DNA of 64,000 nucleotides from Desulfobulbus oligotrophicus (GTDB lineage: Bacteria > Desulfobacterota > Desulfobulbia > Desulfobulbales > Desulfobulbaceae). The position numbers and the translations under genes were made by a program. Below the pieces are notes generated by a model, which made no database searches, was not told the origin of the DNA, and saw nothing but the letters and a program-made list of their open reading frames with translations. The stretch's first letter is position 1. Each line of letters opens with the position of its first letter. The DNA lies in assembly GCF_016446285.1 (NCBI RefSeq), contig NZ_CP054140.1, positions 291,501-355,500 on the forward strand. Reading direction: 5' to 3'. This document shows positions 1 through 64,000 of this stretch, piece by piece.

Positions 1-495
1 ACATCCGACCGTTCCCGGGCCGACCTGTCCATTGACAGCCGCCTGGAGCCGACCGGGAACGGCACTCTCCTCTTTCCCCGATCCCTGGTGTTTGGTATCG
101 GCTGCAACCGGGGAACACCGGCAGAGGTAATTGCCGCCGCTGTCACGACAACCTGTCAGCAGCACAACCTGGCCCCGCAGGCCATTGCCCGCCTGGCCTC
201 CATCGACCTTAAACAGGACGAGGTCGGGCTGTGCGAGTATGCCCGCCGGCACGACCTGCCCCTTGATTTTTACACCAAAGACCAGCTCAACCAGGTGGAG
301 GGTGTCAGTGTCTCGCCGGCAGTGCAGCGGGCCACCGGCGCCAAGGGTGTCGCTGAACCGGCGGCCCTGCTCAGTGCCGGGGTCGACAGCACCCTCCTGG
401 TTCCAAAAATAAAATGGCCGGCTGTAACCACTGCCGTGGCGGAAATCGCCGATCCACTCATCGTTTCAACACACAAGGAAGCAACAGCACCATGA
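1..495 (+). CDS. cbiG: Cobalt-precorrin 5A hydrolase CbiG, C-terminal part (5' end outside window)
   Basis: The reading frame is open from base 1, so the gene begins before the window; the GTG at 88 is an internal codon and not the start. The visible 164 residues are the CbiG C-terminal domain: a LVFGIGCNRGT segment followed by an ID-hexad region (SIDLKQDEVGL) and a GVAEPAAL segment typical of the family. CbiG opens the delta-lactone of cobalt-precorrin 5A in the anaerobic (early cobalt insertion) cobalamin pathway in the cytoplasm. Its stop overlaps the start of the next gene by four bases (ATGA), so the two are translationally coupled. The family call is firm; only the C-terminal domain can be judged here. 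Confidence 0.88.
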   Translation, partial: TSDRSRADLSIDSRLEPTGNGTLLFPRSLVFGIGCNRGTPAEVIAAAVTTTCQQHNLAPQAIARLASIDLKQDEVGLCEYARRHDLPLDFYTKDQLNQVEGVSVSPAVQRATGAKGVAEPAALLSAGVDSTLLVPKIKWPAVTTAVAEIADPLIVSTHKEATAP

Positions 496-1262
496 CAACC
501 GCACAACACAGCTCAGAGGGAACACTCACCGTTGTTGGTATCGGTCCCGGTGCCATCGATCTCATGGCCCCCAGGGCGCAAACCGCGCTGGAACAGGCAG
601 AGATTGTGGTCGGATACCGCACCTATCTCGATCTGGTCCGGTCCTGTCTCAACCCAGCAAGTACCGTGCTCTCCTCAGCCATGATGCAGGAGATCGACCG
701 TTGTCGCAAAGCCCTGGAACTTGCTGAAGAGGGAAAGCGGGTGGCGCTGGTCTGCGGCGGCGATCCCGGCATCTACGCTATGGCGGGCCTTGTTTTTGAA
801 CTCGCCCGAACCATGAACACCTCGGTACCCATCGACATCATCCCCGGTATTGCCGCCCTGAACGCCTGTGCCGCCATCCTCGGCGCACCGCTGATGCACG
901 ATTTCGCCGCCATCAGTCTCTCAGACCTCATGACTCCCTGGGAACTGATCGAACAGCGCCTGGCAGCGGTGGCTCCGGCGGATTTTGTTGTGGTCATCTA
1001 CAACCCCAAGTCCAAAAAGCGCACTGACCAGATCGTCAGGGCCCGCGACATCCTGCTTGCCTCCCGGGCCCCGGACACTCCGGTGGGCATCGTCAGCGGC
1101 GCCACCCGTGAACACGAGACCGTGCGGCTGACCACCCTGGCAGCAATGCTGGATGAAGAGATCGGCATGCAGACCACGGTGATCATCGGGAACTCGCAAA
1201 CCTTTGTCTGGCGGGATAAGATGATCACACCGCGGGGATACAGCCGCAAGTACGGCCTTTAG
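492..1262 (+). CDS. cobJ: Precorrin-3B / cobalt-factor III C17-methyltransferase (CobJ/CbiH)
   Basis: A 256-residue SAM-dependent corrin-ring methyltransferase of the tetrapyrrole methylase family, contracting the ring while methylating C17. Visible hallmarks are the N-terminal VVGIGPG loop (residues 14-20), VCGGDPGIYAM near residue 95, the PGIAALNACAA segment, and VVIYNPKSKKR followed by IGNSQTFVW near the end. The ATG at 492 overlaps the cbiG stop as ATGA, which supports this start over the earlier in-frame codon at 414 lying inside cbiG. With cbiG it forms the end of an anaerobic corrin-biosynthesis operon. Length fits the family. CbiH and CobJ are orthologous names; the cbiG neighbour favours the cobalt-first route. 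Confidence 0.93.
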   Translation: MTTAQHSSEGTLTVVGIGPGAIDLMAPRAQTALEQAEIVVGYRTYLDLVRSCLNPASTVLSSAMMQEIDRCRKALELAEEGKRVALVCGGDPGIYAMAGLVFELARTMNTSVPIDIIPGIAALNACAAILGAPLMHDFAAISLSDLMTPWELIEQRLAAVAPADFVVVIYNPKSKKRTDQIVRARDILLASRAPDTPVGIVSGATREHETVRLTTLAAMLDEEIGMQTTVIIGNSQTFVWRDKMITPRGYSRKYGL

Positions 1263-1306
1263 GTCGTGTAAACAGCAACAAAAAATATCTGCAGAAGGAG
1301 CGGACA

Positions 1307-1513
1307 ATGCCGTATGTCAACATCAAGATCACCAGAGAAGGCGCAACCTCCGAACAGAAGGCAGCTCTCATATCCGGTGTGACCAGGCTGCTGCAGGAGG
1401 TGCTCAATAAAAACCCCGCCACCACCGTGGTTGTTATTGATGAGGTGGACACCGACAACTGGGGAATCGGTGGTGAACAGGTGACCCTGATCCGACAGCA
1501 ATCCCGCCGCTGA
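1307..1513 (+). CDS. 4-oxalocrotonate tautomerase family protein
   Basis: A 68-residue protein starting MPYVNIKITREG, the 4-OT pattern in which removal of Met leaves Pro as the catalytic general base. The (N)WGIGG segment around residues 45-50 also fits the family. An AGAAGGAG ribosome site precedes the ATG. Members act as small homo-oligomeric keto-enol tautomerases, but substrate cannot be read from the sequence. It lies 44 bp after cobJ on the same strand and may be co-transcribed, although no functional link to corrin synthesis is known to me. Confidence 0.85.
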   Translation: MPYVNIKITREGATSEQKAALISGVTRLLQEVLNKNPATTVVVIDEVDTDNWGIGGEQVTLIRQQSRR

Positions 1514-1826
1514 CCGGGCAGCCCCCCTGTCTGTTTGTTCCGCCTCAGAGCCGGGCAGCAGGCAGGGACCACACTTTCGCACAGCAGGTACATCCGCACG
1601 GGCGCTGATCCGGTCCTGCCTGGCTCAACCCGGCAACAATCACGCAGCCGCTCAATACTCTGCCTGCAATCAACCCTGGAACACCCGTACCAATCCTTGA
1701 CGATCTGCACAATTTATGGAACCCTGTCTGTGTTTCTTACAGACCACTGTCCGTACCTGTTGCAGAATCTGCAGCAGGTGCTTTTAAACGTTCAACACAG
1801 GCCGGCACGGCAAGGGGAGGCAGACT
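1514..1826. other. Intergenic region
   Basis: About 310 bases without a credible gene. The plus-strand ORF in this stretch has no family signature or ribosome site. GGGGAGG sits just before the flavoprotein start at 1827. I see no clear terminator or promoter consensus. Confidence 0.5.
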
Positions 1827-3167
1827 ATGCGTTTTGTTATTATTGGTGGTGATGCGGCCGGAATGAGTGCCGCCAGTCGAGCCAAGCGCCACAATCCGGA
1901 CCTGGAGGTCGTTGTCCTTGAAAGGGGTCAGGATGTTTCCTACAGCGCCTGCAACATTCCCTACAATATCGCGGATCCGGACAGAGTCATAGAAGACCTG
2001 GTGGTGCGCAGTGCCGCCACCTTTATCAACAAACTCGGGATCGACCTGCGTACCGGGCACCGGGTGGAACGAATAGACCGCACAGCCCGGACAGTGCATG
2101 GCCGCACAGCGGAAGGTACCTCTTTCGCTGTTGAGTACGACCAGCTGCTCATCGCCACCGGTGCCAGACCTATCCGGCCGAATATCCCGGGTTGCGACCT
2201 GGACGGCGTTCTGGCAGTCAAAAACCTGGTTGACGGCCGGAAGATCAAGACCTTTCTCCGCGACCGGCAGGCCCGTCGGGCCGTTATTATCGGGATGGGG
2301 TATATCGCCCTGGAAATGACGGAAGCTCTCACGAAACGGGGGCTCAAGGTCGATCTGATCAAGCCGAGGGCAGGCCTTCTGCCCTGGTTGGATCGGGAGT
2401 TGGCCGAACCGGTGAAGGAACACCTGCTGGTAAACGGGGCCGGTCTTTATGACGGTCATGCCATTGAACGGATCATTGCCGTGGATGATCATCTTGAGGT
2501 GGTTGCCGACCAGCTGCGCCTTGCCGCGGACCTGGTTATTGTGGCCATTGGTGTGGAGCCGATAGCCTCTCTGGCCAGGGATGCCGGTCTTGAGCTGAGT
2601 GTCGGCGGCTCAATTGCCGTTGATCATGGTCTGCGCACCTCGGATCCCCTCATCTTTGCGGCCGGTGACTGTGCCGACAGCTACCACCTGGTCACCGGAA
2701 AAAAGGCCTGGATCCCCCTTGCTCTCCGTGCCAACCGCGCCGGCTGGGCCGTGGCCGACAATGTCTGCGGCGGCCGGGTCGCCTTACCCGGCATAGCCGG
2801 TACCGCGGTATTCAAGGTGTTTGACATGCAGATCGCCAGAACCGGGCTCACCGTGCACGAGGCCCAGGGGGCAGGGTTCGATCCGGTCAGCGTTGTTATC
2901 CGCTCCAGATCGCGGGCCGGAATCTATCCCGGTGCACAGCCCATCCACGTGGCCATGGTGGGTGATCGCACTTCCGGACGCCTGCTCGGTGTGCAGATCA
3001 CCGGAACCGACCAGGTGGCACATCGTATCAATGCCGCAGCCGTGGCTCTGTTGGCAAAGATGACGGTGACCGATTTTTACCAGAACGATCTGGCCTATGC
3101 GCCACCCTTTGGTCCCACCTGGGATCCACTGCTGACAGCGGCCAACCAGCTGATCAAGAAACTGTAG
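1827..3167 (+). CDS. FAD/NAD(P)H-dependent CoA-disulfide reductase-like flavoprotein
   Basis: A 446-residue member of the pyridine nucleotide-disulfide oxidoreductase superfamily. Domains in order: FAD-binding Rossmann motif VIIGGDAAGMSAA (residues 4-16), a single redox cysteine in YSACNIPY (Cys42), the ATGARP segment (107-115), an NAD(P)-binding motif AVIIGMGYIALE (152-163), the second FAD motif FAAGDCAD near residue 275, and a C-terminal dimerisation domain. The single active-site Cys in an SxxCxxPY setting is characteristic of CoA-disulfide reductase, NADH oxidase and polysulfide reductase (Npsr) enzymes, which handle thiol or polysulfide stress in anaerobes. No C-terminal rhodanese domain is present. 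GGGGAGG precedes the start. Exact substrate is undecided. Confidence 0.88.
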   Translation: MRFVIIGGDAAGMSAASRAKRHNPDLEVVVLERGQDVSYSACNIPYNIADPDRVIEDLVVRSAATFINKLGIDLRTGHRVERIDRTARTVHGRTAEGTSFAVEYDQLLIATGARPIRPNIPGCDLDGVLAVKNLVDGRKIKTFLRDRQARRAVIIGMGYIALEMTEALTKRGLKVDLIKPRAGLLPWLDRELAEPVKEHLLVNGAGLYDGHAIERIIAVDDHLEVVADQLRLAADLVIVAIGVEPIASLARDAGLELSVGGSIAVDHGLRTSDPLIFAAGDCADSYHLVTGKKAWIPLALRANRAGWAVADNVCGGRVALPGIAGTAVFKVFDMQIARTGLTVHEAQGAGFDPVSVVIRSRSRAGIYPGAQPIHVAMVGDRTSGRLLGVQITGTDQVAHRINAAAVALLAKMTVTDFYQNDLAYAPPFGPTWDPLLTAANQLIKKL

Positions 3168-3429
3168 GGGACAGGAGTATTGCCGGCGGCAGAAGGGGAT
3201 GCTGCAGATGGAAGCAGGTGAGTAATGCGCAGTTCATCGCATCATCACAGCATCCAATGCCACCGGACTTACCCAAAAAGGACCGGATTGCCGTCTGGAG
3301 TCGGGCCTAAAAAAGAAACTCTGTACCAAAGCGCCGAGGAGGCCGACCTCCTGATGAGCGCTTGTCGGCTATTGCACAAAAAGTGAAAGTACCGGACCCG
3401 GAGTGTTCACTGCCTGTGGAGGAAATGAC

Positions 3430-4776
3430 ATGTCTGCATCCAAAAATACGCAACCTGCCCTGAACAGACGGCAACTGCTCAAACTGATCGGACTGGGCAG
3501 TGGTGTGCTCACTGTGGGGCCGTTTCTCAGCAGCTGTGCGGTCAACCCGGTTACCGGCCGACAGCAGCTGATGATGATGTCTGAGAGCCAGGAGATTGAC
3601 ACTGATCGTCAACGGGCGCCCTATCAGTTTTCCGAGGATTACGGCGTTCTCCAGGACAACTCGGTGAACGCCTATATCGGCCGGGTCGGCAACGAGCTGG
3701 CCACGCGCTCCCACCGGCCCCAGATGCCGTTCTCCTTTCGCGGAGTCAATGCCGCCTATATCAATGCCTATGCCTTCCCCGGCGGTTCCATAGCCGTGAC
3801 CAGAGGCATGCTGGTTGAACTGGAGAGTGAGGCCGAACTTGCCGCCCTGCTGGGCCATGAGATCGGCCATGTCTGTGCACGCCACTCCGCTCAGCAGGCA
3901 AGCAAAGGGATGATTGCCAACCTGCTCATGACCGGGGCAAGTGTGGCCACCGGTGTTGCGGGCTATGGCGGTGCCACCGACCTGGTGCAACAGCTCGGTG
4001 GCCTGGGGGCCGGAGCTCTGCTGGCCAGCTACAGCCGTGACAACGAACGGGAGGCCGATGCCCTTGGCATGGAGTACATGGTCAGGGCCGGATACGATGC
4101 CGATGGCATGGTGAAACTGATGGAGGTGCTGAATCGGAACCAGCAACGCAACCCCAGTGCCATTGAACTCATGTTCGCCACCCATCCCATGAGTAACGAA
4201 CGCCTGGCCACGGCCCGGCAGGCGGTGGCCACCACCTATCAGGCATCCCGGACCGGAGTCGTCCAGCGGGAACGCTACCTGGACAACACAGCGGGCCTGC
4301 GCCGGATCAAACCGGCGATTCTTGCTCTGCAAAACGGCAGCACCGCCATGGGAAAAAATCAGTTCCCAACAGCCAGAGAACAGTTCACTGCAGCGCTGCA
4401 GACCGCTCCCCAGGACTATACCGCCCTGGTGATGATGGCCTCCTGCCAGATGGCGCTCAAAGATGTGACCAGTGCCGAGCAGTACGCCCGCAAGGCCACA
4501 GAGGTGTATCCCACCGAGCCAAAGGGGCACAGCCTGCTGGCGGTGAGTCTGATCAACACGAAGAAGTACGACCATGCCCTGCAGTCCTTAAGCGAGTATG
4601 ACCGCCTGCTGCCGGGCAACCCGCAGGTCATCTTTTATAAAGGCTACTGTTACGAACAGATGGACAAAAAACAGGAAGCCGCCACCCACTATCACAACTA
4701 TCTGCAGAAAGTCAGCTCCGGCGAGCAGGCCCAGCATGCCTATGCACGCCTGCAGAGCTGGGGCTATGTGCGCTGA
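3430..4776 (+). CDS. M48-family metalloprotease lipoprotein with TPR tail (BepA/YfgC-like)
   Basis: A 448-residue periplasmic zinc protease. The ATG at 3430 is chosen because GGAGGA lies six bases upstream; the earlier GTG at 3403 has no ribosome site. The N terminus carries RRQLLKLIGLGSG and a lipobox ending LSSC (Cys36), so it is probably exported as a lipoprotein, possibly by Tat given the paired arginines. The zinc motif HEIGH is at residues 143-147, and a downstream NEREADALG supplies the third ligand. The C-terminal 150 residues look like TPR repeats (AxxxYPxxPKGHSLLAVSL and LPGNPQVIFYKGYCY). BepA relatives do quality control of outer-membrane protein assembly. It converges on panB. Confidence 0.9.
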   Translation: MSASKNTQPALNRRQLLKLIGLGSGVLTVGPFLSSCAVNPVTGRQQLMMMSESQEIDTDRQRAPYQFSEDYGVLQDNSVNAYIGRVGNELATRSHRPQMPFSFRGVNAAYINAYAFPGGSIAVTRGMLVELESEAELAALLGHEIGHVCARHSAQQASKGMIANLLMTGASVATGVAGYGGATDLVQQLGGLGAGALLASYSRDNEREADALGMEYMVRAGYDADGMVKLMEVLNRNQQRNPSAIELMFATHPMSNERLATARQAVATTYQASRTGVVQRERYLDNTAGLRRIKPAILALQNGSTAMGKNQFPTAREQFTAALQTAPQDYTALVMMASCQMALKDVTSAEQYARKATEVYPTEPKGHSLLAVSLINTKKYDHALQSLSEYDRLLPGNPQVIFYKGYCYEQMDKKQEAATHYHNYLQKVSSGEQAQHAYARLQSWGYVR

Positions 4777-4857
4777 ACACAGCAGGCAGGAGAAAAGACA
4801 GGGCGATACCCGGCCGCGGACAGGCTGTCGTTAAAGTACCGGCAGCCGGCTGTCTGC

Positions 4858-5700
4858 TCAGTACAGTTGCAGCAGCTTATCCATTTCCTCGGGTTTCATG
4901 GTGAAACTGTGCTCAGCAGCGGGAAAGGCACGACTTTCCACATCTTTCTTGTACTGTGCCAAGGCCTTGGCAACAGGCTCGTTGAGCCGGGCGTACTGTT
5001 TGACAAACTTGGGGGTAAAACGGTCATAAAGCCCCACAGCGTCATGGATGACCAGAACCTGACCATCACACCCCGGACCGGCACCGATACCAATGGTTGG
5101 GATGGTGATCTCCTGCGTGATATGTTCGGCCAGCGGTGCGGGAATCGCCTCCAGCACCACAGAAAAGCAGCCGGCCTCTTCCAGAGCACGGGCATCTGCA
5201 ATGAGCTTTCCTGCAGCCTGGGCACTCTTGCCCTGCACCTTAAAACCGCCGAGACTGGTGGCTGTCTGCGGCGTCAGTCCGATATGCCCCTGCACCGGAA
5301 TACCCGCCCGCACAATGGCGGCCACGGTTTCCGCCATCTCCACCCCACCTTCGACCTTGACCGCATCTGCCCCACCTTCCTTCAGAATGCGGGTGGCATT
5401 GCTGATCGCCTCGGGTATGGAACTGTTGTACGACCCAAAGGGCATGTCGGTGACCACAAGTGCCCGTTGCACCCCCCGTACCACAGCCCTGGTGTGGTGG
5501 ATCATCTCTTCCATGGTGACGGAGACCGTGTCAGGATACCCCAACACCACCATACCCAGACTGTCACCCACCAGTACAATGTCGATTCCCGCCTCATCAA
5601 CCAGTTTGGCCCATGGATAGTCATAGGCCGTCAGCTCGGCAATCGGGGTGCCGTGTTTACGATGTTTAATGTCCGGGATGGTCACTTTGTTCAGATGCAT
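4858..5700 (-). CDS. panB: 3-methyl-2-oxobutanoate hydroxymethyltransferase (ketopantoate hydroxymethyltransferase)
   Basis: A 280-residue protein matching PanB throughout: DYPWAKLVDEAGIDIVLVGDSLGM at the N terminus holds the metal-binding Asp of VGDS, VTDMPFGSY and GGADAVKVEGG follow, then GHIGLTPQ and the catalytic region VVLEAIP, and IGIGAGPGCDGQVLV. It transfers a hydroxymethyl group from 5,10-methylene-THF to alpha-ketoisovalerate in pantothenate synthesis. Its start lies 28 bp after the panE stop on the same strand, so the two form a pantoate-making operon. Length is slightly above the usual 263-275 because of a C-terminal extension. Confidence 0.95.
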   Translation of the reverse strand: MHLNKVTIPDIKHRKHGTPIAELTAYDYPWAKLVDEAGIDIVLVGDSLGMVVLGYPDTVSVTMEEMIHHTRAVVRGVQRALVVTDMPFGSYNSSIPEAISNATRILKEGGADAVKVEGGVEMAETVAAIVRAGIPVQGHIGLTPQTATSLGGFKVQGKSAQAAGKLIADARALEEAGCFSVVLEAIPAPLAEHITQEITIPTIGIGAGPGCDGQVLVIHDAVGLYDRFTPKFVKQYARLNEPVAKALAQYKKDVESRAFPAAEHSFTMKPEEMDKLLQLY

Positions 5701-5728
5701 GAAGTCTCCTGGGTTGAGATGAAGGTTT

Positions 5729-6682
5729 TCAGGTAGATATCCGCTGGGCGGCAGTGGCCTCCAGGGCCTTGATCATCCGGGTAAAGAGCAGATTAACCGG
5801 CGTAGGCACGCCGACCTCCTGCCCCCTGGCGACCACGGCGCCGTTGATGACATCGATCTCCGTTGGTCTCCCCCGCAGCACATCCTGAAGCATGGAGGCA
5901 CGATTGGTGGCCGTCTGCCGGCAGACCTGATGGACACGATCGAGCTGCTGTTCATACTCAAGATCAATACAGAGGGCACGGGCCACAGCCACGGCTTCCG
6001 CCACCAGCTCGTCCATCAGCTCTCTGCAGGCCCCTGCTTCAACCAAAGTGCCGTTGGGAACACGCAGCAGTGCGGCGAGCGCGTTAATACCGACGTTAAC
6101 AATGAGCTTTGACCAGAGCAGGCTATCCACATCATCACTGGTTCGGATCTCCAGACCGGCGCGGTTGAACAACCTGACAACCGCTGCAATCGCAGCGGCC
6201 TGCCCCGGCCCGACCGCCAGCACCGTGGCACCGTTTCCGGCATGACGGACCTGCCCGGGCGCCTGCAAAGTGGCTCCCTGTGCGGTGATACCCGCAGCAG
6301 CCCGTTGACGGCCGACACAGGCTGCAATCTGCTCCAGATTGCCCAGCCCGTTCTGCAGGGTGAGTACCAGACCTTCAGGGTGCAGGAGCTGTTGCGCTGT
6401 GACGGCAGCTGCCCCGGTTGCGCCTGCCTTGGTACAGATCAGAATCAGATCAGCCCGGCGATCGTACTGCTCCGGTCCGGTCAGCACCGGAAGAGCAAGG
6501 GAATGCTGCTCACCCTCCATAGTTGTCAGCAGAAGACCGTTCTGCTGAATGGCCCGGGCATGCTCGCTGTTCGTGGTGTACAAAGTGATCCGGGCATGGG
6601 GAGCAAGCAGACCGCCGAACAGACTGCCCAGAGCGCCCGCTCCGATAATGACAACTTCCATGCGTCCTGGTTCAGTTTGCAT
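5729..6682 (-). CDS. panE: 2-dehydropantoate 2-reductase (ketopantoate reductase)
   Basis: A 317-residue NADPH-dependent reductase making pantoate, the step after panB. It starts with a Rossmann loop VVIIGAGALGSLFGG, has LTLQNGLGN in the middle, the catalytic Lys in LLWSKLIVNVGINAL, and the late RASMLQDVLRGRPTEIDVINGAV signature with the catalytic Glu-containing helix. Two starts are possible: ATG at 6682 or the ATG at 6661 immediately before EVVIIGAG. The second gives the more typical N terminus and has AGGA close upstream, so the true protein may be 310 residues. First gene of the panE-panB operon. Confidence 0.93.
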   Translation of the reverse strand: MQTEPGRMEVVIIGAGALGSLFGGLLAPHARITLYTTNSEHARAIQQNGLLLTTMEGEQHSLALPVLTGPEQYDRRADLILICTKAGATGAAAVTAQQLLHPEGLVLTLQNGLGNLEQIAACVGRQRAAAGITAQGATLQAPGQVRHAGNGATVLAVGPGQAAAIAAVVRLFNRAGLEIRTSDDVDSLLWSKLIVNVGINALAALLRVPNGTLVEAGACRELMDELVAEAVAVARALCIDLEYEQQLDRVHQVCRQTATNRASMLQDVLRGRPTEIDVINGAVVARGQEVGVPTPVNLLFTRMIKALEATAAQRIST

Positions 6683-6871
6683 CAGATACTCTCATAGCCT
6701 GCAGTCTGGTTCGATCCCGGCAGCGACAGGTTATAAACCATCATCCAAAAAGGTCAACTCGAACCCGTCAACAGAAAATAAAGTGCTGAAATTTGCACAG
6801 CCGTTTGCAACAAGGTAAGATATCCCGGTCTGAAACCAATATCTTTTCACCTCTGCCCCGGAGAAACATCT
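6683..6871. other. Divergent intergenic region between panE and a small plus-strand ORF
   Basis: 189 bases, relatively AT-rich compared with the flanks, that must hold the promoter of panE-panB on the minus strand. I could not settle on a clear -35/-10 pair. Confidence 0.4.
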
Positions 6872-7132
6872 ATGCAGCTTTTTATCTGGCGACACAGCAA
6901 ACACTTTTCCAGCTGGTCCATGCTGGACGAACCCCATATCCACACCAGTAACTACCTGCAGGCTGATGTCACGGTCCTGGCGTCCTCCAGGGAGGAGGCC
7001 ATGGCACTGCTCGAACAGAACGGCCAATGGCACAAAGAAGAACTGGCCCGCATTGAACCGCAGATCATCTCCCTGAACAAGGCGCAAATTGTGATCAGTC
7101 ATGTTGATGGACGTGAAACACCGACCGTCTGA
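6872..7132 (+). CDS. Small hypothetical protein
   Basis: An 86-residue protein I do not recognise. It begins MQLFIWRHSKHFSSWSMLDEPH and has a regular alternation of beta-like and helical segments (SSREEAMALLEQNG; QIISLNKAQIVISHVDG), consistent with a small folded alpha/beta domain. A CCGGAG ribosome-like site lies a few bases upstream of the ATG. An overlapping ORF on the other strand (6731-7207) lacks any protein-like signature, so the plus strand is preferred. Function unknown. Confidence 0.5.
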   Translation: MQLFIWRHSKHFSSWSMLDEPHIHTSNYLQADVTVLASSREEAMALLEQNGQWHKEELARIEPQIISLNKAQIVISHVDGRETPTV

Positions 7133-7288
7133 GAGTGCACCCGTGAAGGCGCCGCTGCTTTTCCCTGTGCATTCCAAGGGAAAGAAAGGTATGATGCATA
7201 TGTTCATAAGCAGGGAAGACAGTAATCACCGTTCTTTATGTCCGCCTTCCAAGGCAGTCGTTGAAAATCCTTTTCACAGGAATGTACC

Positions 7289-7732
7289 ATGGAGCAGCCC
7301 GCACATAACCTGATCGCGAAAAAGGTCTGCTGGTATGAATCTCTGGCTATCCTTTTCTGTATCGCTCTGTCATGGTTTGATGAAATTTTCGATATCCCCT
7401 ACGTGTTGCTGGGTGGCCCGGCAACCCCGATAAACTGGCGGGAGTCTATTTTTGAAAGCATCGTCATCGGCATTGTGGGTGTTGTTATTATCCGCCACAC
7501 CTACAAACTCCTCACCAAAATAAGCTACCTGGAAAGTATTCTGCCGATCTGTGCCTCCTGCAAGGCTATCCGCCTGGATCAGGAATTCTGGGACAGTGTC
7601 AAACAGGTGGTGGAAACCAAGGCTGCCGCCGAATTTACCCATGGTATCTGCCCGAAATGCATTGAAACCTACTATCCGGAACTCAGACGAAAGACCGCTG
7701 TAAAAGATACATCCGGCAACGCCGGAACATAG
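7289..7732 (+). CDS. Two-TM membrane protein with a C-terminal CxxC...CPKC redox/metal-like tail
   Basis: A 147-residue protein with two membrane segments (around residues 20-35 and 55-70) followed by a soluble tail ILPICASCKAIRLDQ, then a tryptophan-containing helix and HGICPKCIETYYPEL. This cysteine-rich tail (ICxxCKxIR ... HGICPxC ... YP) is one I know from the C termini of many deltaproteobacterial sensor kinases and response regulators, where its role is undefined; metal binding is the likely reading. Here the tail is attached to a membrane anchor without any kinase or receiver domain. No clear partner gene nearby. Confidence 0.7.
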   Translation: MEQPAHNLIAKKVCWYESLAILFCIALSWFDEIFDIPYVLLGGPATPINWRESIFESIVIGIVGVVIIRHTYKLLTKISYLESILPICASCKAIRLDQEFWDSVKQVVETKAAAEFTHGICPKCIETYYPELRRKTAVKDTSGNAGT

Positions 7733-7790
7733 TTCCCGATCCATCTGATCAGACGGAACAACAGCCGCCTCTACCCAGCAGCCCTTGTCC

Positions 7791-8564
7791 ATGCAAACCA
7801 TCAGAGCAATCTGCCTGGCCGAACGATTTCAATTCGACGCCCTCTGGGATCATTTCTCACAGCAGCCGGAGGCTGTTCGCCTGCGCAACGTCATTGCCCT
7901 GACCAAAGGGGAGAATGTTTTTGCCTTTTTATTTGATTACGGGGTCTGTGTACTTTTTCAGTACGGGCGCGATGCTGAACAACGGTTACTTGCGCTGCTG
8001 AACAGCTATCTGATCAACCCCTTGACATCTTTTGTTGACGAAGAGCTGAGCTACCGGCAGAACAGCGAAACCGGCATTCGCATCCGTAACGACCTGATCG
8101 AGATCAACGATCTCTCCCGGCTGACCTGTCTGTCACTGGCCCATGCCCTGGCGCAGTCAACCAAGCTGGCCTTCTTTGAAGCCTCGATTGAGAAGACCAT
8201 CAAAAAGACCAAGTACATCCCGGAGACCCTGGCGCAAAAGGGATCCATTGCCCTGTCCCGCGTTCAGCTCGCCAAGGAACGGGGCCGGGTGTATCTGGAA
8301 AAATCACACGTCATCCTCCAGTTTAACTTGCTCGATACGCCGGAGTTCATCTGGGAGTATCCGGAACTTGAGCACTATTACCTTGCGCTCTCCCGTTACC
8401 TTGAAATCACTCCCCGGGCCACTGTGCTTAAAAACCGATTGGAGGTCATCCAGGAACTCCTGGAAATGATGGCAGATGAACAGAAACACCGGCACTCAAG
8501 TATGCTGGAATGGATCATCATCATCCTCATTGCCATTGAAATTCTCCTCTTTCTTGTCAACTGA
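7791..8564 (+). CDS. RMD1/DUF155 (YagE) family protein
   Basis: A 257-residue protein with the DUF155/RMD1 layout: an N-terminal segment with VFAFLFDYGVCVLFQYG, a central helical region (RIRNDLIEINDLSRLTCLSLAHALAQSTKLAFFE) and a single hydrophobic C-terminal anchor (IIIILIAIEILLFLV). Eukaryotic relatives (Rmd1, Rmd8, Sif2) are mitochondrial or membrane-tethered; bacterial function is unknown. The ATG at 7791 is preferred over the TTG at 7785; no strong ribosome site is seen for either. Predicted tail-anchored to the inner membrane. Confidence 0.78.
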   Translation: MQTIRAICLAERFQFDALWDHFSQQPEAVRLRNVIALTKGENVFAFLFDYGVCVLFQYGRDAEQRLLALLNSYLINPLTSFVDEELSYRQNSETGIRIRNDLIEINDLSRLTCLSLAHALAQSTKLAFFEASIEKTIKKTKYIPETLAQKGSIALSRVQLAKERGRVYLEKSHVILQFNLLDTPEFIWEYPELEHYYLALSRYLEITPRATVLKNRLEVIQELLEMMADEQKHRHSSMLEWIIIILIAIEILLFLVN

Positions 8565-8689
8565 CACCGTCGGACAGGCAAGAGCACACGCTGCCTGCCT
8601 TTTCCTTTGCCGTCCGGCTAGAGGATGGTTATGCTAGACACGACAGCAGCCCCTCTCTTTCAAACCCCTTCTGTTGCCTGGAGATTGCC

Positions 8690-9592
8690 ATGAAAATTTT
8701 ACTCACCGGTGGATCTGGTTTTGTAGGGACCGCAATCAGTCGAAAGCTTCTGGATCTTGGTCATGAGATCACCATCATCGGCAGCAGCGGCCGTTGTCTT
8801 CTGGCTCCACACCCTCAGCTGACCTATGTGACCGCCGACACCACCCGCCCCGGGAACTGGCAGCAACATGTTCCGGAACAGGATGCGCTCATCAACCTCA
8901 CCGGCCGATCGGTTTTCAACCTGTGGACCAAGCGCACCAAAAAAGCCATTTATGACAGCCGCATTCTGACCACCAGAAACCTGGTGGCAGCCTTACCAAA
9001 CACGAGCAAGGCGGTCCTGCTCAGCACCTCGGCGGCCGGATACTACGGTGACGGCGGTGAAGAAGAAAAACCTGAAACCAGCCCAGTAGGTGCAGGTTTT
9101 CTTGCCGAAGTCTGTCAAGACTGGGAGGCCGAGGCCAACAGGGCGGCCGACAAAGGCGTCAGGGTGGCGGTGATGCGTTTTGGTGTTGTGCTCGGCAAAA
9201 ACGGCGGAGCCCTGGCCACGATGAAACTCCCCTTCCAGCTGGGTCTGGGCGGACCGATCGGCAACGGCCGGCAGTGGTTCCCCTGGATTCACCTGGACGA
9301 TCTGGCAGGGGCTGCGATCTTCCTTCTCACCGCCGAAGAGTGTCACGGTGCCTTTAACTTCACAGCACCACACACTGTCCGGCAAAAAGAATTTGCCCGT
9401 GAACTGGGCCGCGTGCTTCATCGGCCGGCTTTTCTGCCTACACCCGCCTTTGTTATGCAACTGGTACTGGGCGAATTCGGCCGCTCTCTGCTGCAGGGAC
9501 AAAAAACCGTCCCCCATGCCCTGATCAACAGCGGCTATCAGTTCACCTATCCGGATCTGCACACAGCTCTGGTGGAGGCGATCGGTGTCTGA
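8690..9592 (+). CDS. TIGR01777/YfcH-type NAD(P)-dependent epimerase (SDR39U1 family)
   Basis: A 300-residue extended short-chain dehydrogenase: NAD(P)-binding TGGSGFVGTAIS (residues 6-17), the family-specific LINLTGRSVFNLWTKRTKKAIYDSR, LLSTSAAGYYGDGG, and PWIHLDDLAGA, ending with the GYQFTYPDL tail. Close relatives are annotated as YfcH or SDR39U1; the physiological substrate is unknown. Its stop codon overlaps the start of the next gene by eight bases, and the next gene contains a second copy of the same domain, so the pair is a tandem duplication in one transcript. Confidence 0.9.
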   Translation: MKILLTGGSGFVGTAISRKLLDLGHEITIIGSSGRCLLAPHPQLTYVTADTTRPGNWQQHVPEQDALINLTGRSVFNLWTKRTKKAIYDSRILTTRNLVAALPNTSKAVLLSTSAAGYYGDGGEEEKPETSPVGAGFLAEVCQDWEAEANRAADKGVRVAVMRFGVVLGKNGGALATMKLPFQLGLGGPIGNGRQWFPWIHLDDLAGAAIFLLTAEECHGAFNFTAPHTVRQKEFARELGRVLHRPAFLPTPAFVMQLVLGEFGRSLLQGQKTVPHALINSGYQFTYPDLHTALVEAIGV

Positions 9593-10964
9593 CACCAGGT
9601 TCACAGCGAGCTCGCTCTTCCCCTGCACCGCTGCTGAGCTGTATGCCTGGCACAGTCGCCCCGGCGCCCTGGAGCGGCTGATCCCACCCTGGGAAAAAAC
9701 CAGGGTCATGGTCCGGGAAGGCGGCATTGATCCCGGCGGCAGGGTGACAATGGAAATGCATGCCGGACCGATCCCCTACCTTTGGCACGCCCGGCATGTG
9801 AAAAATACCCCGGGCGTGATGTTTCAGGATATCCAGGAGCGCGGCCCCTTTGCCCGCTGGACCCATACCCACTTTTTTACCGACACAGCAAACGGTGCTC
9901 TGCTGGAAGACCGTATCGACTACGCCCTGCCCGGCTCGTTTCTTGTCCCGGCCTTTGCCGTAAAAATGGTTGATCGCACGCTGCAGCGCATCTTCCGGTA
10001 CCGCCACGATACACTCCACGCCGACATCGAGCTCCACCGCCGCTGCAGTACCAAACCGCAGCGCATACTGATCAGCGGAGCCAGCGGGATACTGGGCTCT
10101 GCCCTGCGCCCTCTCCTGGTCACCGGCGGCCACGATGTCTGGACCCTGGTACGACGCCGACCAGACCGGAGCAAACAGGAGATCTACTGGGACCCGCCGT
10201 CCGGCCACCTTAACCTGGCAGGACTGCCGCCCTTTGACAGCGTCATTCACCTGGCCGGCGACAACATCGGCGGCGGACGCTGGACCATGGCCAAAAAGAG
10301 ACAGGTCATTGACAGCCGGGTCCAGGGAACCGGCCTCATCGCCCGCACCATTGCACAACTGCCCACCCCTCCCAAAGTGCTGCTCACTGCCTCGGCAGTC
10401 GGTTTTTATGGTAACTGTTTTGACTGCTGCATGCGTGAGGAGGATCAGGCCGGCAACGACTTCATCTCTGATGTCTGTAACCTGTGGGAACAGGCGGCCC
10501 AACCGGCCGAAGACCGCGGCATACGCACGGTCATCATGCGTATCGGTGTGGTGCTCACTCCCCGGGGCGGTGCCCTGGAAAGACTGCTCAGCACAGCCCC
10601 CATCGGGTTTCCCCGCCGTTTTGGCGATGGCGATCAGTTTATCAGCTGGATCGGCATCAACGACATGATCAGTGCCATCCTGCATGCCCTGTGCACTGAC
10701 TCGCTCCACGGTCCCGTCAATATCGCCGCCCCTTATCCGGCCACCAACAGCGAACTTCTGCACACCCTGGCGCGGGTTCTGCGCCGACCACTGCTGCCGC
10801 CGATACCGGCAGGCATGCTCAGAACCATGTACGGTCAGATGGCGGAAGAAGTGTTGCTGGGCGGTTGTCGCGTTGCCACGGACAAACTGCAGCAGTCCGG
10901 CTACCGGTTCCGGCATGCTGATCTGGAACAGACCCTGCGCCATCTTCTCGGCCGATGTACATAA
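9585..10964 (+). CDS. SRPBCC-domain / YfcH-type epimerase fusion
   Basis: A 459-residue two-domain protein. Residues 1-150 resemble a START/SRPBCC ligand-binding (cyclase-like) domain: FTASSLFPCTAAELYAWHSRPGALERLIPPW, GPIPYLWHARH, ALLEDRIDYALPG. Residues 155-459 repeat the YfcH epimerase: ISGASGILGSALRPLL, VIHLAGDNIGGGRWT, LLTASAVGFYG, SWIGINDMISAI and GYRFRHADL. The start is a GTG overlapping the upstream epimerase stop, so both are translated from one message. SRPBCC-SDR fusions of this kind occur in other bacteria. The ligand-binding domain suggests a hydrophobic substrate delivered to the dehydrogenase; that is inference. Confidence 0.86.
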   Translation: MSDTRFTASSLFPCTAAELYAWHSRPGALERLIPPWEKTRVMVREGGIDPGGRVTMEMHAGPIPYLWHARHVKNTPGVMFQDIQERGPFARWTHTHFFTDTANGALLEDRIDYALPGSFLVPAFAVKMVDRTLQRIFRYRHDTLHADIELHRRCSTKPQRILISGASGILGSALRPLLVTGGHDVWTLVRRRPDRSKQEIYWDPPSGHLNLAGLPPFDSVIHLAGDNIGGGRWTMAKKRQVIDSRVQGTGLIARTIAQLPTPPKVLLTASAVGFYGNCFDCCMREEDQAGNDFISDVCNLWEQAAQPAEDRGIRTVIMRIGVVLTPRGGALERLLSTAPIGFPRRFGDGDQFISWIGINDMISAILHALCTDSLHGPVNIAAPYPATNSELLHTLARVLRRPLLPPIPAGMLRTMYGQMAEEVLLGGCRVATDKLQQSGYRFRHADLEQTLRHLLGRCT

Positions 10965-10982
10965 TCCCTACAGGAGTTCACT

Positions 10983-12155
10983 GTGAGCTGGAAATTCAAA
11001 ACCATCCTCTTGGTCATGATGTCTTCCGCACTGGCCTGCGGTTTTCTTCATCACCTTGTGCCGCCGACTGTTCTCAACTTTGAACGATTGCACATCTTTC
11101 TCTTTAACCTGTGCACCGGCGGCACCCTGCTCATCTACTTCACCGAAGGCTGCCCCGCCCTGTCGCGACGCGGCACACTTTTTCTCGGCCTTGCCCTGGC
11201 CTTTGCGTTCTGTGCCTTTTTTCAGTGGTATCTGCCGACCATCTTCATTCCCCTTGTCCTTGCTTACCTGATTGAGATGACACGTATTGAGCATTTCGGC
11301 AGCCGGTTTCCCAAAGGACTGTTCACGTTGCAGGACTCTGTTCCCAAAAAATTCCATCAGGCGGCCCTCCTCTGTCTGTCCCTGGGGTTACTGCTGTCCA
11401 GCCCGGTCATCCTCAACTCTGTCTACCTGCACTGGTTCACCATTGAAAAACTGAAACTTGACACCTTTTTTCTGGGCTTTTCCTTCCCTGTTTCCCTGAT
11501 CTCCATGTCTGTGATCTTCACGCTGATGAAACAGGAGACCCGCCCGATAACCGCTGTCTTAAAAGAGATCTCCTTCTGGAGCATCAACCTCGGGGTTATT
11601 ATTTTCTTCGGTTTTATCCTGGCCAATCTGTTTGCAGCGCAGGTGACCATCTCAAGCCTGCTGTTTCTGACCGTGGCTTTTATCCTGTACCTCTACTGGC
11701 ATGAGGGCATTCAGCTGCAGCAGAAAGCCTTTCTCACATCCGGCATCCTCTTTTTACTGATCACCTCCCTCACCGGCATTCTCTACATCCTGCTCAGTTT
11801 TTCCCCGTATTACACGTCGGACATCAGTCATCCCCTTCTGCGGCTGCATGCCTTTACCGCGCTGTACGGATGGAATCTGAGCGGCCTCGCCGTTATCAGC
11901 CGTCACGGTGATTTCCCGCTCCAGCTCCATTCCAAAACCGTTATCCTCCTCCACTGGCTGACCGTTCTCATCCTGTGTCCCCTTGGCTACTTTCAACCAG
12001 TCTTTGCCATACTGGCGGTTCTGGCCTATACATGGCTGCTTTTCCGGGTCTTTTTTAATCAGGGAATTGTGGATCAGGAACTGACCGCTCTGCAGGACAC
12101 GCACCTGTACCCTGCCCAGAAAACCGCAGGCTCGTGCCGGGAGGAACACCTTTAA
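10983..12155 (+). CDS. Polytopic integral membrane protein of unknown function
   Basis: A 390-residue, very hydrophobic protein with about ten to twelve predicted membrane spans distributed over its whole length, starting directly with KTILLVMMSSALACGFLHHL. A span near residue 290 reads LLRLHAFTALYGWNLSGLAVI. Start is GTG with ACAGGAG upstream. It follows the epimerase fusion by 18 bp and is probably in the same operon. I do not recognise the family and see no metal or cofactor motif; it could be a transporter or a cytochrome-oxidase-subunit-I-like fold, but nothing decides this. Confidence 0.7.
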   Translation: MSWKFKTILLVMMSSALACGFLHHLVPPTVLNFERLHIFLFNLCTGGTLLIYFTEGCPALSRRGTLFLGLALAFAFCAFFQWYLPTIFIPLVLAYLIEMTRIEHFGSRFPKGLFTLQDSVPKKFHQAALLCLSLGLLLSSPVILNSVYLHWFTIEKLKLDTFFLGFSFPVSLISMSVIFTLMKQETRPITAVLKEISFWSINLGVIIFFGFILANLFAAQVTISSLLFLTVAFILYLYWHEGIQLQQKAFLTSGILFLLITSLTGILYILLSFSPYYTSDISHPLLRLHAFTALYGWNLSGLAVISRHGDFPLQLHSKTVILLHWLTVLILCPLGYFQPVFAILAVLAYTWLLFRVFFNQGIVDQELTALQDTHLYPAQKTAGSCREEHL

Positions 12156-12460
12156 GGACTCGCATCACCCGCTGCAGCTGCCGGGACAGCCTGCGCAATG
12201 CACAAACATTCGAAAAACAGGGCGTTCTGGAGTAAGGTACAGGCTAACCGGCCTGCTCAGGCAACCTTTACCTGCTCTGCTGAAACGTTGTAGCACTGCC
12301 GTCTGTCAGGCAGGAACACCGGTACAGCCGGCTGAGGCAGGGGATTATTCTCACCTCCGGCCACCCGGGGAACAGTCCCTGCCATCCGGCTGCAGACCTG
12401 TTGCAACAATCGTCTTGTACGTCAACACCAGACCAACCAACCCCTTTATTTCTTTTCATC
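12156..12460. other. Intergenic region
   Basis: About 305 bases between the membrane protein and the sirtuin. No credible gene; a minus-strand ORF here shows no protein-like features. I see no convincing terminator or promoter. Confidence 0.45.
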
Positions 12461-13243
12461 ATGCCGACCAAACAGAACAACATCACGCCCTCTCCCCTTG
12501 ATCAGGCAGCGGCCTGGTTGCATGCTGCGCAAAACGTTGCCGCCCTGACCGGTGCCGGTATCTCTGTGGGGAGCGGCATCCCCGACTTCCGCAGCTCCGG
12601 TGGTTTATGGACCGTGTTTTCACCGGAGGAGTATGCCACCATCGAGGTCTTTCATCGTGACCCGAAAAAGGCCTGGGAACTGTACCGGGTACTCGGCAGA
12701 ACCCTGACCGGCAAGCAGCCCAATGCCGCGCACCGGGCCCTGGCAGATCTCGAAAACCTTGACCTCCTGCACGGCATCATCACCCAGAACATCGACAACC
12801 TCCATCAACAGGCCGGCAGTCGCAGGGTCTTTGAAATTCACGGTGACCATCAGCACCTGCAGTGTCTGCAGTGCGGCAACCTGGTACCGGTGACGCCGGA
12901 GCACTATCACACGGCAGAGATACCGCTCTGCCCCCTCTGCACCTTTCCGCTGAAACCAAATGTGGTTCTCTTTGGCGAGGATGTACGGGAACTGGATGCG
13001 ATCCACACCTTTATCGCTGCCTGTGATCTGCTACTGGTCATCGGCACATCGGCTCAGGTCTATCCGGCGGCCGCGCTGCCGTCCATGGTATATCAGCAAG
13101 GTGGCCGCATCATAGAATGCAACCACGAACGCTCGCTGCCCGCCTCTTTGTATACAGCGTCTTCCCGCAGGGCCGCCCTTTTTCTGCAGGGCGACGTGGT
13201 TCGCACCCTGCCGCAACTGGCGCAGACCTGTCGGCAACAGTAA
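12461..13243 (+). CDS. Sir2-family NAD-dependent protein deacylase (sirtuin)
   Basis: A 260-residue sirtuin. NAD-binding motifs GAGISVGSGIPDFRS and TQNIDNLHQ, the catalytic His in EIHGDH, and a structural zinc site of two CxxC pairs (CLQC and CPLC) are all present, as is VVLFGEDV and the GTSAQVYPAA segment. It removes acyl groups from lysine using NAD+. The in-frame ATG at 12461 gives a normal N terminus; an upstream codon at 12401 would add a low-complexity leader without support. The Ala/Tyr-Arg pocket that distinguishes desuccinylases (CobB Tyr92/Arg95) cannot be assigned confidently by eye. Confidence 0.92.
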   Translation: MPTKQNNITPSPLDQAAAWLHAAQNVAALTGAGISVGSGIPDFRSSGGLWTVFSPEEYATIEVFHRDPKKAWELYRVLGRTLTGKQPNAAHRALADLENLDLLHGIITQNIDNLHQQAGSRRVFEIHGDHQHLQCLQCGNLVPVTPEHYHTAEIPLCPLCTFPLKPNVVLFGEDVRELDAIHTFIAACDLLLVIGTSAQVYPAAALPSMVYQQGGRIIECNHERSLPASLYTASSRRAALFLQGDVVRTLPQLAQTCRQQ

Positions 13244-13576
13244 ATAGGGAAGAGGCGACTTATCATCCTTGCCTTTTCAATTAAACAGATGTATACATTC
13301 TTTTTTCAGTTCTCTGCACTCTCTGCACACGTTCTGATGTTTCCAAACAGTCGCCCGGCCCTTTCGACCAGGCACTCTTTATTGTAACAATCTCATTACC
13401 TTAACCAGTCCGCCCCTACTCTTTGCCGTAAAATCCAAACAAACAGATTGGATGTGCCGGTCAGGCTCTCCCTGTTCATGAACAGGGGTATCTGTCAGCA
13501 GACAACGGGATCAATCCCGCACGGCAGGACTGTCCCTGGATTATCACGATATACCCGCTTGTTATGGAGGAACCCG
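13244..13576. other. Long leader region upstream of the DEAD-box helicase, with an 18-bp palindrome
   Basis: 333 bases without a gene. A perfect palindrome CCCTGTTCATGAACAGGG lies at 13470-13487, about 90 bases before the helicase start. Cold-shock helicase genes often have long 5' untranslated leaders, so this may be transcribed; whether the palindrome acts as an operator or an RNA hairpin cannot be told here. Confidence 0.45.
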
Positions 13577-15229
13577 ATGACCACAGAACCGCTCACCTGG
13601 TTTGGCCTGCACCCCGACCTTGTCCACACGATCACTGCACTCGGCTTTACCGAACCCACCCCCATTCAGCAGGCTGCACTTCCCCTGCTGCTGCAGGGCC
13701 GCGACATGATCGGCCAGGCCCAGACCGGTACCGGCAAAACCGCAGCATTCGGCCTGCCGCTATTGCAGCGGATCGTCCCTGCACAGGCCGAAGTCCAGGC
13801 ACTGGTGCTTACCCCCACCCGTGAGCTGGCCATCCAGGTTGCAGAAGCGCTCAGCAGCTATGGAACCCGGCTTGGCACCTCTGTGCTTGCCGTCTACGGT
13901 GGTCAGTCCTACCAGCAGCAGTTTCGCAGCCTGCGCCGCGGGGTCCAGGTGATCGTCGGTACACCGGGTCGCCTGCTCGACCTGATCAATCAGGGGTATG
14001 TGACGTTGAACAGTGTCCAGACCGTGGTTCTCGATGAGGCTGACGAGATGCTCAGCATGGGATTTATTGAAGATATCGAGCTGATTCTTGGTCATGTACC
14101 GACCAGCCGACAGACCATGCTCTTCTCCGCCACCATCTCCAAACGGGTACAGGAACTCTCAGCACGCTATCTGCAGCAGCCGGAGACCGTGTCCATCACG
14201 CCCAAACAACTGACCGGTGCCACCATCAGCCAGCGCTACTATCTGGTCAACCAGTACGACAAGGTCGCGGCCCTCACCAGGTTACTGGAGATGGAAGACG
14301 TTGACAGTGCCCTGATCTTTGTCCGCACCCGCTTGGCCACCGGTGAACTGGCCAATCAACTGACCACCCGCGGTTTTCCGGCAGAACCGCTCAACGGCGA
14401 TCTCAGCCAGGATGCACGTATCCAGGTCCTGACCCGGTACCGGAACGGTCAGATCAAGATCCTGGTTGCCACTGATGTAGCGGCCCGCGGTCTGGACATT
14501 GACGATATCTCTCATGTGTTCAACTTTGACCTTCCTGAAGATCCGGAAATCTACGTGCACCGGGTCGGACGAACCGGACGGGCCGGACGGCAGGGTACTG
14601 CCATCTCACTCCTCACGCCCAAAGACCGCTGGATGCTCCGCCGCATTGAACAGTACACCCATTTTAAACTGAACAGATCGGAACTGCCGACGATTCAGCA
14701 GATAGAGAACCATCGCCAGGCCCTTTTGATGGAACAGCTTGAGATGTGGATTCGCCGCGGTCGCTGTCGTCAGGAGCGTGAGATTGTGGACACCCTGGTG
14801 CTGGCCGGTAATCAGGCCGAGGACATTGCCGCTGCCGCCCTGAAGATGGCACGAATTGATGAGAAGAAACGACCCATTGATCCGATCACACCGATCAAGG
14901 AAGAACAGTTCAACCCGCGTGAACGAAGAAGCGAACGTTCTGTCCGCCGCAGCGGCGCCACCACGCCCGGTCGTCGACGTGGTTCAAGCCGGGACAAGGA
15001 CATGGTGTCGATAAAGCTCGATATCGGTCAGGCTGACGGCATTGGTGTCAATCATGTGGTCGCCTCGATCGCCCATTACTCGGGCATCACCTCTTCTCTG
15101 CTGGGCAAGATTCGCCTGGAAACGCACCATACCATGGTCGATGTTCCGGAAAACCTGGTTGGCCGCCTTCTTGCCAAAAACGGGGCCTATCGTATCGGTC
15201 GTCGGGTCTTTACCCTGGAAAGGGCCTGA
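13577..15229 (+). CDS. deaD: DEAD-box ATP-dependent RNA helicase with DbpA-type RNA-binding domain (DeaD/CsdA-like)
   Basis: A 550-residue helicase. Motifs in order: Q-motif TPIQQAALP, Walker A AQTGTGKT, PTRELAIQV, TPGRLLD, DEAD, SAT, and HRVGRTGRAGR. The last ~75 residues (MVSIKLDIGQADGIGVNHVVASIAHYSG ... VDVPENLVGRLLAK) are the DbpA/CsdA RRM-like domain, joined by an Arg-rich linker. The start at 13577 has GGAGG upstream; the longer ORF start at 13448 is unsupported. Such helicases unwind rRNA during ribosome assembly and mRNA decay, typically at low temperature. Confidence 0.94.
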   Translation: MTTEPLTWFGLHPDLVHTITALGFTEPTPIQQAALPLLLQGRDMIGQAQTGTGKTAAFGLPLLQRIVPAQAEVQALVLTPTRELAIQVAEALSSYGTRLGTSVLAVYGGQSYQQQFRSLRRGVQVIVGTPGRLLDLINQGYVTLNSVQTVVLDEADEMLSMGFIEDIELILGHVPTSRQTMLFSATISKRVQELSARYLQQPETVSITPKQLTGATISQRYYLVNQYDKVAALTRLLEMEDVDSALIFVRTRLATGELANQLTTRGFPAEPLNGDLSQDARIQVLTRYRNGQIKILVATDVAARGLDIDDISHVFNFDLPEDPEIYVHRVGRTGRAGRQGTAISLLTPKDRWMLRRIEQYTHFKLNRSELPTIQQIENHRQALLMEQLEMWIRRGRCRQEREIVDTLVLAGNQAEDIAAAALKMARIDEKKRPIDPITPIKEEQFNPRERRSERSVRRSGATTPGRRRGSSRDKDMVSIKLDIGQADGIGVNHVVASIAHYSGITSSLLGKIRLETHHTMVDVPENLVGRLLAKNGAYRIGRRVFTLERA

Positions 15230-15445
15230 AGCATCATACGCTCAACCGTCCTGAGGCAGCCGGTAACCGTAAAAAAACCGGGGACAGGTGCATTACCGTA
15301 CCGCGCCGGCATCCTGCACTACAAACACCGGACAGTACCATTCGCACATTGCGGGTAGAGGGTAACAAAAGCTGCTTGAATTTTGTCGTTTCATCGGGTA
15401 GCCTTGCCACGATTTTTCATCCCACTCTCTACAACAGGAACATCT

Positions 15446-16096
15446 GTGACTGATACACCCCAGCAACCCAAGAAATCTGTTATCCGCGAAAACATCGAGG
15501 CGATCCTGATCGCCATTTTACTTGCCCTGTTTATCCGCACCTTCATCATTCAGGCCTTTAAAATTCCCTCCGGCTCCATGTTGCCGACCCTGCAGATCGG
15601 GGATCATCTCCTGGTGAGCAAATTCATATACGGGATCAAACTCCCCTTCTCCGGCTCGACCCTGATCCCCATCAGCGACCCCAAACCCAATGATATCGTG
15701 GTCTTCCAGTATCCGAAAAACCCGGACCTTGATTATATCAAACGGGTTATCGGTGTTGCCGGCGATACTGTTGAGATCCGCGACAAAAAGGTCTTTGTCA
15801 ACGGTGAGCCGTTTAATGATCAGTACGGCGTTTTTCTCGATCCGGTCATACACCCGGCCACTCTTGATCCCCGTGACAACTTCGGTCCGGTCACGGTGCC
15901 GGCCGGAAAAATTTTCACCATAGGCGACAACCGGGATAACTCCTATGACGGTCGTTTCTGGGGATTTGTTGATCTCAAGGCGGTACGGGGCAAAGCCTGG
16001 ATCATCTACTGGTCCTGGGATGTCCAGACCCCTCTGTTCTCTCTGGACAGACTCAGCTCTATCCGCTGGAGCAGACTGGGCAATATCATCCATTAA
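15446..16096 (+). CDS. lepB: Signal peptidase I
   Basis: A 216-residue inner-membrane protease. One N-terminal membrane span (about residues 17-35) is followed by box [10 protein letters not shown] with catalytic Ser44 and box [13 protein letters not shown] with catalytic Lys99, then box [15 protein letters not shown]. It cleaves signal peptides of exported proteins at the periplasmic face. The GTG at 15446 with AGGAA upstream gives a family-like N terminus; an earlier codon at 15383 adds an unlikely leader. It sits 14 bp before pyrB, probably in the same transcript. Confidence 0.93.
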
Positions 16097-16110
16097 CCGC
16101 AGATAACAGC

Positions 16111-17043
16111 ATGGCAACCGGTCCTTCCTTTGCACATCGCCATATCCTGGGCATGGAGCAGCTCTCGCAGGAGGATATCAACACCATCCTCAGTACGGCT
16201 GATTCCTTTAAAGAGATATCTGTCCGGTCCATCAAAAAGGTACCGACACTCCGCGGCCTGACCGTCATCAACCTGTTTTTCGAACCATCCACCCGCACCC
16301 GTCTCTCCTTTGAGGTTGCGGCGAAACGGATGAGTGCCGACACCTTCAACATCAACGCCTCCTCCAGCAGTACGGTCAAAGGTGAGACCCTGCCGGACAC
16401 TGCCCGCAATATCTCTGCCATGCATCCGGATATCATTGTCATCCGTCACAGCTGCGCAGGCACCCCGCTTTTATTGACCCGGTATGTCCGGGCCGCGGTC
16501 ATCAATGCTGGAGACGGCGCCCATGAACATCCGTCCCAGGCCCTTCTTGATCTCATGACAGTCAACGAGCACCGGGGCACATTGAGCGGGCTTAAAGTAG
16601 CTATTATCGGTGATATTACCCACAGCCGGGTAGCCCGATCCAATATCATCGGTTTTACCCGCATGGGTTCAGAGGTCTCTGTTTACGGGCCGGCCACACT
16701 TATTCCGAAAGGGATCGAACAGATGGGGGCCACGCGCAGTCCGTCGCTTGAAGAGGCGGTGCGCGATGCTGATGTGGTCATGGCCCTGCGTATCCAGCGC
16801 GAACGGCAAAACGACCCTCTCCTCCCCTCGTTGCGAGAGTACTCGCGCGAGTTCGGTATCTCCCGGTCCATCCTCTCCCTGGCTAAACCGGATGCCCTGG
16901 TCATGCACCCCGGTCCGGTTAATCGCGGCGTTGAACTGAGCCCTGATGTTGCCGACGGTCCCCGGTCAGTCATCCTTGATCAGGTAACCAACGGGGTGGC
17001 GGTACGGATGGCGTTGCTGTATCTGGTTATGGGAACCTCCTGA
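16111..17043 (+). CDS. pyrB: Aspartate carbamoyltransferase catalytic subunit
   Basis: A 310-residue ATCase, joining carbamoyl phosphate and aspartate in pyrimidine synthesis. The carbamoyl-phosphate-binding STRTR (in [12 protein letters not shown]), the SSTVKGE loop, HPSQALLD, and the MHPGPVNRG aspartate-binding segment are intact. Length is typical of the class that works without a PyrI regulatory subunit, and no pyrI is seen here. It is followed 54 bp later by pyrC on the same strand. Confidence 0.96.
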
Positions 17044-17096
17044 CACATGACCGTCCCTCACGACCACCACTCTTGTCTTCCAGAGGTTTGTTGCCG

Positions 17097-18383
17097 ATGA
17101 ACACCACCTGGCATTTCATCAACGGCAGAATCATTGATCCGGCAAACGGAACAGATCGTATTGGTAACCTGCTTGTTATCGATGGTCGCCTTGCTGCACC
17201 TGATCACCCTGTTCCGGCCGGTACACCGGAGATTGATGTCTCCGGCTGCTGGCTTGTGCCGGGATTAACCGACATGCATGTGCACCTGCGCGAGCCGGGC
17301 GAAGAGTACAAGGAGGACATCCTTTCCGGTTGCCTGGCAGCGGCAAGCGGCGGTTTCACCGGTCTTGCCTGCATGCCCAACACCCGCCCGGTTAACGACT
17401 GTGCCGCTGTCACCGCCACGATCATAACCCGTGCCCAGCAGGCAGCAGCAAGGGTATATCCGGTAGCGGCGATCAGCCTGGGAAGCGAGGGCAGGCAGCT
17501 GGCGGAATTTGGTGAGTTACGTGCAGCCGGCGTGGTGGCGGTCAGCGATGACGGCCGACCGGTTGTTGACAGTCAGTTGATGCGAAGGGCGCTGGAGTAC
17601 GCCTCCAACTTCAACCTCCCGGTCATCTCTCACAGTGAAGACCCGGCCTTAAGTAGCGGCGTGATGAATGAGGGTCCGGTCTCCACCCGGCTCGGGCTGA
17701 AGGGTATTCCCGCTGCAGCCGAGGCCATCATGGTCTATCGGGAGATTGCCCTGGCCGAATTCACGGGCACCGGAATTCACATCGCTCACGTCAGCACAGC
17801 CATGGCCGTTGATCTCATTCGGGCGGCCAAAACACGGGGAGTACAGGTAACAGCTGAAACCGCGCCGCACTACTTTACGTTAACCGACGATGCTGTGGCA
17901 GGGTTTGACACAAACACCAAGATGAACCCGCCTCTCCGTACCGAGCAGGACCGGCAGGCCCTGCAGGAGGCACTGGCCGACGGCACCATTGATGCCATTG
18001 CCACCGACCATGCGCCGCACTCCATCCTGGAAAAAGAGGTCGAGTTTGATCAGGCAGCCAACGGCATCATCGGCCTGGAAACCGCACTGCCCCTTTCCCT
18101 GGCCCTTGTCCGCAATCAGGTGATTGACGAAAGACGACTGATAGAGCTGCTGGCCGTCAATCCGGCAAGGATTCTAGGCATTGAAGCCGGGCATCTCAGT
18201 GTTGGTATGGTGGCGGATATCACGGTCATTGATCCGCAGCAACAGTTTGTCTACACCGCTGACCAGATTGTCTCCAAAAGCCGAAACACCCCGTTTCTCG
18301 GCTGGTCTTTACAGGGACGCGCCATGCTCACCATGGTCGGCGGCGCCATCCGTTACAACCGACTCTCCGCAACGCTCTCCTGA
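17097..18383 (+). CDS. pyrC: Dihydroorotase
   Basis: A 428-residue class I dihydroorotase (PyrC of the multifunctional-type group). The metal-binding DMHVHLREPG, NLPVISHSED, IHIAHVSTA and AIATDHAPHS motifs are all present, and the C terminus has the usual TVIDP ... SKSRNTPFLGWSLQG amidohydrolase tail. It cyclises carbamoyl aspartate to dihydroorotate. The ATG at 17097 is preferred over an earlier codon at 17073 because it begins the conserved FINGRIIDPANG strand and is preceded by an AGAGG site. Convergent with queC, which ends three bases away. Confidence 0.95.
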   Translation: MNTTWHFINGRIIDPANGTDRIGNLLVIDGRLAAPDHPVPAGTPEIDVSGCWLVPGLTDMHVHLREPGEEYKEDILSGCLAAASGGFTGLACMPNTRPVNDCAAVTATIITRAQQAAARVYPVAAISLGSEGRQLAEFGELRAAGVVAVSDDGRPVVDSQLMRRALEYASNFNLPVISHSEDPALSSGVMNEGPVSTRLGLKGIPAAAEAIMVYREIALAEFTGTGIHIAHVSTAMAVDLIRAAKTRGVQVTAETAPHYFTLTDDAVAGFDTNTKMNPPLRTEQDRQALQEALADGTIDAIATDHAPHSILEKEVEFDQAANGIIGLETALPLSLALVRNQVIDERRLIELLAVNPARILGIEAGHLSVGMVADITVIDPQQQFVYTADQIVSKSRNTPFLGWSLQGRAMLTMVGGAIRYNRLSATLS

Positions 18384-18386
18384 CGG

Positions 18387-19076
18387 TCACCCGCCCGCAT
18401 AGGCTACCGGATCCTCCAGCCCGGCCTCGGCAAACCCCCGCAGTCTGAGCCGGCAGCTGTCGCAACGACCGCAGGCCAGGCTTCCGATCGGATCGTAACA
18501 GCTGTGTGTCAGGCTGTAGTCCACGCCCAGCTTCACCCCGGTTTCGATGATCTCTTTTTTACTCATGAACATGAGCGGTGCGTGAAAATGAAAACGCGTT
18601 CCCGTGACACCGGCCCTGGTTCCTACCTGCGCCATCTGTGCAAACGCAGCGAGAAACTCCGGCCGACAGTCCGGATAACCGCTGTAATCAACAGCATTGA
18701 TCCCTAAAAAGATATCTGCGGCACCAATGACTTCGGCCCAGGAAAGCGCGTGGGCCAGAAACAGGATGTTACGACCGGGAACATAGGTGACCGGTATGGT
18801 TGCATCGCTGCTGTCCAGACTCCGATCCTTTGGTACGGCAATGGCATCAGTTAAAGCGGAACCGCCGATGGCATCCAGGTCGATCCGCAGCACCAGATGC
18901 CGTTCCACTCCATAACCACCACTGATGGCCCGGGCGCGTTCCAGTTCAACGGCCTGGCGCTGACCGTACTGAAAACTCAGGCAGTTGCAGGTAAATCCCT
19001 GCGCAAGCGCCATGGCAAGAACTGTGGTGGAATCGAGGCCACCGCTGAGAAGGACGACGGCTTGACGTTGAGACAT
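18387..19076 (-). CDS. queC: 7-cyano-7-deazaguanine synthase
   Basis: A 229-residue ATP-dependent enzyme making preQ0 for queuosine. The PP-loop SGGLDSTT is at residues 10-17, [28 protein letters not shown] and [12 protein letters not shown] match the family, and the C-terminal zinc-binding set CYDP ... [10 protein letters not shown] is complete. It overlaps almost directly with sfsA upstream (2-base gap), suggesting one minus-strand transcript. Confidence 0.95.
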
Positions 19077-19078
19077 GG

Positions 19079-19792
19079 TCAGGTCCTCATATCGGGATCA
19101 AGAACAAAGGGAAGTTGACGCTGCAGAACAATCTCCTGCGGCTGCACATCCGCCTGATAGGCTAAAAAACGGACTCCCTGCTTCGCAGCCCAGGCAACGG
19201 TCTCAGCATACACCGGATCAACAGCAGCGGCAGCCGTGCACCGGTCCGCATCCCCGCGCTGCACACAAAACAGCACCGCTGCTGTGTTTCCTTCTTCAAC
19301 AAGGCGGACCAGCTCATGCAGGTGCCTGGTGCCGCGAGTGGTGACGGCATCGGGGAAAAAAGCCACCCCCTGTTCAGCCAGCGAACAGTTCTTCACTTCT
19401 AAAAAAACCGTTCCCTGATCAGTCTCCAGACGAAAGTCTAAACGGCTGCCGGCTGAAACCACAACCTCAGGGACAATCGAGTGGATCCGGCCGAAATCAG
19501 TGATCACACCCTGTTCCAGCCCTTCACGTACCAGACCGTTGGTTCGCCCGGTATGAATGCCGATCCACACTCCCTGTTCAAATACCATCTCCAGACTCCA
19601 GGCATACTTGCGCCTGATATTGTCTGAGTGGCTGATCACCACCGGACTGCCGGGTGTTGAACAACCGCGCATGGATCCCGAATTCGGGCAATGGACGGTC
19701 AGGACCTGTCCATCTTCCAGACGAACATCGGCAAGAAAACGCTTATAGCGCTTCAGTAAAGTACCAGTTTGACAACGAGCAGGCAGCAGCAT
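19079..19792 (-). CDS. sfsA: SfsA-family DNA-binding/nuclease-like protein
   Basis: A 237-residue SfsA. The [16 protein letters not shown] terminus, [39 protein letters not shown] and [13 protein letters not shown] are family signatures; the D...ExK pattern (DFR ... LEVKN) recalls a PD-(D/E)XK nuclease fold. E. coli SfsA was named for effects on sugar fermentation, and its biochemical role remains uncertain. The ATG at 19792 matches the family length; a TTG at 19816 would extend it by eight residues. It precedes queC by two bases. Confidence 0.92.
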
Positions 19793-19940
19793 GACAGGTC
19801 TACGGGAACATGGCAAAAAAAGGAGAAAGAGAAGACGTTATCTTCTGTGCACAGACGATAACACTGGATCCGGGCAGAGGATCCTTTCTTCAATAGTATC
19901 TTTTTCTATTATGATTTATAGTACGCATTTGAAAAAACAG

Positions 19941-19992
19941 TTTGCAATCCGGAGCAGCAAGCAGGCAGCCTGCAAACTCTCCGGCATATAAT
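19941..19992 (+). promoter_or_regulatory. Interleaved inverted repeats and -10 box upstream of gap
   Basis: Two inverted repeats are interleaved: TTTGCA (19941-19946) with TGCAAA (19971-19976), and CCGGAG (19949-19954) with CTCCGG (19979-19984). A perfect TATAAT follows at 19987-19992, about 40 bases before the gap start. No good -35 box is present at the expected distance, which fits an activated promoter. The two repeats look like operator half-sites for a regulator of the glycolytic operon; the regulator is unknown. Confidence 0.5.
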
Positions 19993-20031
19993 ACGTTCTC
20001 TCCTCTAATCCAACCGTAAAGGAGTGTCCCT

Positions 20032-21249
20032 ATGAAACTCGGCATCAATGGTCTTGGACGAATCGGTAAACTTTCTCTGTGGAACCATGTCTCCAAACAA
20101 TTCTTTTCAGAAATCATCGTCAACCTCGGCCGCAATGTCGGTGGGGGTCTGGAGGATATCGCAGCAGCCGTTGAAAGAGATTCCACCTATGGACGGCTCG
20201 GTATGTTTCTCCACGGCAATAAAGGCGGCAGGGTTATTGAAAACCTGAACGAGGAAAAGGGCAGCATGACCATCAACGGTGTACCGGTCACCTTTCTGCG
20301 GACAGCACGTAACCCTAAAGATATCAACTGGCAAAACAACCAGGTTCGCCTGGTGGTTGACACCACTGGTGCCTTTAAAGATCCGACAGCCGACCCGGAT
20401 GAGGGTAGAGGTTCTGTGCGCGGTCATCTCCTGGCCGGTGCAGAAAAAGTCATGGTCTCCGCCCCGTTTAAAATCCAGGCCAAGGGTCTGGACATGCCGG
20501 AAGATGCAGTCACCATGGTCATGGGCATCAATGACGATGACTATGATCCGGCCAGACACAACATCATCTCAGCAGCCTCCTGCACCACCACCTGTCTGTC
20601 GTACATGATCAAACCGCTGCTCGATCACTTTGGTGCCGGACGTATTCTGTCGGCGTCCATGGTCACGGTCCACGCCGCCACCGGTTCGCAGGAGGTGCTT
20701 GACCGGCTGCCGGCGGCAGGCGCATCAGACCTCCGTAAAAACCGTTCCATCTTAAACAACATCATCCTCACCACCACCGGTGCCGCCAATGCCCTTGCCC
20801 TTGTTATCCCGGAGATGAAGTCCATCGGTTTCATTGCCGAATCGGTACGCATCCCGACTTCAACCGGCTCGCTGATTGTTCTTGTCATCAACCTGCAGGA
20901 CGAGCTGGACAACCCCATTAAGCGGAACCTGCTCCACTCGATCTATGAGGAGTACTCCCAGACCAGTCCTTACCTGGTGTTCTCCAAAGAACAAAACGTT
21001 TCCTCTGATATTATCGGCATGCCGAGGGCGGCTGTGGTCATCGAATCAACCGAGATTCATACCCGCACCGCCACAATCAAGGTCAACCTCCAGAATCTGA
21101 AAAACTTCCGGTGCGAGGCCGATGCCTCACCCATTCTGGACGTGCCCTTCACCCAGGCAGCTATTTACGGATGGTATGATAATGAGCTGGGCAGCTATAC
21201 CAACATGCTGGGCGAGTTGACGATTAAAGTTGCTGAACGCATGGTGTGA
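20032..21249 (+). CDS. gap: Glyceraldehyde-3-phosphate dehydrogenase (long form)
   Basis: A 405-residue GAPDH: Rossmann INGLGRIGKLS, catalytic Cys in SAASCTTTCLSYM, HAATGSQ, and the C-terminal YDNELGSYTNM. It is about 70 residues longer than standard GAPDH, with extra sequence in the N-terminal half (GGGLEDIAAAVERDSTYGRL region) and near TADPDEGRGSVRGHL. It converts glyceraldehyde-3-phosphate to 1,3-bisphosphoglycerate. AAAGGAG precedes the ATG. First gene of a five-gene operon with rimI, pgk, tpiA and secG; the rimI start overlaps its stop by four bases. Confidence 0.93.
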   Translation: MKLGINGLGRIGKLSLWNHVSKQFFSEIIVNLGRNVGGGLEDIAAAVERDSTYGRLGMFLHGNKGGRVIENLNEEKGSMTINGVPVTFLRTARNPKDINWQNNQVRLVVDTTGAFKDPTADPDEGRGSVRGHLLAGAEKVMVSAPFKIQAKGLDMPEDAVTMVMGINDDDYDPARHNIISAASCTTTCLSYMIKPLLDHFGAGRILSASMVTVHAATGSQEVLDRLPAAGASDLRKNRSILNNIILTTTGAANALALVIPEMKSIGFIAESVRIPTSTGSLIVLVINLQDELDNPIKRNLLHSIYEEYSQTSPYLVFSKEQNVSSDIIGMPRAAVVIESTEIHTRTATIKVNLQNLKNFRCEADASPILDVPFTQAAIYGWYDNELGSYTNMLGELTIKVAERMV

Positions 21250-21704
21250 TCATCCGTACCATGAACCGGGCGGATCTACCGGCGGTCATCCACATCGAGC
21301 AGCAGGCGATTGCCTCACCCTGGACGCCTGCTCAGCTGCAGGAGGAACTCGACGCTCCCAACAGTCTGGCACTGGTGGCAATGGCTGGTAAACAGCTCTG
21401 CGGTTACGCCTTCTATCGCACCTGTCCCCCGGAAAGTGAGCTGCTCCACATGGTGGTCGACCCGCAGCACCAACGGCAACAGATAGGGACCACACTGCTG
21501 CGACAGGGGCTTGACCGCCTGCTTTCGCTTGGCTGTACCGACTGTTTTCTGGAGGTACGATCATCCAACCAGGGGGCCCGGCTTCTGTATACGCATGCAG
21601 GTTTTCGTCAGACAGGAATACGCAGACAGTACTACCAGCAGCCGGATGAAGACGCCCTGGTTCTTACAATGTCCCTTGTCAACAGATCAGGAGATAGACA
21701 ATGA
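21246..21704 (+). CDS. rimI: Ribosomal-protein-alanine N-acetyltransferase (RimI-like GNAT)
   Basis: A 152-residue GNAT acetyltransferase. The N-terminal DLPAVIHIEQQAIASPWTPAQLQEEL resembles RimI; the acetyl-CoA-binding VVDPQHQRQQIGTTLL, FLEVRSSNQGARLLYTHAGFRQTGIRRQYY is the standard RimI signature. RimI acetylates the N-terminal alanine of ribosomal protein S18. It starts with GTG overlapping the gap stop and ends overlapping the pgk start (ATGA), so it is translationally coupled inside a glycolytic operon, an unusual place for it. Confidence 0.87.
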   Translation: MIIRTMNRADLPAVIHIEQQAIASPWTPAQLQEELDAPNSLALVAMAGKQLCGYAFYRTCPPESELLHMVVDPQHQRQQIGTTLLRQGLDRLLSLGCTDCFLEVRSSNQGARLLYTHAGFRQTGIRRQYYQQPDEDALVLTMSLVNRSGDRQ

Positions 21705-22876
21705 AAACACTGCATGATCTCGAACTTGCAGGAAAAAAAGTACTTGTTCGAGTTGACTTCAACGTCCCCATGAACGAAGAGGGCCAGATAACCGACGACC
21801 TGCGGATTCGCTCGGTGCTGCCCACACTGCAGTATCTGACAGCTGCAAAGGCACGGGTGATCATCTGCACACACATGGGCAGACCAAAGGGGCAGCGTGT
21901 GGAAAAGTACTCACTTGCTCCGGTGGCACACCACCTCTCACAACTGCTCGGCAAGCCGATACCCCTGGCTTCCGACTGCATAGGGCCGGAAGTACAGGCC
22001 GCTGTTGGAACCCTGGCCGACGGTGACATTCTTCTTCTTGAAAACCTTCGCTTTCATGCCCAGGAAGAACAGAACGATCCGGAATTTTCCCGCCAGCTGG
22101 CTTCCCTGGCCGATGTCTATATCAACGATGCCTTTGCTGTTTCCCATCGCGCCCATGCCTCGGTTGAAGGGGTGACCCATTATGTTCAGGAAAAGGCCGC
22201 CGGGTTCCTTTTACAAAAAGAGATCGAGTACTTTCATCGTTCCATTGATAACCCGCAACGGCCGCTGGTGGCCATTGTCGGGGGCGCCAAGGTTTCCGGC
22301 AAACTTGAAGCCCTGCAGAATATGCTCAATAAAGTCGACAAGATGATCATTGGCGGGGCCATGGCCAACACCTTTCTGAAAAGTCAGGGGTATGCCATGG
22401 GTGCCTCCAAAGTTGAAGACGACCTGCTGACAACAGCAGACGACCTGCTGCGCAAGGCCAGGGAAAAGGGCATCAAGGTGTATCTGCCGGTCGATGTGAT
22501 TGCTGCTGACAGGTTTGCACCGGATGCGATATGCAAACAGGTGACCATTCAAGACATTCCTGAGGGCTGGATGGCGCTTGACATCGGCCCGGCCTCGGTC
22601 ATCTGTTTCAACGAGGCACTGGACGGGGCCAAGACCATTGTCTGGAACGGCCCCATGGGCGCCTTTGAGATGAATGCCTTTGCACGGGGAACCATGGCGC
22701 TTGCCCACACCGTAGCTGCATCGCATGCACTGAGCGTTACCGGTGGCGGTGACTCCAATGCCGCCATCACCCTGTCCGGTGAGGCAGCCAACATCTCCTA
22801 CATGTCCACCGGTGGAGGCGCCTTTCTTGAACTGATGGAGGGTAAAAAGCTGCCCGGCGTCAAGGCGTTAGAATAA
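21701..22876 (+). CDS. pgk: Phosphoglycerate kinase
   Basis: A 391-residue PGK with RVDFNVPM, the substrate-binding HMGRPKG, LLENLRFHAQEE, DAFAVSHRAHAS, the nucleotide-binding GGAKVSGKLEAL, WNGPMGAFE and the hinge/catalytic GGGDSNAA motifs all intact. It transfers phosphate from 1,3-bisphosphoglycerate to ADP. Coupled to rimI by a four-base overlap and followed by tpiA after 66 bp. Confidence 0.96.
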   Translation: MKTLHDLELAGKKVLVRVDFNVPMNEEGQITDDLRIRSVLPTLQYLTAAKARVIICTHMGRPKGQRVEKYSLAPVAHHLSQLLGKPIPLASDCIGPEVQAAVGTLADGDILLLENLRFHAQEEQNDPEFSRQLASLADVYINDAFAVSHRAHASVEGVTHYVQEKAAGFLLQKEIEYFHRSIDNPQRPLVAIVGGAKVSGKLEALQNMLNKVDKMIIGGAMANTFLKSQGYAMGASKVEDDLLTTADDLLRKAREKGIKVYLPVDVIAADRFAPDAICKQVTIQDIPEGWMALDIGPASVICFNEALDGAKTIVWNGPMGAFEMNAFARGTMALAHTVAASHALSVTGGGDSNAAITLSGEAANISYMSTGGGAFLELMEGKKLPGVKALE

Positions 22877-22942
22877 GGGCAGTTACCCAAACGTACCTCC
22901 TCGTGTCTACCTCTTGTCTATCTATTATCCAGGGAGTTACCT

Positions 22943-23698
22943 ATGAGTAGACGTCCACTTATCGCCGGCAACTGGAAGATGCATTTAACTGTGGCAGAGG
23001 CTGTGCAGCTGGCAAAGGCACTTGCTGAAACCGCCCGCAACTGCCCGGATCGCGATGTGCTTATTGCCCCGCCTTTCACAGCTCTGGCTGCAGTCTGTAC
23101 CGCTGTTGCCAAGAGTACGCTGCTGGTTGCCGCCCAGAACGTTGCCTGGGAAGTGCAGGGAGCCTTTACCGGTGAGATTTCCCCGACCATGTTGACTGAT
23201 CTTGGTATTGCCTGGGCAATCGTCGGTCACTCTGAACGGCGACAGATCTTTGGTGAAAGCAGTGCAATGATCAACCGCCGCATCCACGGTGCCCTGGGCA
23301 ACGCACTCCATCCCATTCTCTGCATCGGTGAAACCCTGGCAGAACGGGAAAGTGAACAGACCTTCACGGTTTTGCAGCAGCAGATCCAAGAGGGGCTGGA
23401 CCAGGTAACTGCTGAGCAGATGCGCACCATCGTGCTTGCCTATGAACCGGTCTGGGCCATCGGTACCGGGAAAACCGCCACTAAAGAGCAGGCCCAGGAG
23501 GTACACGCCTTTATCCGCGGGTTACTCACAGCCATGTATGAAAAAGCTGTTGCCGACTCCACCAGAATACTGTATGGTGGTTCGGTTAAGCCTGATAATA
23601 TAGACGACCTGATGCAACAAGCGGATATTGACGGTGTCCTGGTCGGTGGCGCAGCTCTTCAAGTCGAATCCTTTAGCCGAATTATTTGTTTCCAATGA
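22943..23698 (+). CDS. tpiA: Triosephosphate isomerase
   Basis: A 251-residue TIM-barrel isomerase. Substrate-binding NWKM (residues 11-14), the electrophilic His in GHSERR, catalytic Glu in AYEPVWAIGTGKTA (loop 6), and the phosphate-binding YGGSVKPDN are present. CAGGGAG precedes the ATG. Its stop overlaps the start of secG as ATGA. Confidence 0.96.
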   Translation: MSRRPLIAGNWKMHLTVAEAVQLAKALAETARNCPDRDVLIAPPFTALAAVCTAVAKSTLLVAAQNVAWEVQGAFTGEISPTMLTDLGIAWAIVGHSERRQIFGESSAMINRRIHGALGNALHPILCIGETLAERESEQTFTVLQQQIQEGLDQVTAEQMRTIVLAYEPVWAIGTGKTATKEQAQEVHAFIRGLLTAMYEKAVADSTRILYGGSVKPDNIDDLMQQADIDGVLVGGAALQVESFSRIICFQ

Positions 23699-24066
23699 CA
23701 ACCCTAATCATCGTTGCCCATGTTATTGTCTGTTTTTTCCTGATCGGGATAGTCCTGTTGCAGCATGGAAAAGGTGCAGATGTGGGTGCAACGTTCGGTG
23801 GATCCGGTCAGTCACTGTTCGGTGCTGAAGGGCCTCTCCCGCTGCTCAATAAAATCACCACCCTGGCAGCCATTGTGTTCATGGCCACCTCGGTGGCTCT
23901 GGCCTATTTTTCCGCACATAAAACAACCGGCTCGGTCATGAGCAATGTTCAGACCCAGGAAGTACAGGCACCAGCCCAGGAAACACCGGCTGCAGTGCCG
24001 ACCCCGGCAGCAGGCCAGCCAACAGAAGAATCGAAAAAAACAGAGGGACAACCAGCACAACAGTAG
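23695..24066 (+). CDS. secG: Preprotein translocase subunit SecG
   Basis: A 123-residue SecG with the two expected membrane spans (about residues 2-20 and 52-70) and the conserved cytoplasmic loop GIVLLQHGKGADVGATFGG between them. The C-terminal 50 residues are a low-complexity Ala/Pro/Gln/Glu tail. It is an auxiliary subunit of the SecYEG channel. tpiA-secG adjacency is common. The ATG at 23695 overlaps the tpiA stop; a TTG at 23686 is the alternative. tRNA-Leu follows 14 bp later and is probably on the same transcript. Confidence 0.93.
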   Translation: MTTLIIVAHVIVCFFLIGIVLLQHGKGADVGATFGGSGQSLFGAEGPLPLLNKITTLAAIVFMATSVALAYFSAHKTTGSVMSNVQTQEVQAPAQETPAAVPTPAAGQPTEESKKTEGQPAQQ

Positions 24067-24080
24067 TCTTTATATCTCTT

Positions 24081-24166
24081 GCCGAAGTGGTGGAACTGGT
24101 AGACACACTATCTTGAGGGGGTAGCGGCCAACGGTCGTGCGAGTTCGAGTCTCGCCTTCGGCACCA
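24081..24166 (+). tRNA. tRNA-Leu(GAG), likely island attachment site
   Basis: An 86-base class II tRNA. The acceptor stem pairs GCCGAAG with CTTCGGC, the anticodon stem pairs CTATC with GGTAG around loop TTGAGGG (anticodon GAG), a long variable arm GCGGCCAACGGTCGT follows, the T arm is GCGAG-TTCGAGT-CTCGC, and CCA is encoded. It lies 14 bp after secG with no room for its own promoter. A tyrosine integrase gene starts 167 bp past its 3' end, the usual arrangement when an island integrates into the tRNA 3' end while preserving it. Confidence 0.96.
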
Positions 24167-24171
24167 TTCAA

Positions 24172-24220
24172 AAGAAGGGCTAACTTGCAAAATATCAGCA
24201 AGTTAGCCCTTCTTGTTTTT
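24172..24220 (+). terminator. Rho-independent terminator after tRNA-Leu
   Basis: A 17-bp perfect stem (arms 24172-24188 and 24198-24214) with a 9-base loop, then G and five T residues. It should end the gap-rimI-pgk-tpiA-secG-tRNA transcript. Confidence 0.9.
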
Positions 24221-24277
24221 ATAGTCCGCATAAGCTATAATTGCCTCCAGTTATCAGGAAATCGCACAGAATAGCAA

Positions 24278-24301
24278 AAAAGTGCGACCAAAAGTGCGAC
24301 C
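24278..24301 (+). repeat. Tandem 12-bp direct repeats upstream of the integrase
   Basis: AAAAGTGCGACC occurs twice head to tail (24278-24289 and 24290-24301), with a related inverted GTCGCA at 24311-24316. Position between attL and the integrase gene fits arm-type integrase or excisionase binding sites; that is inference. Confidence 0.55.
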
Positions 24302-24332
24302 AAGAAAATAGTCGCATTACGACGGAGGCTGA

Positions 24333-25382
24333 ATGGCAACTGTTAAGGCTCGCAAGAGGAAGAAGGGAACAGTCTATTGCGCAGAAGTCAGGCTAAAAGG
24401 ACATCCTCGCTTGTCCCAAACCTTTGATCGCAAATCTGAAGCTGTCAGGTGGGCTGAAGAGGCTGAAATAGCCTTGCGAAATGGCAGTTACGTGGCAAAC
24501 AAATTGCCAAGTGAGATACATTTTGAAGATGCCTTGGCCAAATACCTGATGGAGGTTTCAGCCAACAAAGCACCATCAACTCATCGACGGGAGATTCACC
24601 AGTCAAAGTCCTTGGATTTTTTTTACGGGCGACGACTCAACGAAATAACCCCCACCCTGGCGGCCCAATTTCGTGAAAAACGCTTGATTGAAGTCATGCC
24701 AGCGACGGTAATAAAAGATCTAAATCTATTGTCGCATATTTTTTCTACCGCGATCCGGGAATGGGGGGCTGAAGTTACCAATCCTGTGTCAATAATCAGA
24801 AAACCAAAAACACCCCCAGGCCGTCTTCGTTTTTTAACGGAAGGCGAGATCAATAAGTTATTAGAGGAAAGCAAGAAAAGCCATCGATCAAATCTCTTTA
24901 ATTACATTTTACTCCAGCTTCATACCGGGATGAGGCCAAGCGAGGGTGCTTCTCTTACATGGGGCCAAGTCGATCTTGATGGAAGAGTTCTTGACCTTCA
25001 ACAAACGAAGACTGACCCGAGAAGAGTTCCCTTAACTATTCCAGCGATAGAGACGTTATCTGAACTCATTCCAAAAGAAAATTTCTCCTGCTCTGATTAT
25101 GTTTTTTTACCCAAAAATCCAAAAATGACATACAAGCAGAGGCCAAACCAGTTCTTTAGAGAAAGCTTTGAAGCTGCTGTTAAAAGAGCCGCAATCGAAA
25201 ATTTCCACATGCACGATTTACGACATACAGCGGCAAGTTATATGATCATGAACGGTGTAGATCTTCGAACCGTTGCGGATATTTTAGGACATAAAACTAT
25301 ATCGATGACAATGCGTTACACCCACCTTCTTGATGACCATAAATTAAGAGCGATCGACCGAATCGAACAATTAGGTCAATAG
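24333..25382 (+). CDS. int: Tyrosine recombinase / site-specific integrase
   Basis: A 349-residue phage-type integrase. An N-terminal AP2-like/arm-binding region (KRKKGTVYCAEVRLKGHPRLSQTF) is followed by a core-binding SAM-like domain and a catalytic domain: Arg in LHTGMRPSEGASLTW, the LQQTKTDPRRVPLT strand, HDLRHTAASYMIMNG (His-x-x-Arg), GHKTISMTMRYTHL (His and the nucleophilic Tyr). All catalytic residues are present. It reads away from tRNA-Leu and is more AT-rich than upstream genes, marking the left end of the island. Confidence 0.94.
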   Translation: MATVKARKRKKGTVYCAEVRLKGHPRLSQTFDRKSEAVRWAEEAEIALRNGSYVANKLPSEIHFEDALAKYLMEVSANKAPSTHRREIHQSKSLDFFYGRRLNEITPTLAAQFREKRLIEVMPATVIKDLNLLSHIFSTAIREWGAEVTNPVSIIRKPKTPPGRLRFLTEGEINKLLEESKKSHRSNLFNYILLQLHTGMRPSEGASLTWGQVDLDGRVLDLQQTKTDPRRVPLTIPAIETLSELIPKENFSCSDYVFLPKNPKMTYKQRPNQFFRESFEAAVKRAAIENFHMHDLRHTAASYMIMNGVDLRTVADILGHKTISMTMRYTHLLDDHKLRAIDRIEQLGQ

Positions 25383-25384
25383 TT

Positions 25385-25612
25385 TTATTTCACGGAATTT
25401 GTCAACTTACTCCCCGCCTTGAACTTCACTACCTTCTTGGCAGGGATGGTGATCGTCTCTCCCGATTGCGGATTTCGTCCTTCACGGGCGGCTCGGTCAG
25501 CAGTGGAGAAGGTACCAAACCCGGCCAAGGCAACCTTGTCGCCGCTCTTCATCGCCTCTGCAATGGCAGAGAAGACGCTGTTCACCACCTGCTCGGCGGC
25601 TGATTTACTCAA
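25385..25612 (-). pseudogene. HU-family DNA-binding protein, C-terminal fragment
   Basis: The 75 residues SKSAAEQVVNSVFSAI ... GDKVALAGFGTFSTADRAAREGRNP ... TITIPAKKVVKFKAG are the helix 2, beta arms and C terminus of HU; the normal helix 1 is missing. A matching HU N terminus (MNKTELIDKVAKRSGL) lies 1.3 kb upstream on the same strand at 26890-26937, on the other side of an IS3-family element. The frame stays open upstream to about 25657 through sequence reading TSGATSKESDL, which is not standard HU. The gene therefore looks broken. It ends three bases from the integrase stop. Confidence 0.85.
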
Positions 25613-25686
25613 GTCGCTTTCCTTAGAGGTGGCTCCACTTGTCTGAACAAGATCTTCTAATTTTTAAGTGAAATCTCTGTCCATAG

Positions 25687-26490
25687 TTAGGCTGCCTGTT
25701 GGACCGCCGGCAGCATCGCGGTATACGCCTCGTTAGGCGTTTTTCTCTTTATTTTGGAGTGTGGTCGACAGCGGTTGTACCAGTCGAAATAACGTATGAT
25801 CGATCTGCGGGCCTCGACGACTGAGTCATAGGCATGGAGATACACTTCTTCGTACTTGACTGACTTCCACAATCGTTCCACAAACACGTTGTCCCGCCAG
25901 CCGCCCCGGCCATCCATGCTGAGCTTGCATCCGCGGTCTTTGACCGCCCGGACAAATTCCTCGGCAGTGAACTGGCTCCCCTGGTCGGTGTTAATGATCT
26001 CAGGCGTACCATGGCGGGTGAACGCCTCCTGCAGAACATCGACAGCATGGCAGGCCTCCAGGGTGATGGCGATCTTGGCCGCCAGCACTTTCCGGCTGGC
26101 CCAGTCAACCACGGCTGTGAGATAAACAAAGCCTTTGGCCATCGGGATATAGGTCGTATCCAGCGCCCAGACCTGATTGGCTCGGTCAATCCTCATCCCC
26201 CGCATGAGATAGGGATATACCTTGTGACCAAGGTGTTTCTTGCTGGTTCCCGGTTTCCGGTACAGCGCCTCGATGCCCATGCGTTTCATCAGCGTACCCA
26301 CATGCCTGCGGCCAACTTTAATGCCCGCTCGATCAACCTGATCACGCAACATGCGGGCGCCCATGAACGGGCGCTCCAGATGCAACTCGTCCAGGCGGCG
26401 CATCAACTCCAAATCGGCCTTCGCAACGGGCCTGGGACGATAATAGAGGCTGCTGCGACTGATGCCAACCAACTTGGCCTGTCTTGTCAC
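25687..26490 (-). CDS. IS3-family transposase OrfB (DDE integrase)
   Basis: A 267-residue rve-type transposase. The DDE triad is intact: Asp in WALDTTYIPM, Asp in INTDQGSQFTAEEF, Glu in NVFVERLWKSVKYEEVY. The N terminus has the HTH_21-type KLVGISRSSLYYRP. The frame remains open upstream of the GTG at 26490 (residues IDRTHKLPV), in the -1 frame relative to orfA, so the functional enzyme is probably an OrfAB fusion made by programmed -1 frameshifting, as known for IS3 elements. Confidence 0.93.
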   Translation of the reverse strand: MTRQAKLVGISRSSLYYRPRPVAKADLELMRRLDELHLERPFMGARMLRDQVDRAGIKVGRRHVGTLMKRMGIEALYRKPGTSKKHLGHKVYPYLMRGMRIDRANQVWALDTTYIPMAKGFVYLTAVVDWASRKVLAAKIAITLEACHAVDVLQEAFTRHGTPEIINTDQGSQFTAEEFVRAVKDRGCKLSMDGRGGWRDNVFVERLWKSVKYEEVYLHAYDSVVEARRSIIRYFDWYNRCRPHSKIKRKTPNEAYTAMLPAVQQAA

Positions 26491-26513
26491 AGGGAGTTTG
26501 TGAGTGCGGTCAA

Positions 26514-26867
26514 TTATCGCTTTGCGCTCAGCAGTCCCACCCTGGTGAGCGCGCTTTCTAAAAAATCGTTTTCCAGCGTTAATTGCCCGATCTTGGCGTG
26601 CAGTGCCTTCAGGTCAACTTCCGGCTTAGCCGGGGATTTATCGAAAATATTTGAGGCGCCCTCGCTTAATTGTCGTTTCCAGGTGGTGATCTGGTTGGGG
26701 TGGACCTCGAACTGCTGGGCTAATTCAGCCAATGTTTTGTCACCGGCTATCGCAGCCAAGGCCACTTTTGCTTTAAATGCTGCTGAATGTTTCCGCCTCG
26801 TTCTTTTTGCCATTTTCTGCTCCATGTTGTGCCCATCGTTGGGCGTTAGTGGTAGCAGATTTTCCAC
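26514..26867 (-). CDS. IS3-family transposase OrfA (HTH protein)
   Basis: Up to 117 residues; the likely functional start is the internal methionine of MAKRTRRKHSAAFKAKVALAAI. It carries the HTH_Tnp_1 domain (LAELAQQFEVHPNQITTWKRQL) and a C-terminal leucine-zipper-like segment (KIGQLTLENDFLESAL). It binds the IS ends. orfB follows in the -1 frame. A run of six T residues near 26561-26566 could be the slip site. Confidence 0.9.
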   Translation of the reverse strand: MENLLPLTPNDGHNMEQKMAKRTRRKHSAAFKAKVALAAIAGDKTLAELAQQFEVHPNQITTWKRQLSEGASNIFDKSPAKPEVDLKALHAKIGQLTLENDFLESALTRVGLLSAKR

Positions 26868-26889
26868 TTAAGAGCTTGTCCAAATTTCC

Positions 26890-26937
26890 GAGACCACTTC
26901 TCTTGGCGACCTTGTCTATCAACTCGGTTTTGTTCAT
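26890..26937 (-). pseudogene. HU-family DNA-binding protein, N-terminal fragment
   Basis: Sixteen codons, MNKTELIDKVAKRSGL, a textbook HU N terminus, with its own GGAG ribosome site seven bases upstream. The frame runs into the IS3-family element right after SGL and continues with non-HU residues (GNLDKLLSG). The rest of HU is at 25385-25612. Confidence 0.85.
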
Positions 26938-26965
26938 AAACACTCCATTGGAAGGGGAAGTTGAT

Positions 26966-26994
26966 AATATCTTGTCTGCCTCGTGCCATAGCAA
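26966..26994 (-). promoter_or_regulatory. Promoter of the disrupted HU gene
   Basis: On the minus strand TTGCTA (26994-26989) and GATATT (26971-26966) are spaced by 17 bases, 29 bases before the HU ATG. It could now read into the IS element. Confidence 0.5.
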
Positions 26995-27033
26995 ACCTCG
27001 CCCACCAAGGCAAGGTGCAATTGCCTTGGCGGG

Positions 27034-27435
27034 TCATGGCTCGGTTGAAACCGTATCCTCTGCGTCACGCGAAGCCTCTTCATTCTTCTCCTGGGCTTTG
27101 AGCAACTCCAGATAGTCTTTGATTTCGTCAGGGGGATAGTAGCGGAACTTGACCTTCCGACTGAGCCGTGCGGTGAAATCAGAAAACGCCATCACGATTT
27201 CTTGGCCCTCCTTCATCAAGGCAACACCTTCTTCATAGGTGATGCCGCCCATCTCCCCCAGCCGGCCCTTGAAATTGGCATAGGCCATGTCAAACTGCCG
27301 CAGGATGCTGAACATGGTGGAGCCTATCGGCGAGTTGACCCGCATGACCCGCGAGCCTTTTTCCTTCACCAGATTGATTTTTTTCTCCTCAATCTCCTGC
27401 CAAGAGGGGCGCTGTTTTTTCTCTTCGCGTTCCAT
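27034..27435 (-). CDS. Hypothetical protein of the conjugation-like cluster
   Basis: A 133-residue acidic and charged protein I do not recognise. The N terminus (REEKKQRPSWQEIEEKK) and C terminus (LLKAQEKNEEASRDAED) are helical and probably coiled; the middle (GGITYEEGVALMKEGQEIVMAFSDFTARLSRK) is ordered. It is the last gene of a minus-strand set with a coupling-type ATPase, so it may be an accessory transfer protein, but the sequence alone does not show this. Confidence 0.6.
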   Translation of the reverse strand: MEREEKKQRPSWQEIEEKKINLVKEKGSRVMRVNSPIGSTMFSILRQFDMAYANFKGRLGEMGGITYEEGVALMKEGQEIVMAFSDFTARLSRKVKFRYYPPDEIKDYLELLKAQEKNEEASRDAEDTVSTEP

Positions 27436-27455
27436 GGTTGAACCTCCAGTGCTGG

Positions 27456-28172
27456 TTAAGCAGAAATACGTTGTAAGTTGCGCTTGATCCGGTGGCGATG
27501 CCAGCAGTCAAGCAGATAGACCGATCCGTAAGGAAACACCGCCGCCAGCACCATGAGCAGACTGCTCTTGGTGGCCAGGGGCACCAGGTGCGGCTTGATG
27601 GCGAAAAAACCGTGGTAGATATCGTGGGCCTTTGCGCCAAACTGGCTGGCCAGCCGGCCGATGTTCTCCGGGGTGCTCAAACGAAACAGGACCAGATAGA
27701 TGACATAGACCAGGAAGGCCTTGAGCAGCAGCGAGAGCGCCCGGCCGGAGAGCAGCGAGTTGACAGCCTTGCGGGTAATATTGCCGACAAAGTAGCGACT
27801 GATGTAGCTGCACATCAGGGTGTTGATGATCAGGGGCAAATAAGGGATGCAGCCAAAAAGCAGATGGCTGAACCAGTCGAGATGGAGAAAGACAAAGGGG
27901 AACAAGTAGAAGTGGAACACCGGGAACAGCAGCAGCAGAGCGATCCCCTCGTTGAAGCCGCTCTTCAGGCCGATCTTGAAGAAATCGATGGTCCGCTCCA
28001 GGGTGAGAAACTCGGCTGGTATGTTCTGGCCCTTGCTCTCGATCACATAGAACTGCTGAATCTCGGAGATGGCGCTGAGCAGGTTGACCGGCTTGTAGAT
28101 CCGGCCTCCATCGGTGGTGATGATCTGGGCATTGGTTTCGTTTGCCCCTTTGGCTTCCCGTTCCTTGGCCAT
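27456..28172 (-). CDS. Multi-span membrane protein of the conjugation-like cluster
   Basis: A 238-residue protein with a soluble N-terminal part (about 75 residues) and four to five membrane spans, the first at ALLLLFPVFHFYLFPFVFL, then PYLPLIINTLMCSYI, LLLKAFLVYVIYLVLF and SSLLMVLAAVFPYGSVYLL. Its start overlaps the stop of the HD-domain gene upstream by one base, so it is translationally coupled to it. No family is recognised. In context it could anchor the HD protein or the ATPase to the membrane. Confidence 0.65.
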   Translation of the reverse strand: MAKEREAKGANETNAQIITTDGGRIYKPVNLLSAISEIQQFYVIESKGQNIPAEFLTLERTIDFFKIGLKSGFNEGIALLLLFPVFHFYLFPFVFLHLDWFSHLLFGCIPYLPLIINTLMCSYISRYFVGNITRKAVNSLLSGRALSLLLKAFLVYVIYLVLFRLSTPENIGRLASQFGAKAHDIYHGFFAIKPHLVPLATKSSLLMVLAAVFPYGSVYLLDCWHRHRIKRNLQRISA

Positions 28173-29590
28173 CAGCTCACCTGGTCACTGCCGGTATAGG
28201 GACTGACATCGAGGATGTCGCGGAGCAATTCCGGTTTTGTCCGTTCCATCTCGGCAATGGAACCAAAGGCCTCGGCATGAAAGGGAGTGTAGTATCCCCG
28301 CATCTTTGTGTTGAACTTCCTGGTCACCAGGAAGTAGCCGCCGAAATAGCTGGCCTTGATCAAATGGGTGGCAATCACCTCATGCTCTTTACGAAGATGC
28401 TGAACAACACTAAACAGCACCTGGCGCATGGTGGGATCATCCTGGGCCATGGTGGCGATCTCCATGCAGCCGCCTTCTTGGGCCTGTTTGCGGGCCACCT
28501 CTTCCAGCACCTTGACCTGGAAATAGACCAGACCATCGGCCGTGGAGAAGGCCAAAAACCGCCGGCCTTCAACCCGGTTGATGTAGGGCTTGAGCATGGC
28601 CAGGTAGCCGGCGGCATCGAACCAGCCGGAGATGTCCATCCGCTGGGGCGGTGCGATCTCTTCCCGGCTTGGTGCAGGATCAATGGTTTCCCCGTAGATG
28701 TCCGCCTGCACCCGCTGCACCGCTTCCCGGGATGACTGTTTTGGCGGCTTCTCTTTCGCTTTCTCTTGGTGCGACTCCTTGATTTCCTCGGTTGCCTCCA
28801 CACCCACCCATCGCTCCAGTTCCTGCTGCCGGGCCTGCTGATCAGCTTTCTTGAGAGTCTTGCCCAATAGACCCTCGGTCAGCTTGTGGTGCATTTTGAT
28901 GGCCCGGAGAATGTCCTCCTTGCGGGCGAGTTCCTTAAACCCGGGAATGGCGGAAATGATGGCGCCGGCAGCCAGGGGATGCTCGCCCAGGGCATAGAGG
29001 GAGCCCCGCGCTGATTTGAGTTTGCCCAGATCATGGCCCAGGGCGGCCACCATGGTATCCGGGATCACATGCCAGGCCTGATGACCCGAGAGCAGCTTGA
29101 CTACCTGCTCAGCCACATTGAGGCTATGATCAAGCAGTGTGGTCTTGCCCAGGATCTGGTAGGTGTTCTGTTCCCAGGCAGCTTCCACATCACCCCGGAC
29201 ATCGACCACCGAAGGGCACTGTCCTTCACGGTCGAGGAGGCGAAGGATCTCCAAGCAAACCGCCCGTTGCCCGGGGGCCTGCTTGAAGAAGGACCAGGTT
29301 CGCAACTGGCCGGCAAAGGAACGGGAGCGGGGCTGCACCAGTTCAGATTTCTCGATGCCTTCGGCAATCACCAACTCGTTGCGCCAGAGGTGGGCCAGCT
29401 CCGAGATATGCTTCACCCCCTCTATCCGGGTGAACGGCTTGGGTCGGACCCACCGCTGCGAGAGCGCACTCAGCGTCATTTGCTCCAGGAATGAGGGTTC
29501 TTGCTCCTCACTCCGCAGCACCAGTACGCCGGCAACGCCCACCAACACCAAGGCCACCCCCAGGATGATCGTCGGCCAGATGCCCAGCAT
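28172..29590 (-). CDS. Membrane-anchored HD-domain protein, possibly related to MOBH-type TraI
   Basis: A 472-residue protein with one N-terminal membrane span (TIILGVALVLVGVAGVLVL). An HD-type phosphohydrolase pattern spans roughly residues 150-245: LLDHSLNVAEQVVKLL, ALGHDLGKLKS, EHPLAAGAII and KMHHKLTEG. The C-terminal ~170 residues are a separate domain (ISGWFDAAGYLAMLKPYINRVEG...). MOBH conjugative relaxases (TraI_2) also carry an HD-like domain, and the neighbour is a TraD-like ATPase, so a transfer role is plausible; however, the family's histidine-rich motif ahead of the HD region is not visible, so a relaxase call would be overreach. Overlaps both neighbours by one base. Confidence 0.65.
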   Translation of the reverse strand: MLGIWPTIILGVALVLVGVAGVLVLRSEEQEPSFLEQMTLSALSQRWVRPKPFTRIEGVKHISELAHLWRNELVIAEGIEKSELVQPRSRSFAGQLRTWSFFKQAPGQRAVCLEILRLLDREGQCPSVVDVRGDVEAAWEQNTYQILGKTTLLDHSLNVAEQVVKLLSGHQAWHVIPDTMVAALGHDLGKLKSARGSLYALGEHPLAAGAIISAIPGFKELARKEDILRAIKMHHKLTEGLLGKTLKKADQQARQQELERWVGVEATEEIKESHQEKAKEKPPKQSSREAVQRVQADIYGETIDPAPSREEIAPPQRMDISGWFDAAGYLAMLKPYINRVEGRRFLAFSTADGLVYFQVKVLEEVARKQAQEGGCMEIATMAQDDPTMRQVLFSVVQHLRKEHEVIATHLIKASYFGGYFLVTRKFNTKMRGYYTPFHAEAFGSIAEMERTKPELLRDILDVSPYTGSDQVS

Positions 29591-30960
29591 CAGCCGCTCT
29601 TAGTTTGCTTTTTGATGATCGTCTCTGCTGCCAGGTCCGGAAAGATCACCTTGAGCCTGCCCGTTTCAACGTCGGCGGTCACCCCCTTGTAGGTCCCGGA
29701 GTAGGTGATGAGGAAGAGTTCACGGGGCTTCATCTTGAGGATTTCGCTCGGCTTGATCCGCACCTCCTCGGTCTCGCGAATAGCAATGTTGCCACCCAGC
29801 GAGATGATGGGCGAAAATCGCTTCTCTTCCCCCAGATGCTCGGAAACATAATTGGCGGTGCTGGGATCAGGCACCCGCATGAACATCTTGGTGTTGCAGT
29901 TGTCGAGGATAGTGTTGGCCCGATCCTCGCCCACCTCGGCATACAATTGGCTGATCGACTGGCAGTAGCCGTGGATAAACACCCCGGCCCCGCCGGCCTT
30001 GGCAAAGAGGTCCTCGATGCCCTGGTAGAGGACCGACTGGGCCTCGTCGATATGGAGCACCAGCGAGGGGGTCACATTCCTTCCCGAAGAATAGACTCGG
30101 CCAACAAAGGCCTGGATCATGGAGATGATGACCTTGCCGGCGGTATAGGCGGCCCGCTTGGTGAGCAGTGATCCCAACTGCACCACCAGAATGATGCCCT
30201 TGCCCTCTTCCAACCGCTGAATGAAGCGATTCTCGTCGGCCTTGCCGATGATCTTGCCGACATTGCCTGAGGTCAGCTCGGTGAGCGCCACCCGCAATGA
30301 ACTGGCCACCTTGGAGTAGTAGTCTGCCGGCGTAGAGAGGATCTTCTGGATGTCCAGGGAGAGCTGCTTGGCCTCCGGGCTGTCGATATAATCGATCTTC
30401 TCCTTGAGCTGTTCCAGGTCCTGGTGACTGATGTGGTTTTTGATATCATTGAGATTGAACGAGGGTTTTGTTCCGGCCTGCTCGGCCAACATGATCAGGG
30501 CCTGGACCACCACCAGGCTGACCTCGTAGGCCACACCGAAGAAGTAGGGTTCCCGGCCGATGGCCACCCCGGCAGTGATATGGGCCACCAATTCCTCGGG
30601 CATGTAGTAGGAGGACAATGGATCAAGGATGGCGCTGTACTGGGGAAAAATCGGGGTGATCAGCATCAGGTCATCGAGCCGGTCGGTCTCATGAGCCAGT
30701 TGGGTGATCTTGGAGAACAGGTCGATGTCACCCTTGGGATCGATGGCCACCACCGAATACCCCTTGCAGATGTCCTGCTCGATGATGTGCTCCATGATCC
30801 GCGTCTTGCCGACCCGGGTGGTGCCGAAGCACCAGAAATGTCCTTTGCGGTGGCTATCGGGAACACCCAGTTCCATGACTGTCTGCGGATAATCAAGATG
30901 CACCCCGGTGCCGATATGGGTCCAGCGTTCCTTAGGCTCTGATGAATCTTTCGACTTCAT
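29590..30960 (-). CDS. TraD/TraG-like type IV coupling ATPase, short soluble form
   Basis: A 456-residue ATPase. Walker A GTTRVGKT (residues 46-53) and the following VVAIDPKGDIDL match conjugative coupling proteins of the SXT/PFGI-1 TraD type; Walker B is LVLHIDEAQSV, and the C-terminal FMRVPDPSTANYVSEHLGE and KMKPRELFLITYSG are also TraD-like. Unlike standard coupling proteins it has no N-terminal membrane spans and is short. Such ATPases bring the relaxase-DNA complex to a type IV secretion channel. It overlaps the downstream HD gene by one base and the upstream gene by four. Confidence 0.82.
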   Translation of the reverse strand: MKSKDSSEPKERWTHIGTGVHLDYPQTVMELGVPDSHRKGHFWCFGTTRVGKTRIMEHIIEQDICKGYSVVAIDPKGDIDLFSKITQLAHETDRLDDLMLITPIFPQYSAILDPLSSYYMPEELVAHITAGVAIGREPYFFGVAYEVSLVVVQALIMLAEQAGTKPSFNLNDIKNHISHQDLEQLKEKIDYIDSPEAKQLSLDIQKILSTPADYYSKVASSLRVALTELTSGNVGKIIGKADENRFIQRLEEGKGIILVVQLGSLLTKRAAYTAGKVIISMIQAFVGRVYSSGRNVTPSLVLHIDEAQSVLYQGIEDLFAKAGGAGVFIHGYCQSISQLYAEVGEDRANTILDNCNTKMFMRVPDPSTANYVSEHLGEEKRFSPIISLGGNIAIRETEEVRIKPSEILKMKPRELFLITYSGTYKGVTADVETGRLKVIFPDLAAETIIKKQTKSG

Positions 30961-31697
30961 GACAAGGCCTTGACGATCCGGACCTCGATTCGTTCCTGGA
31001 GTTCCCGGTCCACGGCAATGATCACCTCACGCGGCAACCTTCTTGTGGTCAGGACAATACTCTTGTGGCCGACGTAGCGTTTCAGGCAGCGGAAGTGAAA
31101 TCGGTCTGCCCTATCACCCAGATAATGGCGGAGCAGATTCTCGGTCAGGGTCTTCGAGACTCGGTCAAGGACGACTTTCGTTCGCGGGGTATCATTGACC
31201 AGCACCGGTTCGACCCGGCGCAGGTGGAAGGCCCGGCGTTGACCAGGCTGTAATCGGCCAGCATGTCGTTCATGCAAGCCGATCCGGTTGAGGGGACAGG
31301 TGGCGATGATGGGCTCGTCTGGGATGATCTCGATTTCCACCAGGAGATGGTCACCGACCCTGTTGCAAACGACCTCGCCCCAGAGCAATCGCCGCTCAAA
31401 TCCTTTGAGCAGGCGGACCTGCTTGATGACTGCGGCCATGGCCAGGTGGTTTTCCAGAATGGCCTTGAACTGATTGCGGGAGAGGACGGCGGGAAGGTCG
31501 AGGATCTGTTGAACAGGAAGACCGTTCAGTTTGCTATAGGTCACAACCTCCAGTTGCATTCCTTCCCGCAGGAAGACCATGACTTCCTGCCGGTACCACT
31601 GGGAAAGCTGGCGAGCAAAAGCGGATTCTACTTCCTGGATGACTTCGGCGGTGGAAAGGGTGTATCGGCTGGCTAAAGACAGAATGATGGACTGCAT
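30957..31697 (-). CDS. Uncharacterised protein, first gene of the conjugation-like cluster
   Basis: A 246-residue basic protein with a GGGAG ribosome site nine bases before the ATG. The layout faintly recalls NusA: an N-terminal helical pair (SRYTLSTAEVIQEVESAFARQLSQWYR), then a region like the NusA S1 domain end (RLQPGQRRAFHLRRVEP ... KVVLDRVSKTLTENLLRHYLG) and a basic C terminus with a KH-like strand-helix (EVIIAVDRELQERIEVRIVKAL). This is a by-eye resemblance only. It overlaps the coupling ATPase gene by four bases (ATGA), so it is coupled to transfer functions; nucleic-acid binding is a guess. Confidence 0.6.
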   Translation of the reverse strand: MQSIILSLASRYTLSTAEVIQEVESAFARQLSQWYRQEVMVFLREGMQLEVVTYSKLNGLPVQQILDLPAVLSRNQFKAILENHLAMAAVIKQVRLLKGFERRLLWGEVVCNRVGDHLLVEIEIIPDEPIIATCPLNRIGLHERHAGRLQPGQRRAFHLRRVEPVLVNDTPRTKVVLDRVSKTLTENLLRHYLGDRADRFHFRCLKRYVGHKSIVLTTRRLPREVIIAVDRELQERIEVRIVKALS

Positions 31698-32249
31698 GCG
31701 TAATCATCTCCCTGGGCTGAATGGAAAAGGCGACCGTTCCAATCGGTCTCTCTTCTTTTTTCCGGGGTGATGACATCGCACTTGCAGCGTGACATCGTTT
31801 TGGAGGTAGTTGAGGGAGAAAACAGGGGGCGTTTCAGGGATGCCTGAAAAGAATATTAACCTGACAACGCCGGGGGGTGATGCATTCAATGCACTGTCTT
31901 TAAAGCAAATTTTACTATCGGCTTCATCTGAAAAAAGTCTCTTTCTGCAATGGACTTCGTTTTTCCCGACAATGCGATTTGGTAAGAGAAAATCGGTGGT
32001 TTGGAATCCCCTGGACTCACAGCGGAGCTCCGGTGTTCTCTTTTCTCATCACCAATGCATGGGACGATGGGCTGGCATGGTGCCACGAGAATTAACCATC
32101 GTTGCCTTGCTGTGCCCTCAACGGGTTCGATTTCGGGTCTCGGCCGGCTGCCGGCGGAGCAACGCCACCAATGGTAGGGGGCCTATTACAAAGGCCATCT
32201 CTCTAATCGTTCAAAGCGTCAATTGTACACAGGATAGTTCTCTATCCGT
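31698..32249. other. Gene-poor region upstream of the conjugation-like operon
   Basis: About 550 bases. It must hold the promoter for the minus-strand genes starting at 31697. A plus-strand ORF (31810-32253) has no family features and unusual composition, so I do not call it. A GCCGGC-T-GCCGGC repeat lies near 32150. Otherwise I see nothing assignable. Confidence 0.45.
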
Positions 32250-32760
32250 CTAGCAGGCTGTTGAAAAAGTAAACATTATGCAACGAGGGTTCATTGTTTG
32301 CCTTCGATAGCTCTTTGACAGTGAGCACTTGACCGTTTTTCGTCATGATGCGTTGCCGGTTTTTATTCTCTGAGGCACATGAAGCCGTTCTGATGAGGAT
32401 TTCCCCCTCACCCAAAGGGAGCTACCCCCAGATTGCGCATGCGGACCATGTTGTAGGCAGCAGCAGGGAGCGAAGCAGTTGCCCAAGTGGTATCGATGGT
32501 CGTCCTGTCCTTGAGTAGAGTTCCCGAAACACGGGGGAGAGTTCTTTCAGCGCCTTGTCAGCCATGATTCGGACAGGACGTAAGGGGGGATGCGTTTGTG
32601 GAACCCGGGAGTCGGGAGAGAGAGAGCTGAACAATTTCTGTTGCTGAATGTCAGGCCCGCGCATCTTTCCACCTGTTTACTTGTTATTCGAATTGGTTGG
32701 ATAACACACGGTATCCTTTTGCATGTCCCGATGTTTGCGAGTTTTTCAACAGCCTGCTAG
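32250..32760. mobile_element. Internally deleted IS1182-family element with perfect 19-bp terminal repeats
   Basis: The ends are perfect inverted repeats, CTAGCAGGCTGTTGAAAAA at 32250-32268 and its reverse complement at 32742-32760. The outermost CTAG on each side is probably the duplicated palindromic target. Total length is about 0.5 kb, against about 1.5 kb or more for a full element, and it contains only the start of the transposase gene. It resembles a MITE that a full-length relative could mobilise. Confidence 0.85.
32422..32664 (-). pseudogene. IS1182-family transposase, N-terminal remnant
   Basis: Eighty residues; the first ~67 match the IS1182 transposase N terminus (RGPDIQQQKLFSSLSPDSRVP, HPPLRPVRIMADKAL, LYSRTGRPSIPLGQLLRSLLL). 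After that the frame runs into unrelated residues and stops, so the DDE core has been deleted. Confidence 0.85.
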
Positions 32761-32813
32761 TGGATCAATCATCTCCTCAGCCAGATTTTCCGTGAACATT
32801 TGCGTTCTTAATC

Positions 32814-32843
32814 TTGACATTTTTCAAAATGTATTATTACATT
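32814..32843 (+). promoter_or_regulatory. Promoter and palindromic operator of the SOS-type cassette
   Basis: TTGACA (32814-32819) and TTACAT (32837-32842) are spaced by 17 bases. A 16-base inverted repeat AATGTATTATTACATT (arms AATGTA and TACATT, 32828-32843) covers the -10 box. This is the expected layout for autorepression by the LexA-like protein encoded 33 bases downstream. The motif differs from known enterobacterial and Gram-positive LexA boxes, so binding is inferred from position. Confidence 0.7.
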
Positions 32844-32875
32844 GAGCAAAAAGTTAAAAACATTGAGGCCGCAAG

Positions 32876-33517
32876 ATGCACAATCCAGACACATTGACAC
32901 CCCGGCAGCATGATTTTCTTGTTTACCTCCAGGAGCGGATGCAACGTGGGAAAAAGATGCCCACCCTGCGTGAGGCCGCCAAGGAACAGGGCATCAGCCA
33001 TGCGGCCGTGGCCAGCCTGTTCCGGGCGCTGCAGGACAAGGGGTTCCTTAAACGCAATGGCCGCTACAGTCGCACCGTCGTGTTACAAGGCGAAACTGCT
33101 CCCAAACTGACCTCGATGAGCCGGATGGTGCCCATCATCGGCGAGGTGGCGGCCGGCCTGCCGCTCTATGCCCAGCAGGAATGGGCCGGAAGCCTATTGG
33201 TCGATGGTACGGTCTTTCGGGGGGAGCACCTGTTTGCCCTGCGTGTCCAGGGGGATTCGATGAAGAAGGTCGGCATCCTCGACAATGACCTGGCCATCTG
33301 TGAGCCGAGGCAGTTCGCTGCCAATGGCGAGATCGTGGTCGCCCTGATTAACAACGAGGAGGCCACGGTCAAACGGTTCTTCTATAAAGGGGACCACATC
33401 GATCTCCAGCCGGAGAACGATGACTTTTCGGTCATGTCCTTTTCTCTGGGCGAAGTCCTGATCCAGGGCAAGGTCATCGGCATCCAGCGCGGACCCGAGC
33501 AATTGGCAGCTCTCTAG
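32876..33517 (+). CDS. LexA-like S24 self-cleaving repressor
   Basis: A 213-residue LexA homologue. The N-terminal winged helix (LTPRQHDFLVYLQERMQRGKKMPTLREAAKEQGISHAAVASLFRAL) is LexA-like. The cleavage site Ala93-Gly94 (GEVAAGLP), nucleophile Ser128 (VQGDSM) and Lys166 (EATVKRF) of the S24 peptidase are all present. It should repress the four-gene cassette that follows (DUF72, ImuB-like, DnaE2) and self-cleave on RecA filaments after DNA damage. Its recognition helix is unlike that of standard LexA, matching its distinct operator. This is an island-borne second LexA rather than the housekeeping one, by context. Confidence 0.9.
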   Translation: MHNPDTLTPRQHDFLVYLQERMQRGKKMPTLREAAKEQGISHAAVASLFRALQDKGFLKRNGRYSRTVVLQGETAPKLTSMSRMVPIIGEVAAGLPLYAQQEWAGSLLVDGTVFRGEHLFALRVQGDSMKKVGILDNDLAICEPRQFAANGEIVVALINNEEATVKRFFYKGDHIDLQPENDDFSVMSFSLGEVLIQGKVIGIQRGPEQLAAL

Positions 33518-33528
33518 CAGGCCTCCCT

Positions 33529-34320
33529 ATGGCAGTGGATTCCCCGGTCTATGTCGGCACCTGCGGATTTTCCTACCCGGAATGGATCGAAGCCGGTATC
33601 TACCCGCCCGGCACTAAATCCGCCCGGATGCTGGAACTGTACCGCAACCTGTTCCCGGTGGTGGAACTCAACTATACCTGGTACCAGATGGTCCGGACTG
33701 AGACCATGGAACGGATGCTGGCCGGCGATGGCGCAGGGCTGCTCTACTGCGCCAAACTCACCCGCACCATGACGCATGAGGTCGAGGACAATTGGCGATC
33801 CCAAGCGGAACTCTACCGGCATGGCATTCAGCCTTTGCTCACCAGCGGCCGGCTGCTCAGCGTGCTGGTGCAGCTTCCTCCTTTTTTTCATCGGACCACC
33901 AAGAACCGCTCTTACCTGGCCAGCCTCCTCGACGCCCTCCAGCCCTTGCCGCTGGCCGTGGAGTTCCGCCACCATTCCTGGGCACAGGACAGTGTTTTCA
34001 AGGGGCTGGAACAGCGCCGCATCACGCTGGTGAGTGTCGACGCTCCCTCGCTGCCCTATCTGTTCCCGTCTCTTGACGTGGTCACCAACCCGGAACTGTT
34101 CTATCTCCGCCTCCATGGCCGCAACAGCCGGGGCTGGCGCTCTAGGTCCAAACAGCAGCAGTTCAATTACGACTATACCGAAGAGGACCTGGCCCAGTGG
34201 AGCCGGGATCGTGTCCCACGGATGCGGAAGGCCTGCAACACCGGCGTTATCCTCTTCAACAACCATGTTGCAGGGCAAGCGGTGCGCAACGCCCGGACCA
34301 TGGCCCGGATGATTTCTTGA
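33529..34320 (+). CDS. DUF72 (YecE) family protein inside a mutagenesis cassette
   Basis: A 263-residue TIM-barrel-like DUF72 protein: VYVGTCGFSYPEWIEAGIYPPGTKSARMLELY at the N terminus, VELNYTWYQM, AKLTRTMTHE, VLVQLPPFFHRT, AVEFRHHSW, YLRLHGR and a C-terminal FNNHVAGQAVRNARTM. DUF72 function is unknown, with proposals of nucleic-acid repair roles. It sits 11 bp after the LexA-like gene and 12 bp before the ImuB-like gene, in the slot where most bacteria carry imuA (a RecA-like or SulA-like gene). No imuA is present. Confidence 0.88.
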   Translation: MAVDSPVYVGTCGFSYPEWIEAGIYPPGTKSARMLELYRNLFPVVELNYTWYQMVRTETMERMLAGDGAGLLYCAKLTRTMTHEVEDNWRSQAELYRHGIQPLLTSGRLLSVLVQLPPFFHRTTKNRSYLASLLDALQPLPLAVEFRHHSWAQDSVFKGLEQRRITLVSVDAPSLPYLFPSLDVVTNPELFYLRLHGRNSRGWRSRSKQQQFNYDYTEEDLAQWSRDRVPRMRKACNTGVILFNNHVAGQAVRNARTMARMIS

Positions 34321-34332
34321 TGTGCCTGCTCA

Positions 34333-35529
34333 ATGGAACGCCGGATCATCCATCTCAACATCGCCGACTTCAGCGTGGCGGTGGAGCGGGTTCTCGACAC
34401 GACCCTTAAAGGGAAACCGCTGATCATCGCTGAACCTTCTCCCCGCGCCGTAGTCTTCGACATGAGCGACGAGGCCTATGCCGACGGCGTCCGCAAGGGC
34501 ATGCTGCTCGCCATGGCCCGTCGCCGCTGTCGTTCCGCCCTGGTCCTGGCTCCCCGCCCGGAACAGTATTCCAAAGCCCTGAACCGCTGCCTGGAGCACG
34601 CCCTGCACTATACCCCCCTGGTGGAACGCTCCTGCGGCAACGGCCACTTGTTCCTCGATGTCACCGGTACCCACCGGCTGTTCGGCCCGGCGCCGGACAT
34701 CGGCTGGCGGCTGCGCAACACCCTGCGCCGAGACCTGGGGCTGGATCCCATCTGGTCAATCGGTTCAAACAAGCTGGTGGCCAAGGTGGCCAGCCGGTTG
34801 GTGAAGCCACGGGGGGAGTACATCGTCGGCGGAGGCGAAGAGACACCTTTCCTCGCTCCGTTGCCCCTGGGCCTGCTACCAGGAATCCCCCCCGCCGACC
34901 TGCTCCGGCTGCAGCATGTCAATATCCACAGAGTGCATCAGGCGACCGCGCTCTCGTCGCAGGAGTTGAGTGTGCTGTGCGATCACCGGGCACACCACAT
35001 CTACCATCTTGTCCGGGGGATCGATCCCAGCCCGGTCCAGCCAGCCGGCCCTCCAGGTTCCGCCTATACGCACCTGCACATTTTTTCCCCTGATACCAAC
35101 CAGGAACCTGTGGTGCGGGCCGCCCTCGCCACCCTGGCCCAACTGGCTGGACATGGATTGCGCCAACGCCATCTGGGCTGCCGCCGGGTGGCGGTAACCC
35201 TGCTCTATTCCGACGGGGTCGTGACAACCCGCCAGGCTGTGACCAAGACACCGGAGGGCGATGACCCGGCGCTCCAGCAACTGGCCCTCACCGCCCTCTA
35301 TCGCGGCTGGCATCGGCGGGTCCGGCTGCGGCAGATCACCATCGCCTGTTCCCTGATCCAGCACCCGGTGGAGCAACTGTCCCTCTTTGCGACTGCCGAT
35401 CCAGGGCTGCACAAGAACAAGCGACTCAGTGAAGCCTTTGACGCCATTCGAGCCCTCTACGGCCAGGACAAGATCCTGCGCGGCTGCCGGCAGCCACTCC
35501 AAGAGCGGACGGCGGCATCACTCCAATGA
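34333..35529 (+). CDS. imuB: ImuB-like Y-family DNA polymerase homologue without catalytic acids
   Basis: A 398-residue protein with the Y-family polymerase fold: IIHLNIADFSVAVERVL at the start, the fingers/palm segments, and a helix-hairpin-helix-like region (LLPGIPPADLLRLQHVNIHRV). The two metal-binding acids of active DinB are replaced: the first motif reads HLNIAD instead of HVDMD, and the second reads GNGHLFLD (residues 102-109) instead of SIDEAFLD. ImuB proteins are known to be inactive polymerases that tether DnaE2 to the beta clamp. QLSLFATAD near residue 355 resembles a clamp-binding QLxLF motif. The stop overlaps the dnaE2 start by four bases. Confidence 0.87.
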   Translation: MERRIIHLNIADFSVAVERVLDTTLKGKPLIIAEPSPRAVVFDMSDEAYADGVRKGMLLAMARRRCRSALVLAPRPEQYSKALNRCLEHALHYTPLVERSCGNGHLFLDVTGTHRLFGPAPDIGWRLRNTLRRDLGLDPIWSIGSNKLVAKVASRLVKPRGEYIVGGGEETPFLAPLPLGLLPGIPPADLLRLQHVNIHRVHQATALSSQELSVLCDHRAHHIYHLVRGIDPSPVQPAGPPGSAYTHLHIFSPDTNQEPVVRAALATLAQLAGHGLRQRHLGCRRVAVTLLYSDGVVTTRQAVTKTPEGDDPALQQLALTALYRGWHRRVRLRQITIACSLIQHPVEQLSLFATADPGLHKNKRLSEAFDAIRALYGQDKILRGCRQPLQERTAASLQ

Positions 35530-38528
35530 TCGCGCTTGGCCTCCATTCCCATTTTTCGCTCATGCAGGGCACGGCCGGCCCCAGGGCGCTGTGCCGCGAT
35601 GTCAGAGAGAAGGGCTATGGCACCCTGGCTCTGACCGATACCGACAATCTCTATGGGCTATGGCCTTATCTTGCCGCCTGTGAGCAAGAAGGGATCAGGC
35701 CGATCATCGGCTCTGAGATCCGGGCCGGGTCCTACCGCCTGTTCTGCCTGGCAAAGGACCTAGATGGCTACCGCAACCTGTGCCGCCTCCTCACCGCCCG
35801 CCATTGCGAACCGGGGTTTGATCTTGCCTCTTCGTTGTCGACCCGGCATTCCGGACTGGTGTGCCTGACTCCAGACCGGGACCTGCTCCGACACTGCCGG
35901 GAGATCGGGGCCGAGACTTACGCAGCGATCTGCGGACAGCCTAACCAGCACAACAGCGAACTGCGCCGCCTGGCTCGCAGCCTGGGCCTGTCCGCCGCTG
36001 CCGTGCAGGACAGTTTTTTCCTCTCCCCTGATGATGCTCCCGTGCACCGCTTGCTACGGGCCATTGATCGCAACAGCTCCCTCTGTCGGCTGCCGCAACA
36101 CGAGATGCTCACCATGTCCTCATCATTCCCGGCAGCGGATGAATGGCGGCAACGGTTCAACCTGTGGCCCGAATGCCTGTCTGCCGCAGGCCGGATCGCG
36201 GAGCGATGCGCCCTGCGCACCCCCTTTGCCGGCCTGATCATGCCCCCCTGGCCGGCAGAGGATCCTGACGCGCAACTCCGCACCTTGGCCTATGCCGGAG
36301 CCCGGAACCGTTACGATACGCCGCTTGCCCCGGCTGTAACCGCCCGCTTGGAGCATGAACTGGCGATCATCGCCTCTATGCGGTTCTCCTCCTATTTCTT
36401 GGTGGTACACGAAATTGTCGGCCCGGTGGCCCGCACCTGCGGCCGGGGTTCCGGCGCGGCCTCCCTGGTGGCCTACTGCCTGGGAATCACCAATGTCTGC
36501 CCCATCCGCCATAATCTCTATTTCGAACGCTTCCTCAATCCCGGCCGCACGGATCCGCCGGACATCGATATCGATTTCGCCTGGGACGAGCGGGATCAGA
36601 TTCTGGCCTCGGTGCTCAACCGATTCGGCTGCCACGCTGCCATGGTAGCGAATCACGTGACCCTGCAGCCACGGATGGCCATCCGGGAAACGGCCAAGGT
36701 CTTCGGCATCCCCGGTGGCGAGATCAGCCGAATCACCAAAAAAATACCCTGGATCTGGCGGACGGACACAGCGGAAGACGGGTACCTTGAACAGCTGCAG
36801 CGCCTGCCTCAGTTGCGTGGGGCCGATCTCTCCGACCCCTGGCCGGAAATCCTCCGCCTGGCGGCCCGGATCAGCGGCGTGCCGCGCTGTCTTTCGGTTC
36901 ATCCTGGCGGGGTCATCATTACCCCCGGCCCGATGTGCGATCATGCGCCGGTGCAGCGGGCCGCCAAAGGCGTGCCGATCATCCAGTGGGAAAAGGACGG
37001 GGCCGAAGAGGCCGGCTTGGTCAAGATCGACCTGCTCGGTAACCGCAGCCTGGGAGTGATCCGCGATGCCATCGATCAGGTCCGAAGAAACGGCTCCACC
37101 ATGGATGAACGGCGTTGGATCCCCGAGGACGATCCGGCTACCCAGGACATGGTCGCCAGAGGTCGGACCATGGGCTGCTTCTACATTGAAAGCCCGGCCA
37201 CCCGCCTCCTGCAGCAGCGGTCCCGGCACGGAGATTTCGAGCATGTGGTGCTCCACTCCTCGATCATCCGGCCTGCTGCCAACGAGTTCATCCGCGAATA
37301 CCTGCGCCGCCTGCATGGCGGGGCGTGGGAGCCGCTCCATCCCCTGGTGGGTGGGGTGCTCGACGAGACCTACGGTATTATGGTGTATCAGGAGGACGTG
37401 TCACGGGTGGCAGTGGCGTTCGGTTTTTCCCATGCCGATGCCGACCGGCTGCGCAAGATCATGTCGAAAAAAGACAAGGAGCGGCAACTCAGGGATTATC
37501 GGGAGCGATTTTTCCAAGCTGCGGCGGAACGTGGTGTGAATAAGGAGGCTACCGGTCGCATCTGGGCCATGATGATGAGCTTCGACGGCTATTCCTTCTG
37601 CAAGCCCCATTCGGCGAGTTACGCCCGGGTTTCTTTCCAGTCGGCCTATCTCAAGGCCCATTATCCAGCCGAGTTCATGGCCGCGGTCATCTCCAACCAG
37701 GGCGGGTTTTATTCGACTTTCGCCTATGTCTCCGAAGCTCGCCGGTTGGGGTTGACCATCCTGCGGCCCGATGCCAACGCGAGTGAAGTGAGCTGGCAGG
37801 GACAGGGAAAGTATCTCCGGGTCGGCCTGATGGCCGTTGCCGGGCTTGGCAGCGCCACTGCGGCACGGGTTGTCACCGAAGCACGCCGGCGCCCCTTTGT
37901 CTCGGTCTTTGATTTTTTGGGCCGGGTGCAGCCTTCGGTTGATGAATCGGAAGCACTTGTCCACGCCGGGGTCCTGGATGGCTTTCAGTCGATCGCGACT
38001 GCTAACAGGGGGGTGTTGATTTGGCTGCTGGCCTCCTGGCGGAAGAGCACCAAGCAAACGGGTTCACTCTTCCCCCTTGATCCGGCACCACCACGGCTCC
38101 CCCCGGAAGACCGGTTGCAACGATTGCGCAACGAATACCGGGTACTGGGATTTCTGTGCGAGCACCACCCCGTCACCCTCTTTGCTCCCCAGAGGCGACA
38201 GGCTGGCGCCCTGACCGCCCGTGAACTACTCAGTCTCCCGGATCGTTTCATCAGTCAACGCCGGCCGGTTCGCTTTCTTGGCTGGCTGATCACCGGCAAG
38301 ATCGTCGGCACCAAAAAGGGTGACCTTATGGAGTTCCTCAGCTTCGAAGATGAAACCAACCTGGTGGAGTGCACCTTGTTCGCCAGGGAATATGAGCGGT
38401 ATTGCCATCTGCTGGACAGAAGAGGACCCTTGTTGCTCGATGGGTATCTGGAGGAAGATTTTGGGGCAAGGACTTTAACAATTCAACAGATCGCTGTGCC
38501 GCCAAGGGCCATCATTCAAGGGGGATAG
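35526..38528 (+). CDS. dnaE2: Error-prone DNA polymerase III alpha subunit DnaE2
   Basis: A 1000-residue C-family polymerase. An N-terminal PHP domain (LGLHSHFSLMQGT; ALTDTDNLYG) is followed by the palm with catalytic Asp residues in PDIDIDF (345-351), VSYARVSFQSAYLKAHYP-type fingers, an HhH region (LMAVAGLGSATAARVV) and a C-terminal OB domain (FLGWLITGKIVGTKKGDLMEFLSFED). The length and the NEYRVLGFLCEHHP segment are typical of DnaE2 rather than replicative DnaE1. With ImuB it carries out damage-induced mutagenic synthesis. Coupled to the imuB-like gene by ATGA. Confidence 0.93.
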   Translation: MIALGLHSHFSLMQGTAGPRALCRDVREKGYGTLALTDTDNLYGLWPYLAACEQEGIRPIIGSEIRAGSYRLFCLAKDLDGYRNLCRLLTARHCEPGFDLASSLSTRHSGLVCLTPDRDLLRHCREIGAETYAAICGQPNQHNSELRRLARSLGLSAAAVQDSFFLSPDDAPVHRLLRAIDRNSSLCRLPQHEMLTMSSSFPAADEWRQRFNLWPECLSAAGRIAERCALRTPFAGLIMPPWPAEDPDAQLRTLAYAGARNRYDTPLAPAVTARLEHELAIIASMRFSSYFLVVHEIVGPVARTCGRGSGAASLVAYCLGITNVCPIRHNLYFERFLNPGRTDPPDIDIDFAWDERDQILASVLNRFGCHAAMVANHVTLQPRMAIRETAKVFGIPGGEISRITKKIPWIWRTDTAEDGYLEQLQRLPQLRGADLSDPWPEILRLAARISGVPRCLSVHPGGVIITPGPMCDHAPVQRAAKGVPIIQWEKDGAEEAGLVKIDLLGNRSLGVIRDAIDQVRRNGSTMDERRWIPEDDPATQDMVARGRTMGCFYIESPATRLLQQRSRHGDFEHVVLHSSIIRPAANEFIREYLRRLHGGAWEPLHPLVGGVLDETYGIMVYQEDVSRVAVAFGFSHADADRLRKIMSKKDKERQLRDYRERFFQAAAERGVNKEATGRIWAMMMSFDGYSFCKPHSASYARVSFQSAYLKAHYPAEFMAAVISNQGGFYSTFAYVSEARRLGLTILRPDANASEVSWQGQGKYLRVGLMAVAGLGSATAARVVTEARRRPFVSVFDFLGRVQPSVDESEALVHAGVLDGFQSIATANRGVLIWLLASWRKSTKQTGSLFPLDPAPPRLPPEDRLQRLRNEYRVLGFLCEHHPVTLFAPQRRQAGALTARELLSLPDRFISQRRPVRFLGWLITGKIVGTKKGDLMEFLSFEDETNLVECTLFAREYERYCHLLDRRGPLLLDGYLEEDFGARTLTIQQIAVPPRAIIQGG

Positions 38529-38613
38529 ACATAACATTAGCTTCTCCAGACACAAGTTTCTACGCCACTGCATTCACTGGCTCCTTATTTAAAGAATCAG
38601 TATCTAAAATCGC

Positions 38614-38643
38614 TTGCCTTGCCGTGTCATTCTCCGATATATT
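38614..38643 (+). promoter_or_regulatory. Promoter of tRNA-Val
   Basis: TTGCCT (38614-38619) and TATATT (38638-38643) with an 18-base spacer, 13 bases before the tRNA. This gives the tRNA its own promoter independent of the dnaE2 cassette. Confidence 0.6.
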
Positions 38644-38655
38644 TTCAAGTGGTAT

Positions 38656-38730
38656 GGGCGATTAACTCAGTGGGAGAGTGCCACTTTCACACGGTGGAAG
38701 TCACAGGTTCAAATCCTGTATCGCCCACCA
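38656..38730 (+). tRNA. tRNA-Val(CAC) inside the island
   Basis: A complete 75-base tRNA: acceptor GGGCGAT with ATCGCCC, D stem ACTC with GAGT, anticodon stem CCACT with GGTGG around loop TTCACAC (anticodon CAC, reads GUG), T arm ACAGG-TTCAAAT-CCTGT, encoded CCA. It lies between the SOS cassette and the DNA-processing module. It may be cargo, or an attachment site where a second element joined; no integrase is adjacent to it and I found no repeat of its 3' end elsewhere in the window. Confidence 0.95.
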
Positions 38731-39162
38731 ATTGTATCAGTTGGAACTTCCAGAATCTTCGAGCCACATCATTCGTACTGGCACAACAGAGCAATTAGGT
38801 TGTCATTTACAGAAGACGAAGTATTATATCTCTACATTTCCGACTCATTTTCAATGAGATATCCCTTCCCAGGGCTTAGCTGAATACGGTATTCGTATTC
38901 TTGAATTTCAGGTAGCAAGCTGCGCTATCTTTCCCCCAAATCAGAGGCGTTTAATCGCAAAGGCGAACGTTTTTCTTTGACTTAGGAGAATCGCGCATGC
39001 ATCCCTGCAAACGAATCAATCGATTCGTTTCCCCTTCATTCATTTTTCCCGTTGAACCGATAGCTCTTTCTCCGTCTTTTCGACCCCGCATTCTCTCTGC
39101 GCGTCCTTCGAACGACTGATTTTATCGGCCTTTCAATACACATCCAACCCCGCTCATCCATC
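38731..39162. other. Noncoding region with two strong palindromes
   Basis: About 430 bases without a credible gene, AT-richer than its flanks. It holds two inverted repeats: arms GAATACG and CGTATTC with a 5-base spacer (38882-38900), and arms AAACGAATC and GATTCGTTT with a 4-base spacer (39009-39030). It lies ahead of a run of DNA-processing genes and likely holds their main promoter and operator; an origin of transfer or replication is also possible. Confidence 0.5.
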
Positions 39163-39210
39163 GGGAGCTGTTACGTCATGCTCCCGGCGGAGCCATGTCG
39201 TCTTGCTCCC
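39163..39210 (+). ncRNA. Nested-hairpin leader 1 (radC RNA motif-like), upstream of the Rad52-like gene
   Basis: Outer arms GGGAGC (39163-39168) and GCTCCC (39205-39210) enclose an inner hairpin pairing CATG-CTCC with GGAG-C-CATG (39177-39197). The ribosome site AGGAGG follows, then the ATG at 39234. First of eight leaders with this architecture. Confidence 0.65.
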
Positions 39211-39233
39211 CAAAATTCATAGGAGGCAACACC

Positions 39234-39929
39234 ATGGCATCATTGCAGGAACAGATCCAATCCATCAACGAACGCTTGCGAACATTTGGCATCGAAGCGA
39301 TTCAGGAAATCAAAATGACCGACAAGGGAGGCAACGTGATCGGTCAGATCAAGTACGGCTTTCGGCCCCAGTACGTCTTTGACAGTGTCAACGAGGTGCT
39401 CGGACCGGAGAATTGGCGGTACGAACTGACCAAGGAGGAGATTTTCGAGTCCCAGGCGGTCGCCGAGGTTCGATTGTATGTGAAGATCGACGGTGACTGG
39501 CTCTGCAAAGGCTCACACAAGGGACAGATGCAGATCGTCAAAGGCAATGTCGGCGATGCCCAGAAAGGGGCCATCACCGATGCCATCCAGAAATGCATGT
39601 CACTGTTGTCCATCGGCAGCGATGCCTACAAGGGACTGTTGAAGAACGTCTACCTTCAGGGAACGCAACGAACACAGCCACCTGCAACGCAATCCAACCC
39701 TCAACTGAAAACTAAACCGGCATCCACAACCAGCCAACCCGCTGAACCACCTGCCAACCCGAGCGATCCCTCGGCAACCCTGCCCAAAATCGCCGGCGTC
39801 AGCTTCGAGCATCGTCAAGGGGTGATCATCGCCATCGGCGACCATCTCTTCGATAAGAAGGAACTGCTCAAGGCCGCAGGCTTTCAATGGGATAAGACCG
39901 GCAGAACCTGGATGAAGCAAGCAGCGTAA
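39234..39929 (+). CDS. Rad52/Rad22-family single-strand annealing protein
   Basis: A 231-residue protein. The first ~130 residues match the Rad52/22 double-strand break repair family of phages and ICEs: VIGQIKYGFRPQYVFDSVNEVLGPENWRYEL, EVRLYVKIDGDWLCKGSHKGQ, and NVGDAQKGAITDAIQKCMSLLSIGSDAYKGLL. A Pro/Thr-rich linker leads to a short C-terminal domain (FDKKELLKAAGFQWDKTGRTWMKQ), a fold seen at the end of several phage proteins. The ATG at 39234 has AGGAGG upstream. It likely pairs with the exonuclease and SSB downstream as a recombination module. Confidence 0.85.
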   Translation: MASLQEQIQSINERLRTFGIEAIQEIKMTDKGGNVIGQIKYGFRPQYVFDSVNEVLGPENWRYELTKEEIFESQAVAEVRLYVKIDGDWLCKGSHKGQMQIVKGNVGDAQKGAITDAIQKCMSLLSIGSDAYKGLLKNVYLQGTQRTQPPATQSNPQLKTKPASTTSQPAEPPANPSDPSATLPKIAGVSFEHRQGVIIAIGDHLFDKKELLKAAGFQWDKTGRTWMKQAA

Positions 39930-39953
39930 CCAGCTCAACCCTACCCAACCAAA

Positions 39954-40000
39954 GGGGGAGTGATACCATTCCCTCGGCGGGAATCCGTGTATCCTCCCTC
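39954..40000 (+). ncRNA. Nested-hairpin leader 2 (radC RNA motif-like), upstream of the exonuclease gene
   Basis: Outer stem pairs GGGAG-T-GATAC with GTATC-C-TCCC; inner hairpin TTCCC-TCGGC-GGGAA. A T-rich run and CAGGAGG follow before the ATG at 40024. Confidence 0.65.
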
Positions 40001-40023
40001 ATTTTTTTCAGGAGGATACCACC

Positions 40024-40995
40024 ATGTCAGACCAGTTAATGCACACCCTGCAGGCCGCTCTGCAGCAACTTGCCATCCAACAGACCGAGGCAACGCTCGG
40101 TGATCGAAGCACCTATCTCGGAGCTTCCGACATCGGCGCCTGCCCACGAAAGACCATTCTCAGAAAACTCCATACCCCGGAGGCCGACCTGGTCACCCTG
40201 CTGCGGCAGCGGCGCGGTCACATGGCCGAGGAAGTGGTTGCCGCTGCCTTCATGATTGCCGGATTCAGCAACTTCCAACGACAAACTGAGGTTCGACATA
40301 CGGGCGCTGTCCCGGTCATGGCCCATCTCGATTTTGTCTTCGTCTCGGAAGTGCGTAAGACCATGGCAGTCCTGGAAGTGAAAGCACCGGAGAACATCCC
40401 CGAACACCCCTACGGTGCCTGGGAGACCCAACTCTATCTGCAAATGGGCCTGCTGGCCGACAGCTTCCCCGATTACACCGTGGAGAAAGGCGCCATTCTG
40501 GCCGTCAACTTCGGTGCTCAGGGAATGCGTTTGTTCGGTGGCTACACCCCCCAAGACACCATCTATCACGGCCTGATCGACCGGGCCACCACCATCTGGA
40601 ACCAATATCAGGCCTACAGCGCAGGCGATTTGACGACTCCCGCCATGGAGGCAGGACCGCTTTGCGGTTACTGCCCCTTCCTTATGGACTGCCCCAAGTT
40701 CGAGGCTCAGGAGGTGCGCGAGCTGACCGAGAGTGTCGAGATCCTGCTGGAACTGCAACACCAGCAAAAGGACCTGGAGGCCGAGGTCAGTTGTCGCAAG
40801 AACAACCTGCTGGCCATCGTTGACCAGCGTGGTCCAGTCAAGGCCTACGGTCATCTGCTGCGCAAGGCGGTTCGGACCAGGAAGTCCTTGGATACGGACC
40901 AGCTCAACCAGTTCCTTCGGGGCTACGGTCACTCGCTCAATGATTTTCAGAAGAGCAGTTCCTACGCCTTCCTGGCAATCAAGAAAGCGGCCTGA
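40024..40995 (+). CDS. Cas4/RecB-like PD-(D/E)XK exonuclease with probable Fe-S cluster
   Basis: A 323-residue nuclease. The N-terminal YLGASDIGACPRKTIL gives the RecB-family motif and one cysteine; the catalytic pattern is HLDFVFV (Asp) followed by AVLEVKAPE (Glu-x-Lys); WETQLYLQMGL is the QxxxY-type motif; and CGYCPFLMDCPKF supplies three more cysteines. The Cys plus CxxCx5C arrangement matches the Fe-S-stabilised Cas4/AddB nucleases. There is no CRISPR array in the window, so a recombination role with the neighbouring Rad52-like protein and SSB is more likely than adaptation. Start supported by CAGGAGG upstream. Confidence 0.85.
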   Translation: MSDQLMHTLQAALQQLAIQQTEATLGDRSTYLGASDIGACPRKTILRKLHTPEADLVTLLRQRRGHMAEEVVAAAFMIAGFSNFQRQTEVRHTGAVPVMAHLDFVFVSEVRKTMAVLEVKAPENIPEHPYGAWETQLYLQMGLLADSFPDYTVEKGAILAVNFGAQGMRLFGGYTPQDTIYHGLIDRATTIWNQYQAYSAGDLTTPAMEAGPLCGYCPFLMDCPKFEAQEVRELTESVEILLELQHQQKDLEAEVSCRKNNLLAIVDQRGPVKAYGHLLRKAVRTRKSLDTDQLNQFLRGYGHSLNDFQKSSSYAFLAIKKAA

Positions 40996-41028
40996 ATTTT
41001 CCCTGGCAACCTCAACCCGGGAGATCCC

Positions 41029-41265
41029 ATGCACTCGCATCCTGAACCAAACGTGGCAACCGGTCCGGCTGACCACCCCCTGCCGCGTGTTCTTATTCAT
41101 GTGGAGGGCGGTTTGATCCAAGCGGTGTACGCATCGGCAGAACTGGACATCCAGGTTTATGACCTCGATGTTCCTTCTTTTGTCACCCCGCTTGAGATCG
41201 ATCAGATCCGAATGATTGCTGCCCAGTTCGAGCAGCAACGCCAGGGCTTACGGCAACTCTACTGA
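41029..41265 (+). CDS. Small hypothetical protein
   Basis: A 78-residue protein. The middle [29 protein letters not shown] is a beta-rich pattern that recurs in small proteins of conjugative elements and phages, but I cannot name the family. It lies 33 bp after the exonuclease gene with no nested-hairpin leader of its own. Function unknown. Confidence 0.6.
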
Positions 41266-41294
41266 TTGTTTCGATTCACCTGTACCCATCATCA

Positions 41295-41334
41295 GGGCAC
41301 TCGACATTTCCCCGTGGTGGGGAAAGGTCTGCCC
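41295..41334 (+). ncRNA. Nested-hairpin leader 3 (radC RNA motif-like), upstream of ssb
   Basis: Outer arms GGGCA and TGCCC; inner hairpin TTCCCC-GTGGT-GGGGAA. AAGGAG precedes the ssb ATG at 41358. Confidence 0.65.
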
Positions 41335-41357
41335 CATTTTCTTCAAGGAGAACCACC

Positions 41358-41753
41358 ATGTTGAACAAGACCATGCTGATCGGCAATTTAGGCGCGGACG
41401 TTGACACCCGCTACACCAAGACCCAGGTCGCCGTGGCCACCTTCCGCATCGCCACCACCGAACGGTGGAAGGATAACGAAGGCAAGCTGCAGGAGTCGAC
41501 CGAATGGCATCGTATCGTTGCCTTCGGCCGCCTGGCCGAGATCTGCTCCGAGTACCTCTCGAAAGGCTCCAAGGTCTACCTGGAAGGCCGTTTGCAGACC
41601 CGCAAATGGCAGGACACGGAAGGTGTCACCCGCTTCACCACGGAGATCATAGCCCGTGAGATGAAAATGCTGGGCGGCGGCGAACGAACCGATATTCCGG
41701 CCCCAACGGAAGACGGCCAGGATCCGCCTCTCTCCGACGACGTGCCGTTCTGA
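41358..41753 (+). CDS. ssb: Single-stranded DNA-binding protein
   Basis: A 131-residue SSB. The OB fold starts [36 protein letters not shown] and includes [39 protein letters not shown]. The C terminus ends in the acidic SDDVPF tip that recruits partner proteins. A short linker separates the two. It protects single-stranded DNA during transfer or recombination and belongs to the element's DNA-processing module. Confidence 0.95.
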
Positions 41754-41784
41754 TTGCGACACATTGCTGCCACACAACTCCTCA

Positions 41785-41816
41785 GGCCTGAACTCCACAT
41801 CCGTGGGGTTCGGGCC
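41785..41816 (+). ncRNA. Nested-hairpin leader 4 (radC RNA motif-like)
   Basis: Outer arms GGCCTGAAC and GTTCGGGCC (one G-T pair); inner hairpin CCAC-ATCC-GTGG. CAGGAG precedes the ATG at 41845. Confidence 0.65.
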
Positions 41817-41844
41817 CTATCATTCCGACCATCAGGAGAATCAC

Positions 41845-42219
41845 ATGAACCACCTACCCAACCAACAGGAACATCAACATGCAGAACCATCGTTCTGCAC
41901 GCCTTTTCCCTGGACCATCGCATCCCATCCGGACACCGAAGGTGGATATGTCATCCGTGAGGCCCACCATGAGCAACAGACATGGTGCGACCAGGGCTAT
42001 GATATCTCCATTGAGGAAGGTGACTGCCGCAGTCTGCTGGTAGCCCGGCATGAAGCCGGCAACATCCGACTGCTCCAAGCCGCCCCGGACCTGTTTGTTG
42101 CTTTGCGAGATCTGGTGACATCCAACGGTACAGTCACTGCGGCTCGCACCATGCTGGAACACATTTTCCCTGATTGGCAACAACTGGAGATCCATGACAG
42201 CCAGGGAGAACGACCATGA
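41845..42219 (+). CDS. Hypothetical protein of the DNA-processing module
   Basis: A 124-residue protein I do not recognise. It has a His/Gln-rich N terminus (HLPNQQEHQHAEP), a beta-like middle (WTIASHPDTEGGYVIREAHH) and a helical end (AAPDLFVALRDLVTSNGTVTAARTMLEHIFP) that resembles small ICE and phage proteins of unknown role. The ATG at 41845 has CAGGAG upstream; an earlier in-frame codon at 41764 lies before the hairpin leader and is rejected. It overlaps the next gene by four bases. Confidence 0.6.
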   Translation: MNHLPNQQEHQHAEPSFCTPFPWTIASHPDTEGGYVIREAHHEQQTWCDQGYDISIEEGDCRSLLVARHEAGNIRLLQAAPDLFVALRDLVTSNGTVTAARTMLEHIFPDWQQLEIHDSQGERP

Positions 42220-42425
42220 CACGACGCACCGAATCCGCCCGACAGGCACTTGATCAGTATTGCCTGAGCAAAGGCGAACCACTGGATACGCTTGAAACCG
42301 GAATCATCGATCTGTTGACCGACCTGCTGCACCTGGCCCGATTAGAGGGCCTGGATGCCTTCAAACTTGGTCAAACTGCACTTACCCATTTTGTGGTTGA
42401 GATCGAAATGGCACGCATGCCCTAA
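42216..42425 (+). CDS. Small hypothetical protein
   Basis: A 69-residue, mostly helical protein (ESARQALDQYCLSKGEPLDTLETGIIDLLTDLLHLARLEGLDAFKLGQTALTHF shortened here to its pattern). It is translationally coupled to the preceding gene by an ATGA overlap and followed 17 bp later by the methyltransferase. Function unknown. Confidence 0.6.
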   Translation: MTRRTESARQALDQYCLSKGEPLDTLETGIIDLLTDLLHLARLEGLDAFKLGQTALTHFVVEIEMARMP

Positions 42426-42442
42426 CCAAACAGGAGAACACC

Positions 42443-43483
42443 ATGGCACGACTGGGTTCACAGGCCAAGGCCGGCTTTTATCCGACACCGGAGAGCGTCT
42501 GCGGCCAACTCAAACAACTGCTCGATATTGAAGACGGCGCCCGCATTCTCGACCCCTGCTGCGGCCAAGGACAAACCCTTGCCGCACTGGCACAAGGTTC
42601 CGGCGCCATCACCTATGGTATTGAACTGGATCATGATCGGGCCACCGAGGCACGGCAACGAATTGACCATCTGCTCTGGGGCGACGCCCTGGTGGAGATG
42701 CGGATCTCGCCCGGCGCCTTTGGCCTGCTTTATCTCAATCCACCCTATGACTACAGTCTGGAACCGGAGGCTCAGGCCCAGCGACTGGAAGCGCTCTTTC
42801 TCAAACGCTTCCAGGAGACCCTGCACAAGGACGGCCGGCTGGTGCTGGTTGTCCCCTATACAGTGCTGGCCGCCTGTGCGCCGATTTTGGCCCGGCATTT
42901 TAACGACCTTCAGGTCTACGCCTTTCCGGAAGAGGAATTTCACATCTTTCACCAGTGTCTGGTACTGGGGCGGAAACGCTCGCTGGTGACTAAGGCCAAG
43001 GCGGCCAAGGCGGAGCAGGAGTTAAACTGCATCGCCGGCGTGGCGCCGGAGATCTTTCTGGCCACGGCTCCGCAGTTGGCAAGCTGTACGGAACGGCTGG
43101 CAATACCTGCGCCCAAACATCCCTGCACCTTCCGGTGCAGCCGGATCGATCCCCGGGAAGCGATCCCCCTGGTCCGCAAGAGCGGGCTGTTGGCGGATCT
43201 GCTCACCCACGATCTGGCGCCCGGACAGTGCCACTCCATCCGGCCCTTGGCGCCGTTGAAAAACGGGCACCTGGCCCTGATGCTCGCCGGCGGTTACATG
43301 AACGGCGAGATCGAGATGGACGGTCACCGGCTGGTGATCAAGGGCGTTGTCCACAAGACGGAAAAAATCCATTCCATCGCCGAGAACAACAGCGGTGACA
43401 CCATGGTCACCACCCGTGACCTGTATCAGCCAACGGTCAAGGCCATCGACATGGCGAAGGCCGAGATGCTGATCATCCGCTGA
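42443..43483 (+). CDS. DNA N6-adenine methyltransferase-like protein
   Basis: A 346-residue Rossmann-fold methyltransferase. SAM-binding motif LDPCCGQGQTLAALAQG (residues ~31-47) and catalytic NPPYDYS (near residue 96) are present; VLVVPYTVLAACAPILARHF follows. The N-terminal KAGFYPTPESV is typical of adenine methylases. The C-terminal half (LAIPAPKHPCTFRCSRIDPREAIPL ... GGYMNGEIEMDGHRLVIKG) is a separate domain of unknown role found in element-borne relatives. No cognate restriction enzyme is adjacent, so it may protect the element from host restriction or mark its DNA. CAGGAG precedes the ATG. Confidence 0.82.
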   Translation: MARLGSQAKAGFYPTPESVCGQLKQLLDIEDGARILDPCCGQGQTLAALAQGSGAITYGIELDHDRATEARQRIDHLLWGDALVEMRISPGAFGLLYLNPPYDYSLEPEAQAQRLEALFLKRFQETLHKDGRLVLVVPYTVLAACAPILARHFNDLQVYAFPEEEFHIFHQCLVLGRKRSLVTKAKAAKAEQELNCIAGVAPEIFLATAPQLASCTERLAIPAPKHPCTFRCSRIDPREAIPLVRKSGLLADLLTHDLAPGQCHSIRPLAPLKNGHLALMLAGGYMNGEIEMDGHRLVIKGVVHKTEKIHSIAENNSGDTMVTTRDLYQPTVKAIDMAKAEMLIIR

Positions 43484-43513
43484 ATTTTTTGAATTTCATC
43501 GCACCAACCCATA

Positions 43514-43544
43514 GGGGGAGTCTTCCCCGGTGGGGATGTCTCCC
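43514..43544 (+). ncRNA. Nested-hairpin leader 5 (radC RNA motif-like)
   Basis: Outer arms GGGAG and CTCCC; inner hairpin TCCCC-GGT-GGGGA. A run of seven T residues and CAGGAGG follow before the ATG at 43565. This is the most compact and clearest copy. Confidence 0.7.
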
Positions 43545-43564
43545 TCTTTTTTTCAGGAGGCATC

Positions 43565-44131
43565 ATGCACGATTATCTCACCATCCGCAGCAACGGCTTT
43601 GTCACCTACTGCGACGGCCTTATCGCCAGCATCGAGGCGGATCAGGCGCGGGCTTATCTGCTCAGTCTGGTCGGTAGCCCGGCCCAGATCCAGGCAACCT
43701 CGGCCCACTTCTACAACGGCGGCTTCAGCCGGATCTCCGGGATCGAACCCACTCCGTTGGAGTTGGGACGCACCCCGGGAACCATCCGCTCCATCCGGGC
43801 GCGGAAGATCGGCGATGTGGTCAACAAGGTGCTGATCAGCGCCGAACAGTTCGAACGCAAAGCCCAACATGCCGAAACCGCCTGCTCGGTCATCGTCTTT
43901 GGCGAGGACATGCCAGCAGTCAAACAGCAGGCCTATCACCGTTTGGACAACAGTACCACCATGCCGCTGAAACCCCAGTGGCATGACTGGTTATGGGACG
44001 AGGTCTTGCAACCGGAGCGGCTCTACTCCTTTGGTAATCTGCAACTGCGGCAGGCCTGGAAGATCAGTTGGCAGGAGGAGGAGTTGGAAGAACGGATACT
44101 GGAAGGGATCCGGCAAGGCTATCTCGGTTAA
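43565..44131 (+). CDS. Hypothetical protein of the DNA-processing module
   Basis: A 188-residue protein I do not recognise. It starts MHDYLTIRSNGFVTYCDGLIASIE; the C-terminal half is helical and acidic (QEEELEERILEGIRQGYLG). CAGGAGG precedes the ATG. It sits between the methyltransferase and the helicase, behind its own hairpin leader, so it belongs to the same regulon. Confidence 0.6.
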   Translation: MHDYLTIRSNGFVTYCDGLIASIEADQARAYLLSLVGSPAQIQATSAHFYNGGFSRISGIEPTPLELGRTPGTIRSIRARKIGDVVNKVLISAEQFERKAQHAETACSVIVFGEDMPAVKQQAYHRLDNSTTMPLKPQWHDWLWDEVLQPERLYSFGNLQLRQAWKISWQEEELEERILEGIRQGYLG

Positions 44132-44154
44132 TCAAACACACAACAACCCGATCA

Positions 44155-44197
44155 GGGGAGGCATCCGCTCCCCTGAAGGGGATCGTCTGCCTTCCCC
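44155..44197 (+). ncRNA. Nested-hairpin leader 6 (radC RNA motif-like), upstream of the helicase gene
   Basis: Outer stem GGGGAGGCA with TGCCTTCCCC (one bulge); inner hairpin CCCCT-GAA-GGGG. GGAG precedes the helicase ATG at 44212. Confidence 0.65.
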
Positions 44198-44211
44198 ATG
44201 GAGAACAGACG

Positions 44212-46512
44212 ATGGACATCCCTTTAAGCGACTTTCTTGACCAGTGGGGCGAAGTGCTCAAGTCCCAGGTCATCACCACCATGCACCCGGTCTATCAGCC
44301 CAAGGCGGAGGATCAGTGGGATGCACAGGCCCGCGAACAACTGGGCCAACTCAAGCGTACCCCGTTTGAGGCCCAGATCCGATGCGGCATCCTGCCGATT
44401 GCCCGAACGCTCTACAAGGAGGACCGCAAAGGCGCCTTCCTGGTGGGCGAGATGGGAGCGGGTAAGACGATCATGAGCCTGGCAGTGGCCGCGCTCGATC
44501 CCAAGCCGGCCAAACGCATCCTCATTCAGTGCCCCGGTCATCTGGTGCGCAAGTGGATCCGGGAGGCGGAAGCAACCCTTGCCGGCTGCACCTGCATCAA
44601 CCTCAACGGCCGGGATATGACCTTATTACTCGATCATAAACAGAAACCTGCACAACCACGGGGCACCGAGATCTGGGTGCTGGGCAAGGAGCGGGCCAAG
44701 CTGCACTACCAGCGCAAACCCGGCCTCATGGTCCGGCAAGGGGCAACCTGCTGCCCGGACTGCGGTGCTCAGGTCTTTATGCATCTGAGCGACCCGGCCC
44801 CGGTCTGCGAACATTGCCAGGCCCGGATGTGGTCAGCCGACGGTGAACGCAACCGGCGCTATGCCAAGGCCGAGTTCATCAAACGCTATCTCCCCAAAGG
44901 CTTCTTTGATCTGGTCATCCTTGACGAGGTGCATGAACTCAAGGGAGGCGGCACTGCCCAGGGTCAGGCGATGTCCTGCCTGATCGCCCGTTCCCGCAAG
45001 GTGCTTGCACTGACCGGAACCCTCATGGGTGGGTTTGCGCGTGATTTATTCTACCTCCTCTGGCGGATGTTTCCCCGGCAGATGGTGCAGGCCGGTTTCG
45101 AATACGGCCGTACCCTCGGTTTTGCCGAACGCTATGGGGTGGTGGAGCGCACCTACAAGGCCGATGATCTGGGCCCGGACTGGAATCAGGCCAGCATCGG
45201 CCGCAAGACCGGCAAGGCCCGGATCAAAGAGGCGCCGGGGATTTCCCCCCTGCTGCTTCCGGATCTGCTCCTGGAGCGTTCCGCCTTTGTCCGGCTGAAC
45301 GACGTCAGCCAGGCCCTGCCCGATTATGAAGAAATCATCGTCACCACTCCGATGGATGACGCGCTCCAAACCCATTATTTCGAGCTCTCCAACACCCTGG
45401 TCGCTGCCACCCGCAAGGCGCTGGCCTGCGGCGACATGCGACTGTTGGGCAAGATGCTGCAAAGCCTCTTGGCCTATCCGGATGGCTGCCGCTTCGGCGA
45501 ACGGGTCTATCTCGAACGCGGCGGCGTGGAGGAACTGATCGCCTCGGCTCCGGCCCTGGAGATCAACCTCCTGGCCAAGGAAAAGCGGTTATTGGAGATC
45601 CTGACGACCGAACGCAAGCAGGGCCGCAAGGTGGCGGTCTTTCTTGAACACACCGGCACCCGTGACCTGGTGCCCACCCTGGTGGACAAGCTACACCACC
45701 ATGGTTTTGTCCCTTTGGTACTCCGGGGGCAGGCGGTCAAACCGGAACAGCGGGAAGACTGGCTCAAAGAAAACCTCGCCACCGGCCAGTACGACTGCCT
45801 GCTCTGCAACCCCAACCTGGTGAAGACCGGTCTGGATCTGCTCGACTTCCCGACCATCGTCTTTTTCCAGTGCGGCTATTCGGTGTTCACCCTCAGACAG
45901 GCCAGCCGCCGTAGTTGGCGGATTGGCCAAAACCTGCCGGTCCGGGTCTTCTACCTGGCCTATGCCGAAACCATGCAGGACAAGGCGCTCAGCCTCATGG
46001 CCCAGAAGATGGAGACCTCGCTCGCGGTTGAAGGCGAACTCTCGGGTCAAGGCTTGGCAGCCCTTTCCGAATCGGAGAACAGCATGTTCTACGAGCTGGC
46101 CAAGGCCCTCACCGGCCGGCAGCCGGTGGAGGATGTCAACACCGCCTGGAGCAGGTATCGCCAGCGGGAACTTGCCTCGGTGCTCGATCTCGATGAGCCC
46201 GAAAGTGTGACCGCCACCGAGGAGACCCGGGTGACCACCACGACCACCATCAGTTCCCCCGATGGGCAGACCGCCATGGTCCGCCACGAATTGGTGATCA
46301 GGGGTCGGGTCTATCTCCGGGGCAACACAGCGGTGGCCTATGTGGACGGCAACCGCTTCCGGATGCAAGCCGGGGTAATCTATTGGCAGGATCGTCGGAT
46401 CGGCAGCTATGACCGTCAGGGTCATGGTGAGATCAACCGCAAACCCATTCGTCTCTACAAGCCGCCCCACCTTGGCCATTTCGTCTTGGCCGAGGTCCGC
46501 CAGGCTGCTTGA
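44212..46512 (+). CDS. SNF2-type superfamily 2 helicase/ATPase
   Basis: A 766-residue protein. Walker A GEMGAGKT (about residues 80-87), motif Ia LIQCPGHLVRKWIREAE, a Zn-ribbon-like pair CCPDC ... CEHC (about residues 180-205), the DEVH box in VILDEVHELKGG, and SAT-equivalent LALTGTLMGG are followed by the second RecA domain (RKVAVFLEHTGTRDLV, GLDLLDFPTIVFFQ, QASRRSWRIGQ). The ending RRSWRIGQ is the SNF2 motif VI. The C terminus adds a small beta-rich domain. The ATG at 44212 follows the hairpin leader; the longer ORF start at 44068 lies inside the previous gene. Likely remodels or unwinds DNA during element processing. Confidence 0.88.
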   Translation: MDIPLSDFLDQWGEVLKSQVITTMHPVYQPKAEDQWDAQAREQLGQLKRTPFEAQIRCGILPIARTLYKEDRKGAFLVGEMGAGKTIMSLAVAALDPKPAKRILIQCPGHLVRKWIREAEATLAGCTCINLNGRDMTLLLDHKQKPAQPRGTEIWVLGKERAKLHYQRKPGLMVRQGATCCPDCGAQVFMHLSDPAPVCEHCQARMWSADGERNRRYAKAEFIKRYLPKGFFDLVILDEVHELKGGGTAQGQAMSCLIARSRKVLALTGTLMGGFARDLFYLLWRMFPRQMVQAGFEYGRTLGFAERYGVVERTYKADDLGPDWNQASIGRKTGKARIKEAPGISPLLLPDLLLERSAFVRLNDVSQALPDYEEIIVTTPMDDALQTHYFELSNTLVAATRKALACGDMRLLGKMLQSLLAYPDGCRFGERVYLERGGVEELIASAPALEINLLAKEKRLLEILTTERKQGRKVAVFLEHTGTRDLVPTLVDKLHHHGFVPLVLRGQAVKPEQREDWLKENLATGQYDCLLCNPNLVKTGLDLLDFPTIVFFQCGYSVFTLRQASRRSWRIGQNLPVRVFYLAYAETMQDKALSLMAQKMETSLAVEGELSGQGLAALSESENSMFYELAKALTGRQPVEDVNTAWSRYRQRELASVLDLDEPESVTATEETRVTTTTTISSPDGQTAMVRHELVIRGRVYLRGNTAVAYVDGNRFRMQAGVIYWQDRRIGSYDRQGHGEINRKPIRLYKPPHLGHFVLAEVRQAA

Positions 46513-46538
46513 ACACTTTTTGAACTCAAAACCCTGAC

Positions 46539-46571
46539 GGGGCACACTGCCCCAATGGGCTGTTGTGCCTC
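46539..46571 (+). ncRNA. Nested-hairpin leader 7 (radC RNA motif-like), upstream of radC
   Basis: Outer arms GGCAC and GTGCC; inner hairpin GCCC-AAT-GGGC. AGGAGG precedes the radC ATG at 46589. This is the gene class that gave the RNA motif its name. Confidence 0.65.
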
Positions 46572-46588
46572 GTCCATAGGAGGCACAC

Positions 46589-47068
46589 ATGCTCTACATC
46601 AAAGATCTCTGCGGCGTCTATCAGCCCGCACCCAAGGAGACCATCCTCTCTGAAGCTCGTAAGCTCAGCGGTTATCAATTCCGGCGTGGGACTGCGATTC
46701 TGTCGCCCACCGCTGCCAAGGAGGCCATCGGGCTCAAGCTCACCGGCCTGGAGCATGAGGTGTTCGGTTGCCTGTTTCTCAACAGCCGGCACCAGGTATT
46801 GGCCTGGCGGGAGATGTTTCATGGCTCGATCAATCGCAACTCGGTCCATCCCCGCGAGGTGGTCAAGGAGGCACTGGCGCTCAATGCAGCGTCGGTCATC
46901 ATTGCCCATAACCACCCCTCCGGCGGCATCCAGCCCAGTAAGGAAGACCTGGAACTCACCCGCACCCTGACCGAGATCCTCAAGGTGATCGACGTACGGG
47001 TGCTCGATCATCTGATCGTAGGCGATGAGATCCTCTCCCTTTCTGAAACCGGTCATCACAGCGCATGA
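46589..47068 (+). CDS. radC: RadC-family JAB/MPN-domain protein
   Basis: A 159-residue short RadC (YeeS-like) lacking the N-terminal HhH domain of chromosomal RadC. The JAMM metal motif is intact: Glu in the EVFGCLFLNSR strand, HNHPSGGIQPSKEDLELT (His-x-His ... Asp). It is common in ICEs, prophages and cryptic prophages; its role, possibly in recombination of the element, is not established. The stop overlaps the start of the next hairpin leader. Confidence 0.92.
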   Translation: MLYIKDLCGVYQPAPKETILSEARKLSGYQFRRGTAILSPTAAKEAIGLKLTGLEHEVFGCLFLNSRHQVLAWREMFHGSINRNSVHPREVVKEALALNAASVIIAHNHPSGGIQPSKEDLELTRTLTEILKVIDVRVLDHLIVGDEILSLSETGHHSA

Positions 47069-47100
47069 CACCCATTGGGGACGACCCGATGGGTGTCCCC
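47067..47100 (+). ncRNA. Nested-hairpin leader 8 (radC RNA motif-like), upstream of ardC
   Basis: GACACCCAT (47067-47075) pairs with ATGGGTGTC (47089-47097); an alternative pairing GGGGAC with GTCCCC is possible within the same bases. AAGGAG precedes the ardC ATG at 47122. Confidence 0.6.
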
Positions 47101-47121
47101 TGCACTCAAAGGAGCAAAACC

Positions 47122-48042
47122 ATGAACGATCAAAAAATATCCATCTACGAAGAAATCACCACCAAGATCATCACCGCCTTGGAAGACGGCGTCAATCCCT
47201 GGGCCAAACCTTGGCAAACGGTTCATTACGGACCGTTTCGTAATGCGCTCACCAATCGGCCCTACCGAGGGATGAACGTGCTACTGCTGAATCTGATGGC
47301 CCTGGCCCGAGGGCATGTCGATCCCCGCTGGCTCACCTTTCGCAACGCTGAGCAGTTGGGCGGCCATGTGCGCAAGGGTGAAAAAGGGGCATCCATTGTC
47401 TTCTGGAAGTTCCTGCCCGCCAGGGACCGGGACGGCGATGCGGCACCCGATGCCCTCACCGATGACCAACAGGAGCGCAAGCTGATCCCCTTTGCCCGCA
47501 GCTATACGGTGTTCAACGTGGAGCAGTGCGAGGGGCTGGACCTACCGCCGTTGGTTAAAGAAGAAGCACCAGATGCGGATGAATGCAACCAACTGGCGGA
47601 GCAGATCCTGGCCCTGCCGATTCTGAAGCATGGCGGTAACAAGGCTTGCTATCTGCCGGGTCCGGATATGGTGCTACTGCCGCATCGGTCCAGCTTCGAG
47701 CATAGTGATTTCTATTTCAGCACTGGATACCACGAGATTTGCCACTGGTCAGGTCATCGTGACCGGTTGAACCGGGTGTTCGGCACCCGTTTCGGTGATC
47801 TCGACTATGCCTTCGAGGAACTGGTGGCCGAGATCGGTGCGGCCTTCCTCGGTGCCCACACCGGCATCCCCTTTGAGACCATGCGTCATCCGGAGTATAT
47901 CCACCACTGGTTGCAGATCCTCCAGGGTGACAGCAAGGCTATCTTCACCGCCGCTGCCAAGGCCCAGCAGGCCGCTGACTTTGTCCTCGACAAGACCGGG
48001 ATTATGTGTGTTCAAGAAGAACCGCTGCCGGCGGCAGCATAG
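47122..48042 (+). CDS. ardC: ArdC-family antirestriction protein (ssDNA-binding plus zincin metallopeptidase)
   Basis: A 306-residue protein. The N-terminal ArdC domain (IYEEITTKIITALEDGVNPWAKPW, NRPYRGMNVLLLNL, WLTFRNAEQLGGHVRKGEKGASIVFWK) binds single-stranded DNA; the C-terminal domain has a zincin motif HEICH in GYHEICHWSGHRDRL, with FGDLDYAFEELVAEIGAAFLG downstream providing the third ligand. ArdC proteins protect incoming conjugative DNA from host type I restriction. Notably, this island itself carries a type I R-M system further right. The ATG at 47122 follows the hairpin leader. Confidence 0.92.
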   Translation: MNDQKISIYEEITTKIITALEDGVNPWAKPWQTVHYGPFRNALTNRPYRGMNVLLLNLMALARGHVDPRWLTFRNAEQLGGHVRKGEKGASIVFWKFLPARDRDGDAAPDALTDDQQERKLIPFARSYTVFNVEQCEGLDLPPLVKEEAPDADECNQLAEQILALPILKHGGNKACYLPGPDMVLLPHRSSFEHSDFYFSTGYHEICHWSGHRDRLNRVFGTRFGDLDYAFEELVAEIGAAFLGAHTGIPFETMRHPEYIHHWLQILQGDSKAIFTAAAKAQQAADFVLDKTGIMCVQEEPLPAAA

Positions 48043-48080
48043 GAAACAACGCTCAAGAAACGAAGAAAACCCAGCAACGC

Positions 48081-48121
48081 AAACGGCTGCTCCGACCATA
48101 ACGGTTGGGCAGCCGTTTTTT
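48081..48121 (+). terminator. Rho-independent terminator after ardC
   Basis: AAACGGCTGC (48081-48090) pairs with GCAGCCGTTT (48109-48118), followed by a T run. It marks the end of the DNA-processing module; purine-rich AAGAAA-type repeats follow up to about 48210. Confidence 0.85.
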
Positions 48122-48293
48122 GTTTCCGTCTTAACGGGTCAAGAAAGGCAAGAAACAGGGCCTTCGGCAAGAAAGAAGAAACGGCGTGATGGAAGAAACG
48201 AAGAAACAGGTTGCTGAAGACAAGGTCTCCTGGAGATATCATGAAAAACGGTGGGCCTCAGGTACACGAGCGCAGTGAGTGTCCATCTACAGA

Positions 48294-49382
48294 TCATGGT
48301 TGGTCACCCGACTCGGGTTCCCAGTAAGGGAGCGTGGATTTCCCTGGTTTGTCAATAATGAACGCTACACTTTGTGCAGCCCTAGTCACCGCCACATATA
48401 ACTTCGCTGCCGGGATCGGATCCAGGTATGTGCCGGTCTGCACGAAATACGTGATGCCAGAGGTCGGTGCGATCAAAACTCGATTGAAGGTCATCCCCTT
48501 CGCGAGTCGGAAATTTATGTACTCAAGGTCGAAAGCCTTCCCAGAGTTAGCACTGTCCCGCAGGCACTGCGGACGGAATCGCCTCAAATACTCGCCGACA
48601 TGTGCGTGACGGAGGAGGAATACGCCGTCATGCCCGGTTACTTTCTCATTCACCGACTTTGTACATGGAAATGACCAACTGGCGTCGAAGATTGTGTCAG
48701 AGAACTCTGCGATCTTGGGATGGCAACGCCACGTGGTTGTATTCTCGGTGATCGACAGCACGCCGAGCGCCTCGCGTTCCCGAAACCAATTCACGGCCTC
48801 AGCATATGCGTACTTTTTGTTCTTGCCGCTTCGTGGATTTGTGGAGAGCACTGCCTGTCGGATATCCCCGACCATCCGTACCTCCGCCGCCGAGCTGAGA
48901 AGTACATCTACAATTTCCCAATCGTGGCCACTCAGGTCTTGAACTTCGTCGATGAGAATTTCGTCGTAAATACACTCAATCCTGCGCAAGAGCGCGCCCT
49001 TGCTGGCTCCGACCAATTCATGCGCCAAGCGTCCCAGCTCGGATCTGTAGACACACCCGTGCGCGTCAAGAAAACGATTTCGACCCTTGGCCATCCGGTG
49101 TGGTTCGCCTTCAAAGTTAAAGCCGCAAACCCTCTCGCCGGCGAACATAAAGGGCAAAAATGGCCGCGCAAACTCGCGCAGCAGAAAAGTAAACCAACCC
49201 ATGACGACAATGTTTGGGCGATCACCCGCGTACTTCGCAAGACGGCTGCGCAATTCGGACTGGTTGGCTTGCGTGTACGTTAAGACCAGTGCACGTCGAT
49301 CGTGTGGTAGTGAGGCACAGTGTTCGACGATGCCCTGCGTCTTGCGAGACCCAGCAACTGCGAGCATGATGAAGTTAGCCAT
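48294..49382 (-). CDS. gajB: UvrD/PcrA-like helicase, GajB-like partner of the OLD nuclease
   Basis: A 362-residue compact superfamily 1 helicase. Motif I is AVAGSRKT, Ia VLTYTQANQSELRSRL, II ILIDEVQDLSG, III VRMVGDIRQAV, IV TTTWRCHPKIAEFSD, V KGMTFNRVLIAP and VI KLYVAVTRAA. It lacks the large 1B/2B insertions of UvrD, so it is small, as in Gabija GajB, though GajB is usually near 490 residues. Its ATG lies within the end of the upstream nuclease gene (8-base overlap). In Gabija systems GajB is thought to sense DNA termini or nucleotide depletion and license GajA. Confidence 0.83.
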   Translation of the reverse strand: MANFIMLAVAGSRKTQGIVEHCASLPHDRRALVLTYTQANQSELRSRLAKYAGDRPNIVVMGWFTFLLREFARPFLPFMFAGERVCGFNFEGEPHRMAKGRNRFLDAHGCVYRSELGRLAHELVGASKGALLRRIECIYDEILIDEVQDLSGHDWEIVDVLLSSAAEVRMVGDIRQAVLSTNPRSGKNKKYAYAEAVNWFREREALGVLSITENTTTWRCHPKIAEFSDTIFDASWSFPCTKSVNEKVTGHDGVFLLRHAHVGEYLRRFRPQCLRDSANSGKAFDLEYINFRLAKGMTFNRVLIAPTSGITYFVQTGTYLDPIPAAKLYVAVTRAAQSVAFIIDKPGKSTLPYWEPESGDQP

Positions 49383-50976
49383 GGATAAACGTCGCCGCGT
49401 CGTCCATATACTTTGGAGGAATTATTTGCTGTTGAGCGCTGGCGATGCGAAGTGCTGTCTCCGTCTTTTCTCGCTTCATCCATACTGCCAAGTTGGCCGC
49501 ATCGCTAACGCCAAGAACCCTCCTGAGCACCTCCTCTTCATTATGGTAGAGCAACTGCGGTTCGAGGGTGTGCCCACGAGACGGGACGCCAATGAAGAGT
49601 TCGCGTCTCCCTGCGACCAACCATGTCTGAAGTGAGGTACGCAAATCATCCGGTTCAGCGCCGTCATTGTCCCGAATGGCTGCTACAGTCTTGTCGAGCG
49701 CAGCACACAGCTCCAAGCAACGGCCTAGCGACAGTCCGCGCATACTGAGCACATCGATGCCCAGCGCCATCGGGCGCTTTCCGTATTTGTCTTCAAAGAT
49801 ACGCTCAAAAAGGATCTCGTCGGAAGGGCCTTCGACTAGCACGATCTTGTTCGCCAAGACCATTCGAAGTGTGTCGTATCCGGGAAGTTTCTGAAAATAG
49901 CCGACCGTGCCTGAATCCAATTCTGACAGCTTGCGGGGGATATCGCCTCCGAGCAACTGGAGGAAGTCTAGCCCGAGGCGATTGAGCACGAATGAACTGT
50001 GGGTTGTAACAAATAGTTGCTGATGTTCGCCGGCAAGCGACTCGATGCGAGAGAGGAGAGTCGTGAGGCTCGTATGGGACAGATGGTTTTCGGGCTCCTC
50101 GACCATGACGAAGGACGCGCGCTCGGAATGACGGCTCATGGCTAGAGAAATCTTGATTGCCGCCTGCTGACCCTGCCCTGACATCGAAAACGGCACGTTG
50201 CTAACGTGTGGTATTATCGCCCCTTCCCAGGATGTTCGCGTGCTTTGATCCATCTCGAGGGTGATCGGCTGGTTATGCAGACCTGCGTGCGTTTTAGTCA
50301 TTCGATCGTTGACACTCTTCAAAGCACCAGCGGACATTGACGCCTTGATTTCGCGATATGCGACGGATATCGCGGCGCGTTCGTCTGGCTGAAGGCCATC
50401 GTTTAGAATGTGTCTCATGTGGTAGTCGACACCGCTAGATGATCGAACCGTCCGCGAGTCTATTATCGCTGTCGCTAACTGCTTTGGCCGACTTGTAATG
50501 ACGCAATCGGCGAACGAGCGCCAATCGATCATGTAGTACTCAACAGGCAGGATATTTGACGCCCTCTTTATCCATTCTTCAAGTTCAGCACCATAGTCAG
50601 GGTTTGGCAGCACGCGCATCGTTATGCCTGGGCATGCGTTAGTTGGCACTTCGCTATTGATCGCACCGCATAACTGCTGCAGTTCATTACGATTATCAAG
50701 GTACAGTTCAATGCGAATCTCAGGCCACGGAGCTCGTTTACCAGCGGCCCGATTCCGGACGAAGTCCTTGATTAGTTCAGTGTTGAACCAATACGGGTTG
50801 AGCTCTTCGGTGGCTGTACGCCCATTAATGCGCCCAGTCAAGGCAAGGGCGATTGCCTCCATCAAAGTTGACTTGCCGCTCTCATTGGCGCCAACAATGA
50901 GATTAAGGCGTTGATTTGGCTCGAAGATGAGATTCTTGTATATCCGGTAGCCTTGAATCTTTACTTTTGTAATCAA
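49375..50976 (-). CDS. gajA: OLD-family ATPase/TOPRIM nuclease, GajA-like
   Basis: A 533-residue class 2 OLD nuclease. The N-terminal ABC-type ATPase has GANESGKS (residues 29-36), a signature FSMSGQGQQAAIKISLAMS and Walker B FVMVEEPENHLSH; the D-loop/H-switch is FVTTHSSFVL. The C-terminal TOPRIM nuclease has Glu in VLVEGPSDEILFER and the acidic pair in RDNDGAEPDD. The start is TTG with GGAGG six bases upstream. An OLD nuclease followed immediately by a UvrD-like helicase is the definition of a class 2 OLD/Gabija anti-phage operon. The AT-rich upstream region contains TATTAT-like boxes. Confidence 0.87.
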   Translation of the reverse strand: MITKVKIQGYRIYKNLIFEPNQRLNLIVGANESGKSTLMEAIALALTGRINGRTATEELNPYWFNTELIKDFVRNRAAGKRAPWPEIRIELYLDNRNELQQLCGAINSEVPTNACPGITMRVLPNPDYGAELEEWIKRASNILPVEYYMIDWRSFADCVITSRPKQLATAIIDSRTVRSSSGVDYHMRHILNDGLQPDERAAISVAYREIKASMSAGALKSVNDRMTKTHAGLHNQPITLEMDQSTRTSWEGAIIPHVSNVPFSMSGQGQQAAIKISLAMSRHSERASFVMVEEPENHLSHTSLTTLLSRIESLAGEHQQLFVTTHSSFVLNRLGLDFLQLLGGDIPRKLSELDSGTVGYFQKLPGYDTLRMVLANKIVLVEGPSDEILFERIFEDKYGKRPMALGIDVLSMRGLSLGRCLELCAALDKTVAAIRDNDGAEPDDLRTSLQTWLVAGRRELFIGVPSRGHTLEPQLLYHNEEEVLRRVLGVSDAANLAVWMKREKTETALRIASAQQQIIPPKYMDDAATFIHG

Positions 50977-51302
50977 GGTATACCTCCAATGTCTAGATCC
51001 ACTACTTGAATCTGAAGTTAATAGTTATGGGGCAAAACCGGCCCAAGTGATGTTCGACCAACTTTCCGAACATTTGACCAGCAGGAGCCAACAAAAAAAT
51101 AATATAATATCAAAATGATGTCTGGTTGAGAAACAAGGATTCCGCCTAAATGACAAAGTCAAAAGACAAACCGCTCTTTTCTGCCGAGCGGTGAGCTGCG
51201 TTTCGGAGTCTAGTCCCTCGACGAGCTGCTCGAGATCCGCTGTGGTCATGGGTTTTATCCGAGCTCCTTCCGCATCATCGCTTTTCGCGTTGTTGCTCCT
51301 GG
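50977..51302. other. Intergenic/junction region between the Gabija-like and SbcC-like modules
   Basis: About 325 bases. The right ~70 bases (51180-51249) encode the in-frame start of a broken minus-strand gene (see separate entry). The left part is AT-rich, holds a GTTCG/CGAAC inverted repeat near 51055-51075, and probably contains the promoter for the gajA-like gene. Confidence 0.5.
51177..51249 (-). pseudogene. Truncated start of a further gene downstream of the SbcC-like gene
   Basis: About 24 codons, MTTADLEQLVEGLDSETQ then LTARQKRA, with GC-rich codons like those of the adjacent SbcC-like gene and an ATG 54 bases past its stop (GGAG upstream, though far). After about 51177 composition turns AT-rich and the frame reads improbable residues to a stop at 51025. 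It looks like the 5' remnant of a third operon gene cut off where another module joined. Confidence 0.5.
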
Positions 51303-54300
51303 TTACTCCACCAATTCATGGACAAAGACACCCTTCTCCGTCCCAAGAGCACGGGCGGCCTGTGCAACCATCGAGTGATGGGTAAAGACCAACACCTGAG
51401 TTTTCTGCGCAAAGTCGGCGAGGACCTCGAGACAGGCCTTGCTGCGCTTGTCATCGAAACCGACCATGATGTCATCGACCACGAAAGGCACAGGATCCTG
51501 ATGGTCCCGTTGCAGTTCCATGGTGGCGAGTCGCAAGGCCAGGAAGAGCTGGTCACGGGTGCCATCGCTCATGCCATCGACACTCACCTCGGCCTTGTCG
51601 GCGCGAACGCCGAGTAGCACTGGCTTGCCGTTGTCATCGACCTCATCGCGAAGGCGCGAAAAGGAGCCCAGGGTGAGCTTTGCGAACAACTCGCCGGCTC
51701 GCCTGAGAACCGGCGTTTGATTATTCTGGCGGTGGCGTTCCATCTGCTCCTCGAGAATGAGGCGAGCTATAGTGAGCCGCAGATACTGCTCCGCATTGGG
51801 GACGATACCGGCTAGCAACTGCTCGGCTCGTTCCGCGGCCTCGGCAGCTTTCGACGAGCCATCCAGAGCCTGGATCTGGACGAGCAGAGCCTGCCTCTGG
51901 TCCCGCTTGGCATCTCGCCGGCTCGCCAGGTCGGACAGTCTGGCATCGAGCTGCGACAGATCGTCGCCCACCTGGTCCACGTCTAATTCTTGGGCTTCTT
52001 TTTCCAACTCATCGATGCTGTGCCCCTCACCTGACTGATGGAGCTGCTGCTGAAGAGTCTCGAGACGAGAGATCAGCTGGCGTTTCTGGCACGAGTGCTC
52101 CTCGACTGGAGCCAACTCCTCATCGGACGAAACTCCTGCTTCGATCCGCAGGGCGGCAAGATTCTGCTCGGCAAGCAGGATGTCCTGGTGAGCCTCGGCG
52201 ACCTCCTCTTCCAGCTCGCTAATCTGAGCTCGAAGTTTCTGCAAGCTGGCGGCATCGGCCTGAGCCTTGCCAAGTCGCTTGACCAGACTCTGGGTTAATT
52301 CCGCTGGAGTTTGTTTTCCCACCTCGAGGCAAATCCGCTGCACAAGCTGGGCCACTGCTGCAGTAAAGCGCTCCTCGTCTTTGTCCATGCCATAGATTCG
52401 CTTGTGGGCGGTGTCGGCATCTTTGAGCTCCCTGAACAGCTCCTCGAGCTTCTCAATTGTCGCGAGGGCAAGCTCAGGATGAGGTTTTGTCCCAAGCCCC
52501 AGCCCTTCGACAGCCTCGGCCCAAGTTGCTCCCCAGCTTTGCAGGTCGTCATCGGCAAGGCGCAGAGTATCCGTCGCACCCTTGAGCTGTACCTCGAGCT
52601 TTTGCAACGAAGCCTTGAGTTCACCTTTACGCCTAATTGCAGTTTCCTGCTGGCTGACGAACTGCTCGCATCGGGCAAGGAGCGACTCGAGTTCGTCCGC
52701 CTTAGATTCTTGCTGCTGGCCGAGCTTCTCAAGTTCGGCAGAGAGTGCCTCGATGTGTGAAGTCAGAATGGCTTCCAGCGACCGGACTTCTGCCCTTGCC
52801 CTGTCAAGCTGTTCAGCCTTCTGCAGAAGCTGCTCCACACGCTGCAGCCACTCCTTCATTTCCTTGGGAGTACCGACCTTGTCTGCGATCCCGCTCCACA
52901 CAGCTTGCCAGGCGTTCTCGAGCTGGGCACGGGCGGTTACCAATTCACTCAGCTTGCCGTTGAGCCCGGAAAGAACCTCTGTCCTGGTTTGGATTTGGGT
53001 CTCCAGCGATGCCCGTTCGTGAACTCTCTGGGCATCATGTCGAAGCCTGTCACCGACGTCGTCGGCTGCCAACACGGCCTGCTCGTAGGCGTCTGGGAGA
53101 TTCTTGCTCCCCGCGTACTTCACAGCAGCATCCCCCGGGTCCACCACCCCGTCCACGTACGTACCTCGAATGAGCCTCCATCCCTGCTCCCGGTGACCGC
53201 GGGCTGCAAGGAGATCTTCGAGGGAGGGGACTTCGCTTGAGCGAAGCAATATCTTCAGACTCTCCTGGTGATGGTCTAGCTCCTGTTCGGCCTCGACCTT
53301 CCGACGGGTGGTCTCGCGAGTCTGCTCGTCCAGTTGATCGAACTTTTTCTCGAAACTATCCAAAACAGCCTTCTCAGGCATGGCTCGCCTGGCCAGCGCT
53401 TCGAGAGTGCCGTCGAACCTGCCCAAACGGGACAGCTCGACGGAGCAAGCATCTTCCTGCTGATCCGCCGCATCGCGGGCCTTGCGGAGCATCTGCGCCA
53501 GATCACCTGACTTGCGGGCAGCCAGGACAGCGGCCTTGAGCGAGGCCACGTCCTTGCCAGCTCCGGGCACGGCCTCGAGTTGCTGCAGAAGACTGGTCTT
53601 TTCATCGGCCAGCTCGCGCTGCTTGGCCACGATCTGGCTAGCCTTTTGCTTCAAAAGGCTCCATTCCTGCGCAAGCCCAACGATCAATTTCTTTTTGTTG
53701 AGAAGTGGTTTCATGGTCTCGACGGATTCGAGGTCGAGGTCTGGGCGGATGCTCGTGAGCATGGCTTGGGCCGCGTTGCGGTGCTCGCGACGCTTGGCAT
53801 CCTGTACTGGTTTGTCTTTGACCGACTTTTGAAAAGCGCCAAGCTGAAGCTGCAGATCCTCGATGGCCTCTTGATTCTCTAGCAATCCCTGAGGAACTTC
53901 AAGCCCTTCAGCCTCCTGTCTCACCCTGTCGAGCTTGGAGCTCGCCTTCTGTAGCCGCTCCCTGGCCAGGGACCGCTTATCCAGGGATGCTTGTCGACGG
54001 GAAGCGAAGTCTTCGGGGAGCAGCACCACGTCACCCAGGGCGGCCTGGCGATCGAGCAAATCGCGGCGCTCGGCCAGGGGACCAGTCACCCTTCTGAAGC
54101 GCTCGAGCTTGCTCTTGCTGCGTCGTGCCTCGGCGATCTCTTCGTCGATATTGGCAACGATCTCCTCTGCTTCCTTCAAAGACTTCTGAAGTTCCTTCCA
54201 CTCCCTCACAGAGACCGATTCGTGCTTTTCCTCTCGCCTGGCTTCCTTCAGCTTCACGGCGGCGTCGTTGATGATCTGGTTCTGGCCCCTGGATTTGAAC

Positions 54301-54818
54301 AGTTTGTCCGCTTCGGAAGCCAGTTCGCCGAGCAGGTCGGTCTTCCCCTGGGTGCCCAGCGCGGCACCGAACAGGGACTTTCCGAGATCGCCGCTCTGTT
54401 CGAGGATGGCCTGGCCACCCTGCACGAGCCCAGCGTGATCGATGCCGTGAAGCTGAGAGAAGAGTTTCTCATCAAGCCCCGGCAACAGCCTGCTCAAAGT
54501 ATCGTCGCCAATGGGCTGTTCGGTATCGGCACTGAGCAGGGTACCCTTGTTGCCCTTGCGCCTCACGCAGGCGATTTCCTTACCGTCCGAGGTCTCGAGT
54601 ACACCGCCCACCCGAAGCTGCTTGTGGTCGTGAACAAAATTATCCGTAGAACGGGCGTCGATGCCAAATAGCCAGGCCTTGAGCGCCCGCAGTGTTGAGC
54701 TCTTGCCCGCCTCGTTGGGGCCATGAACCACGTGCAGACCGGGCTTGCCGTCGCTCAGGTCGAGGGACTTTTTCGTGAATGGACCAAAGGCCAGCAAGTC
54801 GAGGCGCTTAATTTTCAT
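51303..54818 (-). CDS. SbcC/YhaN-like SMC-type ATPase
   Basis: A 1171-residue protein. Walker A HGPNEAGKSS (residues 32-41) begins an N-terminal ATPase half of AAA_27/YhaN type; two long coiled-coil stretches rich in Glu, Lys, Ala and Leu fill residues ~190-1000; the C-terminal half has the signature GMSDGTRDQLFLALRLA and Walker B FVVDDIMVGFDD, followed by VLVFTHHSMV. No zinc-hook CxxC is visible in the coiled-coil middle, so it is nearer YhaN than classic SbcC/Rad50. Its start overlaps the stop of the phosphoesterase gene by four bases; the pair should form an SbcCD/Mre11-Rad50-like nuclease complex. Confidence 0.88.
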   Translation of the reverse strand: MKIKRLDLLAFGPFTKKSLDLSDGKPGLHVVHGPNEAGKSSTLRALKAWLFGIDARSTDNFVHDHKQLRVGGVLETSDGKEIACVRRKGNKGTLLSADTEQPIGDDTLSRLLPGLDEKLFSQLHGIDHAGLVQGGQAILEQSGDLGKSLFGAALGTQGKTDLLGELASEADKLFKSRGQNQIINDAAVKLKEARREEKHESVSVREWKELQKSLKEAEEIVANIDEEIAEARRSKSKLERFRRVTGPLAERRDLLDRQAALGDVVLLPEDFASRRQASLDKRSLARERLQKASSKLDRVRQEAEGLEVPQGLLENQEAIEDLQLQLGAFQKSVKDKPVQDAKRREHRNAAQAMLTSIRPDLDLESVETMKPLLNKKKLIVGLAQEWSLLKQKASQIVAKQRELADEKTSLLQQLEAVPGAGKDVASLKAAVLAARKSGDLAQMLRKARDAADQQEDACSVELSRLGRFDGTLEALARRAMPEKAVLDSFEKKFDQLDEQTRETTRRKVEAEQELDHHQESLKILLRSSEVPSLEDLLAARGHREQGWRLIRGTYVDGVVDPGDAAVKYAGSKNLPDAYEQAVLAADDVGDRLRHDAQRVHERASLETQIQTRTEVLSGLNGKLSELVTARAQLENAWQAVWSGIADKVGTPKEMKEWLQRVEQLLQKAEQLDRARAEVRSLEAILTSHIEALSAELEKLGQQQESKADELESLLARCEQFVSQQETAIRRKGELKASLQKLEVQLKGATDTLRLADDDLQSWGATWAEAVEGLGLGTKPHPELALATIEKLEELFRELKDADTAHKRIYGMDKDEERFTAAVAQLVQRICLEVGKQTPAELTQSLVKRLGKAQADAASLQKLRAQISELEEEVAEAHQDILLAEQNLAALRIEAGVSSDEELAPVEEHSCQKRQLISRLETLQQQLHQSGEGHSIDELEKEAQELDVDQVGDDLSQLDARLSDLASRRDAKRDQRQALLVQIQALDGSSKAAEAAERAEQLLAGIVPNAEQYLRLTIARLILEEQMERHRQNNQTPVLRRAGELFAKLTLGSFSRLRDEVDDNGKPVLLGVRADKAEVSVDGMSDGTRDQLFLALRLATMELQRDHQDPVPFVVDDIMVGFDDKRSKACLEVLADFAQKTQVLVFTHHSMVAQAARALGTEKGVFVHELVE

Positions 54819-56077
54819 GATTCACTCCCTGTCTCCAGAAGTTTGCCAAGGAGCAACTCCTTAGCTTCTTGGATAAGCCTCGCAATGACCTCCTGGTCGT
54901 CAATTCGCAGCCCGTCCTCCGCGAGAAACACCTCTGCAGGGAGCTTTTCCCTGAAAGCGGTCAGGACTGTGTCGAGACCTCGCACTGCGCTTGGCACCTC
55001 CTTGACCTCCATAATGCTCTTCGCCAGCCCTCCCAGGGCTCCGTCTCCCGTGAGCACTGCCTCCCGGTCCAGCTTACTGATGGTGGCCACCACCACTTTT
55101 TCGATCCACAGACCCTCTCCATGCACTTCGGCGAAAAGCTCCATGAGCTTCTGCCGCAACCATTGGGTCCTACCTTGGAGTTCTGCGTGAACCGGACTTG
55201 ATCCCACGAAGCGTATCCGGGTGGCAACAATACGATCTTCGGCACTATCAAGAACCTCCTGCAGGGCCTTGCTGGCGCTATCCAGCACGCCCTGCATGCT
55301 GCTCACTGTGCCAAGGTCCACATCACAGTTTGCCCAGCGAACCACGTCCAGCGTCCGATGCTCGACGCTTTTGACCCGACCGTCCTCGACGGAAACCAGG
55401 CAGCAACCCTTGGGGCCGGTCTCACGAACATGACGCCCTTGAAGGCTACCAGGAAAGACAATCCAAGGTTCTGTCGAAACCTCCTCGCGTGCGTGTACGT
55501 GGCCGAGAGCCCAATACTGGTAATCCCTGGCCCGCAGATCGTCGAGTTTGCACGGGGCGTAGGCCGCATGGCCCTCGCGGCCATCGAGGCTCGTGTGCAA
55601 GAGGCCGATGTTGAACATCCCTGGCTTTGCCGCGGGGAAGCCAACGGCAAGGTTCTCTTCGACGTGCTGCTGGCTAAAACTTTGGCCGTGTATGGCGACC
55701 TCGAGGTCGTCAAGAAATTCTGTTTGGGGTTTGTTCGCCGGAAACAGGGTCAGGTTCTTCGGTTTCTCTAACGCTTTGGTGAGCTTGCTCTGGGCGTCGT
55801 GATTACCGAGGACGCCAAAGACCCGGATGCCTGCCCGGTCCAGCTCGCCCAGCTTCGTTGCCAAGAAGATCGCGGTGCTGAAGTCCTGCCAGGTGCCGTC
55901 GTAAAGGTCGCCTGCGAGTAGCACGAAGGCCACTTTCTCTTCGATGGCCAGTTCCACCAAGTTGTTGAAGGCCGCGCGGGTGGCGCCTCGGAGATCGTTG
56001 ACGGGTGCTTCTTCATACCTGGCCAGCCCCCGCAAGGGACTGTCGAGGTGTAGGTCGGCGGCGTGCAGGAATTTCAT
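54815..56077 (-). CDS. SbcD/YhaO/Mre11-like DNA-repair phosphoesterase
   Basis: A 420-residue calcineurin-like nuclease. The metal motifs are complete: DLHLDSP (Asp-x-His), LLAGDLYDG, LGNHDA, LHTSLDG and ALGHVHARE. The C-terminal ~150 residues are a capping/partner-binding domain. With the downstream SMC-like ATPase it should process DNA ends. AACGGAG lies just before the ATG. It lies in a minus-strand series with HD- and VWA-domain genes, an unusual context for a repair pair and more suggestive of defence or stress response. Confidence 0.9.
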   Translation of the reverse strand: MKFLHAADLHLDSPLRGLARYEEAPVNDLRGATRAAFNNLVELAIEEKVAFVLLAGDLYDGTWQDFSTAIFLATKLGELDRAGIRVFGVLGNHDAQSKLTKALEKPKNLTLFPANKPQTEFLDDLEVAIHGQSFSQQHVEENLAVGFPAAKPGMFNIGLLHTSLDGREGHAAYAPCKLDDLRARDYQYWALGHVHAREEVSTEPWIVFPGSLQGRHVRETGPKGCCLVSVEDGRVKSVEHRTLDVVRWANCDVDLGTVSSMQGVLDSASKALQEVLDSAEDRIVATRIRFVGSSPVHAELQGRTQWLRQKLMELFAEVHGEGLWIEKVVVATISKLDREAVLTGDGALGGLAKSIMEVKEVPSAVRGLDTVLTAFREKLPAEVFLAEDGLRIDDQEVIARLIQEAKELLLGKLLETGSES

Positions 56078-56128
56078 ATTGGGCTCCGTTTTATTACTTG
56101 ATTACGTCCATATCTGGTCTCGCACATA

Positions 56129-56689
56129 TCAACCATGAGCCAGCCTGCCTGCATTTCCGCGGTTCGTTTGGCCCTCAAGAGCAGTCTGGCCGAGAATATT
56201 CTTCGGAACAAACCCTGTGATGCTCCGCTGGATGGCCCATTCGATAGTTTTCGGGTCCCTCGCCGCCTCGGTGCAGAGAAATCTCGGGTCTGGTATTTTG
56301 CCAACGCGAGCGAGATCAAGCCGATCCCCGTCAAAACAGGTTTGCACCGTGCTGTCGACGTGAGTTTTGGCTTGGGTGTGCAGGCTGCACGCCGTGAAGA
56401 GCAGGTCGAACTCGTCATCCGGCAGTTGGTAGTATTTTCCCCGGTACAACTTGGCCAGTTGCGCGCCTCGAGGACCATGTTCCAGATCCTGTCCTTCGGA
56501 GAACCTTCGGCTATCATGAAACACCGCAAAGAGCCGTACCACCTGTTTGTTCGCACCTGTGGATTCCGCTAGATGGAGGCCATTTTCGTAGACCCTGGCC
56601 CAATGGCTGACGCCGTGGATACCGTTCCAATCCACCTGGAACTGATACTGCACCGCTGTGATGAGTTCGTTTGAGACAATATTGACCAT
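56129..56689 (-). CDS. HD-domain hydrolase-like protein
   Basis: A 186-residue protein with an HD-like metal-site series: HGVSHWARVYENG, FAVFHDSRRFSEG (His-Asp), EHGPRGAQLA, TACSLHT and DGDRLDLARVG. The last (DxDRLD) is typical of HD phosphohydrolases of the nucleotide-hydrolysing kind. A longer start at 56785 would overlap the previous gene; the ATG at 56689 just precedes VNIVSNELITAVQYQF and is preferred. It probably hydrolyses a nucleotide or a nucleotide-derived signal, which is interesting next to an RtcR-like sensor; substrate unknown. Confidence 0.78.
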   Translation of the reverse strand: MVNIVSNELITAVQYQFQVDWNGIHGVSHWARVYENGLHLAESTGANKQVVRLFAVFHDSRRFSEGQDLEHGPRGAQLAKLYRGKYYQLPDDEFDLLFTACSLHTQAKTHVDSTVQTCFDGDRLDLARVGKIPDPRFLCTEAARDPKTIEWAIQRSITGFVPKNILGQTALEGQTNRGNAGRLAHG

Positions 56690-56765
56690 GGAAATCAGAC
56701 CTGTTGAAGGATGTTGATGGCAATTGGTTAACCAGTCCTGGGGATCTTCCCCTGGTGAAGATGTT

Positions 56766-56948
56766 TCAGAGAAGTTGCGCCACAAAATAGATGCCTGCGA
56801 TTGGCAGTATAAATAAAGCCACCATACCCAGGCAGCCTGGATGATTGCCCGGCCTCGTACTCTCCCTTTTCATTTCCTCAAAAAGGATGCAATCCAAGGC
56901 AGGGTCGTCATCGAGTAGCCCGTTTGGCTCCTCATACTCATCGTTCAT
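56766..56948 (-). CDS. Small tail-anchored membrane protein
   Basis: Sixty residues with an acidic N terminus (MNDEYEEPNGLLDDDPALDC) and one hydrophobic C-terminal span (GCLGMVALFILPIAGIYFV). The ATG at 56948 has GGAGG five bases upstream, a strong reason to prefer it over the codon at 56987. It lies between the 126-residue gene and the HD gene in the same minus-strand operon. No family recognised. Confidence 0.6.
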   Translation of the reverse strand: MNDEYEEPNGLLDDDPALDCILFEEMKRESTRPGNHPGCLGMVALFILPIAGIYFVAQLL

Positions 56949-56999
56949 CGAATCCTCCGTGGCAGTTTTGGAATGGCAACCTATCAATTCCCGGTGAAA

Positions 57000-57380
57000 T
57001 CATGCTGGGGGTCTGCCGATAACATTTCCCGGTTCAGTGCCCTTCAAATACGCGCTGCGGCCATCATCGCCCATTGCTATCCAGGAGCATGGTCGTGTCG
57101 GGCCTCCAAAGAGTGATTCTATCACACAACAATCTTTCCAGAAAAGCTGCCCATCAGTTTTCTCGGTTGGCTCAAACCCCAAGGCAGTCCACTCTTCCAA
57201 GAGGGACTTGATATCCAAGGGGTTCATGGCGCCGTCCCGGAAGAGGTGGGCATCGAACCAGACCCGACCGCCGATCAATTGCCGGTGATCCTTCAGGCAC
57301 TGCTCCCAACCTTCCGGATATTTTTCCCTGATAACAGAAATCGGCACAACAAAATCGATGAATTCAAGGGCGATGGCCAT
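57000..57380 (-). CDS. Hypothetical protein in the VWA-HD-SbcCD operon
   Basis: A 126-residue protein: ALEFIDFVVPISVIREKYPEGWEQCL, LIGGRVWFDAHLFRDGAM, LEEWTALGFEP, WKDCCVIESLFGGPTRPCSWI. The pattern suggests a small alpha/beta domain seen in scattered bacterial proteins, but I cannot name it. GGGAGGG precedes the ATG. It is separated from the VWA gene by 34 bp and is likely co-transcribed. Confidence 0.65.
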   Translation of the reverse strand: MAIALEFIDFVVPISVIREKYPEGWEQCLKDHRQLIGGRVWFDAHLFRDGAMNPLDIKSLLEEWTALGFEPTEKTDGQLFWKDCCVIESLFGGPTRPCSWIAMGDDGRSAYLKGTEPGNVIGRPPA

Positions 57381-57414
57381 AATCCCTCCCTAACCCGTTA
57401 TGCAATGCTCAAAA

Positions 57415-58062
57415 TCAGACGCCCGCTTTTTCCTGCGCGTCATAATCTGACTCCTCATAACACATATCCACCTTTTTCCCGCGTCTGAAGGAAGCCAGGT
57501 TGGTGGACAGGGAACACAAGGCTTCGCTTAACCCTGCTGCATTGTTGGCATATTTCATGGCTCTGTCCCGCCTTATGCCAATATCGGCGGCGACGCTGAC
57601 CGCATCGATATTCGCGCCAAGAAAAACAAACTCCCAGGAATACACTTCCTGCTGGTCCCTGATCATCGATTTGATTGTGCTCAAGGAAAACTCCTTGGAG
57701 GCGTTTTCTTCGCCATCGGTTTGAATCAGGAAAATAACCTTTTCGGGTCGATCCGATTCGGCCATGGCGCTTAAGCGTTTGCCGGTAGACAGAATAGCTT
57801 TGCCAACCGCGTCGAATAAAGCCGTCATGCCACGGGGCACATAGGTGGTCTCGTCCAGATGGCTGACCTCCTGGATGTTGATCGCTTCGCAGTCAACCTC
57901 GTAACGGTCGTCAAACTGAACAAGGGTAAAGGTTGCCTCCTCTTCAACTTGTTTTTGTTCATCGACAAAGGTATTGAAGGCTCCGATGACTTCGCTGGTC
58001 AGCACTCCCATGGAACCGGATCTATCGAGCACCACGGTGATGTCGCTATAGTTGTATTTCAT
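57415..58062 (-). CDS. VWA-domain protein
   Basis: A 215-residue stand-alone von Willebrand factor A domain. The MIDAS metal site is complete: DRSGSM (residues 11-16), Thr in RGMTALFDAVG, and Asp in IQTDGEENAS. No signal peptide or membrane span, so cytoplasmic. The ATG at 58062 follows GGAGGGTGG; the longer ORF start at 58266 lies in the promoter region. VWA proteins act as metal-dependent adaptors and occur in Ro/Rsr RNA repair, TerY and several defence systems. It is the first gene of the minus-strand operon, downstream of the sigma-54-like element. Confidence 0.88.
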   Translation of the reverse strand: MKYNYSDITVVLDRSGSMGVLTSEVIGAFNTFVDEQKQVEEEATFTLVQFDDRYEVDCEAINIQEVSHLDETTYVPRGMTALFDAVGKAILSTGKRLSAMAESDRPEKVIFLIQTDGEENASKEFSLSTIKSMIRDQQEVYSWEFVFLGANIDAVSVAADIGIRRDRAMKYANNAAGLSEALCSLSTNLASFRRGKKVDMCYEESDYDAQEKAGV

Positions 58063-58492
58063 GCCACCCTCCAGATTCAAATTGTTTTTGGAACTTGCCT
58101 GGACAAACGATGCCATGGCCGGTAGGACAAAAAGCAACCCGTGTTGATTTGCTGCCTGCCGATGAGCATTCACCAAGTGCTGGTTCCTGGTTGCGATCAA
58201 GCGTTCGTTGCCCTCGATCACTGCGGCTCTCGCTCTCCCGGCCCGATCAGTTGATCCCGGCATCATCTACATCCGCTTTCAATAATGATGTGGTCGCATG
58301 TGAGAAGGCACTATCCGTGCCAGATGTGTCACTTCGTTTACATTTACCCCTAACGCTATAAATTTATGTGAAAAATACCCATGCATTCGCCGGCTGCGCG
58401 AGTAGTTGCCGCCATAACTCCGAGCTCATCTTTCAAACGTGAAGCACAAAAAAATTGTTATTTCGCAAGAATCTTTGTAGTTCTTGGTGGCT
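58063..58492. other. Divergent control region between the VWA operon and the RtcR-like gene
   Basis: About 430 bases without a gene. It holds the palindromic sigma-54-like element at 58307-58322 and, further right, an AT-rich stretch with TATAAA (58357-58362) that could be the -10 of a housekeeping promoter for the regulator. Enhancer sites for the regulator are probably here but I could not define them. Confidence 0.5.
58307..58322 (-). promoter_or_regulatory. Palindromic sigma-54-type promoter element
   Basis: On the minus strand TGGCACGGATAGTGCC matches the -24/-12 consensus (TGGCACG-N4-TTGC) with one mismatch in the -12 half (GTGC). It reads toward the VWA operon 245 bases away. Because arms GGCAC and GTGCC are inverted repeats, the plus strand also has GG-N10-GC spacing, toward the RtcR-like gene. 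An enhancer-binding protein of the right class is encoded next to it. Confidence 0.55.
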
Positions 58493-60007
58493 ATGAACAA
58501 TCGACTTCTATTTTGCTGGTTAGGGGCCACAGATCTGAGGGCTGCAAGTGGGCAGGCGGATATTGGGTTGGGGCCAGTCGGCCAGGCTGCACGCTCCAGA
58601 GACTACCAGGAAATCATACTGCTGAATAATTGGAACAGGTCTGAGGCCGAGAACTATGTTAACTGGCTGCAAGGCCTGACCTCTTCTCCCATTTCGCTGA
58701 TCCATGTTGAGCTGTCCGGGCCAACAAAATTCGGTGAAATCTATCAGGCAGCCTCGAAAGCGGTTTCTGCAAAGATTGGTGAGGGTGCCGAGGCGCAATT
58801 GGTGTTTCACCTGAGTCCAGGAACCCCGGCTATGGCTGCGGTCTGGATACTGCTGGCCAAGGCCAGGTTCTCAGCCGAACTCATCGAGTCCTCAAAAGAC
58901 CATGGTGTTCGCGCCGCCTCTGTGCCTTTTGATATTGCCGCCGATTTCCTCCCTGATCTTTTTAGAAAACCGGACAAGCATCTTGAGCGCCTCGCCTCTG
59001 GTCTCCCTGAGACCGCTCCAGAATTCGACGATATCATCCACCGTAGCGAGGTGATGCAGCGGATTATTCTCAAAGCTCGCCGTGTAGCGCCACGCTCCAT
59101 TCCTGTGTTGATCGAAGGCGAATCCGGAACCGGCAAGGAGCTGTTCGCTCGTGCCATTCACGACGCCGGTCCTCGCAAGCATAAACCTTTCGTGGCCATC
59201 AACTGCGGGGCTATCCCCTCTGAGTTGGTCGAATCCGAACTGTTTGGTCACGAAAAAGGAGCCTTTACCGGAGCCGTCACTGCACGTGTCGGCCATTTTG
59301 AGGCCGCGCACACCGGCACCATTTTTCTTGATGAGATCGGTGAGTTGCCAAAAGAAATGCAGGTCAAATTGCTCCGCACTCTGCAAGAAGGCGAGGTCAG
59401 ACGGATTGGCGCAGCCCAGCCCAGGAATGTTGATGTGCGCATTATTGCAGCCACCAATCGAAATCTTATCGACGAGGTAGCCGCCGGCTCCTTCCGCGAG
59501 GATCTTTTCTTCCGACTGGCAGTAGCAGTAATCAACCTGCCACCTTTAAGGGAGCGCGAAGGCGATCTCAGTCTGTTGATCGATCGTTTCCTGGAGAGAA
59601 TCAATCGGGAAAGTGAAAGTGAGCCCGGATATAAACACAAAAAAATTTCTGCATCAGCAAGAAATCTTCTCTTGAGACATCCCTGGCCGGGCAATATCCG
59701 CGAGTTGCAGAATACGCTCACCAGGGCGGCGGTATGGTCAATGGATGAAGAACTGGTCGAGCAGGATATCCGTGAGGCCTTGCTGCCTGTTCCGGCGAAA
59801 GGCCGGATGACTGGCGAAGAAACCATTCTCAACCGCCCATTCACGCTTGGTTTCAGCCTGCCGGAGGTGATGAAGACCGTAGCTGTCCACTACCTCGAAA
59901 GAGGCCTCGCCGAACACGATGGCAATAAAACAATCGCTGCGAAAACCCTAGGTCTGCCGAGCTACCAAACCTTGACCAACTGGCTCAAGAAATACGGTCT
60001 CGAATAA
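58493..60007 (+). CDS. RtcR-like sigma-54 activator with N-terminal CARF-type sensor domain
   Basis: A 504-residue enhancer-binding protein. Residues 1-175 match the RtcR/CARF sensor: LLFCWLGATDLRAA, IHVELSGPTKFGEIYQAASKAV, and LVFHLSPGTPAMAAVWILLAKARFSAELIESS, which parallels the TTGTHVAQICWFLLTEARY segment of RtcR. Then comes a complete sigma-54 AAA+ domain: Walker A GESGTGKE, GAFTGA loop, FLDEIGELP, sensor RLAVAVINLPPLRER, HPWPGNIRELQN. A Fis-type HTH ends the protein (NKTIAAKTLGLPSYQTLTNWLKKYG). RtcR senses RNA-derived ligands and drives RNA-repair genes. Here no rtcA/rtcB is adjacent: instead hsdR follows after 39 bases, and a VWA-HD-SbcCD operon lies opposite. The ATG at 58493 is chosen over TTG 58484. 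Confidence 0.85.
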   Translation: MNNRLLFCWLGATDLRAASGQADIGLGPVGQAARSRDYQEIILLNNWNRSEAENYVNWLQGLTSSPISLIHVELSGPTKFGEIYQAASKAVSAKIGEGAEAQLVFHLSPGTPAMAAVWILLAKARFSAELIESSKDHGVRAASVPFDIAADFLPDLFRKPDKHLERLASGLPETAPEFDDIIHRSEVMQRIILKARRVAPRSIPVLIEGESGTGKELFARAIHDAGPRKHKPFVAINCGAIPSELVESELFGHEKGAFTGAVTARVGHFEAAHTGTIFLDEIGELPKEMQVKLLRTLQEGEVRRIGAAQPRNVDVRIIAATNRNLIDEVAAGSFREDLFFRLAVAVINLPPLREREGDLSLLIDRFLERINRESESEPGYKHKKISASARNLLLRHPWPGNIRELQNTLTRAAVWSMDEELVEQDIREALLPVPAKGRMTGEETILNRPFTLGFSLPEVMKTVAVHYLERGLAEHDGNKTIAAKTLGLPSYQTLTNWLKKYGLE

Positions 60008-60046
60008 GTTGGCACGACCGTTGCTTTGAAGGAGGGCATGAAGATC

Positions 60047-63000
60047 ATGGACTCGATAAATTTTGAGATGCTGCGCAAGCAATGGCCAGAGCTGGCCACT
60101 TTGGGCGGCTTTGCCGAGCTGTATGTCCGCACCGATGCTTCGAGCGCGCTGATCAAACTGCGCACCTTTGCCGAGCAGATGGTGGCCGGCATCTATCAGT
60201 TCCACAATCTTGCCCTGCCGTATCAGCAAAACCTCTTCGATCTGCTCGCCGAGGAACCCTTCAAGCAAGCCGTACCCAAGGTGGTTCTGGACAAACTGCA
60301 TCAAATTCGGCTGGACGGCAACAAAGCGGCGCACGGCAAGCCGGTGGACAGTCCGGCCGCCCTGGCCTGCCTGCGTGAGGCGTGGGGTCTTGGCTGGTGG
60401 TATTTTGCCACCTATGGCGGCGGCAAAGCCGACGAATGTTTTGCCTTTCAGGAGCCTCCCGAAGACATCAAGGCCAAACTCAAGAAGGAGAAGAAAGCGG
60501 CCCTGGAGAAGCTCGCCGCCCAGGAGGCGCAACTTCAAGAATTGCTCCAGCAGGTCGATGCCCTACGCGCCCAGGCAAAAGCCGCCGAGAAATCCGAGGC
60601 CGAACTGCATGCGCTCAAGACCGCCGGCCAGGCTGCCGCCGACGCCCTCAAGTTTGATGAGGCAACCACCAGAAAGCGCCTCATCGACAAACAACTGATC
60701 GCTGTTGGCTGGAATATCGATCCCAACGGCGGCAACACCGCTGAAGTGTCCCTGGAGGAGGCTGTTGCCCATCAACCCACCACCACCGGCACGGGTTATG
60801 CCGATTATGTCCTCTGGGATGATACCGGCAAGCCGCTGGCAGTCATCGAGGCCAAAAAAACCTCCGCCAGCCCCGAGAACGGCCGCACCCAGGCGAAGCT
60901 CTATGCGGATGGGCTGGAAAAGAAGCACGGTCAGCGACCGGTGATCTTCTACACCAATGGCTTTGATATCACCATCTGGGACGACGCCCAAGGGTATCCT
61001 CCCCGCCAGATATTCGGCTTTTACTCCAAGGACAGCCTGCAATACCTGATCCGCCAGCGCCAGACCAAGCAACCCCTCGCCAAGGTGGAGCCGAAAAAAG
61101 AAATCATCGGCACCCGCATGTACCAGATTCAGGCCATCCAAGCGGTCTGCGAACGCTTCAGCGCCAAGCAGCGCAAGGCCCTCATTGTCCAGGCCACCGG
61201 CACTGGCAAGACCAGGGTCGCAACCGCCATCATTGATGCACTGGTCCGCGCAAACTGGGGCATCCGGGTGCTTTTTCTCTGCGATCGCCTAGAACTACGT
61301 AAGCAGGCCAAGAACACCATCACCGATTTCATCAAGGAGCCATGGACCTACGTCACTTCGCAAACCGCGCAGGACAGGACCAAGCGGCTGTATTTCGCCA
61401 CCTATCCGGCAATGATGAAGATTTTTCAGACCTTTGACACCGGTTTTTTTGATCTGATCATCGCCGACGAGTCGCACCGCTCCATCTACAACCGCTACAG
61501 CGACCTGTTCAAATGGTTCGACAGCCTGCAGGTCGGCTTGACTGCCACACCGGTGGACAAGATCAACCGCAACACATTCCGGTTGTTCAACTGCCAGGAT
61601 AAGTACCCCACCGTCTACTACCCGCTGGAGCAGGCAATCAAAGAACACTACTTGGTCCCCTACGAGGTGTACACCCACACCACCGGCTTTTTACGCGATG
61701 GAATCAAATTCAACCAACTCTCCGAAGACCAGCGGGAAGAGCTGGAGGATGCCGGCGAGAATCCGGAGCTGTTTAACTTCGATCCCCAGGATATCGACAA
61801 GAAGATCTTCAACCGCGATACCAACCGCCAAATCATCCGCAACCTGATGGAGCACGGTATCCGCGACGGGATGGGCCAGTTACCCGGTAAGACCATCATC
61901 TTTGCCCGCAACCACAACCATGCCGTGCTGCTGGCCCAGGTGTTCGACGAGCTGTATCCCCAATACGGCGGCACCTTCTGCCAGGTGATCGACAATTACG
62001 ACCCGCGTGCCGAGCAGTTGATCGATGACTTCAAGGATCCGGCCAATCCGCTGACCATCGCTGTTTCCGTGGATATGCTCGACACCGGCATCGACGTGCC
62101 CGAGGTGGTCAATCTTGTCTTTGCCAAGCCGATCTTTTCCTGGGTCAAATTCTGGCAGATGATCGGCCGGGGCACCCGCCTCTGCGAAAATCTGTTCGGA
62201 CCGGGCAAGGATAAGAAAAATTTCCGCATCTTCGACCACTGGGGCAACTTCGAGCGCTTCGAGATCGACCGTCCCGAAGCCGACCCGGCTCCGTCCAAGT
62301 CAATCATGCAACTGGTTTTCGAGGCGCGAATCAGTCTCGCGGAAACCGCTCTGGCCAAAGGCGAGCTGGACACCGTCCGCGATACCGTCGAGCTGATCCG
62401 CAAAGACCTCAACGCCCTACCTGAGGAGACCATCGCTGTGCGGGAGCGGTGGCGGGAGAGAAGCGGCCTGCTTGCCCAGGGCGTGCTCGACCAGTTTGCC
62501 CCTGCCACGGTGGCCGCGCTCCGCAACGAGATGGCGCCGCTCATGCAGTGGGTCTATACCCGCGACCATAGCGATGCCTATGCCTTTGACCTGCTGACCG
62601 TCAATGCCCAGGTGGAATTGCTGCGTCAGTCCGGGCGTTTTACCGACTGCAAGGATCAGATCCAGGAACGGGTGAACGGATTGCTTAAACATCTCAATCC
62701 GGTACAGGCCAAGATTGATCTGATCAAGCAGGTAGCGTCCAGCGAGTTTTGGGATATGATTAATGTTGCCACGCTGGAGACACTGCGACAGGAGCTGCGG
62801 GGCATCATGCACCACCGGCAGAAACCGACCGTGAATCCGTTGCCGCCCAAGACAATTGACGTTGCCGATGGCGAAGTGGAACTGAACCGCCGCACCAGCA
62901 ACGTCAAGTCCATCGACATGCAGCTTTACCGCCAACTGGTGGAAGAGACCCTGGAGCAGTTGTTCGTCACCAACCCGGCCCTGCAGAAGATCAGGCGGGG

Positions 63001-63406
63001 CGAGCCGGTTTCGCAGCAGGATCTGAACTCGCTCGTCTCCCTGGTCCTGACCCAGAATCCGGACGTCAATCTGGAGTTGCTGCGCGAATTTTTTCCGGAT
63101 TCGACTCCGCCGCTGGATTTCATCATCCGCACCATCATCGGTATGGAGCCCGAGGCCGTGGAAGAGCGCTTTGCCGCCTTTGCCCGCAGGTTTGCGGATA
63201 ACTCCCGCCAAACCCTGTTCCTGCGCCTGCTCAAGAACCACATCCAGAAATACGGGGCGATCACGGTGGAAAAACTCTACGAGGAACCCTTTACCACCAT
63301 CGCCAGCGACGGCCTCGACGGCGTATTTACCAGCGAAGACCAGGTGGACGAACTGATCACCATCCTTGAAACCTTTCAACCCAAAACAGGAGCACCAACG
63401 GCATGA
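60047..63406 (+). CDS. hsdR: Type I restriction enzyme R subunit
   Basis: A 1119-residue HsdR. An N-terminal DUF4145-like helical domain ([25 protein letters not shown]) and a coiled segment ([24 protein letters not shown]) precede the HSDR nuclease with Asp in ADYVLWDD and Glu-x-Lys in AVIEAKKT. The motor has [47 protein letters not shown], and a second RecA domain ending [10 protein letters not shown]. The C-terminal EcoEI-R-type domain contacts the methylase. It cuts unmodified DNA after ATP-driven translocation. Start at 60047 has AGGAGG 11 bases upstream; ATG 60038 and TTG 60026 are alternatives. The stop overlaps hsdM (ATGA). Confidence 0.93.
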
Positions 63407-64000
63407 TTACCGGCCAACTGAAAAGCGATATCGACAAACTCTGGGACGATTTCTGGAGCGGCGGCATCGCCAACCCGCTCTCGGTCATCGAGCAGATCTC
63501 CTTTCTCATGTTCGCCCGCCTGCTCGACATCCGGGAGATTCGGGAAGAGAAGAAGGCCAGTCGCACCGGCAAACCCTTCCGTCGCCTGTTTAGCGACAAA
63601 CCCCTTGCCGACGAGGTGCGCGGCAAAATGCTGGGCGACCTGGTTAAAACTGAACAGGATCTGCGCTGGTCCCATTTCAAGCATCTGAACGGCGAGGATA
63701 TGCTCCGGGTGGTTCGTGACGGCGTCTTTCCCCATTTCAAGACCGTGGCTGTCGATGGCGCCCGATTCGGCGAATACATGAAGGATGCCCAGTTGCTGAT
63801 CCAGAAAACCAACCTGCTGGTCACCGCGGTCAATACCATCGACCAGTTGCCGCTCACCAAAGGCGACACCAAGGGCGATCTGTACGAATACATGCTGGGC
63901 AAACTCACCACTGCCGGCATTGCCGGGCAGTTCCGCACCCCGCGCCATATCATCGCCAAAATGGTGGAAATGCTGGCCCCCAAGCCGGATGAAATTATTG
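63403..64000 (+). CDS. hsdM: Type I restriction-modification DNA methyltransferase, N-terminal part (runs off window)
   Basis: The first 199 residues of HsdM are visible: the N-terminal helical HsdM_N domain ([39 protein letters not shown]), ending in [32 protein letters not shown], the segment that precedes the SAM-binding motif. The catalytic NPPF motif lies beyond the window. Coupled to hsdR by a four-base overlap; hsdS is expected downstream. It methylates adenine at the site set by HsdS. Confidence 0.93.

Follow-up and report, generated by a model that had tools for sequence, protein, structure and literature searches.

Candidate sigma-54 promoters and tandem operators at an RtcR-like regulator suggest a local two-outlet switch for a defence island of Desulfobulbus oligotrophicus

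Results

A CARF-type regulator lies between restriction genes and a divergent gene run

The window, meaning the whole 64-kb stretch of the D. oligotrophicus genome analysed here, carries a regulator gene with restriction genes behind it and a minus-strand gene run on its other side:

58493..60007, + strand: RtcR_PspF2 regulator (CARF, residues 1-~178; sigma-54 AAA+, ~182-432; Fis-type HTH, ~468-502)
60038..63406, + strand: hsdR (EcoEI_R_C domain, DUF4145 N-terminus; first ATG 60038, inner ATG 60047)
63403..64000, + strand: hsdM, running past the window to ~64962, then hsdS outside the window
57415..58062, - strand: VWA-domain protein, first gene behind the divergent outlet
57000..57380, - strand: 126-aa protein without a family match
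~56129..56689, - strand: HD-like protein, a weak assignment (E 0.03 with Pfam HD and, under the cut-off of that model, E 0.0057 with NCBIfam HDIG)
54815..56077, - strand: YhaO/SbcD-like metallophosphoesterase
51303..54818, - strand: YhaN-like AAA_27 coiled-coil ATPase
49375..50976, - strand: GajA of Gabija (679 bits; TTG start assumed)
48294..49382, - strand: GajB of Gabija (454 bits)

The regulator matched the PADLOC RtcR_PspF2 profile (PDLC01995) at 659 bits over a full-length CARF-AAA-HTH architecture (residues 5-505 on profile positions 2-481). Its sigma-54 interaction domain was recognised by PF00158 (238 bits), and HTH_8 scored 21.9 bits, marginally under the cut-off of 22. The original prediction of an RtcR-like CARF/sigma-54 activator is right as to architecture, but the protein is not RtcR proper, since it scored only 341 bits against NF038308 (cut-off 650). 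Structure prediction of the sensor domain, which had been proposed as a check, gave a CARF fold: the model has a pLDDT of 84.4, all 46 PDB matches at E<=0.001 are CARF-type by title, and the nearest folds are Csm6, Can2 and Card1. At E 1e-60 the PDLC01995 profile matched all 395 genomes of the phylum because its AAA+ part fits sigma-54 activators generally; above 610 bits it gave 14 matches in 13 genomes. As first noted, no rtcA or rtcB was seen at the locus. An RtcB gene does exist elsewhere (C1:60480-61574), about 290 kb from the regulator and not adjacent to it.

HsdR, HsdM and HsdS follow in that order, indicating a type I restriction-modification (R-M) system. This confirms the reported arrangement of regulator, hsdR and hsdM on one strand, with 39 nt between the regulator and the inner hsdR ATG at 60047; hsdM overlaps hsdR by 4 nt. 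HsdR was identified by Pfam domains and PADLOC REase_I (935 bits) and lies below the NCBIfam equivalog cut-offs, whilst HsdM matched N6_Mtase (204 bits) and HsdS matched Methylase_S (123 bits).

The minus-strand run had been described as a six-gene operon headed by a VWA protein and including an SbcCD pair. The genes do face away from the regulator with VWA first, but there are seven of them, the last two being a Gabija pair unnamed in that description and matched by both the GajA and GajB models. Gaps of ~310 nt before the HD-like gene and 326 nt before GajA make the seven genes only a candidate single transcript. The SbcCD name was rejected: the metallophosphoesterase reached 48 of the 77.65 bits of the SbcD cut-off (TIGR00619), and the ATPase had no SbcC match (TIGR00618) at E<=0.01, matching AAA_27 at 235 bits instead. 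We take YhaO/YhaN-like to be the better name for this pair.

We compared the locus with the best 80 of 374 relatives of the regulator. An HsdR-family match was present at 41 of the 80 loci (tblastn), so the expected adjacency recurs on the R-M side. It does not on the other side, where none of the seven minus-strand proteins (VWA, 126-aa, HD-like, YhaO-like, YhaN-like, GajA, GajB) was found at any of the 80 (tblastn, E 1e-5). A conserved VWA-HD-SbcCD partnership is thus rejected, and the divergent side elsewhere carries other cargo. Spread across related genomes is also unequal. Within the phylum the VWA protein occurs in just 3 of 395 genomes, its own among them (E 1e-15), and it has relatives in 224 phage records (best identity 39.5%). 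For the 126-aa protein, a single one of 54 other related genomes has a relative (2 of 55 with its own), and a plasmid search gave none. The YhaO-like protein occurs in 9 of 55 (own included, E 1e-20). The HD-like protein is common in the genus (27 of 55, own included, E 1e-3) and has a 76% paralogue elsewhere in its own genome. The absence at relatives and this uneven spread together mark the minus-strand set as a patchwork. At another locus, L104, the divergent site is likewise followed by Gabija. An Rfam scan of the 48-64 kb region gave no match at E<=1.

Candidate sigma-54 promoters lie on both sides of the regulator

Two candidate sigma-54 sites were found:

60010..60024, + strand: 3' outlet, -24/-12 site TGGCACGACCGTTGC, 2 nt past the regulator stop codon and pointing into hsdR
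58308..58322, - strand: divergent outlet, site TGGCACGGATAGTGC, pointing at the VWA gene

They are the only two perfect matches to the strict pattern TGGCACGN5TGC in the 64 kb. The 3.1-Mb genome holds five, and a reversed control pattern gave eight. The 3' outlet is the only full-score site on either strand among the window matches listed; as a positive control, the E. coli rtcBA promoter scored 14.2. The divergent site lies ~142 bp from the upstream operator; 246 nt separate its -12 C from the start codon of the VWA gene, which follows it. Its weighted score is 13.0. Another minus-strand site in the window scores 13.2, so the divergent site is distinctive only by strict pattern and position.

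The 3' site recurs among relatives. In the 67 complete regulators counted, the region from -20 to +125 of the stop codon held a site of at least 12 (of 14.2) in 52, a site of 11-12 in five and a lower score in ten, and the site lay at +1 to +5 of the stop in 46. Random 170-nt windows from the same loci reached 12.5 in 26 of 4000 cases. The other 13 of the 80 relatives were left out for an open-ended or short regulator frame (under 480 aa); among these, a strong site stood where expected in L100 and L131 but not in L077 and L095. Three pairs of relatives share a genome (L081/L083, L120/L140, L122/L128). In the 13 phylum loci of the set above 610 bits, ten had a 3' site of at least 12 (not L013, L019 and L022) and five had a divergent site of at least 13 within 200 nt; L013, L014 and L016 of this set recur as L120, L082 and L111 of the relatives.

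Site presence goes with the direction of the neighbouring gene. On the 3' side (64 loci), counts of site, weak site and no site were 43, 4 and 6 where the next gene is on the + strand, 2, 1 and 6 where it is on the - strand, and 2, 0 and 0 with no gene near. On the divergent side (77 loci) they were 19, 6 and 15 with a minus-strand neighbour, 1, 2 and 24 with a plus-strand neighbour, and 3, 0 and 7 with no gene near. Of the 40 loci whose neighbour is divergent, 15 have no divergent site. The distance from the -12 C to the first in-frame ATG is 13-15 nt in 28 of 29 HsdR loci and 14 nt in the window (ATG 60038, predicted +3), so an induced hsdR mRNA should be almost leaderless.

Tandem operators occur upstream of the regulator and within its coding sequence

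Many RtcR_PspF2-type regulators are preceded by a candidate operator, a tandem palindrome TACAAGA-NN-TCTTGTA with a 20-bp repeat. With up to two mismatches the palindrome was found in 17 of 80 upstream regions and in 2 of 1600 shuffles. A model trained only on non-coding upstream operators (cut at 3 mismatches) placed four candidate elements at the regulator, and these are the top four of the 64-kb window:

58464..58479, no strand: upstream operator (UAS) CGCAAGAATCTTTGTA, score 13.4, best in the window
58447..58462, no strand: weaker upstream partner, 17 bp away, score 8.7, fourth best
59656..59671, no strand: embedded operator in the regulator coding sequence (residues ~389-393, ARNLL), score 12.6, second best
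59636..59651, no strand: embedded partner exactly 20 bp upstream, score 10.1, third best

The window's own upstream operator has 4 mismatches and was thus outside the training set. Its partner is off the 20-bp register, and the 20-bp position itself (58444/58445) scores 5.2. A search of the genome with a mis-spaced operator pattern gave 7 matches, and 21 in the control, and so carries no information on a wider regulon.

The embedded pair lies ~345 nt before the 3' promoter, is set by synonymous codon choice in the AAA+ coding sequence, and coincides with the deepest GC3 dip of the regulator gene (z -5.1). Synonymous shuffles, in a test window placed after the data were seen, gave p<0.05 in 60 of 68 genes and p<0.01 in 55, against 1-10 and 0-2 of 68, respectively, in nine control windows. 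Of 58 genes with a 3' site of at least 11, 56 carried the pair, as did 4 of the 10 genes lacking such a site. When single sites were tested instead, p fell below 0.05 in 49 of the 63 loci that have a 3' site and in 7 of the 14 that lack one, so coupling at that level is imperfect; the tandem-pair test is sharper. Exceptions occur in both directions: L107, L120 and L140 keep the pair with no 3' site of at least 12 within 700 nt, L144 keeps it with a site at +494, and L123 lacks the pair but has a site at +177. Among the genes lacking the pair (seven by score), four have borderline p values (0.055-0.095) despite negative scores. Joint absence of pair and 3' site represents about three events on the tree, and a phylogenetic test on independent pairs had far too little power (4 starred pairs, median p 1).

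Plasmid loci were tested later, taking five of seven matches (H25 and H27 left out). The embedded pair reached p<=0.008 in all five and a strong 3' site was present in four. The upstream operator was clear in one (L192, 10.4), with 4.3 or less in the others, and no divergent site reached 12 in these five loci, though two have a minus-strand neighbour.

Discussion

The original prediction knew of no described system with this gene set. The link between RtcR-like regulators and R-M genes has however been predicted before: Makarova 2014 proposed sigma-54 activation of downstream R-M genes by RtcR-like proteins (PMC4012209), and the 2024 CoCoNuT paper describes RtcR-led superoperons with type I RM (PMC11090510). 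R-M adjacency and possible sigma-54 action are thus already published as predictions, and it is the wiring that is new. The available portions of both papers do not map promoters, operators or a divergent outlet, those of PMC9650030, PMC7159879 and PMC12839542 add nothing on promoters, and we did not find this layout in print in the open-access literature searched. RtcR with rtcBA in E. coli and Salmonella shares the CARF-AAA+-HTH activator and the same -24/-12 promoter type; here, restriction and defence genes replace rtcBA, the promoter directly follows the regulator stop codon and an operator is embedded in the gene. In the CoCoNuT superoperons an RtcR-like gene likewise heads restriction genes, with predicted sigma-54 control and RNA-derived ligands (available portions of PMC11090510), whereas no McrB-like or HEPN components were noticed among the proteins scanned here with a 2023 PADLOC copy that may lack such models. 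Intragenic sigma-54 promoters of E. coli also place sigma-54 regulatory DNA within coding sequence, conserved apart from the protein, but there, as far as the consulted text of PMC4591121 goes, the promoter is inside the gene and followed by a long 5' UTR; at our locus it is the operator that sits within the gene of the activator itself, and the predicted mRNA has next to no leader.

We consider it likely that the regulator acts as a local two-outlet sigma-54 switch for the defence island. Its proposed wiring to both the R-M and the divergent operons is very likely because a predicted CARF fold is combined with candidate sigma-54 promoters and matching tandem operators for both outlets; the divergent cargo is not conserved (0 of 80). 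The regulator would bind the sequence TACAAGANNTCTTGTA and, at the locus, both operator pairs. Once its CARF domain has taken up a ligand (probably an RNA end or other nucleotide alarm), it would form hexamers that loop to the two promoters. It very probably drives both sides, firing hsdRMS and the genes behind it on one and VWA and its followers on the other. The embedded pair would serve the 3' promoter from ~345 bp, giving an hsdR mRNA that starts almost at the start codon. The upstream pair, about 140-160 bp from the divergent promoter, would act on that promoter and probably also tunes the regulator's own transcription. Gabija may then come under the control of a CARF sigma-54 activator.

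An ordinary RtcR, which controls a distant rtcBA operon and merely neighbours R-M genes, would account for the RtcB gene in the genome and the shared architecture. The regulator found here scores well under the RtcR cut-off, none of the five strict sigma-54 sites of the genome lies near RtcB (by the strict pattern only), and candidate promoters and operators are found at the regulator locus itself and, in many lineages, again next to R-M genes, making this reading highly improbable. The embedded AT-rich codon run could instead be an RNA or translation feature of the AAA+ domain, such as a pause site or mRNA structure. It sits in a conserved protein stretch (KISASARNLL), and synonymous constraint alone is silent on which molecule reads it. 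Yet the run fits a model built only from upstream operators in non-coding DNA and shares their 20-bp tandem spacing, is mostly missing where the 3' promoter is missing although the protein domain is retained, and is absent from the seven sister-subfamily loci scanned (best score 5.1 or less). We therefore view an RNA or translation role as quite unlikely.

If the embedded elements are operators, their role might be autoregulation, or a road-block to transcription of the regulator gene, and not enhancement of the 3' promoter. Operators do occur just upstream of the regulator start, and four relatives (L107, L120, L140 and L144) have the pair but no 3' site within 125 nt. Against this, none of the seven loci scored as pair-less has a 3' site of at least 12 within that distance, which leaves autoregulation as a rather unlikely sole role. 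The ligand is a separate matter. A cyclic oligoadenylate from the cell's own type III CRISPR system, rather than an RNA end, has some chance of being correct, though we would not expect it. In its favour, a Csm1/Cas10 gene is present (596 bits, C1:2665134-2667620), and the CARF model is nearest to Csm6, Can2 and Card1. No CBASS synthase (SMODS) was found in the genome. Against it, the Csm6/Csx1 loop is TGGTK, and the conserved loop of the regulator, HLSPGTPAM, has no lysine at the corresponding position. In the accessible parts of the literature, RtcR families mostly lack a positive residue after strand 4 (PMC4012209), and RtcR itself binds tRNA 5' halves with a 2',3'-cyclic phosphate (PMC7790460).

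The two-outlet switch can be extended to a bolder and doubtful whole reading, in which a self-enhancer cassette is coupled to abortive restriction and to translation by damaged ribosomes. The activator gene would carry its own enhancer as synonymous code, with the promoter just past its stop codon, and regulator, enhancer and outlet would therefore pass from host to host together. A defence module of any kind that lands behind such a cassette would become alarm-driven. If hsdR, hsdM and hsdS stay off before the alarm, the enzyme would meet unmethylated host DNA on its appearance and restriction would be abortive and self-cutting, and a near-leaderless hsdR mRNA could be translated by damaged ribosomes without a working anti-Shine-Dalgarno.

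The signals that switch defence islands on are mostly unclear. Our analysis pinpoints candidate promoters and operators that recur in many bacterial groups, for a class of regulator whose role was predicted but apparently unmapped in the literature searched, and the 2014 and 2024 predictions become directly testable at the bench. It also raises the question of whether a type I R-M system can be kept off until infection without killing its host once on. If an activator gene holds its enhancer in synonymous codons, that would account for the spread of such switches as a unit.

Regulator and gene layout

Profile searches matched the regulator, encoded at 58493-60007, over its full length to PADLOC RtcR_PspF2 (659 bits), with Sigma54_activat at 238 bits and HTH_8 at 21.9 bits, slightly below its cut-off of 22. 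Assignment to RtcR proper was ruled out (341 bits, 650 needed). An AlphaFold2 model of residues 1-180, from a 41-sequence alignment, reached a pLDDT of 84.4, and 46/46 PDB matches to the modelled CARF domain at E<=0.001 were CARF-type by title (Csm6, Can2, Card1, Cdn1, Cad1, ring nucleases and VC1899). The regulator is a CARF–AAA+–HTH protein.

As originally observed, hsdR follows the regulator, its inner ATG 39 nt past that gene; hsdM overlaps hsdR and is followed by hsdS. Beyond hsdS lie genes for a 438-aa protein, an SNF2 helicase, a GmrSD_N/DUF262 protein, an AAA_15/DUF3696 ATPase and two further genes. The opposite strand encodes a VWA protein, a 126-aa protein, an HD-like protein, a YhaO/YhaN-like pair and a Gabija pair. 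The HD-like family is widespread in the genus, and the same genome encodes a 76% paralogue (G000:C1:1579887-1580396).

Window 24081-48042 and L011:14726-17566 carry tRNA-Leu followed by a tyrosine integrase, a TraG/TraD-type coupling protein, RadC and ArdC and, further on, a transposase and an SLT transglycosylase. These genes resemble an integrative conjugative element, with the defence locus as its apparent cargo.

Candidate sigma-54 sites flank the regulator

The sigma-54 consensus underlies the strict pattern TGGCACGN5TGC, which has two exact matches in the 64-kb window:

58308-58322, minus strand: candidate divergent sigma-54 site, perfect match, ahead of the VWA gene
60010-60024, plus strand: candidate 3' sigma-54 site, perfect match, 2 nt past the regulator stop

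The whole genome holds 5 perfect sites, against 8 for a reversed control pattern. At up to two mismatches, the window's 94 hits showed no excess over the chance mean of 90, and weight was thus placed only on perfect matches and their positions. Under a weighted scoring scheme with a maximum of 14.2, only the 3' site in the window reached the full value; the divergent site scored 13.0, below a different minus-strand site at 13.2. A 14.2 site is also present in the rtcBA promoter region of E. coli. The predicted VWA leader, from divergent promoter to start codon (58063-58296, minus strand, ~234 nt), has no Rfam match; its final ~200 nt are open and in frame with VWA from an ATG at 58266.

Both putative outlets recur among relatives

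A 13-sequence CARF alignment, scanned once against the genome collection, gave 374 relatives, of which the best 80 (L070-L149; a few pairs share one genome) were kept. Titles among these 80 include Desulfobacterota/Deltaproteobacteria, Planctomycetota, Acidobacteria, Myxococcota, Magnetococcales, Hydrogenedentota, Latescibacteria, Gemmatimonadota, Gammaproteobacteria and others. Among their 67 complete regulators, a 3' site of at least 12 lay at -20 to +125 of the stop in 52, a site of 11-12 in 5 and a lower one in 10. Sites scoring at least 11 lay mostly at +1 to +5 after the stop (46/57), and only 26 of 4000 random 170-nt windows from the same loci reached 12.5.

Site presence follows the direction of the neighbouring gene. 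The 3' site, sought at -12 to +60 in 64 loci, was strong/weak/none in 43/4/6 where the next gene was on the plus strand, 2/1/6 where it was on the minus strand and 2/0/0 with no near gene. For the divergent site (77 loci) the counts were 19/6/15 with a minus-strand neighbour, 1/2/24 with a plus-strand one and 3/0/7 with none near.

An HsdR-family match was found in 41 of the best 80 of 374 relatives. The window's minus-strand set, with its VWA, HD-like and SbcCD-like genes, was found in 0/80 of these relatives. Divergent neighbours elsewhere included Gabija (L104, site 12.5; L117, site 13.2, Gabija by clustering), a metallophosphoesterase/SMC-type pair (L071, 12.2), ARPP-1 by profile hits (L082, L088 and L103; 11.2, 13.5 and 11.7) and DUF2130 (L109, 13.7), indicating that the outlet recurs whilst its cargo varies. 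On Rhodoferax and Polaromonas plasmids a VWA–PP2C–kinase–AAA set follows the regulator (L192:7702-13479, L194:8095-13497); a VWA gene beside the regulator thus recurs in another form. A two-gene module, an AAA_15/DUF3696 ATPase and a ~310-aa protein without family that by eye may be PLD-like, is found repeatedly, either immediately past the 3' outlet or past hsdRMS (L011:11230-13826; clusters C2/C3, e.g. L080:11596-14349).

A sigma-54 transcript is expected to start at the usual spacing from its promoter, which gives the predicted transcription start. Among 29 loci in which the N-terminus of HsdR aligns directly past the regulator, the first in-frame hsdR ATG lay 13-15 nt past the -12 C in 28 (exactly 14 in 22; 30 in L023), which would place it on the expected start or no more than 2-4 nt from it. 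These genes have a further, inner ATG at 22-53 nt, and in 9/28 a Shine-Dalgarno-like stretch separates the two. First genes other than hsdR have longer leaders.

Putative operators lie ahead of and inside the regulator gene

The palindrome TACAAGA-NN-TCTTGTA, with at most 2 mismatches, was found in 17 of 80 upstream regions (79 relatives plus the window) vs 2 of 1600 shuffled. Of the second-copy spacings tested (16-31 bp), 20 bp was prominent in upstream and embedded sets alike. A position matrix built solely from upstream sites that had at most 3 mismatches, excluding the window's own copy (4), ranked sites 58464, 59656, 59636 and 58447 first to fourth in the 64-kb window, two upstream of the regulator and two within its coding sequence. 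In the window, the two upstream copies are spaced 17 bp apart rather than 20, and the 20-bp register scores lower.

Across 68 regulators (67 complete relatives plus the window), the deepest third-position GC dip fell at window residues 389-393 (ARNLL, z -5.1), whose codons GCA AGA/AGG AAT/AAC CTT are retained even where gene GC3 is 0.85-0.90. Against synonymous shuffles preserving protein and codon pool, in a window at -390 to -310 from the stop picked post hoc with the element already seen, the embedded tandem pair reached p<0.05 in 60/68 genes and p<0.01 in 55/68; nine control windows taken from these genes gave 1-10 and 0-2, respectively. It was significant in 56/58 genes with a 3' site of at least 11 (-20 to +125) vs 4/10 without. 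Seven of the eight failures (L088, L093, L118, L119, L122, L123 and L128) had negative pair scores, four of them at p 0.055-0.095, and no 3' site of at least 12 within 125 nt (L128 has a weak site, 11.0; L123 one at +177); the eighth, L149, scored 14.3 with p 0.06. As counter-cases, L107, L120 and L140 retain the pair without a 3' site, and L144 has its 3' site at +494. Joint absence represents about three events on the tree, for which a formal phylogenetic test is low in power.

In a sister subfamily (8 relatives, ~431-461 bits; L026-L030, L032, L033 and L036) the 3' site lies 86-120 nt past the stop in 6/8, and the embedded palindrome was absent from the 7 loci inspected (best score 5.1). 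By eye, several of these loci carry a different, AACCTGGGTT-like tandem repeat directly past the stop, which may be another operator code serving this architecture. The subfamily would then seem to follow a similar design, but with its operator in an ordinary intergenic position.

A plasmid search gave 7 hits, of which 5, none used in model building, were examined. The embedded pair reached p<=0.008 in 5/5, with a positive score in 4/5, and a strong 3' site lay at -18 to +22 in 4/5 (the Polaromonas site is weak, at +166). The upstream operator was clear in 1/5 (L192), and no divergent site of at least 12 was found in these five loci, though two have a minus-strand neighbour. The scarcity of clear upstream operators and the lack of strong divergent sites on these plasmids count against a two-outlet picture, and the weak operators slightly lowered our confidence in it. 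In the Azotobacter plasmid pAcX50d (L193:10939-12552) the R-M genes past the regulator are fragmented in the annotation, and the gene table, itself incomplete, lists no HsdR; this copy may be decayed.

Proposed mechanism

Such proteins were predicted to be sigma-54 activators of downstream genes and possibly to sense cyclic-phosphate RNA ends, regulating RNA repair or DNA restriction (Makarova 2014, PMC4012209). Superoperons headed by RtcR, with type I RM, are described in the CoCoNuT paper (PMC11090510), and E. coli has conserved sigma-54 promoters within genes (PMC4591121). A stop-abutting promoter, an embedded operator pair and a near-leaderless hsdR start were not found in the literature text searched.

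RNA ends are the leading ligand candidate because RtcR binds 5' halves of tRNA that carry a cyclic phosphate (PMC7790460). Cyclic oligoadenylate is another, less likely candidate, given the type III CRISPR Csm1/Cas10 gene that the window's genome also carries (G000:C1:2665134-2667620, 596 bits). Judging from gene overlaps, hsdR, hsdM and hsdS likely share one induced transcript; they might also be expressed from a basal promoter or by transcripts reading through from the regulator gene. Upon ligand binding to the CARF domain, the regulator would assemble into oligomers at either operator pair and activate both promoters. From its sequence context, the regulator is very probably a local two-outlet sigma-54 switch for the defence island.
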